Shown: positions 1 through 23,544, numbered from the stretch's first letter. The stretch is 23,544 nt of DNA from a virus (IMGVR_UViG_3300048007_000215:1-23544); one strand, 5' to 3'. The notes: generated by a model from the sequence alone, not told the origin. Numbers and translations: made by a program.

Positions 1-1
1 A

Positions 2-61
2 CGGGGGGTCACGCGTTTTTATGGTGTCAAATTTGAATCAGAAGTTAGAGAAATAAAGTAA
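2..61 (+). CDS. C-terminal end of an unknown protein (partial)
   Basis: An open frame enters the window from the left and ends at a TAA one base before the small terminase ATG. Only 19 residues are visible (starting RGVTRFYGV, ending EVREIK). Genes just upstream of small terminase subunits are often HNH endonucleases, but nothing in these residues shows that, so no function is assigned. The tight spacing suggests it is in one operon with the terminase genes. Confidence 0.5.
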   Translation, partial: RGVTRFYGVKFESEVREIK

Positions 62-62
62 A

Positions 63-536
63 ATGGCTAAAGGAAGGAGGCCCGCACCGCAGGCACTAAA
101 GCAAAAAAGAGGCACAGCACGAAAGGACCGAGCCCCAAAAAAGCCCGTAACTACTACGGTAAGCAAGCCTATAAATAAAGCTCCCAGCTTTTTAAAAGCA
201 AAGGGTAAGCTAATGTACGAGCGAAGCGTAAGCCACTTACATAGTATGGGCCTACTAAGTCAAATAGACGATACAGCTCTAGAGCTTTTAGCTATGTCGT
301 ACCAGGAATGGTACAGCGCAGAGCTCAAGCTACAAAAGGAAGGCCGTATATATGAAACCTTCGCGAGCAATGGAGCTAAAGTATTAAAGCCCCACCCGGC
401 CGCAGCTCAAAGCGCGGACGCGTGGCGGCGTATTAGAATGATGCTAATAGAATTTGGTTTAACGCCTGCTAGTAGATCCAAGCTAGAGAGGCCGGAGGGC
501 AGAACTTTAGACATAGACGATATTATAGAAATGTAG
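63..536 (+). CDS. terS: Terminase small subunit, P27-like family
   Basis: Predicted DNA-recognition subunit of the packaging motor; in this family it binds the packaging site and brings the large subunit to the genome. The 157-residue protein has the usual P27-family plan: a basic N-terminus (GRRPAPQALKQKRG, residues 4-17), a helical core with the D..ALE.....Y..W pattern (about 70-83), and the C-terminal signature EFGLTPASRSKLE (130-142). The N-terminal 35 residues are strongly basic and likely disordered. The ATG follows the previous stop by one base, and the large subunit begins four bases after this gene ends. The order and motif make the call firm, although the family is recognised from memory of its pattern rather than a search. 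Confidence 0.9.
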   Translation: MAKGRRPAPQALKQKRGTARKDRAPKKPVTTTVSKPINKAPSFLKAKGKLMYERSVSHLHSMGLLSQIDDTALELLAMSYQEWYSAELKLQKEGRIYETFASNGAKVLKPHPAAAQSADAWRRIRMMLIEFGLTPASRSKLERPEGRTLDIDDIIEM

Positions 537-540
537 CCGA

Positions 541-2088
541 ATGTACGATAAACACAAAGCAGAGAGAGTAATAAAGTTTATAGAGCGCATTACTACGCAT
601 ACGAAAGGAGAGCTAGCGAAGCAGCCCTTTATGCTAGAGCCTTTCCAAAAGCAAGTAATAAGCGATATATTCGGCAACGTGAACGAGGAAGGCTTGCGCA
701 TCACGCGCGAAGCTTTCCTTTTTTGGCCTCGTAAGAATGGTAAAACGAATTTCTTAGCAGCTCTAGGCCTTTACTTATTGGTAGCAGATAACGAGCCCGG
801 CGCGGAAATAATAGTTTGTGCAGCGGACCGGGGCCAGGCTGGAATGATACACGAAATACAGAAGCAAATGGTTTTGCAAAGCCCTTTGCTAATGGATAAG
901 GTAAAGGTATACCGTAACAGCATAGTAGCTAAAGACGGGAGCTTTATACAAGCGCGAAGCGCTGACGCTGATACCGCCCACGGTTATAATGCTCACGCGG
1001 TTTTATTTGACGAGCTGCACAGCCAACCGAATAGGGAACTTTACGACGTAATGAAGACGGCGAGCGGAGCTAGGAGGCAGCCGCTTTTTTTTAGCATATC
1101 TACAGCGGGAACGAATAAGGAGAGTATTTGCTACGAGGTATACGACTACGCTAAAAAGGTTAGAGACGGAGTTATAGAAGATCCTACCTTTTACCCGCAT
1201 ATCTTTGAAGCTGACGAGGAGGACGATATTTATAGCCCTAAGACCTGGAAGAAAGCTAACCCCGGCTTTGGTGTAACTATTAAAGCGGACTATATAGAAG
1301 CGCAAGCTAAGAAAGCTAAAGCTTTGGTAACGTATGAGAATACTTTTAGAAGGTTACACTTGAACCAATGGACTACGAGCGAGGTAAGATGGATAAGCGA
1401 TGAAGATTACCTAAGCTGTAGTAAGGACTATAAAGACTACGAGCTAGAGGGTAGAGACTGCTACGCTGCTTTAGATCTTGCGAGTACTGAGGATTTAACG
1501 GCGCTAGTTTTAATCTTCCCGCCGGTAGAGGAAGACGAGCCTTTTAAAACTATGGTCTATAGCTGGGTAAGTGAGGCGGCAGTAGATAGAAGGAAAGGTA
1601 AGAGCGGAGCGGACTATAATAATTTTATAGCTAGGGAGGAGCTGACAGTAACACCGGGTAACGTAACGGACTACCGCTATATAGAGGACACTATTTACGA
1701 GGTGGCTAGCTTATACAATATCAAGGCTATAGCTTTCGATAGGTGGAATTCCAGCAGCCTTATAGCCGCGTTAGCGGAGGAAGGGCTACCGGTGGAGCCT
1801 TACGGCCAAGGCTTCGCAAGTATGAGCCCAGCTATTAAGCAGTTGGAGATATGGATAAGGAGCGGGCAGATAGCGCATAACGGTAATAGGCTACTGCGGT
1901 GGTGTGTTAGTAATGTGCAGGCTAAAAGTGATCCGGCAGGAAACTTAAAGTTTGACAAAGCTAAGAGCACGGATAAAATAGACGTAGCGCAAGCTTGGGC
2001 TATGGCTGTGGGTATTTGGTTAGTGAAGCATAGAAGCGAGGACCAGGACGGCAGTATATACGACGAGCGGGACCTAATTATATTATAA
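541..2088 (+). CDS. terL: Terminase large subunit (packaging ATPase and nuclease)
   Basis: Packaging motor protein that hydrolyses ATP to drive DNA into the prohead and cuts the concatemer. The 515 residues are full length for the HK97-type Terminase_1 family. The Walker A variant is RKNGKT at 64-69, Walker B is VLFDELH at 154-160 with D157/E158, and the coupling motif STAG is at 187-190. The C-terminal RNase H-like nuclease has acidic residues at D312 (ALDLAST), D400 (FDRW) and D481 (KIDVAQAWAMA). All catalytic positions look intact. Isoleucine is mostly ATA: ten of the first twelve Ile codons. The stop overlaps the next ATG (TAATG), suggesting coupled translation of the following 57-residue protein. 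Confidence 0.96.
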   Translation: MYDKHKAERVIKFIERITTHTKGELAKQPFMLEPFQKQVISDIFGNVNEEGLRITREAFLFWPRKNGKTNFLAALGLYLLVADNEPGAEIIVCAADRGQAGMIHEIQKQMVLQSPLLMDKVKVYRNSIVAKDGSFIQARSADADTAHGYNAHAVLFDELHSQPNRELYDVMKTASGARRQPLFFSISTAGTNKESICYEVYDYAKKVRDGVIEDPTFYPHIFEADEEDDIYSPKTWKKANPGFGVTIKADYIEAQAKKAKALVTYENTFRRLHLNQWTTSEVRWISDEDYLSCSKDYKDYELEGRDCYAALDLASTEDLTALVLIFPPVEEDEPFKTMVYSWVSEAAVDRRKGKSGADYNNFIAREELTVTPGNVTDYRYIEDTIYEVASLYNIKAIAFDRWNSSSLIAALAEEGLPVEPYGQGFASMSPAIKQLEIWIRSGQIAHNGNRLLRWCVSNVQAKSDPAGNLKFDKAKSTDKIDVAQAWAMAVGIWLVKHRSEDQDGSIYDERDLIIL

Positions 2089-2261
2089 TGACGGTAGAGG
2101 AAGCAAAAAAGCTAACTTTTTTTTTAATGGATAAAAAAATAGTAGCCTTTCCGCAGGTCAGTAATGGCGGGGCTTGCGTTAATATATTGGTAGAGGGAGA
2201 ATGTTATACCCTAAAAAAAAATGCAAATTTTTACGGGAAAACTTGCGGGGAAAGAAAATAG
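2088..2261 (+). CDS. Hypothetical 57-residue protein
   Basis: Small ORF whose ATG overlaps the TerL stop (TAATG). The product begins MTVEEAKKLTFFLMDKK and contains three cysteines (about 30, 39 and 53). It is predicted to be a small soluble protein with a short helix followed by beta strands. No family is recognised. The stop-start overlap with TerL is the main support for it being real. It precedes a candidate promoter that overlaps its last codons, so it may be the tail of the terminase transcript rather than a member of the next cassette. Confidence 0.6.
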   Translation: MTVEEAKKLTFFLMDKKIVAFPQVSNGGACVNILVEGECYTLKKNANFYGKTCGERK

Positions 2262-2272
2262 CCGTATATTTA
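2242..2272 (+). promoter_or_regulatory. Candidate Bacteroidota-type promoter for the small-gene cassette
   Basis: A TTG at 2243-2245 (-33 element) is separated by 19 bases from TATATTTA at 2265-2272, one mismatch from the Bacteroidota -7 element TAnnTTTG. The spacing is within the known range. A purine- and AAC-rich leader without a Shine-Dalgarno sequence leads to the ATG at 2312. The motif match is seen; promoter activity is inferred. Confidence 0.5.
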
Positions 2273-2311
2273 CACCAGTAATAACAACAACTACTACTAA
2301 ATACTAGTAAA

Positions 2312-2515
2312 ATGCAACAAGGCAAAACATTAACAACCCAGCAAACAGTAGGAACTACTTATAAGAGCGTAGTAAATGTATACTGGTTTTGCGACGAAGA
2401 ACTAGGTATTTACTCAAAAACTTATACTAATCATTACGGAGAAGATGTAACAAAGTTTTATAATTCCTCTAAAGCTGTTACAACTGCTTACAAAAGAGCA
2501 TTAAAAAAAATATAA
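2312..2515 (+). CDS. Hypothetical 67-residue protein
   Basis: First gene after the candidate promoter, and probably first of a run of five translationally linked small genes. The product is rich in Thr, Tyr and Lys (QQGKTLTTQQTVGTTYKS near the start) with a central VYWFCDEE segment and a basic C-terminus, consistent with a small beta-rich soluble protein. No family is recognised. Its stop overlaps the next ATG (TAATG). Its A-rich, AAC-repeat leader (2280-2311) is typical of Bacteroidota initiation regions that lack Shine-Dalgarno sites. Confidence 0.7.
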   Translation: MQQGKTLTTQQTVGTTYKSVVNVYWFCDEELGIYSKTYTNHYGEDVTKFYNSSKAVTTAYKRALKKI

Positions 2516-2718
2516 TGCAAGACTGGCAAAATCAGCTACTATATAAAGAGGGCTTTATGAAACTAAAGAGAGTAATACAATACGCCGGCGCTGAGATCTT
2601 AGAGACTCAGCCCGGCTCTTTTACCGCCTTACCGAATACACCAAGCTTCTACGGAAGCCGCAAGTTTAACAGCTTAGAGAAAGCTAAATTTTATTTAAAG
2701 CAATGGCAAAGAAAGTAA
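2515..2718 (+). CDS. Hypothetical 67-residue protein
   Basis: Second gene of the small cassette, starting inside the stop of the previous gene (TAATG). The sequence begins MQDWQNQLLYKEGFMKLKRV. A later in-frame ATG at residue 15 could be an alternative start giving a 53-residue protein. The C-terminal part (SLEKAKFYLKQWQRK) looks like an amphipathic basic helix. No family is recognised. The following gene begins 16 bases before this one ends, so the two are probably co-translated. Confidence 0.65.
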   Translation: MQDWQNQLLYKEGFMKLKRVIQYAGAEILETQPGSFTALPNTPSFYGSRKFNSLEKAKFYLKQWQRK

Positions 2719-2852
2719 TAACCCAGGACCAAAAGGACGCAAGGGCGCTCTTAATCGTAGTAGCTAGCGGGCTGCTATTCTTCCCAGCTATGAACCTACT
2801 ACTTAAAGCTATGAGCTTTATACAGTACATTTTTTTAGGCTATGTCTACTAA
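2703..2852 (+). CDS. Small single-pass membrane protein (49 residues)
   Basis: ATG-started ORF overlapping the end of the preceding gene by 16 bases and the next gene by 11. A charged N-terminus (AKKVITQDQKDAR) is followed by a hydrophobic stretch from about residue 15 to 34 (LLIVVASGLLFFPAMNLLLK) and a second, weaker hydrophobic end rich in Phe/Tyr. It is therefore a predicted inner-membrane protein, perhaps with a re-entrant second segment. No homology is recognised. Tiny membrane proteins between terminase and portal are not part of the standard head module, so an accessory role (for example host interference) is possible but unproven. Confidence 0.6.
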   Translation: MAKKVITQDQKDARALLIVVASGLLFFPAMNLLLKAMSFIQYIFLGYVY

Positions 2853-2964
2853 GATAGGTTACTACTGCGAAGCTTGCGCTATTTATACGGAAGCTGGAGA
2901 AGATCCGCAGGCCTGCGCCGCTTGCATAGAAAAGGAATACGAAAACGCTATATTATTTATATGA
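2842..2964 (+). CDS. 40-residue four-cysteine (zinc-ribbon-like) protein
   Basis: Tiny ORF overlapping the previous gene by 11 bases and the next gene by 4 (ATGA). Its sequence contains two CxxC pairs, C9-x2-C12 and C25-x2-C28, separated by 12 residues, the arrangement of a small treble-clef or zinc-ribbon knuckle. Zinc binding is inferred from cysteine spacing only. It is read in a different frame from the overlapping neighbours, and the cysteine pattern together with the chained overlaps argues that it is a real gene. It could bind nucleic acid or a host protein; no specific function can be given. Confidence 0.6.
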   Translation: MSTKIGYYCEACAIYTEAGEDPQACAACIEKEYENAILFI

Positions 2965-3137
2965 GAATCATTTTAGTAGAATCTAAGAGCTCTAGAAGGG
3001 TAGAAGGCTTTAGGACACTTACCAAAGCTTGCAAGGCCTTAAACTTAAACTACAGTACTTTAACCAAGGTTATAAACTCCAAGTGCAACTACTACGAGAA
3101 CGACCGCTTTAAAATTACTAGGCTCCCTATACAATAA
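2961..3137 (+). CDS. Small helix-turn-helix-like protein (58 residues)
   Basis: Chosen start is the ATG at 2961, which overlaps the preceding stop as ATGA; the same frame is open further upstream to a TTG at 2874, but that would run through the four-cysteine gene. The core TLTKACKALNLNYSTLTKVIN (residues 19-39, read as TLTKACKALNLN then YSTLTKVIN) resembles the short helix-turn-helix seen in NUMOD1-type DNA-binding modules of homing endonucleases and in small regulators. The N-terminus is a beta strand (RIILVES). It may be a freestanding DNA-binding protein that regulates the cassette or the portal promoter 38 bases downstream. The fold call is by pattern only. Confidence 0.6.
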   Translation: MRIILVESKSSRRVEGFRTLTKACKALNLNYSTLTKVINSKCNYYENDRFKITRLPIQ

Positions 3138-3174
3138 AAAACGCAACCAAACAAGAAGTAAAGACTTTTTTTTG

Positions 3175-3182
3175 TATATTTG
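3175..3182 (+). promoter_or_regulatory. Candidate -7 element ahead of the portal gene
   Basis: TATATTTG, followed by C, is a perfect match to the Bacteroidota -7 element TAnnTTTG and sits 24 bases before the portal start codon in a 68-base gap between genes. I see no clear TTTG at the expected -33 position, so the promoter is incomplete by consensus. If used, the leader would be very short (roughly 15 bases). Confidence 0.45.
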
Positions 3183-3205
3183 CATAAAGTATACACTTCT
3201 AAGTT

Positions 3206-4426
3206 TTGGCAGAAAATAAAAACCCTGGGCTACTAGCCCGCTTATTTAGAAGCTCCCCGGAAAACCCCAGCACTAGTTTAGCTAATCCTGCTGCGTGGCT
3301 TACGGGGCTTTTTGGTACTAGCAAAACGGGAGTACAAGTAAGCGAAGACAACGCGCTAACCTTTAGCGCTGTTTATGCAGCCGTAAGGATCATAAGCGAA
3401 ACGATAGCTAGCATTCCTCTAAACGTATATAAAGCGGACGGAGAAACCCGCGTAAAAGCTATAGGCCATCCAATACAAAAGCTATTAGCAGAGCAGCCAA
3501 ATAGCGTGAGCTCTACCTTTACTTTTCGGGAATGTATGGCGGCTAACTTGGTGCTTCACGGCAACAGCTACGCAAAGATAGAAATGAACGGAGCCGGCAG
3601 GCCCGTATCTTTAACGCCTCTTAATCCTTTACTAGTAGAGGTTAAAATAGTAGACGGCGAAAAGGTCTATATATTCGATAAAAAGCACACGTACCTAGAT
3701 TACGAAGTATTACACTTTGTAGGGTTAAGCTTTAACGGCCTAACGGGTAAGAGCCCTATAACGGTAGCACGCGAAGCCGTAGCTATTGGGCTAGCGGCCC
3801 AAGAGTACGGCGCACGCTTCTACTCTAATGGCGCAAATACTGGCGGGGTTATTACGGCTCCCGGTAGATTGGATAACGAAATAATAAAGAGACTAAAAGC
3901 AAGCTGGAACCGAGCGCAAGCAGGTAACGCTAACGCGCACTCTACGGCTATCCTTGAAGAAGGTATGAAGTACGAGAAAATAGGACTAGATCCGGAGGCG
4001 GCCCAGTTCTTACAGTCTCGTAAATTCCAAGTAAACGAAATAGCTAGAATCTTTAGAATACCTCCGAGCTACTTAGCGGACCTTGAGAACTCAAGCACTA
4101 GAGCTAACGTAGAACAGCAAAGTATAGTATTCGTTAGGGACTGTCTACAGCCTTACGTTAGGCGTATGGAGGTAGAGCTAAACCGTAAGCTATTTAGAGA
4201 GGACGAGAGTAACTACTACGCTTACTTTACCCTAGAGGGTTTAATGCGAGGGGACCAAAAGGCAAGGTATGAAGCTTACGCTACTGCCCGACAATGGGGC
4301 TGGCTATCGGTAAATGATATTAGGGACCTAGAGAACCTAAACCCGGTAGAGGGTGGAGACATTTACCTACAGCCTTTAAATATGGTCCAAAGCGGACAAG
4401 ATAATACTAACGTAGACGCTGACTAA
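3206..4426 (+). CDS. Portal protein, HK97 family
   Basis: Dodecameric ring at the capsid vertex through which DNA enters and leaves. The 406-residue length fits HK97-type portals. The N-terminal signature FSAVYAAVRIISETIASIPL (53-72) is diagnostic, and the C-terminal clip/wing part contains IPPSYL and a STRANVEQQ segment (around 283-305), both typical of the family. The start is an unusual TTG: there is an in-frame TAA six bases upstream and the first in-frame ATG lies more than 110 codons in, within conserved sequence. It stops immediately before the ATG of the protease gene, so the two are adjacent in one operon. Confidence 0.94.
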   Translation: MAENKNPGLLARLFRSSPENPSTSLANPAAWLTGLFGTSKTGVQVSEDNALTFSAVYAAVRIISETIASIPLNVYKADGETRVKAIGHPIQKLLAEQPNSVSSTFTFRECMAANLVLHGNSYAKIEMNGAGRPVSLTPLNPLLVEVKIVDGEKVYIFDKKHTYLDYEVLHFVGLSFNGLTGKSPITVAREAVAIGLAAQEYGARFYSNGANTGGVITAPGRLDNEIIKRLKASWNRAQAGNANAHSTAILEEGMKYEKIGLDPEAAQFLQSRKFQVNEIARIFRIPPSYLADLENSSTRANVEQQSIVFVRDCLQPYVRRMEVELNRKLFREDESNYYAYFTLEGLMRGDQKARYEAYATARQWGWLSVNDIRDLENLNPVEGGDIYLQPLNMVQSGQDNTNVDAD

Positions 4427-5716
4427 ATGCCCTGGACCGACTACCCACAAGCTGCCGTAGATAACGCTAAGAGAGCTCTAAAGATCCGAGAGGATGAAGG
4501 GACCGACTGCGGTACGCCGGTAGGCTGGGAATCTGCCCGCATTATAGCTAATAAAGAAGCTATAACGGAGCAGCGCTTACCAAGGGTTTACAGCTTTTTA
4601 TCTAGAGCTAAAGTTTACGACCAAGGCAATTTTAAAGACGAGGACGGTAAGCAAATCTGCGGCTCTATAATGTACGCAGCTTGGGGCGGTGATGAAATGC
4701 ACCGCTGGGCAGAAAGAACCTTAAACAATATGAAAGAAGAAAAAAGCGAGCGCCATATAAAGAAGGTAGAAGAAACAGCTACCGAAATTATTATAACCTA
4801 CGGCAAATCCGAACCAATGGAGGAAGCCGGCTATAAGGAAGACGAGGACCGAGCGGAACCCGACGAGGTAAACGTAGGGGACTTCGTAAGCTGGAACAGC
4901 TCCGGAGGACGTAGCCAAGGGGTTATAGTAGAAGTAGAGCGTAACGGACAAATAGAAGCAGACAGCGGTTTTAAAGTAAACGGTAACGAGGAAGATCCCG
5001 CAGCGCTTATAAGTGTTTACGAATACGATAGCGAGGAGCAAGCTTTTACCGAGCGTAAACCGCCTCTAAAAGTAGCGCACCTATTCAGCACGTTAACGAA
5101 AGTAGACGGCGCAGAGGTACGCAGTAAAGAGAACCTAGTAGAGCAAAGAAGCTACAACAGCGAAACGAGAGCTGTAGAGGGCAGAACGGTAGAAGGTTAC
5201 GCTAGTGTGTTTAATTCAATGAGCGAGGACTTAGGAGGCTTTAGGGAGATCATACTACCAGGAGCTTTTAAGAATGCTCTTAACGACGATATACGAGCGC
5301 TCTATAACCACGATAGTAACTACTTGCTAGCTAGAACTGCTAGCGGTACGTTAGAAGTTAAGGAGGACGATAAAGGCCTTTACTATAGGTTTGAGATGCC
5401 TAACACTAGCTACGGTAACGACTTACTGGAGCTTTACAAAAGAGGAGATTTAACGCAGTCTAGCTTTGGCTTTACTGTAGATAAAGATAGCTGGCGCTTA
5501 GAGGAAGGCCAGCACGTAAGATATATAGAGAGCGTAAGCTCCCTATTTGACGTTTCTGCCGTAGTTTACCCGGCATACGTACAAGCCTCAAGCGGACTAC
5601 GCAGCGCCGAGCCTAACGGCGAAGGCGAAGCGGAGGAAGCGAGAGAGACACCTAAAGAGGAGGTAAACTTGAATTTATATAATGCTTTAATTAAACTAGC
5701 TAAAAATGAACGCTAA
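4427..5716 (+). CDS. Prohead protease (S78/U35) fused to two N-terminal domains
   Basis: Capsid-maturation serine protease that digests scaffold inside the prohead. The peptidase lies at about 235-392: VEGYASVFN (255-263), H295 in ALYNHDSN, the SSFGF motif with S345/S346, and the SLFDVSAVVYPAY segment (372-384). Ahead of it are two domains. The first (about 1-102: DYPQAAVDNAKRAL, CGTPVGW, YSFLSRA, YAAWGGDEMHRWA) matches a small helical module I know from other phage capsid-maturation proteins. The second (about 147-226: VGDFVSWNSSGGRSQGVI, DPAALISVY, FSTLTKV) resembles the HVA1-type Tudor/SH3 domain also found in phage protease polyproteins. The linker 103-146 is highly charged. The gene overlaps the capsid gene by 11 bases. 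Confidence 0.9.
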   Translation: MPWTDYPQAAVDNAKRALKIREDEGTDCGTPVGWESARIIANKEAITEQRLPRVYSFLSRAKVYDQGNFKDEDGKQICGSIMYAAWGGDEMHRWAERTLNNMKEEKSERHIKKVEETATEIIITYGKSEPMEEAGYKEDEDRAEPDEVNVGDFVSWNSSGGRSQGVIVEVERNGQIEADSGFKVNGNEEDPAALISVYEYDSEEQAFTERKPPLKVAHLFSTLTKVDGAEVRSKENLVEQRSYNSETRAVEGRTVEGYASVFNSMSEDLGGFREIILPGAFKNALNDDIRALYNHDSNYLLARTASGTLEVKEDDKGLYYRFEMPNTSYGNDLLELYKRGDLTQSSFGFTVDKDSWRLEEGQHVRYIESVSSLFDVSAVVYPAYVQASSGLRSAEPNGEGEAEEARETPKEEVNLNLYNALIKLAKNER

Positions 5717-6935
5717 ACAATTGCGCGAAAAGCGCGCTGCTCTTATTGAGCAAATGCAAGGAATGGTAGCGGCTGCTAAAGCAGAAGGCCGTAACCTTTC
5801 AAACGAGGAGAACGAAAAGTTCGACACTATTAATAACGAAGTAGACGAGCTCCGCGCTTCTGCTACTCGTATCGAAAGAGCCGAAGAACTTAAAAAAGAA
5901 CTAGCTTCTAAAGCTGACGAGGTACGCGAAAGCGCAGCTCCTGCTAAAGTAGAAGCTCGCGACGCTTTTAACGCTTACTTACGTAAGGGTATTAACGGCT
6001 TGAACGCAGCAGAGGCTCGCGCTATTCAAGAGTTACGCGGAACTGATACGCAGATTACTACTACTGACGGTTTAGGCGGTTTCTTAGTACCGGAGAACTG
6101 GAGCGACTTTATAAGCGCTACCGAGTTATTTAAATCGGACATCGAGCAAGTAGCTACTGTTATCCGCACGGCAAACGGCCAAGCGTTTAACTTACCTGCT
6201 AACGATGACACTAGCGTAGTAGCTGCTATCTTAGGAGAGGGTACTGCTGCAACTGTTAGCGATATGACTTTTACTAATGTTAAATTTGAGCCGTTTACTT
6301 ACGGTTCGGGCTTGGTAAAAGTTTCTAACCAATTGATGAGCGATAACGCTTTTGACTTGGCTAGCTTCGTAGGTGGCCAATTGGCTAACCGCTTAAAGAG
6401 AGGTATTAACGCAGACCTTACTACTGGTGCTGATGTTGTAGGACCTCCGGCAGTTTCTAAACCTCAAGGTATAGTAACTGGATCTACTCAAGGTAAGCTC
6501 TTAACTTCAAATTCAGCTATTACGTTGAGTGAGGTAATGGACTTATTTTATAGTGTAGATGCTTCTTACCGTAACGCTCCAGGCGCTGGGTTTATGATGA
6601 ATTCTAGCACAGCTAAAGCTATTAGAATTCTAGGCTTTTCGCAAACAAATGACTTCCCTTCGTATGTGCCGGGAATGAGCGTAGGAGAGCCGGATATGCT
6701 TTTTGGTAAGCCAGTATATATTAACGAAGATATGGCTTCAATTGGTGCTGATGCTAAAGTAATTTTATTCGGTGACCTTTCGCAGTACTACATCCACGAA
6801 GCGGGCGGCGTACAGATTTTAAGACTTTCTGAAAGGTTCGCAGATTCCCTCTCAACGGGCTTCATCGGCTACCGACGTATCGACGCTAACGTACTACAAG
6901 GCAGCGCTATTAAGCACCTAGTAATGGGCTCTTAA
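5706..6935 (+). CDS. Major capsid protein, HK97 fold, with N-terminal delta (scaffold) domain
   Basis: Main shell protein. Residues 1 to about 80 are charged, helical and coiled-coil-like (LREKRAALIEQMQGM, then NEENEKFDTINNEVDELR), the features of an HK97 delta domain that acts as internal scaffold and is removed by the protease encoded just upstream. The capsid body begins around residue 112 (TDTQITTTDGLGGFLVPENW), followed by the usual EGTAATVSDMTF, KVSNQLM and LFGKPVYINEDM segments. The cleavage point is not determinable from sequence alone but probably lies between 85 and 120. The 11-base overlap with the protease gene suggests coupled translation. At 409 residues it is normal for the family. 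Confidence 0.93.
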   Translation: MNAKQLREKRAALIEQMQGMVAAAKAEGRNLSNEENEKFDTINNEVDELRASATRIERAEELKKELASKADEVRESAAPAKVEARDAFNAYLRKGINGLNAAEARAIQELRGTDTQITTTDGLGGFLVPENWSDFISATELFKSDIEQVATVIRTANGQAFNLPANDDTSVVAAILGEGTAATVSDMTFTNVKFEPFTYGSGLVKVSNQLMSDNAFDLASFVGGQLANRLKRGINADLTTGADVVGPPAVSKPQGIVTGSTQGKLLTSNSAITLSEVMDLFYSVDASYRNAPGAGFMMNSSTAKAIRILGFSQTNDFPSYVPGMSVGEPDMLFGKPVYINEDMASIGADAKVILFGDLSQYYIHEAGGVQILRLSERFADSLSTGFIGYRRIDANVLQGSAIKHLVMGS

Positions 6936-6937
6936 TA

Positions 6938-7138
6938 ATGAAGGTTATTTTCAACCAAGCTATAGCAGGGGCAGGCTTCCACTACCGTAAGGGGCAGGTG
7001 GAAGTGCTGCCTACTGCGGTAGCTCAAGACTTCTTAAACGCTGGCTTTTGTTCTGTAGTAGAAGAAAAGAAAGCGGCTAAAGCTGAAAGAGCAGTAAGCA
7101 AAAAGACCACAAAAAGAACAACCCGTAAAGCTAAGTAA
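6938..7138 (+). CDS. Small basic-tailed protein next to capsid
   Basis: A 66-residue protein with an N-terminal beta-rich half (MKVIFNQAIAGAGFHYRKGQ) containing the pattern G..Y..G....V......A...L.aG, and a C-terminal half that is almost entirely Lys, Arg, Ala and Thr. The fold half resembles the 62-residue protein at 8969-9157. No function is established; a capsid-associated or DNA-contacting role for the basic tail is conceivable. It starts two bases after the capsid stop and its own stop overlaps the next ATG (TAATG), which supports expression in the head operon. Confidence 0.75.
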   Translation: MKVIFNQAIAGAGFHYRKGQVEVLPTAVAQDFLNAGFCSVVEEKKAAKAERAVSKKTTKRTTRKAK

Positions 7139-7728
7139 TGAGCTACAGTATAGTAACCCCAGCAACTTTAAAAGCTTTAACCGTACAAGAGGTTAAGGAC
7201 TATTTACGCGTAGACTCTAGCGACGAGGACACTCTACTAGGGGTACTTATTGAAGCTTCCACACAAATAGCGGAGCACTACTTAGGGCGGTTCTTATTGA
7301 CTACGGTTATAGATGAATTTTACGATTTCTTCCCGGTGTATAAAACGGGAGTAGATCCGTTCCAAGGGGACAAAAATATAATCTATTTAAGTAGAGGACC
7401 AGTACAAAGCGTAGCTAGTGTTAAGTATGTAGACGGCAGCGGAGTAGAGCAGACCGTAACAGCTAGCGACTACAATACCGACCTAGTAAGCGAGCCGGGG
7501 CGTATAATGCCGGACCAAGGCTGGCAAGCTACAAAGGACACGGTAAACGCTGTTATTATTCGTTATACCTGCGGCTATACTCAAGCTTCGGACGTACCGG
7601 CTAATATTAAGATGGCTATGCTTTTGATTATTGGAGAAATGTACGAGAAGCGAGTAGATAGCGTACACCGCTTACCTACAGCTAGCGAGTACTTACTAAA
7701 CCCGTTTAGAGTTTTCCGCTTTGATTGA
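7138..7728 (+). CDS. Head-tail connector (adaptor), gp6/gp15-like
   Basis: Predicted ring protein docking on the portal. The 196-residue sequence begins with the family pattern LTVQEVKDYLRVDSSDEDTL, followed by helical LIEASTQIAEHYLGR, and ends with a helix-rich C-terminus (ANIKMAMLLIIGEMYEKR) that in this family packs against the portal. The order portal, protease, capsid, connector supports the call. Its last eight bases overlap the next gene, which begins at a TTG inside it. Confidence 0.87.
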   Translation: MSYSIVTPATLKALTVQEVKDYLRVDSSDEDTLLGVLIEASTQIAEHYLGRFLLTTVIDEFYDFFPVYKTGVDPFQGDKNIIYLSRGPVQSVASVKYVDGSGVEQTVTASDYNTDLVSEPGRIMPDQGWQATKDTVNAVIIRYTCGYTQASDVPANIKMAMLLIIGEMYEKRVDSVHRLPTASEYLLNPFRVFRFD

Positions 7729-8038
7729 TCCCGGTAAACTAGATAGAAGAATAACGCTACGAAGTGCTAGCGTAAGTACGGACAGCTTCGGGCAGGCCGT
7801 ACGCACGTATAGCGACCTGGGTAACGTATGGGCTAAAGTAGACTACCGCACAGTAAAGGAAGGAGAAGAAACTTCTAGACTTACTAGCGTTAATAAGGTC
7901 CGCTTTACTATTAGATACCGCAGCGACGTAGACGCTACCACTAAAATAAGCTGGGACGGCAATACCTACGAAATAGAGGGCGTAAGCTTAGAAGGTAGAG
8001 AGCGTTATTTAATCTTAGACACTACACTAAGGGACTAA
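7721..8038 (+). CDS. Head-tail stopper/joining protein (phage_H_T_join type)
   Basis: Predicted second connector ring that retains DNA and receives the tail. The 105 residues follow the family pattern: GKLDRRITLRSASVSTDSFG at the N-terminus (residues 5-24), a VWAKVDY strand (36-42), a variable loop, and a C-terminal ERYLILDTTL strand. The start is TTG at 7721, the second TTG start in this window; no ATG or GTG lies between it and an in-frame stop at 7697, and the assigned N-terminus matches the family. It overlaps the preceding gene by eight bases and the next by one (TAATG). Confidence 0.85.
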   Translation: MIDPGKLDRRITLRSASVSTDSFGQAVRTYSDLGNVWAKVDYRTVKEGEETSRLTSVNKVRFTIRYRSDVDATTKISWDGNTYEIEGVSLEGRERYLILDTTLRD

Positions 8039-8583
8039 TGAAGGACGGCATTTACTTTGAGGTAGAAGGTTTAGAAAAGGCCTTAATGAAGCTAGAACGG
8101 TTAGCAGAAATAGACCGTAAGAAAGCTAGGCAATTTAAGGCCGGTATAAAGAAGGCAGCTAAGCCAATGGTAACGGCTATTAAGAACTCTATAGAAAGCA
8201 GTAAAAATAAAAAGGCGGTTACTAAAAGTATACAAACAAAACGCTCCAAAGATCCTGCAAAGCGTAAGTACAAAGAAGTAACTTATAAAAGCGGTAACTT
8301 AGAAAAATCTATAGGCTTTATTCCTACTAAAAAAAAGGGAGCTCTTTTAGGTTATGTAGGAGCTAGAACTGGCAAAAGAGCGGGTAAGACTTTCGACGGT
8401 TATTACGCAGCTATAGTAAACTATGGGCTAGGAAGGGGTAAAGCTAAAGCTAAACCGGACAAAAAAGAAAACGTAAACTACGCAGAGAAAGGCTTTAAGA
8501 AAGCCGTAGCACAAACACAAGCACAGCTATTAAGAGAGGTGCAAAAAATACTAAAGCAAAGCATATACCAGCTAAGTAGATAA
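8038..8583 (+). CDS. HK97 gp10-like neck/tail protein
   Basis: A 181-residue, strongly basic protein resembling HK97 gp10, which joins or completes the tail end at the neck. Seen features: N-terminal VEGLEKALMKLERLAE helix, AKPMVTAIKNSI helix, a lysine-rich central loop (NKKAVTKSIQTKRSKDPAKRK), TYKSGNLEKSIGF, then VGARTGKRAG, YYAAIVNYG and a C-terminal helix. The TYKSGNLEKSIGF and Y...VEYG-like segments are the familiar part of the family. The protein is longer in the Lys-rich loops than many relatives. The stop-start overlaps on both sides place it firmly in the connector operon. Confidence 0.83.
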   Translation: MKDGIYFEVEGLEKALMKLERLAEIDRKKARQFKAGIKKAAKPMVTAIKNSIESSKNKKAVTKSIQTKRSKDPAKRKYKEVTYKSGNLEKSIGFIPTKKKGALLGYVGARTGKRAGKTFDGYYAAIVNYGLGRGKAKAKPDKKENVNYAEKGFKKAVAQTQAQLLREVQKILKQSIYQLSR

Positions 8584-8972
8584 TGAACGAAGGCAAAGCT
8601 ATATATTCTATCCTTACTAATGATAGCGACGTAAGCGCTATAATAGGTACTAAGGTTTACCCGCAGATAGCAGCGCAAGGCGCGGCTTTTCCCTTTGTTG
8701 TATATGTGCTACAAGATAACAGCCCTAGCGATACTAAAAGCGGGGTAAGTACTTTAGACGAAATACGCTACGATATAGTAGCGGCAGCAGAAACTTACAG
8801 CGAACTAACGGACCTTACGGAGAAAGTTAGAACGGCTTTAGACCGTTACACGGGAACCGTAGAAGGGGTAGTAATAGACAGCATACAGTTTATAGATTTG
8901 GACGTAGATAACGACCCAGCTACCGAGACTTACGTAAGCAGCTCGGAGTACATTTTAAGAATTAAGCGATGA
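8583..8972 (+). CDS. Tail terminator / DUF3168-like tail-completion protein
   Basis: A 129-residue protein with the DUF3168 pattern: N-terminal IYSILTNDSDVSAIIGTKVYP, FPFVVYVLQDN, the strand RYDIVAAAETYSELTDLTEKVR, and a C-terminal strand ending in SSEYILRI. Relatives form the hexameric ring capping the tail tube. It overlaps the previous stop (TAATG) and the next start (GCGATGA). The position between the gp10-like protein and the tail tube supports the assignment. Confidence 0.84.
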   Translation: MNEGKAIYSILTNDSDVSAIIGTKVYPQIAAQGAAFPFVVYVLQDNSPSDTKSGVSTLDEIRYDIVAAAETYSELTDLTEKVRTALDRYTGTVEGVVIDSIQFIDLDVDNDPATETYVSSSEYILRIKR

Positions 8973-9157
8973 AAATAACACTAACAAAAAAAGTAACCTC
9001 TCCTAGTGGTAAGAAGCTAGCTAAAGGTCTAACTTTAACAGTAGTAAACGAATACGGCCAGGAGCTTATAGAAGCGGGAAAGGCTGTAAAATTTGGAGAG
9101 GAAGCCCCGGCAGAAGCTCCGCAAGTAAAAGAAGAAGAACAAATAAATTTAAATTAA
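8969..9157 (+). CDS. Small acidic-tailed protein before the tail tube gene
   Basis: A 62-residue protein: MKITLTKKVTSPSGKK, then LAKGLTLTVVNEYGQELIEAGKA, then a Glu/Ala/Pro tail (EEAPAEAPQ, KEEEQ). The first 40 residues fit the small beta-beta-alpha pattern of short phage proteins with K.G..l.v....a.ELIE.GkA, and also resemble the protein at 6938-7138, whose tail is basic instead of acidic. Function unknown. It starts within the stop of the tail terminator gene (ATGA) and ends one base before the tail tube ATG. Confidence 0.75.
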   Translation: MKITLTKKVTSPSGKKLAKGLTLTVVNEYGQELIEAGKAVKFGEEAPAEAPQVKEEEQINLN

Positions 9158-9158
9158 A

Positions 9159-9569
9159 ATGGCAACTACTGGCATTATGAACGGAACCCTTTTAGGGGTT
9201 TACTCAGCAGGCACTCTAATAGCTCACGCTACGGAGGGCTCTATTTCTCTATCAATGGATACGAGAGACGCAACTACTAAGGACAGCTCCGGCACAAGAG
9301 ACTTACTAGAGGCAACTAAAAGCGGTACTATTTCGGTATCTGCACTATACGCAGAAGACGCAGCTTACGGCGTAGATGATCTTATGACAGCTTGGAGCGC
9401 ACGCACTACGCTTACCGTTAAGTTCTCTACTGAGGTAACTGGGGACCACTACTGGGAAGCTTCAGCTTACGTTACTTCTTTGGAAGTAAATAGCGGAATG
9501 GAGGATAACGTAACTTACTCGGCTACGTTTGAATTAAGCGGCGCTATAACTTACGGCGTAGTATCTTAA
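9159..9569 (+). CDS. Major tail (tube) protein
   Basis: A 136-residue protein with the tail-tube pattern of TP901-1-like families: MATTGIMNGTLLGVY, EGSISLSMDTRDATTKDSSGTRDLL, TKSGTISVSALYAED, LTVKFSTE and a final SATFELSGA strand. These proteins are hexamerising beta sandwiches stacked around the tape measure. Its location immediately before the tail chaperone pair and tape measure is the canonical one. A single tube gene and no sheath gene argue for a siphovirus. Confidence 0.87.
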   Translation: MATTGIMNGTLLGVYSAGTLIAHATEGSISLSMDTRDATTKDSSGTRDLLEATKSGTISVSALYAEDAAYGVDDLMTAWSARTTLTVKFSTEVTGDHYWEASAYVTSLEVNSGMEDNVTYSATFELSGAITYGVVS

Positions 9570-9595
9570 TAGAACACTAAACACACTTAAAGCAA

Positions 9596-9907
9596 ATGGT
9601 TAAATACGTAGAAATAGGAGGCGAAGAAAGACCGGTTAAATTCGGCTTCGCTGCTTTAATGGAATTTACCGAGGAGAACGGCTATACTATGGCCGACCTT
9701 GATAACCTCGGCGAAAATATGAAGCTAAAAGACGCACTCTTTTTAGTTTGGTGCGGTTTAAAGCACGGCGCTAGGGTAGAGAAAAAACCTTATAGCTATA
9801 GCATAGAGGAAGTAGCGGACTGGCTAGACGAACAGCCGGAAGCTATGGAGAAGGTCCTAAACGTATTTAGCTCAAGCTTTGGAGCCTCGGAAGAGGAAAA
9901 AAAGTAA
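9596..9907 (+). CDS. Tail assembly chaperone, short form (gpG-like)
   Basis: A 103-residue acidic protein that by position and pattern (VKFGFAALMEFTEENGYT, LKDALFLVWCGLKHGARVEKKPYSYSIEEVADWLDE) is the first tail assembly chaperone, equivalent to lambda gpG. Such proteins coat and recruit the tape measure during tail assembly. It ends in GAA AAA AAG TAA, so the last sense codons form a slippery heptamer; a fraction of ribosomes should shift -1 and produce the long form described separately. The gene sits between the tail tube and tape measure genes, as expected. Confidence 0.9.
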   Translation: MVKYVEIGGEERPVKFGFAALMEFTEENGYTMADLDNLGENMKLKDALFLVWCGLKHGARVEKKPYSYSIEEVADWLDEQPEAMEKVLNVFSSSFGASEEEKK

Positions 9908-10254
9908 ACGGGGCGCTGGGCGAAAGCTCGGCAGCCCCTTTAACTTTTGACAGCTACCAGGAGCTAGCCCTAGGGCAGTTAAACTGGAACCCGGAAGCGT
10001 TTTACAATGCTACCCCTAGAGAGTTAAATAATGCCTTGAAAGGCTTTTTTAATTTGTACGAAATAAACCAGCAGCAAAGCTGGGAACGGGAGCGCTGGAG
10101 TACTACTATACTAGTAAACCTAGAGCTACCAAAAAACAAAAAGATAAAGCCCCAAGATCTTACTGTTTTTCCTTGGGAAAAGAAACACAAAGGAGCAAAG
10201 CTAACTAAAGAACAAGCTAAAGCAATACTAAGCAAATGGCAAAAAAGAGCGTAG
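9596..10254 (+). CDS. Tail assembly chaperone, frameshifted long form (gpGT-like)
   Basis: Predicted -1 frameshift product: 103 residues from the zero frame, then 116 residues in the -1 frame from 9904 to the TAG at 10252-10254 (219 in total). The extension has no own start at its beginning and reads VNGALGESSAAPLTF, YQELALGQLNWNPEAFYNATPREL (split here by a comma only), then WERERW, a compact helical pattern like gpT-type extensions. The internal ATG at 10036 is in this frame but lies within the conserved part, so it is probably not the true start. The end overlaps the tape measure start by 19 bases. In lambda and many siphoviruses only the fused form binds the tape measure and tube protein. 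Confidence 0.87.
9898..9938 (+). promoter_or_regulatory. Programmed -1 ribosomal frameshift signal
   Basis: Slippery heptamer A AAA AAG at 9898-9904 lies in the zero frame directly before the UAA stop. Five bases later a strong stem-loop begins: 9910-9921 pairs with 9926-9938, with one bulged A at 9933, two G-U pairs and a GAAA tetraloop at 9922-9925. Heptamer, spacer length and stem are the textbook combination for -1 frameshifting, and the -1 frame is open for 116 codons. Confidence 0.88.
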
Positions 10255-12665
10255 CGAGTACTAACGTAAGCATAGGCGCTAACCTTTCCGGCCTTAAAAG
10301 AGGCCTAAAGATAGCTAGTAACAGCCTTAAAAAGTTTGGGGCTAGTGCTAAACGTATAGGCGGTAATATTACTAGAAATGTTACTTTACCTTTCGCCGCT
10401 GCTGGCGCAGCCGGTGTAAAGATGGCTACGGACCTAGAGACTAGCTTTAGCAAAATAGAGAACCTCGTAGGTATTACGGGCAAGGCGCTAGACGATTTTA
10501 AGAATAGCGTAAAAGGCGTAAGCGCTGCAACGGGGCAAAGCCAACAAGCACTAAGCGAGGCACTCTTTACGGTGGCCTCCGCAGGTCTACGAGGGGCAGA
10601 AGCTACCGAAGTATTAGAACGATCCGCGAAAGCTTCCGCTATTGGTTTAGGAGATACCCAACAAATAGCGCAAGCTTTAACGGGGGTACTACAAGCCTAC
10701 AGCAAAGAAAACCTAACGGCAGCGGAAGCTACCGACACTTTAACGGCTATAGTAAGGGAAGGTAACCTAGAAGCAGAAAGCCTAGCTCCTACCCTTGGGC
10801 GTATAGTGGGTATAGGTTCGCAGCTTGGTATAAGCTTCCAAGAACTAGGCGCTAACATAGCGACCTTTACCCGCTTGGGTGTACCTGCAGAAGAAGCCGT
10901 AGTAGGTTTACGCGGTGTAATGACTAGTTTCTTAAAGCCTACGCAAGACGCTGAAAAGGCACTAGCTACGATAGGCTTAACTTCCGAGGACCTAAGAAAC
11001 AAGGTAGGAGAAGAAGGCCTACAGTCTACGCTAGCTTTTCTTACCGAAAGCTTTAAAGGAAACGACGAAGCGCTAGTTAGTGTATTCGGAAACGTAAGAG
11101 CTCTTAGTACTGTATTGGGTACGGCGGGAGCCCAGGGCGAAGCCTACGCAGATGTACTAAACAATATAAGCAACAGCACCGGAATAGTAGACGATGGCTT
11201 TAAAAATGTAAGCCAAACGAGCGGCTTTAAATTCCAGCAAACGCTTAACAGTTTAAGAAACGCAGGTATAGAACTAGGGGCTGCTTTACTGCCTATGGTT
11301 ACTAAAATAGCGCAGTTTATTACTAAGGCTATAAATAGCTTTAGAGATCTTAGCACCGAAACAAAAACGGCTATACTAACCCTTACAGCTATCGTAGCGG
11401 CTAGCGGTCCAATAATAACCGGTATAGGAATGATTAGCGCAGTTATTGGCGCTTTACTTTCTCCGGTAGGATTAGTAGTAGGGGCTATAGTTTTACTTAT
11501 TGGCTTAACTATTAAATTTTGGGATGAGATAAGACCAGTACTAGTAAAGACTATAAACTACTTTATAGACCTCTATAACGAGAGCACTTTATTTAGGGGG
11601 GTTATTCAATACTCTATTACCAGCTTTAAAAACCTTTGGACGATAGTAAAAGCTGTTTTTGGCGGCTTATTAGATTATTTAAAAACCTTGGGCGAATTTT
11701 GGGTAGCTGTTTTTACTTTCGACTATCAAGGAGTAAAGGCCGCTATTAAAAAAGGCATAGGTGTAGTAGCTGACGTTATCGACGAAACTATTGCCGGAGT
11801 AAAAGACAATTTCGAAGATGCTATAGAAAACACCTTTACCCCTAAAGAAAAGATAGAATTTGTTACTGAGGAGGGACTACAAAAGGGAATAGATAACATA
11901 ACGGAACCCGTTAAAAAAGCTTGGGCAAAGCTTACGGGTATGTTCACTTTTGGCGGTGGCGCAGGTACTAGTACTGGCGGTGGTGGTGATGGTTTACCTA
12001 CTTTAGATCCTTCAGCTTTGGAGGACTATATGTATAGCGATGAGGACGCAAAAAAGACTACTAGCAACTTATCTAAAGTAGGGCTAGCTTGGAAGCAGTA
12101 TAGCGTACAAGTACAATCTAACGCAGAACAAGCAGCTCAAGCTATTACGGGAATGGTAGATACCATTATACACGAAGGCCTAATGAAATTAGGCGAGGCT
12201 CTAGTAACGGGTAAATTTGATTTTAAAAGCTTTAGTACTTTTATTCTTAATGCTTTCGCTAATACTGCGGAGCAATTAGGTAAACTAGCTATAAGTATAG
12301 GCTTCGCCGCTAAAGGTATTTTTGAAGCCTTAAAAGGAAAGCCGGAGCTAGCTATACTAGCTGGGGGGGCTCTTTTAGTTTTGGCGGGAGTGGCTCGCGC
12401 ACAAATGGCTAAAATGGCCGAAAACCAACAGCAAGTAAAACTAGCGAAAGGGGGGTTAGCCTATGGCGAGACTTTAGCTGTAGTCGGAGACAATCCAAAC
12501 GCTAGAATGGATCCGGAGGTAATAGCGCCACTAAGTAAGCTACAAGGTATGTTAGGCAAATCCAACGGAGGAGCTGTAGAGGTGTACGGACGCATAAGCG
12601 GCCAGGACATCCTCCTAAGCTCCGAGAAAGCAGGACGAGTACGAACTAGATATAGAGGCTTTTAG
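10236..12665 (+). CDS. Tail tape measure protein (TP901 core family)
   Basis: An 809-residue protein that sets tail length and probably helps DNA pass the envelope. The N-terminal region (LSGLKRGLKIASNSLKKFG, VTLPFAAAGAAGVKMATDLE) and the central TP901 core (LSEALFTVASAGL, LTGVLQAYSKENLTAAEATD, AEEAVVGLRGVMTSFLKP) are characteristic. A long hydrophobic stretch runs from about 378 to 429 and a shorter one lies at about 705-724, the usual membrane-active parts. A Gly-rich linker lies near 570-582. By the common rule of about 0.15 nm per residue the tail would be roughly 120 nm (estimate). It starts inside the end of the chaperone extension. Confidence 0.93.
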   Translation: MAKKSVASTNVSIGANLSGLKRGLKIASNSLKKFGASAKRIGGNITRNVTLPFAAAGAAGVKMATDLETSFSKIENLVGITGKALDDFKNSVKGVSAATGQSQQALSEALFTVASAGLRGAEATEVLERSAKASAIGLGDTQQIAQALTGVLQAYSKENLTAAEATDTLTAIVREGNLEAESLAPTLGRIVGIGSQLGISFQELGANIATFTRLGVPAEEAVVGLRGVMTSFLKPTQDAEKALATIGLTSEDLRNKVGEEGLQSTLAFLTESFKGNDEALVSVFGNVRALSTVLGTAGAQGEAYADVLNNISNSTGIVDDGFKNVSQTSGFKFQQTLNSLRNAGIELGAALLPMVTKIAQFITKAINSFRDLSTETKTAILTLTAIVAASGPIITGIGMISAVIGALLSPVGLVVGAIVLLIGLTIKFWDEIRPVLVKTINYFIDLYNESTLFRGVIQYSITSFKNLWTIVKAVFGGLLDYLKTLGEFWVAVFTFDYQGVKAAIKKGIGVVADVIDETIAGVKDNFEDAIENTFTPKEKIEFVTEEGLQKGIDNITEPVKKAWAKLTGMFTFGGGAGTSTGGGGDGLPTLDPSALEDYMYSDEDAKKTTSNLSKVGLAWKQYSVQVQSNAEQAAQAITGMVDTIIHEGLMKLGEALVTGKFDFKSFSTFILNAFANTAEQLGKLAISIGFAAKGIFEALKGKPELAILAGGALLVLAGVARAQMAKMAENQQQVKLAKGGLAYGETLAVVGDNPNARMDPEVIAPLSKLQGMLGKSNGGAVEVYGRISGQDILLSSEKAGRVRTRYRGF

Positions 12666-12668
12666 TAG

Positions 12669-15002
12669 ATGGGTTTAAGATTACAAAGCGAATTCCACAG
12701 CTCAACCAATAAGCTCTATAAGATAGAGATATACCAGGAAGGCTATAGCGCTGGTATTACTTCTTTTACGGTAGCTAGCGACGGCTTTACCTTGGAGTAC
12801 TCCGGAGAAACGGATGATATAGTAAGCCCTATTATTGGTTCTAGGTGTACGATAAACGCCTATAATAGAAACGGAGCGCTAGACGGTTTTATAAGCAAGC
12901 TAACCAATAGACAAGAGCACCTCTTTTACCTTAAAATAAGTTTAGACAGCGGGAGCGGTTACGGTACTTATTGGACCGGTGTACTTACTCAAGATCTTAT
13001 AAGCGAGCAAGACGAAAGCAGCCCTAGTATTTTTCAAATAGTAGCTACGGACGGAATAGGCCTACTGGCTAACAAAGAATACCAAGAGCTAACAAACCAA
13101 ACAGTAGAGGACTTTTTAGAGGATGCTGTAGGAGCTATAGGCTTAGACGAGATTTACGCAGCGAGCGACTTATTTTACGCTACTTCCGTAAATGTTTGGG
13201 ACATACAGCAAACCTACAGCGCTACTACGGACGTAACTACGCTTACTAGGTTCGATCCTAGGGTTTACAGCTCTAAAGACGAAGACGGAACTATAACCTA
13301 TTCTAATTACTTAGAAATACTAAAAGAGCTTTGTATAGCTTTTGGCGCTAGGTTCTATCAAAAAAATGGTATTTACTATTTCGAGCAATACCTAGAAAGA
13401 GCTAACGCTAGCAGGGTAGTATATACTTATCGTTTTAATGGTGCTTTGTCTCTTACTGAAACTATAAGCGACGACGTAACGCTAGACGGTACGACTACCG
13501 GAGGGGCTAGGCTTTCGGGTAATAGCTATACTTACTTGCCTGCTATGCAGAAAGTACAAGTAAGCTTTAACCAAGAGCGGGCAAATAATTTGCTAGCTAG
13601 TGGTATGACTTTTACAGCTACAACCGGAAGACAAAACTTAGGCTTTTTGTCGGACAGCGATAACGCTAGAGTAGAGGTAGTAGGAGACTTACTTTACCAG
13701 CTCACGCATAACGGCGGAGCGGGTACGGTAACTATTGGTTTATCTTGGCGGCCCGTATGGCGTATAGAACTACGCATAGAGGACATACTAAACCCCGGAA
13801 CGTACCACTACCTTAATAGATCTTGGAGCCCAGGAACGGCCCCCGGCGCTAATATCTACGGCGCTACTTCGTGGATTTCTTCTACTTCAGCTACCAATGC
13901 TCAAGGGTACTACTACTATTTAGATGGAGGCAGCGCTAATAATGAATTAGACGGCGTTTACCTAGCTAAAGTAGTAGGTCTAGTTACTCCGCCTTTACCG
14001 GTAAGCGGTACGGCAGAGCTAGACGTAGAGTTTTACAACGTCTACGACTTTAACTATAACGTACAAACCGTACCTAGTTACTTTACCGAAACTAGAACGG
14101 CTACGAACTTTAGAGCGCTTTACTTGAATGATAGCGGAGCGCAAAGCGATATAACTATTTTTAGCTCTACCAATAGCAGCGCTACTATAAAGAGTAACCT
14201 TATACTAGATCTTGGAGAGTTAAGGCTAGGAGACAGTACCGGAATACAAGGCAGCCTATACGTTTATACGGGTAGCGCTTGGGTAGCTTCTACGCAATGG
14301 CGTAGAGGTAACAGCGGCAGCTATCAAAGTTTGCTAAAGCTTTTAACTACGGAAGTATTAAGCTTACACTACCAGCCCGTAGAAATTTATAACGGCACTA
14401 TAGTAGGTCCGTTTGAATTTGGCCGGCGCTATGTTTTTGATAGTGCGGACTGGCTTATAATGGGCGGGACGTTTAACGCTAATATGGACGAGTGGAGCGC
14501 TGAATGGTTCGCGATAAGTAGCGACGACAGCGGAATAGCGGCAGATACTCCGGTAGGTACTGGGGGAGGCTCCGACTTCCAAGCTAGGGTAAGCAGCCAG
14601 CAGGGTACGGACGAGATTATAATAGCCGACATAGTAAACACTACGCAAGCTAATGTAGAAGGGACCTTATCAACTAACGGAGGCGTAACGACGGCGGTAA
14701 ACGCGGTAGCGGCAACGCCCGGAGGGAGCGAAGAAATAAGCGCCTCTAACTATATGAACTTCATAAGCTACAGCGGTGGTACTGGCATATATACTTTAAA
14801 CCTTCCGGCGGCTAGCGATGGGGTGCTATTAAGGTTTAAAACGGACGATACTATAGTAGCTAATAAGACAATAACACTAAGCGCAGACGGCAGCGAAACT
14901 ATAGACGGAGAACCCACTTACGAAATGGATAGGAGCTTTGACGGCATTAGTCTCTTGGGCTTTTCGGGAAATTGGTATATAGTACAAAAGAAAGAGAAAT
15001 AA
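12669..15002 (+). CDS. Distal tail / baseplate hub protein (Dit-Tal-like)
   Basis: A 777-residue protein directly after the tape measure, the place of the distal tail and tail-tip proteins. The N-terminus (LRLQSEFHSSTNKLYKIEIYQEG, written as LRLQSEFHSS plus TNKLYKIEIYQEG) and the following beta-rich region with RCTINAYNRNG and QIVATDGIGLLANKEY resemble hub proteins common in Bacteroidota siphoviruses. A later part (from about 390) looks carbohydrate-binding-like, with many Ser, Thr, Tyr and aromatic residues. Residues about 657-777 form a separable C-terminal beta domain (NLPAASDGVLLRFK, GISLLGFSGNWYIV), of a kind often found at fibre tips. It starts three bases after the tape measure stop. 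Confidence 0.75.
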   Translation: MGLRLQSEFHSSTNKLYKIEIYQEGYSAGITSFTVASDGFTLEYSGETDDIVSPIIGSRCTINAYNRNGALDGFISKLTNRQEHLFYLKISLDSGSGYGTYWTGVLTQDLISEQDESSPSIFQIVATDGIGLLANKEYQELTNQTVEDFLEDAVGAIGLDEIYAASDLFYATSVNVWDIQQTYSATTDVTTLTRFDPRVYSSKDEDGTITYSNYLEILKELCIAFGARFYQKNGIYYFEQYLERANASRVVYTYRFNGALSLTETISDDVTLDGTTTGGARLSGNSYTYLPAMQKVQVSFNQERANNLLASGMTFTATTGRQNLGFLSDSDNARVEVVGDLLYQLTHNGGAGTVTIGLSWRPVWRIELRIEDILNPGTYHYLNRSWSPGTAPGANIYGATSWISSTSATNAQGYYYYLDGGSANNELDGVYLAKVVGLVTPPLPVSGTAELDVEFYNVYDFNYNVQTVPSYFTETRTATNFRALYLNDSGAQSDITIFSSTNSSATIKSNLILDLGELRLGDSTGIQGSLYVYTGSAWVASTQWRRGNSGSYQSLLKLLTTEVLSLHYQPVEIYNGTIVGPFEFGRRYVFDSADWLIMGGTFNANMDEWSAEWFAISSDDSGIAADTPVGTGGGSDFQARVSSQQGTDEIIIADIVNTTQANVEGTLSTNGGVTTAVNAVAATPGGSEEISASNYMNFISYSGGTGIYTLNLPAASDGVLLRFKTDDTIVANKTITLSADGSETIDGEPTYEMDRSFDGISLLGFSGNWYIVQKKEK

Positions 15003-15029
15003 GGACTAAGTTTATACAATAAATAGAAT

Positions 15030-15887
15030 ATGAAAAAAGCTCAATACTTCTACCTGCTACGCAGAGGCTTTTTTAGCGGTGGCGGTTTAGACTCGGATTA
15101 TCAAGCAGTACTAGACCAAGCTACTACGCGAGGCTTTACAGCGCCTAGCGATACCCAGCAGAATTTACAAAGCAATATAATAAAGACGCTAAAAGCTTAC
15201 GGAGTTTGGGACAAGCTAGACCTATTTTATTTATTAGCTGGCGAGCAGGAAAACTTTGCTAGACTTAACTGGAAAGCTCCGGCTAGCTTTGAGTTAGCTA
15301 ATAGCGGTACGCCTACCTTTACAAGTAATAAAGGATTCAGTAACGGCGGCGGTAGCAACTATCTAGACACTACCTTTAACTTTAGTACTGATGGAAGCAG
15401 CTACACGCTAAACGATGCAGGGGCCTTTGTAGCCTTTCCTATAATGAGTACTACTAGCCAAACGAATAACCGAGTTTACGGTAACGAGGAGCCTACTAGC
15501 GCTAACTTTTTAAGCCCTAGAATAGACGTAGACGCTGCGGACTTATCTAACCGTAACTGGATAAACGGAGCTGACTACCAAGATCCCGATACAGCGCCCG
15601 ACTTCCATAAGGATAACGATACTATATTTTTCCAAAATAGAACGGACGACAGTACGGCTAACTATAGAAGTACGGACTTAGCAGCTAACGACGTTAAGAG
15701 CGCTGAAGATACGGCAAGCGATAGCAGTAGCTTACTAAACGATAACCTAGTACTACTACAAGCTAAAGGCGCTTACCTAGAGAGTACGGCCACTATTGGA
15801 ATGTTTGGACTAGGAGGAGCTCTAACGGCTACGGATATGCAGACGATAGAGCGAGCTTGGTATACTAACTATTACACTAAATTATAA
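15030..15887 (+). CDS. Tail fibre-like protein with a lectin-like domain
   Basis: A 285-residue protein following the baseplate hub. After a short lead it has a pattern (DSDYQAVLDQATTRGFTAPS, NIIKTLKAYGVWDKLDLFY, LNWKAPASFELANSGTPTFT, GGGSNYLDTTFNFS) that I know from phage tail and secreted proteins of Bacteroidota. The part after about residue 85 looks like a concanavalin/laminin-G-type beta sandwich. A receptor-binding or fibre role is inferred from location and fold, not shown. It overlaps the next ATG by one base (TAATG). Confidence 0.7.
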   Translation: MKKAQYFYLLRRGFFSGGGLDSDYQAVLDQATTRGFTAPSDTQQNLQSNIIKTLKAYGVWDKLDLFYLLAGEQENFARLNWKAPASFELANSGTPTFTSNKGFSNGGGSNYLDTTFNFSTDGSSYTLNDAGAFVAFPIMSTTSQTNNRVYGNEEPTSANFLSPRIDVDAADLSNRNWINGADYQDPDTAPDFHKDNDTIFFQNRTDDSTANYRSTDLAANDVKSAEDTASDSSSLLNDNLVLLQAKGAYLESTATIGMFGLGGALTATDMQTIERAWYTNYYTKL

Positions 15888-16246
15888 TGGCAGACGCGAA
15901 CTTAATACTAAAGCAAACGCTAAACGTAACTTGTATGCGTAACGATACTTTTAGGCTAGCTATGGTTTGGAAGGACTCTACAGACACTTTAATAGATCTT
16001 ACCGCCTACACTTTTATAGCTGAGGTAAAAAAGAACACTAGCGACCTTACTAACTTTTTTAGTTTTTCCGATAGCGATTTTACAAAAGACGCGAGCGGAA
16101 ACTTAACAATGAATAAGACTAGCGCGGAGATGGACCTAGTACCGGGCTTCTATTACTACGACATACAAGCTACTAAAATATCCGACTTAACGGTCCAAAC
16201 CTGGGCCGGCGGTAACTTTATAATAAAGCAAGACGTAACGGACTAA
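15887..16246 (+). CDS. Small baseplate/fibre-anchoring protein (BppU N-terminal-like)
   Basis: A 119-residue beta-rich protein with the pattern RNDTFRLAMVWKDSTDTLIDLTAYTFIAEVKKN and GFYYYDIQATK, reminiscent of the N-terminal domain of baseplate upper proteins (BppU-like; R.DT....V...dg...DLt.....a.v....) that anchors receptor-binding proteins. This is pattern resemblance only. It sits between two probable fibre genes, with stop-start overlaps on both sides (TAATG), consistent with a fibre-linker role. TTAACGGTCC and the rest of the coding sequence show no frameshift. Confidence 0.6.
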   Translation: MADANLILKQTLNVTCMRNDTFRLAMVWKDSTDTLIDLTAYTFIAEVKKNTSDLTNFFSFSDSDFTKDASGNLTMNKTSAEMDLVPGFYYYDIQATKISDLTVQTWAGGNFIIKQDVTD

Positions 16247-17415
16247 TGAGCGTTAATTTAACTCTACCCACTATTGCAGCGCAGGAGCTAAAGCTACCTG
16301 CTGTAGATCCTATTAACTTAACTGTGGGTATAGTTTTCGAAAGTGCGCCAGTAATAACCGGAGTACCTACAATAGATGGAACGGCTAAAGTAGGACAAAC
16401 GCTAACGGCTACCGCCGCTAGTGTTAGCGGAGTACCAACGCCTACCGATAGCTTCCAATGGCAGCGGAGCGATAACGGCACTACGGGCTGGGCAGATATT
16501 AGCGGAGCTACTAACACTACTTATACAGCTGTTACGGCAGACGAAAACAAGTATTTAAGAGTAGTGCAAACCTCTACTAACCTAGCAGGAAGCGACAGCG
16601 CAAACAGCGCAAGCACAGCCCAAGTAGCAGCAGCCTTTACTGGATTGCTTGACACTTATAGCGGTGCGGCAGCGGCTTACTCTTTACGATTGTTGAGAAG
16701 CGATTATAGCGGTAGTGCTATCAAAGTTAGGAGAAGTGATGACAATGAAGAGCAAGATATAGGCTTTAGAAATAATGAGCTTGACACTTCAACCCTTGAA
16801 ACCTTCTCTATTGGTTCGGATTGTTTTATAACAACTTGGTACGACCAAAGCGGTAACACAATTAATGCTACCAACTCAACCGCAGCAAATCAGCCTAAAA
16901 TAGTTAGTAGCGGAACTACAATTACTGAGAATGGTAAGCCAGCTATAGAGTACGATGGTAGCGGGGACCAATTACAATTAAGCTCCTCTATAGATTTGTC
17001 TAATGAGTTTTTCTTGCCTTTGGTTTACAAATCAAACCGTACAAGCTCGGAGGATTATGTTTTATACGGTGATGGAGGCTCTTCTCGTATTAGATTATAC
17101 CAAGGCCTTTATCGTTTATATATTGACAATGTCACTTATGGTTTTAGTACGGCTAATGACAATTTCGGCACTCAATACCTATTTACTAACGAAGCTGATG
17201 ATAGCCGTAATCTAGCAGTTTATAGGAACTCAAGCCAAATAGGCTCATCGGAAGTTATACCTATTGGTGATAATTGGATTATAGAGTACTTAGGCTATGG
17301 TAGCTCTAGGCCAATTACTGGGCTGCTTCAAGAAGTGGTAATATATGCAAGTGACCAAAGTAACTACCGCACTGGCATAGAAACAAATATTAACGACTAC
17401 TACTCTATATACTAA
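16246..17415 (+). CDS. Tail fibre protein: Ig-like domain plus laminin-G/arabinofuranosidase-B-like lectin domain
   Basis: A 389-residue modular protein. Residues about 34-130 form an Ig-like repeat of bacterial adhesin type (ITGVPTIDGTAKVGQTLTAT, FQWQRSDNGTTGWADISGAT, LRVVQTSTNLAG). From about 135 onward the sequence (AYSLRLLRSDYSGSAIKVRR, FITTWYDQSGN, NGKPAIEYDG, GLLQEVVIYASD) matches the fold often annotated as alpha-L-arabinofuranosidase B catalytic/concanavalin-like in phage fibres, here more likely a glycan-binding domain than an enzyme. Codon choice changes near nt 16640, from ATA/CTA/AGC-rich to a more mixed usage with more TTG, ATT and TCT/TCA, suggesting the lectin domain was acquired from elsewhere. 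It overlaps the next gene's ATG by one base. Confidence 0.75.
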   Translation: MSVNLTLPTIAAQELKLPAVDPINLTVGIVFESAPVITGVPTIDGTAKVGQTLTATAASVSGVPTPTDSFQWQRSDNGTTGWADISGATNTTYTAVTADENKYLRVVQTSTNLAGSDSANSASTAQVAAAFTGLLDTYSGAAAAYSLRLLRSDYSGSAIKVRRSDDNEEQDIGFRNNELDTSTLETFSIGSDCFITTWYDQSGNTINATNSTAANQPKIVSSGTTITENGKPAIEYDGSGDQLQLSSSIDLSNEFFLPLVYKSNRTSSEDYVLYGDGGSSRIRLYQGLYRLYIDNVTYGFSTANDNFGTQYLFTNEADDSRNLAVYRNSSQIGSSEVIPIGDNWIIEYLGYGSSRPITGLLQEVVIYASDQSNYRTGIETNINDYYSIY

Positions 17416-17630
17416 TGTACTATACAAGCACAAATAGAGAAGAATTGGTAGCTTATAACGAAGCGGTAAATACTGGTGAAGGTTACAACGGAACTACTAC
17501 CACCTGGGCTACAATCATTGAACATCCTAACGGAGCAGATTACGCTATACTTAAACACAAAAAATACCAAGCAGAGCTAACCGAATTAGAAACCCTTACT
17601 AGAGATTGGTTCCCGGAGCCAGTAGAATAA
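17415..17630 (+). CDS. Hypothetical 71-residue fibre-associated protein
   Basis: Small acidic protein (MYYTSTNREELVAYNEAVN, a TTTTWA segment and C-terminal DWFPEPVE). The ATG overlaps the stop of the fibre gene (TAATG). Short proteins ending in W(F/Y)P-rich tails are frequent directly after fibre genes in Bacteroidota phages and may be fibre chaperones or tip adaptors, but this is inference from position. Codon use resembles the second half of the fibre gene, so the two may have moved together. Confidence 0.7.
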   Translation: MYYTSTNREELVAYNEAVNTGEGYNGTTTTWATIIEHPNGADYAILKHKKYQAELTELETLTRDWFPEPVE

Positions 17631-17636
17631 AAAGTT

Positions 17637-17792
17637 ATGAATACTACCGACCTTAAAGTATATTTTATGAATGCCGCTACTATGGCAATTAGTTTTAGTA
17701 CCTTAGAAGATACGCTAAAAATAGTGCTGCTAATAGCCTCAATAGGTTATACAGCGCAGCGGTGGTATTTAATGAATAAAGAAAAGGAGTAA
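17637..17792 (+). CDS. Small single-pass membrane protein (51 residues), possible holin component
   Basis: ATG-started ORF six bases after the previous stop. The product begins MNTTDLKVYFMNAATM, has one hydrophobic segment at about 27-40 (LKIVLLIASIGYTA) and a basic end (QRWYLMNKEKE). The layout resembles tiny membrane proteins found in the lysis region of other Bacteroidota phages. The short hydrophobic stretch is at the lower limit for a transmembrane helix. A holin or anti-holin role is inferred from location beside the two-TM protein and spanin candidate. Confidence 0.6.
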   Translation: MNTTDLKVYFMNAATMAISFSTLEDTLKIVLLIASIGYTAQRWYLMNKEKE

Positions 17793-17793
17793 A

Positions 17794-17895
17794 ATGAAGG
17801 ACAGCTTTAACGATTGGCTAGAGGATTTAGAGAACCAGGAACAGCCGGAGCAATGCAGTATAGATAACCCCGACTGCGAAGCCTGCGGCAGCTAA
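17794..17895 (+). CDS. Hypothetical 33-residue acidic Cys protein
   Basis: Tiny ORF one base after the preceding stop. The product is very acidic (DSFNDWLEDLENQEQPEQ) and ends in C20, C28 and C31 (CSIDNPDCEACGS), possibly a small metal-binding tail. It lies within a run of tightly packed genes, which is the main reason to accept it. No family is recognised. Confidence 0.45.
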   Translation: MKDSFNDWLEDLENQEQPEQCSIDNPDCEACGS

Positions 17896-17905
17896 CAAAA
17901 AAACT

Positions 17906-18076
17906 ATGTTTGAACGAGTATTTACCAACTGGAGAACTAGCGTACTAGGTGTATTACTTATGTGCGCTAGCTTTGCTTTTGTGTTTTGGGAAAAGGCTAC
18001 ACTAACGGAAGCGGGAGCTTTTCTAGGTGTAGCTTTTACCCTTTTCTTTGTGAAGGATCCTAAAAGAAAAAGCTAA
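17906..18076 (+). CDS. Candidate holin (56 residues, two TM segments)
   Basis: Small membrane protein with N-terminal FERVFTNWRTS, hydrophobic segments at about 13-28 (LGVLLMCASFAFVFW) and 36-49 (AGAFLGVAFTLFFV), and a basic tail (KDPKRKS). Two TM helices and a charged tail fit a small class II-like holin. The gene lies 11 bases after the previous stop and overlaps the next ATG (TAATG), just upstream of a spanin candidate. Holins are too diverse for certainty; other small membrane roles are possible. Confidence 0.6.
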   Translation: MFERVFTNWRTSVLGVLLMCASFAFVFWEKATLTEAGAFLGVAFTLFFVKDPKRKS

Positions 18077-18279
18077 TGCAAGTAGAGGCCGGAATACTTC
18101 ACTTAGAGCACGGCGGCCTAGAGATAGAGGTTAGCGTAGTTTGGGACCTCGTCCAAGGGGGACCAATCTACGCGCTAAAAGGCGAGACGGTTTTTATGAG
18201 TTTAACAGCGGAAGAACTAAAAGCCCTTTACGTGCTCTACCGGGACTTAGAACTAAAAGGAAAGATAGAAGATGCATAA
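18076..18279 (+). CDS. Hypothetical 67-residue protein
   Basis: Small acidic soluble protein (MQVEAGILHLEHGGLEIEVSV, then LKGETVFMSLTAEELKALYVLYRDLELKGKIEDA). The first part looks like beta strands and the second like two amphipathic helices. No family is recognised. It overlaps the holin candidate by one base and the spanin candidate by eight, so it belongs to the same transcript. It is too short and lacks catalytic motifs for an endolysin. Confidence 0.7.
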   Translation: MQVEAGILHLEHGGLEIEVSVVWDLVQGGPIYALKGETVFMSLTAEELKALYVLYRDLELKGKIEDA

Positions 18280-18679
18280 AGTAATTACAGCCCGTTTAAG
18301 GGCTTTTATTTTTATTGGTGGTATGTTATCATTGACGAGCTGCGAAGCTTTAAGAAACGCACTAACGCCAGCTAAAACGCAGGTAATAATAACGGACACT
18401 ATCTACGTACCTAAAGAGGTGGTAGATACTGTAACCGTTACTTTACCGGTAGATACGATAGTGATTGAAACTGAGCGCGTAAGCGCTAGGGTTATTAGAT
18501 CTTACGACACTATAAGCGTAGAGGCAGAATGTAAAGCAGATACGATAACTATAACTAAGACTATAGAGCTACCGACCAAGGTAAAGACGATTACTAAGGT
18601 CCCCTGGTGGTGGTGGGTTTTTGTTTACGTTGGAGGCCTAGTTATTTTAGTGGCTTTTGTTAGAATAGCTACCTCATAA
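18272..18679 (+). CDS. Candidate unimolecular spanin (u-spanin)
   Basis: A 135-residue predicted outer-membrane lipoprotein with a C-terminal transmembrane helix. The N-terminal signal (RLRAFIFIGGMLSLTSC) ends in lipobox L21-T22-S23-C24. The middle (about 36-107) is rich in alternating Val, Ile and Thr (TQVIITDTIYVPKEVVDTVT) and predicted extended beta. The C-terminus has PWWWWVFVYVGGLVILVAFV at 111-130 followed by RIATS. Lipid anchor in the outer membrane plus TM in the inner membrane, with a beta-rich linker, is the u-spanin plan known from phage T1 gp11, of similar length. Location at the end of the lysis operon, before a terminator, supports it. Confidence 0.75.
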   Translation: MHKVITARLRAFIFIGGMLSLTSCEALRNALTPAKTQVIITDTIYVPKEVVDTVTVTLPVDTIVIETERVSARVIRSYDTISVEAECKADTITITKTIELPTKVKTITKVPWWWWVFVYVGGLVILVAFVRIATS

Positions 18680-18682
18680 AAA

Positions 18683-18700
18683 AAGCCCCGTTAGGGGCTT
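18683..18700 (+). terminator. Bidirectional intrinsic terminator
   Basis: AAGCCCC (18683-18689), loop GTTA (18690-18693), GGGGCTT (18694-18700), with an A-run before it and CTCTTTT after. The A-run gives a U-tract on the other strand, so it can end transcripts from both sides. It lies between the convergent spanin gene and the minus-strand gene at 18706-18972. Confidence 0.85.
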
Positions 18701-18705
18701 CTCTT

Positions 18706-18972
18706 TTACTCCGCTTTAGCTTTTAGCCTAGCTACAGCTTCCTTTCTTGGTATTCCGTGAGGACCTATCCGGAAGTTAGCTATAAATAATTTTGTAGTAT
18801 TCTTACGTCCTTTTCTAATAAAGCCCGTATCCTTAAATAATCCAAGGTATAACCTACCGCTACCGGTTACGTCCATCTCTACAATAATGTAACTGTTATG
18901 CTTGTTTTCCCTTGATCCAGTAAAGACTTCTACCGGTGTGTGTGTTGTGCCGTGATTACTCCAGCTTTCCAT
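18706..18972 (-). CDS. Hypothetical 88-residue protein, only minus-strand gene
   Basis: The only convincing minus-strand gene in the window. The product starts MESWSNHGTTHTPVEVF, has a central beta-rich part (SYIIVEMDVTGSGRLYLGLF) and a basic C-terminus (GPHGIPRKEAVARLKAKAE, possibly a helix that could contact nucleic acid). No family is recognised. Support comes from an opposing promoter-like sequence upstream at 19073-19103, a bidirectional terminator directly after it, and length with no competing plus-strand gene. Being transcribed against both modules from the control region, it could be a regulator or a moron gene; this is inference. Confidence 0.65.
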   Translation of the reverse strand: MESWSNHGTTHTPVEVFTGSRENKHNSYIIVEMDVTGSGRLYLGLFKDTGFIRKGRKNTTKLFIANFRIGPHGIPRKEAVARLKAKAE

Positions 18973-19072
18973 AGTGATAAAAAATAAGCCAAGGTTTCAA
19001 AGATGCAGCTTCTACTCCCAAGGCCTTTAAAGTTTTTTTAGTCGGTTAGTACTGCATTACTAACTTACTCTA

Positions 19073-19103
19073 CAAACATACACCTTTTTAGACACTTTCA
19101 CAA
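19073..19103 (-). promoter_or_regulatory. Candidate minus-strand promoter
   Basis: Read on the minus strand: TTG (complement of 19101-19103), 20 bases, then TATGTTTG (complement of 19073-19080), a perfect -7 match to TAnnTTTG. It points at the 18706-18972 gene with a leader of about 95 bases. The motifs are seen; activity is inferred. Confidence 0.5.
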
Positions 19104-19190
19104 GCGCACCTATATAAGTAGTCCACTTTAGTATTAAGATTCATAAAACACTATATGCAGTTATCTTATATAAGCTTTATAGCTACGGGT

Positions 19191-19221
19191 TATATCCCCC
19201 CTGCGGTAGCTGGGGGCTATA
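19191..19221. repeat. Inverted repeat, TATA-CCCCC / GGGGG-TATA
   Basis: TATA (19191-19194) and CCCCC (19196-19200) pair with GGGGG (19212-19216) and TATA (19218-19221), with one unpaired base on each side and an 11-base loop. A T-rich tract follows from 19231, so a plus-strand terminator is one reading, but no plus-strand gene ends nearby. Confidence 0.5.
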
Positions 19222-19285
19222 CCCCTTCGCTCTTTTTTTCTTTTGCTAGTTTTCTTTTTTTAGCTATTAACTAAACTACTTAGGA

Positions 19286-19340
19286 ATAAATACAAGTAGC
19301 TACGTTAGCTTCAGCTATAAGTAGCTACGCTAGTATTTAT
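19286..19340. repeat. Large nested inverted repeat containing two GTAGCTACG copies
   Basis: ATAAATAC (19286-19293) is the exact inverse of GTATTTAT (19333-19340). Inside are two copies of GTAGCTACG (19296-19304 and 19321-19329), whose first eight bases are self-complementary, and around the centre TTAGC/GCTA. Further out, ACTTAG (19278-19283) matches CTAAGT (19345-19350). The whole can fold into a long cruciform or offer repeated dyad binding sites. Confidence 0.7.
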
Positions 19341-19353
19341 CTAACTAAGTAAC

Positions 19354-19365
19354 TACTACGTAGTA
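19354..19365. repeat. Perfect 12-base palindrome TACTACGTAGTA
   Basis: The sequence equals its own reverse complement. It is flanked by a wider inverted pair, AACTACT at 19351-19357 and AGTAGTT at 19373-19379. It could be a dimeric repressor or initiator site. It lies 14 bases after the larger palindrome. Confidence 0.65.
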
Positions 19366-19466
19366 CTACTCTAGTAGTTTGACAAAAAGCACTATTTCTA
19401 CGAACTACGCAATAGGTAATTAAACTTATTTTTACTTTTTTTTGCTAGAGCTTTTTTTTAGGGGGA

Positions 19467-19486
19467 CTGGAGCGCGTGAGCGCCAG
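19467..19486 (+). other. GUGA-tetraloop hairpin
   Basis: CTGG-AGCGC (19467-19475) pairs with GCGCCAG (19480-19486) around GTGA, with two bulged bases. GUGA is a GNRA tetraloop. A T-run follows at 19496-19503, nine bases after the stem, too far for a standard terminator. It may belong to a structured leader or small RNA. Confidence 0.45.
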
Positions 19487-19517
19487 GAAACAACATTTTT
19501 TTTATATCCTTAAAGCT

Positions 19518-19545
19518 AGTGTTTATAGGGGCTATAGCTTACACT
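19518..19545. repeat. Operator-like inverted repeat ahead of the early promoter
   Basis: AGTGT (19518-19522) and TATAG (19524-19528) are matched in inverse by CTATA (19532-19536) and ACACT (19541-19545). It sits 32 bases before the -33 element of the early promoter, a fitting place for a regulator. Function inferred. Confidence 0.5.
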
Positions 19546-19577
19546 ATGAAAATAAATACACTTTTTTTACTTCTGTG

Positions 19578-19610
19578 TTTGGATATATGAAAAGAAAACG
19601 CTTATCTTAG
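19578..19610 (+). promoter_or_regulatory. Candidate early promoter
   Basis: TTTG at 19578-19581, 21 bases, then TATCTTAG at 19603-19610, one mismatch from TAnnTTTG. An AAC/AAA-rich leader without a Shine-Dalgarno sequence leads to the ATG at 19642. This is the best two-part match in the window for a Bacteroidota promoter. Confidence 0.6.
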
Positions 19611-19641
19611 CCTCAACAAACAACAACAAATAACTATTATT

Positions 19642-19911
19642 ATGAAAACAGCGATTCAAACAAACGGAGCAACTACTTACTTTACTAAGACTATCGACGT
19701 ACTTACTGAGGGAGGACTAACAGCACAGCTTACCTTAACTAGAAGAGTTATAAAAGTAACTAGCGAAGATCACAAAACTAAAACTACTTACGCTATTACT
19801 TATAAGGGTAAAAATGTAAGCTCTTACGAACTTAACTACAAAAGCGAAGTAAAATACTTTTTAAACTTCCTAGACAATTACGCAGAGCGTATAATTGCAA
19901 TGAACTATTAA
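19642..19911 (+). CDS. Hypothetical 89-residue protein, first early gene
   Basis: First gene after the candidate early promoter. Rich in Thr and Lys with alternating beta-like segments (AIQTNGATTYFTKTIDV, LTAQLTLTRRVIKVTS, TTYAITYKGKN) and a C-terminal amphipathic helix (KYFLNFLDNYAERIIAMNY). Predicted small soluble beta-sheet protein; no family is recognised. It is followed at once by a hairpin terminator, so it seems to be its own transcript, perhaps an abundantly expressed takeover protein. That role is inference from position and leader only. Confidence 0.78.
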   Translation: MKTAIQTNGATTYFTKTIDVLTEGGLTAQLTLTRRVIKVTSEDHKTKTTYAITYKGKNVSSYELNYKSEVKYFLNFLDNYAERIIAMNY

Positions 19912-19916
19912 AAAAA

Positions 19917-19934
19917 GCCCCGCGAAAGCGGGGC
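19917..19934 (+). terminator. Intrinsic terminator-like hairpin with GAAA loop
   Basis: GCCCCGC (19917-19923), loop GAAA (19924-19927), GCGGGGC (19928-19934). Seven G-C base pairs capped by a GNRA tetraloop, preceded by six A residues. There is no U-tract on the plus strand, so on that strand it may be leaky or act as an mRNA end stabiliser; on the minus strand it has a U-tract. Confidence 0.65.
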
Positions 19935-19947
19935 TACTAAAACACTA

Positions 19948-20008
19948 CCCCCGGCCCAGCTCTCTATGTTTTATTGGTTTGGTTTATTAGGTACGGGCTG
20001 GGGGTTTT
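19948..20008 (+). other. Long-stem leader element A
   Basis: CCCCCGGCCC (19948-19957) pairs over ten bases (one G-U) with GGGCTGGGGG (19995-20004), enclosing a 37-base AT-rich loop with TTTGGTTTATT near its end, then TTTT. The ATG of the 37-residue gene follows 18 bases after the stem. Similar elements stand at 22627-22700 and 23354-23411. Confidence 0.6.
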
Positions 20009-20022
20009 AAAAAAATAAAACA

Positions 20023-20136
20023 ATGAAAAAAGATTATTTAGCAACGTTCTACTCTACACTATGGCACGTTAAAAACCCTAAAGAAAAGGGAGTAAAAGTA
20101 GCAGACAGTTTAGAAAAGGAAAAATGCAGAAAATAA
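20023..20136 (+). CDS. Hypothetical 37-residue basic protein
   Basis: Tiny ORF with an A-rich leader, starting 18 bases after leader element A and overlapping the methyltransferase start by 13 bases. The product begins MKKDYLATFYSTLWHVKN and is Lys-rich. It may be a real small protein or a leader ORF that couples translation to the methyltransferase. No family is recognised. Confidence 0.5.
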   Translation: MKKDYLATFYSTLWHVKNPKEKGVKVADSLEKEKCRK

Positions 20137-21140
20137 CGCAGTTAGATTTGTTTTCCGGAATAGGTGGCTTTCACCTGGGCTTTGAGCGAGCAGGCTACGA
20201 AGTAAAGAGCTATTTTAGTGAGATAGATAAGCACGCGGTAGCGGTGTATAAACAACAATTTAAAGACGCAGAATATGTCGGAACAGTTGCTGATGTTCGA
20301 GGAGCAGAGCTCTCAAGAATCGACCTTATCACTTTCGGAAGCCCTTGTCAAGACTTTAGCCTGGCTGGAAAGCGTAAAGGTCTCTCCGGAGACCGCAGCT
20401 CCCTTGTGCTTGAAGCAATACGGCTCATTAACGAATGCCGACCAAGTGTTTTTATTTGGGAAAACGTTAAAGGAACTTTCTCCTCAAACGCTGGCGCAGA
20501 CTTTTGGGCAATTATCCAAGCCTTTACCAACATTGGGGGCTATAGACTTGAATGGCAATTGTGTAACACAAGTTGGATTTTACCACAAAACCGCGAGCGC
20601 GTATACCTTGTCGGATATTCTACAACCCCCAAAGGAGATTGGCGAGGAGTTTTTCCTATCAGAAAGGGCAATGAAAAAAGTAATGAGTTGGAAAGACAAC
20701 AAGGTATCGCCAATTGCCTCCACACCAAGTACCAAAATCTCGGAAATGGTGCGTACATTAGTGAACGCTCACTCAAGAAAGACATAAAAGTAAAAAGCGC
20801 AACCTCTAAAGAAGCAGTAGTAGAGCCTACAACTTGCAGAGGTGGATTACAAAAGAATGCAGCACACTTTGAAGAGAAAAGCCCTGCGCTTACTTCTGCT
20901 ATGGGAATGGGAGGAGGACACACACCAATAGTAGACCAACCTAACTACCGCATAAGAAGACTAACCCCTATAGAGTGCGAGAGGTTACAAGGCTTTCCCG
21001 ATAACCATACCGAGTACGGTAACTACGATGGGGAAGTAAAGAAGATGAGCAACACCCAACGCTATAAGCAATGTGGTAACGCAGTTACGGTAGATATTGT
21101 AGCTTTGGTAGCCGAGGCGGTTAAGCCTCTTTTTAAATAG
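20124..21140 (+). CDS. DNA (cytosine-5) methyltransferase
   Basis: Transfers methyl groups from S-adenosylmethionine to cytosine C5 in DNA, probably protecting phage DNA from host restriction. All conserved motifs are present in 338 residues: motif I DLFSGIGGF (8-16), motif IV GSPCQDFS (72-79) with catalytic C75, motif VI ENV (113-115), motif VIII QNRERV (155-160), and motifs IX and X in RLTPIECERLQGFPD (279-293) and QCGNAV (316-321). The target-recognition region (about 165-275) is short. No restriction enzyme gene is nearby, so it is an orphan. Residues 51-221 overlap a second open frame of 170 codons; in that segment codon use differs sharply from the rest of the gene. Confidence 0.95.
   Translation: MQKITQLDLFSGIGGFHLGFERAGYEVKSYFSEIDKHAVAVYKQQFKDAEYVGTVADVRGAELSRIDLITFGSPCQDFSLAGKRKGLSGDRSSLVLEAIRLINECRPSVFIWENVKGTFSSNAGADFWAIIQAFTNIGGYRLEWQLCNTSWILPQNRERVYLVGYSTTPKGDWRGVFPIRKGNEKSNELERQQGIANCLHTKYQNLGNGAYISERSLKKDIKVKSATSKEAVVEPTTCRGGLQKNAAHFEEKSPALTSAMGMGGGHTPIVDQPNYRIRRLTPIECERLQGFPDNHTEYGNYDGEVKKMSNTQRYKQCGNAVTVDIVALVAEAVKPLFK
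20275..20787 (+). CDS. Possible overprinted gene inside the methyltransferase (170 residues)
   Basis: Open reading frame in the +1 frame relative to the methyltransferase, with an ATG and a TAA. Seen: the isoleucine codon ATA, used in seven of eight Ile positions in the flanking parts of the methyltransferase, is used in only one of twelve inside the overlap, and ATA followed by A or G makes a stop in the +1 frame. The product has TLSDIL at 111-116 and FFLSERA at 126-132, resembling by memory the SLSDILE...yFLS..A pattern of a hypothetical protein family often beside phage methyltransferases. The N-terminus begins MSEQLLMFEEQ, also like such proteins. Not proven to be expressed; it may be real dual coding or a relic. 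Confidence 0.5.
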   Translation: MSEQLLMFEEQSSQESTLSLSEALVKTLAWLESVKVSPETAAPLCLKQYGSLTNADQVFLFGKTLKELSPQTLAQTFGQLSKPLPTLGAIDLNGNCVTQVGFYHKTASAYTLSDILQPPKEIGEEFFLSERAMKKVMSWKDNKVSPIASTPSTKISEMVRTLVNAHSRKT

Positions 21141-21165
21141 AACTGTTTAACTAAATTATATAATA

Positions 21166-21663
21166 ATGCAAAAAGCAACAGTAACGGCAGCCCAGCCTAC
21201 GGGCCAATGGAACGACCTCTATAAGTTTGAGGTTACACTAAGCGACGGAGCTACCGGCTTAGTATTTGGAAAGACTCCACAGCTCCGCTTTGCAATAGGT
21301 GAAGAAGTAGAGTACGAAGTACCCAAAGAGGGACGCTTAAAGCTTACTAAACCTAATCCAATGGGTAACACTTTCGGCAATAACACCGGAGGCGCAAGCA
21401 CTAGCTACAGCTCCAATAGAAAGGACTACAGTAAGCAGCACGCACTTACGGCAGCTTGCACCTTTTTAAATGGATCTAAGGCCACTAAAGAGCAGATAGT
21501 AGCTCTAGCGGATTACTTCGCGACTTGGTTAAAGGGAAGCGCAGCGCCACAAGTGCAGCAAGCTAGCCACGCAGAAAGCGCACCGGCACCGGTAGCACCT
21601 CCTGCACCGGCTCTAACACCTGCGGCAGCTCCTACTTTTGGAAGTGATGACTTACCCTTTTAA
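21166..21663 (+). CDS. Probable single-stranded DNA-binding protein (SSB-like)
   Basis: A 165-residue protein with a beta-rich N-terminal part (QWNDLYKFEVTLSDGATGLVF, read as QWNDLYKFEV then TLSDGATGLVF) that could be an OB fold, a helical middle (KQHALTAACTFLNG, KEQIVALADYFATWLKG), a Pro/Ala-rich linker (APVAPPAPALTPAAAPT) and an acidic tip SDDLPF (160-165) like the DDDIPF tail through which SSBs recruit partner proteins. Its position before a RecE-like exonuclease fits. It is not canonical bacterial SSB and I cannot confirm the fold. Confidence 0.68.
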   Translation: MQKATVTAAQPTGQWNDLYKFEVTLSDGATGLVFGKTPQLRFAIGEEVEYEVPKEGRLKLTKPNPMGNTFGNNTGGASTSYSSNRKDYSKQHALTAACTFLNGSKATKEQIVALADYFATWLKGSAAPQVQQASHAESAPAPVAPPAPALTPAAAPTFGSDDLPF

Positions 21664-21666
21664 GTT

Positions 21667-21840
21667 ATGTTTTTAACTAACTACACTACCGATAAGGTAA
21701 AGTTAGCTTTTATGTACGTTGAGATGCTCCGGAGTAACTGGAGCAATCTCGACGACGAAAGAAAGCAACAGCTCCTAAAGCAAATTAGCGAGCTTACAAA
21801 CGTAGATTTTATAACCCAGGAATTCGAAAGCAAGCTATGA
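21667..21840 (+). CDS. Hypothetical 57-residue protein
   Basis: Small acidic helical ORF (MFLTNYTTDKVKLAFMYVEML, here cut into MFLTNYTTDK and VKLAFMYVEML; then DDERKQQLLKQISELTN) starting three bases after the SSB-like stop and overlapping the exonuclease start as ATGA. Tight coupling on both sides supports it. It may be a small partner of the recombination proteins, but no family is recognised. Confidence 0.65.
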   Translation: MFLTNYTTDKVKLAFMYVEMLRSNWSNLDDERKQQLLKQISELTNVDFITQEFESKL

Positions 21841-22613
21841 AGATCAAGTTACTAGACGGTAAGGAATGGGACCGCGTAGAGATATTAGAGCAGATGCTTA
21901 ACGACGATTTTTACTACGGTTATTTAGGCAAGGCAGCACTAAGCAGCTCCAGTTTAAAGAAGCTACTGCAAAGCCCCAAAGTCTACCAAGCGAGCTTAAA
22001 CGAAGCGCAGGTAGAAACTAAGCCACTACGAGAGGGCAAGCTTATACATTTGCTTCTTTTGGAACCTCATAAAGAGGAAAGCTTACACGTAGTAGACGTA
22101 AAGACCAGGACCGCGAAAGCGTATAAAGACGCTGCGCTAGAGTATGGACCGGAGAACACCTTTACAGCTATAGAAATAGCCACAGCTAAGAAAGTAGCTA
22201 GAGCGGTTAAGGACTGTCCGGAAGCTTACGAGATGATCTACGGAGCGGCTACGGAAGTACCGCAGATAGGAAATATAATGGGGCTCCCTTTTAGATGTAA
22301 GGCCGATATACTACATAAAGGCCAGCGTATAGTAGACTTAAAGACTACTGCCGATATACATAAGTTTAAGTATAATGCTTATACTTTCGGCTACGATGCA
22401 CAAGCTGCAATCTATACGCACCTATTCGGGTTAGAGGAGTTTACTTTTTTGGTAGTAGATAAAAGCAGCTACGACGTAGGTATATTTACCACGGGCGAAG
22501 ACTTTATAAAGAAAGGTAAAGAAAAGGTAGCTAGAGCTATCGACGTTTACCGCGAGTACTACCAAGAGGGTAAACCGTTAAGCCAGTATATTATTAGAGA
22601 TCATTTTAGTTAA
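21837..22613 (+). CDS. RecE/exonuclease VIII-like PD-(D/E)XK nuclease
   Basis: Predicted 5'-3' double-strand DNA exonuclease for phage recombination and replication. In 258 residues it has the recB/RecE-type motifs in order: H71 in LREGKLIHLLLLEP, E140 (TEVPQIGN), D157 (RCKADIL), D167-x-K169 in IVDLKTT, and Q189 in YDAQAAIY. These form the metal-binding site, and all are present. The family pairs with single-strand annealing proteins; here the upstream SSB-like gene and small ORF are its neighbours, and no obvious annealase (RecT, Erf, Sak) is visible in the window. The ATG overlaps the previous stop by four bases. Confidence 0.88.
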   Translation: MKIKLLDGKEWDRVEILEQMLNDDFYYGYLGKAALSSSSLKKLLQSPKVYQASLNEAQVETKPLREGKLIHLLLLEPHKEESLHVVDVKTRTAKAYKDAALEYGPENTFTAIEIATAKKVARAVKDCPEAYEMIYGAATEVPQIGNIMGLPFRCKADILHKGQRIVDLKTTADIHKFKYNAYTFGYDAQAAIYTHLFGLEEFTFLVVDKSSYDVGIFTTGEDFIKKGKEKVARAIDVYREYYQEGKPLSQYIIRDHFS

Positions 22614-22626
22614 TGTTGTTAGGTGT

Positions 22627-22700
22627 AGGGGGGCCGGCTCTTTTTGCCGTCTCTATACGGCAGGTAGTAGTTATGTTTGTTGTTATCCTGGCCCCCCTTT
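22627..22700 (+). other. Long-stem leader element B
   Basis: GGGGGGCC (22628-22635) pairs with GGCCCCCC (22690-22697), extended by A22627-T22698 and, with one bulge, by GG-CC inside. The loop holds a second hairpin GCCGT/ACGGC (22646-22661) and TATGTTTGTTGTTAT before the 3' arm, followed by T residues. The ATG at 22708 comes ten bases after the stem. Confidence 0.6.
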
Positions 22701-22707
22701 TTTATTT

Positions 22708-22860
22708 ATGAATGAGCAGGAACTACTAGAGCACATAGCTAAGAACAGCAAAGCTCTAAATAAGGACCATAAGCGACTGAAGGCTACGCTTTACCCCGGT
22801 AAGCGTAAGCCAAAGAAGCGCAAAATAAAACGTAAGAAAGATGCTAAAGAAGTATTATAG
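22708..22860 (+). CDS. Hypothetical 50-residue basic protein
   Basis: ORF beginning ten bases after leader element B. N-terminal acidic helix (NEQELLEHIAKN) followed by a very basic stretch (GKRKPKKRKIKRKKDAKE) that could bind nucleic acid. It overlaps the next gene by 20 bases in another frame. No family is recognised. Confidence 0.6.
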   Translation: MNEQELLEHIAKNSKALNKDHKRLKATLYPGKRKPKKRKIKRKKDAKEVL

Positions 22861-23038
22861 AAAGCAGCTACATAAAAGGTATGTAAGCAAGTACCTAGCA
22901 GAGACGCGCTGGGAGATTATAAACACGGTTATAGTAGCTAGCGCTACGGAATATAACTACGAGGTACAAAAGCACCTAAAGAACTTAGGCGGCTTAGTAA
23001 GGAAGTACGAGCGCCGCAGAAGGTGGCTAAAGTTTTAG
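22841..23038 (+). CDS. Hypothetical 65-residue basic protein
   Basis: ORF overlapping the end of the preceding basic protein gene. The sequence is strongly basic at both ends (LKKYYRKQLHKRYVSKY and RKYERRRRWLKF) and helical between. The charge suggests nucleic acid or ribosome binding; no family is recognised. The next gene follows after three bases. Confidence 0.65.
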   Translation: MLKKYYRKQLHKRYVSKYLAETRWEIINTVIVASATEYNYEVQKHLKNLGGLVRKYERRRRWLKF

Positions 23039-23041
23039 GCT

Positions 23042-23347
23042 ATGGAGCGCTACGACCTATTTAAAAAAGCGGTAAAGCTAGTAGCTTTAATGCAGGCCAC
23101 TTTGGAGCAAATGGACGAGCTCAAGGGAACGGCTTTATATAAGCATAAGCTTAAGAAGCTTTTAGCTAATACGGAGAAGGAGCTAGAGCGAGGAATAAGA
23201 AACCCTCTAGCAGCTTTAGACAAAGAAGATCCGGAGCTATTGACCAAGATACAAAGCAACGTAGAGCTAATACTAGGGCTAGACCTGGAGGAGCTGGCAA
23301 TGCTGAGAGCAGAAGTAGACGAGTATAAAGCGACTAAAAAAGAATAG
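23042..23347 (+). CDS. Hypothetical 101-residue helical protein
   Basis: Entirely helical by composition: MERYDLFKKAVKLVALMQAT, KHKLKKLLANTEKELERG, then ELLTKIQSNVELILGLDLEEL. Heptad-like spacing in the first half suggests a coiled coil. It lies directly after the basic protein and six bases before leader element C. No family is recognised. Confidence 0.75.
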   Translation: MERYDLFKKAVKLVALMQATLEQMDELKGTALYKHKLKKLLANTEKELERGIRNPLAALDKEDPELLTKIQSNVELILGLDLEELAMLRAEVDEYKATKKE

Positions 23348-23353
23348 AAATAG

Positions 23354-23411
23354 AGGGAGGGGGTTTATACTAATTTAAACTAACGATTTGGTTATTCAGC
23401 AAACCCTCCCT
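23354..23411 (+). other. Long-stem leader element C
   Basis: AGGGAGGG (23354-23361) pairs with CCCTCCCT (23404-23411), and TTT (23364-23366) with AAA (23401-23403), leaving two bulged G residues. The 34-base loop ends with ATTTGGTTATTC, like the loops of elements A and B. The next ATG is at 23435. Confidence 0.6.
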
Positions 23412-23434
23412 TTAACCTTTAAAACCAAAGAGAG

Positions 23435-23544
23435 ATGAAAATAATTATTGAAAGAAACCAAAGTGAAAGGCAAACACCTATAGTAACAATAGATACTAAA
23501 AACTGTTACCGCCCTTACGCCATTAGAGATGCAATGAAGTTAGC
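23435..23544 (+). CDS. N-terminal fragment of an unknown protein (cut by the window end)
   Basis: Frame opens with ATG after an A-rich leader and stays open to the end of the window (36 complete codons). The visible residues are MKIIIERNQSERQTPIVTID, followed by NCYRPYAIRDAMKL. No family can be recognised from this short piece. It uses more ATT and GAA codons than many neighbours. Confidence 0.65.
   Translation, partial: MKIIIERNQSERQTPIVTIDTKNCYRPYAIRDAMKL

Follow-up and report, generated by a model that had tools for sequence, protein, structure and literature searches.

A candidate plug-in slot for small swappable genes between the terminase and portal genes of a phage

Small genes between terminase and portal

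The window, a 23,544-base phage record, has the gene order TerS-TerL-portal-protease-capsid-tail and a Terminase_4/TerL/Phage_portal/tape-measure gene set. TerL (541..2088, + strand; phrog_9, E 3e-162; TerL_nuclease and TerL_ATPase Pfam domains) and the portal gene (3206..4426, + strand; PF04860, E 7e-108), which starts with TTG in a conserved context (TTGGCAGA), flank a gap holding six + strand ORFs of 57, 67, 67, 49, 40 and 58 codons: a57 (2088..2261), b67 (2312..2515), c (2557..2718 from its conserved start, or from an alternative start at 2515), d49 (2703..2852), e40 (2842..2964) and f58 (2961..3137). From b onward the ORFs overlap, b with c by 1 nt, c with d by 16 nt, d with e by 11 nt and e with f by 4 nt; a and b are separated by 50 nt, into which a predicted promoter, P1, extends. 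The initial annotation had described this chain, and its coordinates, lengths and overlaps were all borne out. None of 1000 dinucleotide-preserving shuffles of 2089-3137 contained six ATG ORFs of 40 or more codons (mean 0.18), and none reached the 92% ORF coverage of this interval; the six-ORF chain is therefore not a product of chance.

Searching IMG/VR with TerL gave 46 loci, with TerL mostly 83-100% identical; 34 close relatives span the whole region and form the basis of all counts out of 34, and further loci were gathered by searches with f58 and c53. Three layers are seen among these relatives: a57, a companion coupled to TerL; b67, a swappable cassette gene; and c-d-e-f, a fixed core. 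The companion a57 is present in 31/34 relatives at 43-58 aa, truncated in a few, and is substituted by an unrelated 85-aa gene in two (L017 and L021). The core genes are intact in 34/34, and this frame check confirms that they are maintained. The six ORFs had been read together as an accessory insertion; comparison of the gap in relatives upholds this for b67, which is replaced wholesale in close relatives, and overturns it for the set as a whole, since no close relative lacks c-d-e-f. Presence of the same genes, in structural roles, in all relatives had been named as a condition refuting that reading; among close relatives its first half holds for the core genes.

Pooled dN/dS (Nei-Gojobori, overlapping frames uncorrected) is 0.13 for c53, 0.29 for d49, 0.45 for e40 and 0.18 for f58, with reference values of 0.08 for TerL and 0.12 for portal; a57 stands at 0.39. 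By these ratios c-d-e-f is a fixed core under purifying selection. That the ORFs are accidents of a spacer might be suggested by their shortness and by the absence of curated-library matches at cut-off, but we give this reading next to no credence, as it is refuted by the shuffles, the 34/34 intact frames and the purifying selection. Across the wider set, c53 and d49 are present in all 51 f58 loci with enough upstream sequence, and the portal gene lies 60-90 nt downstream of f58 in 61/61 f58 loci. The more distant L039 (TerL 68%) retains an f58 homologue (39%), and L043-L045 (TerL about 45%) have a gap of 165-634 nt from which the c-d-e-f genes are absent.

The conserved start of ORF c is ATG 2557, giving the 53-aa c53, and not 2515, which gives 67 aa; the 14-codon extension is found in 14/35 sequences. 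The c53 model is predicted to be beta-rich with one helix (pLDDT 82), and its predicted structure gave no meaningful fold match. A hydrophobic stretch, judged by sequence, might place d49 in the membrane. The zinc-ribbon-like e40 had been noted as a two-CxxC protein, and both CxxC pairs are retained in 34/34 homologues; it might bind zinc. Nothing above cut-off was found for a-f in Pfam, PHROGs and PADLOC, so that the earlier remark that no member has a recognised family holds at that level; it holds less well for f58, which weakly matches PF22083 with an agreeing predicted fold. None of the slot genes tested against the same three libraries matched a defence or counter-defence family, and the initial annotation's proposal of action against the host or its defences thus found no support there.

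Promoter, leader and cassette exchange

P1 (2242..2272, + strand) begins inside the end of a57, overlapping its 3' end, and consists of CTTG (2242-2245), N19 and TATATTTA (2265-2272). It is followed by a predicted 5' leader of type I (AGTAATAACAACAAC...; 2277..2311, + strand), which is conserved before every last cassette. Judged by its sequence, P1 would be a Bacteroidota promoter of the TTTG-N19-TANNTTTR type; for flavobacteria the consensus is given as TTTG / TANNTTTG (PMC6847099, PMC9723704), and the last G of its -7 box is nearly invariant (PMC6847099). Compared with this flavobacterial consensus, the type I -7 box has A for G at its last position, so P1 may be weak or need a phage factor.

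A P1 match occurs in all 42 complete slots (TerL through c53), 155-158 nt after TerL, or 267 nt where the a-gene is longer; conservation at this offset supports the internal promoter that had been proposed ahead of five of the ORFs. There is one P1 copy in 25 slots, two in 13, three in 3 and four in 1. Each of these 64 copies is followed by a small ORF, and together the ORFs comprise 51 distinct proteins in 24 families. The slot cassette genes encode 32-160 aa; two of those in relatives have PHROGs matches, to phrog_6004 and phrog_2287 respectively, both families of unknown function. The type I leader (CACCAGTAATAACAAC) precedes the last cassette in 42/42 slots and also 7 other cassettes; a type II leader (AAGTGTC...GACACT), which can form a hairpin, occurs in 14 copies, only before earlier cassettes. 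In multi-cassette relatives a GC-rich hairpin with a T-run lies between nearly all cassette pairs; between b67 and c in the window no terminator was seen. The promoter motif with P1 spacing has only one other + strand match in the window, so the position of P1 is not random. A reading of the P1/leader element as a dispersed repeat was dropped, as no second copy stands elsewhere in the window; a scan of longer contigs of the window's phage family found the exact leader in the TerL-portal slot and nowhere else, and it is thus not an element dispersed genome-wide.

The conservation of P1 bears on whether c-d-e-f are instead small late helpers of the head or of packaging, transcribed with TerL and portal and acting in capsid assembly, with b67 alone accessory. 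The core does lie between TerL and portal in all close relatives (61/61), c53 and f58 are about as constrained as portal, and the slot genes could be reached by read-through from TerL because no terminator separates them. However, P1 stands upstream of the slot genes in every complete slot, so that they can form a separate unit; the gaps of L043-L045 indicate that a terminase-portal pair does not need the core genes; and a CxxC-CxxC protein, a hydrophobic peptide and a DNA-binding domain would make an atypical head set. We consider such a late role unlikely.

The cassette of the window lies in an exchange segment (about 2300..2556, + strand) that is unalignable between close relatives. Aligned over several kb with seven relatives, the window is collinear except at ~2300-2556 and at the TerS-TerL junction, and the flanks of the former break are about 95-97% identical on both sides in the nearest relatives. 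At the left edge homology reaches into the leader; at the right edge it restarts at ATG 2557 or at 2513-2515. The only homologue of b67 is in L012 (89%), from which it differs more by synonymous than by non-synonymous change (pS 0.26, pN 0.08), and its GC content is 31.4% versus 45.9% for TerL and 46.3% for portal. Cassettes of two other kinds are more alike than the backbones that carry them: c6 is 97.3% identical between L001 and L035 (TerL 81.2%, portal 81.4%), and c13 is 90.5% identical between L008 and L015 (TerL 79.0%, portal 81.5%). Judged by these identities, cassettes move horizontally between phage backbones.

The TerS-TerL junction carries an extra gene in 3/7 aligned relatives (L003, L006 and L011). 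In relatives this second slot holds genes for DNA methyltransferases or for a PAPS-reductase-like protein that weakly matches SspD, a content that fits restriction avoidance or DNA modification there and is not transferable to the small genes.

The leader also occurs outside the family. Its near-identical pattern matches 41 IMG/VR stretches and a relaxed pattern 64, most of them belonging to the window's family. In six others (L049, L050, L061, L064, L066 and L073) it stands directly after an unrelated TerL, which in L049 is a Terminase_3C, and before small ORFs; it follows an amidase gene in L068 and L093, lies ahead of small ORFs and an ERF recombinase in L082, and ahead of small ORFs with a cytosine methylase further on in L084. 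An unrelated phage, L236, has a type II leader after a 317-aa ORF (TerL-like by eye) and before a 60-aa ORF, and in several unrelated phages a homologous cassette gene has promoter-like sequence just upstream. Five relaxed-pattern matches (L081, L083, L085, L089 and L099) were dropped as chance or in-gene occurrences, having no ORF start downstream. The leader thus tends to open what look like early-type gene blocks, for example after lysis genes, and it is mainly on this ground that we call P1 early.

The leader 24-mer TATNTTTACAYCAGTAATAACAAC had no exact match in 84,980 prokaryote genomes; when 84,980 genomes were scanned with a TerL alignment, 49 stretches fitted the pattern but no relative was among them. 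Searched against named phages, the 64-nt promoter/leader gave weak matches only, the longest in Tenacibaculum phages and not significant (E 6). No close DNA relative was found among named phages; the TerL matches there do not exceed about 44% identity and come mainly from phages of other phyla, so they do not name the host. The host is probably a member of the Bacteroidota, an assignment drawn from the promoter type only.

The f58 protein and the element ahead of portal

f58 is predicted to contain a DNA-binding beta-beta-HTH-beta-beta domain. It matches PF22083 (I-HmuI NUMOD-like) with E 0.0015 and 18.5 bits, below the curated cut-off of 27, and its AlphaFold2 model has a beta-beta-helix-helix-beta-beta arrangement (pLDDT 87). 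The top structural match of this model is residues 120-174 of I-HmuI (VIA Z 5.7, rmsd 2.5, 54 residues), which Foldseek scores at probability 0.90 but E 0.7; lower in the list are other DNA-binding domains, such as that of I-TevI. Since a Z below 8 may reflect a common arrangement, the likeness is worth stating only through its agreement with the Pfam lead. With that reservation, f58 resembles by predicted fold and weak profile match the C-terminal DNA-binding domain of I-HmuI (PF22083; PDB 1u3e), but it is free-standing and lacks the HNH nuclease domain.

This resemblance raises the reading that an HNH homing endonuclease left f58 as its remnant and that homing drives the variability of the slot. 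The closest structural and Pfam matches are indeed to the I-HmuI domain, and a weak tblastn match leads to a putative HNH gene of Listeria phages (E 0.3). Yet none of the relatives seen had a nuclease domain in this slot; f58 itself is always kept, with a dN/dS of 0.18 that indicates purifying selection, and the exchange segment lies at the opposite end of the unit. We therefore rejected this reading as highly improbable.

Ahead of the portal gene lies P2 (3175..3199, + strand), which comprises a -7 box, TATATTTG (3175-3182), and a near-palindrome, AAAGTATACACTT, with no clear -33 box. In aligned close relatives a T-run, TATATTTG(C) and, with slight changes, AAAGTATAYACTT are conserved between f58 and portal, and the near-palindrome AAAGTATAYACTT overlaps the predicted transcription start of P2. 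These features suggest that the portal gene may start its own transcript from the promoter-like P2, where f58 would have a possible target.

One could go further and propose a temporal switch, in which f58, made early from P1, would bind AAAGTATAYACTT at P2 and turn the portal/late operon on or off. A predicted DNA-binding protein does adjoin a conserved promoter-like element with a near-palindrome, a -7 box lacking a -33 box is what a regulated promoter might have, and the distant L039 keeps both an f58 homologue and the TATATTTG box before portal. Set against this, the I-HmuI domain belongs to a nuclease, and dimeric binding to palindromes is not known for it; and the full palindrome occurs only once in the window. 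We regard the switch as a tentative possibility. It is compatible with a plug-in slot, and both can hold together.

The slot and its relation to known systems

With this anatomy and conservation, with swapped and horizontally exchanged cassettes and with a leader shared with unrelated phages, the TerL-portal gap is, we suggest with fair confidence, a plug-in slot resembling morons and PeSLs, with an early-type promoter inside the packaging/head block. P1, at the end of a57, would start a separate transcription unit within this block; its leader would run into one or more swappable small genes and then into the fixed mini-operon c-d-e-f, after which the portal gene would follow behind its own promoter-like element P2. 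Any additional cassettes upstream would have their own promoter and usually a terminator, so that each could work alone, and the last cassette would read through into c-f. Exchange would proceed by recombination, with the repeated promoter/leader block as the left-hand homology and the conserved c53 gene as the right-hand one, and would replace a gene from close to its start codon onward. By analogy, the unit would be expressed early by host RNA polymerase.

Host interaction is the usual explanation for small phage genes with high turnover, and the small proteins of the slot might adjust the host or counter its defences; f58 might bind DNA. A broader picture would have a post-terminase socket, marked by a phage-specific promoter/leader module, in at least two unrelated lineages of presumed-Bacteroidota phages, with tiny early genes of host takeover or counter-defence circulating through it from one shared pool and f58 coupling the slot to the late switch; this we hold to be doubtful.

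Bacteroidota phages are common but have been little annotated, and few of their early genes that act on the host are known. The slot is a place to look for proteins acting on the host, and its fixed address (TerL stop +155, promoter, leader, gene, c53) allows metagenomes to be harvested by position and not by homology, which here gave 64 cassettes of 24 families from 42 slots. It also offers a natural set of promoters and leaders for expression in Bacteroidota hosts, and a test case for how genes are swapped without disturbing a packed structural operon.

The slot works like PeSL cassettes and like morons, yet is a member of neither, because for each one defining feature that we tested is lacking. 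PeSLs are described as "mobile regulatory cassettes" of T4-like phages (Arbiol 2010; Comeau 2014, cited in PMC4503421). As outlined in that citing account, they resemble the slot in that small swappable genes are separated by a repeated block, made up of a terminator and an early-type promoter, through which shuffling has been proposed to occur; the composite repeat is found in our multi-cassette relatives, while the window has the promoter half only. Against the same outline, the slot differs in its phage and promoter, TTTG/TANNTTTR of flavobacterial type and not the T4-type early promoter of a T4-like phage, in its conserved 5' leader, in its one fixed TerL-portal position and in its permanent four-gene core. 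Morons of lambdoid and other siphophages (PMC2784084) are extra genes between structural genes, with their own promoter and a different base composition. b67 likewise lies between genes that are adjacent in relatives, has a promoter of its own, P1, as judged by consensus and conservation, and departs from its flanks in GC content (31.4% vs 45.9%/46.3%). The terminator of a moron is present after most internal cassettes of relatives and not after the window cassette, which, unlike a moron, feeds a conserved operon; several cassettes can also stand in a row.

Two further systems share part of this design. The hotspots of P2-like phages and P4 satellites (PMC9122126) are likewise small, high-turnover loci between two conserved phage genes; they carry tested anti-phage systems, whereas the slot genes have no defence match and their locus has a fixed promoter and core. 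The start-associated sequences of cluster K mycobacteriophages (PMC3203893) resemble the leader in being short conserved sequences upstream of the starts of unrelated small genes. Those sequences occur many times per genome; the leader, within its family, is found in the slot only and is joined to a promoter.

Leaders and the element ahead of portal

In relatives with at least two cassettes, the second leader type (type II), whose sequence can fold as the hairpin AGTGTC/GACACT, is restricted to cassettes other than the last. It lies upstream of genes of one cassette family, c6, and of some others (e.g., relatives L001, L004 and L035). In an unrelated phage (L097), an ORF at ~596-1198 nt past the type I leader, the predicted 5′ leader found before every last cassette, encodes a protein with repeated GNARV/GDAWV-like units. 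Upstream of portal in the window, P2 (3168-3199) comprises a promoter-like element and a near-palindrome, both conserved, without a clear -33 box.

The late block end and the presumed early region

Hairpin GCCCCGTTAGGGGC (18680-18700) lies between convergent genes and likely acts as a bidirectional terminator closing the late block; an 88-aa minus-strand ORF follows it. Within the presumed early region, an 89-aa ORF (19642-19911; feature span 19579-19935) is organised like a cassette: it has an A-rich leader, an imperfect promoter precedes it, and the strong hairpin GCCCCGCGAAAGCGGGGC follows directly downstream. A DNA methyltransferase gene (20124-21140; phrog_116, E 2e-84) is overlapped in a different frame by a 170-codon ORF (20275-20787). 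An Exonuclease VIII-like gene (21837-22613; phrog_412) may encode the recombination enzyme through which cassettes are exchanged.

A second slot between TerS and TerL

The TerS-TerL junction (536-541), empty in the window, is a second insertion slot: relatives (L002, L003, L005, L006, L011, L016, L021, L025, L029 and L034) hold an additional gene between the TerS stop and the TerL ATG. One kind encodes an N6/N4 DNA methyltransferase, of two types among relatives; the other encodes a PAPS-reductase-like protein of 279-283 aa (phrog_424), which matches SspD weakly.
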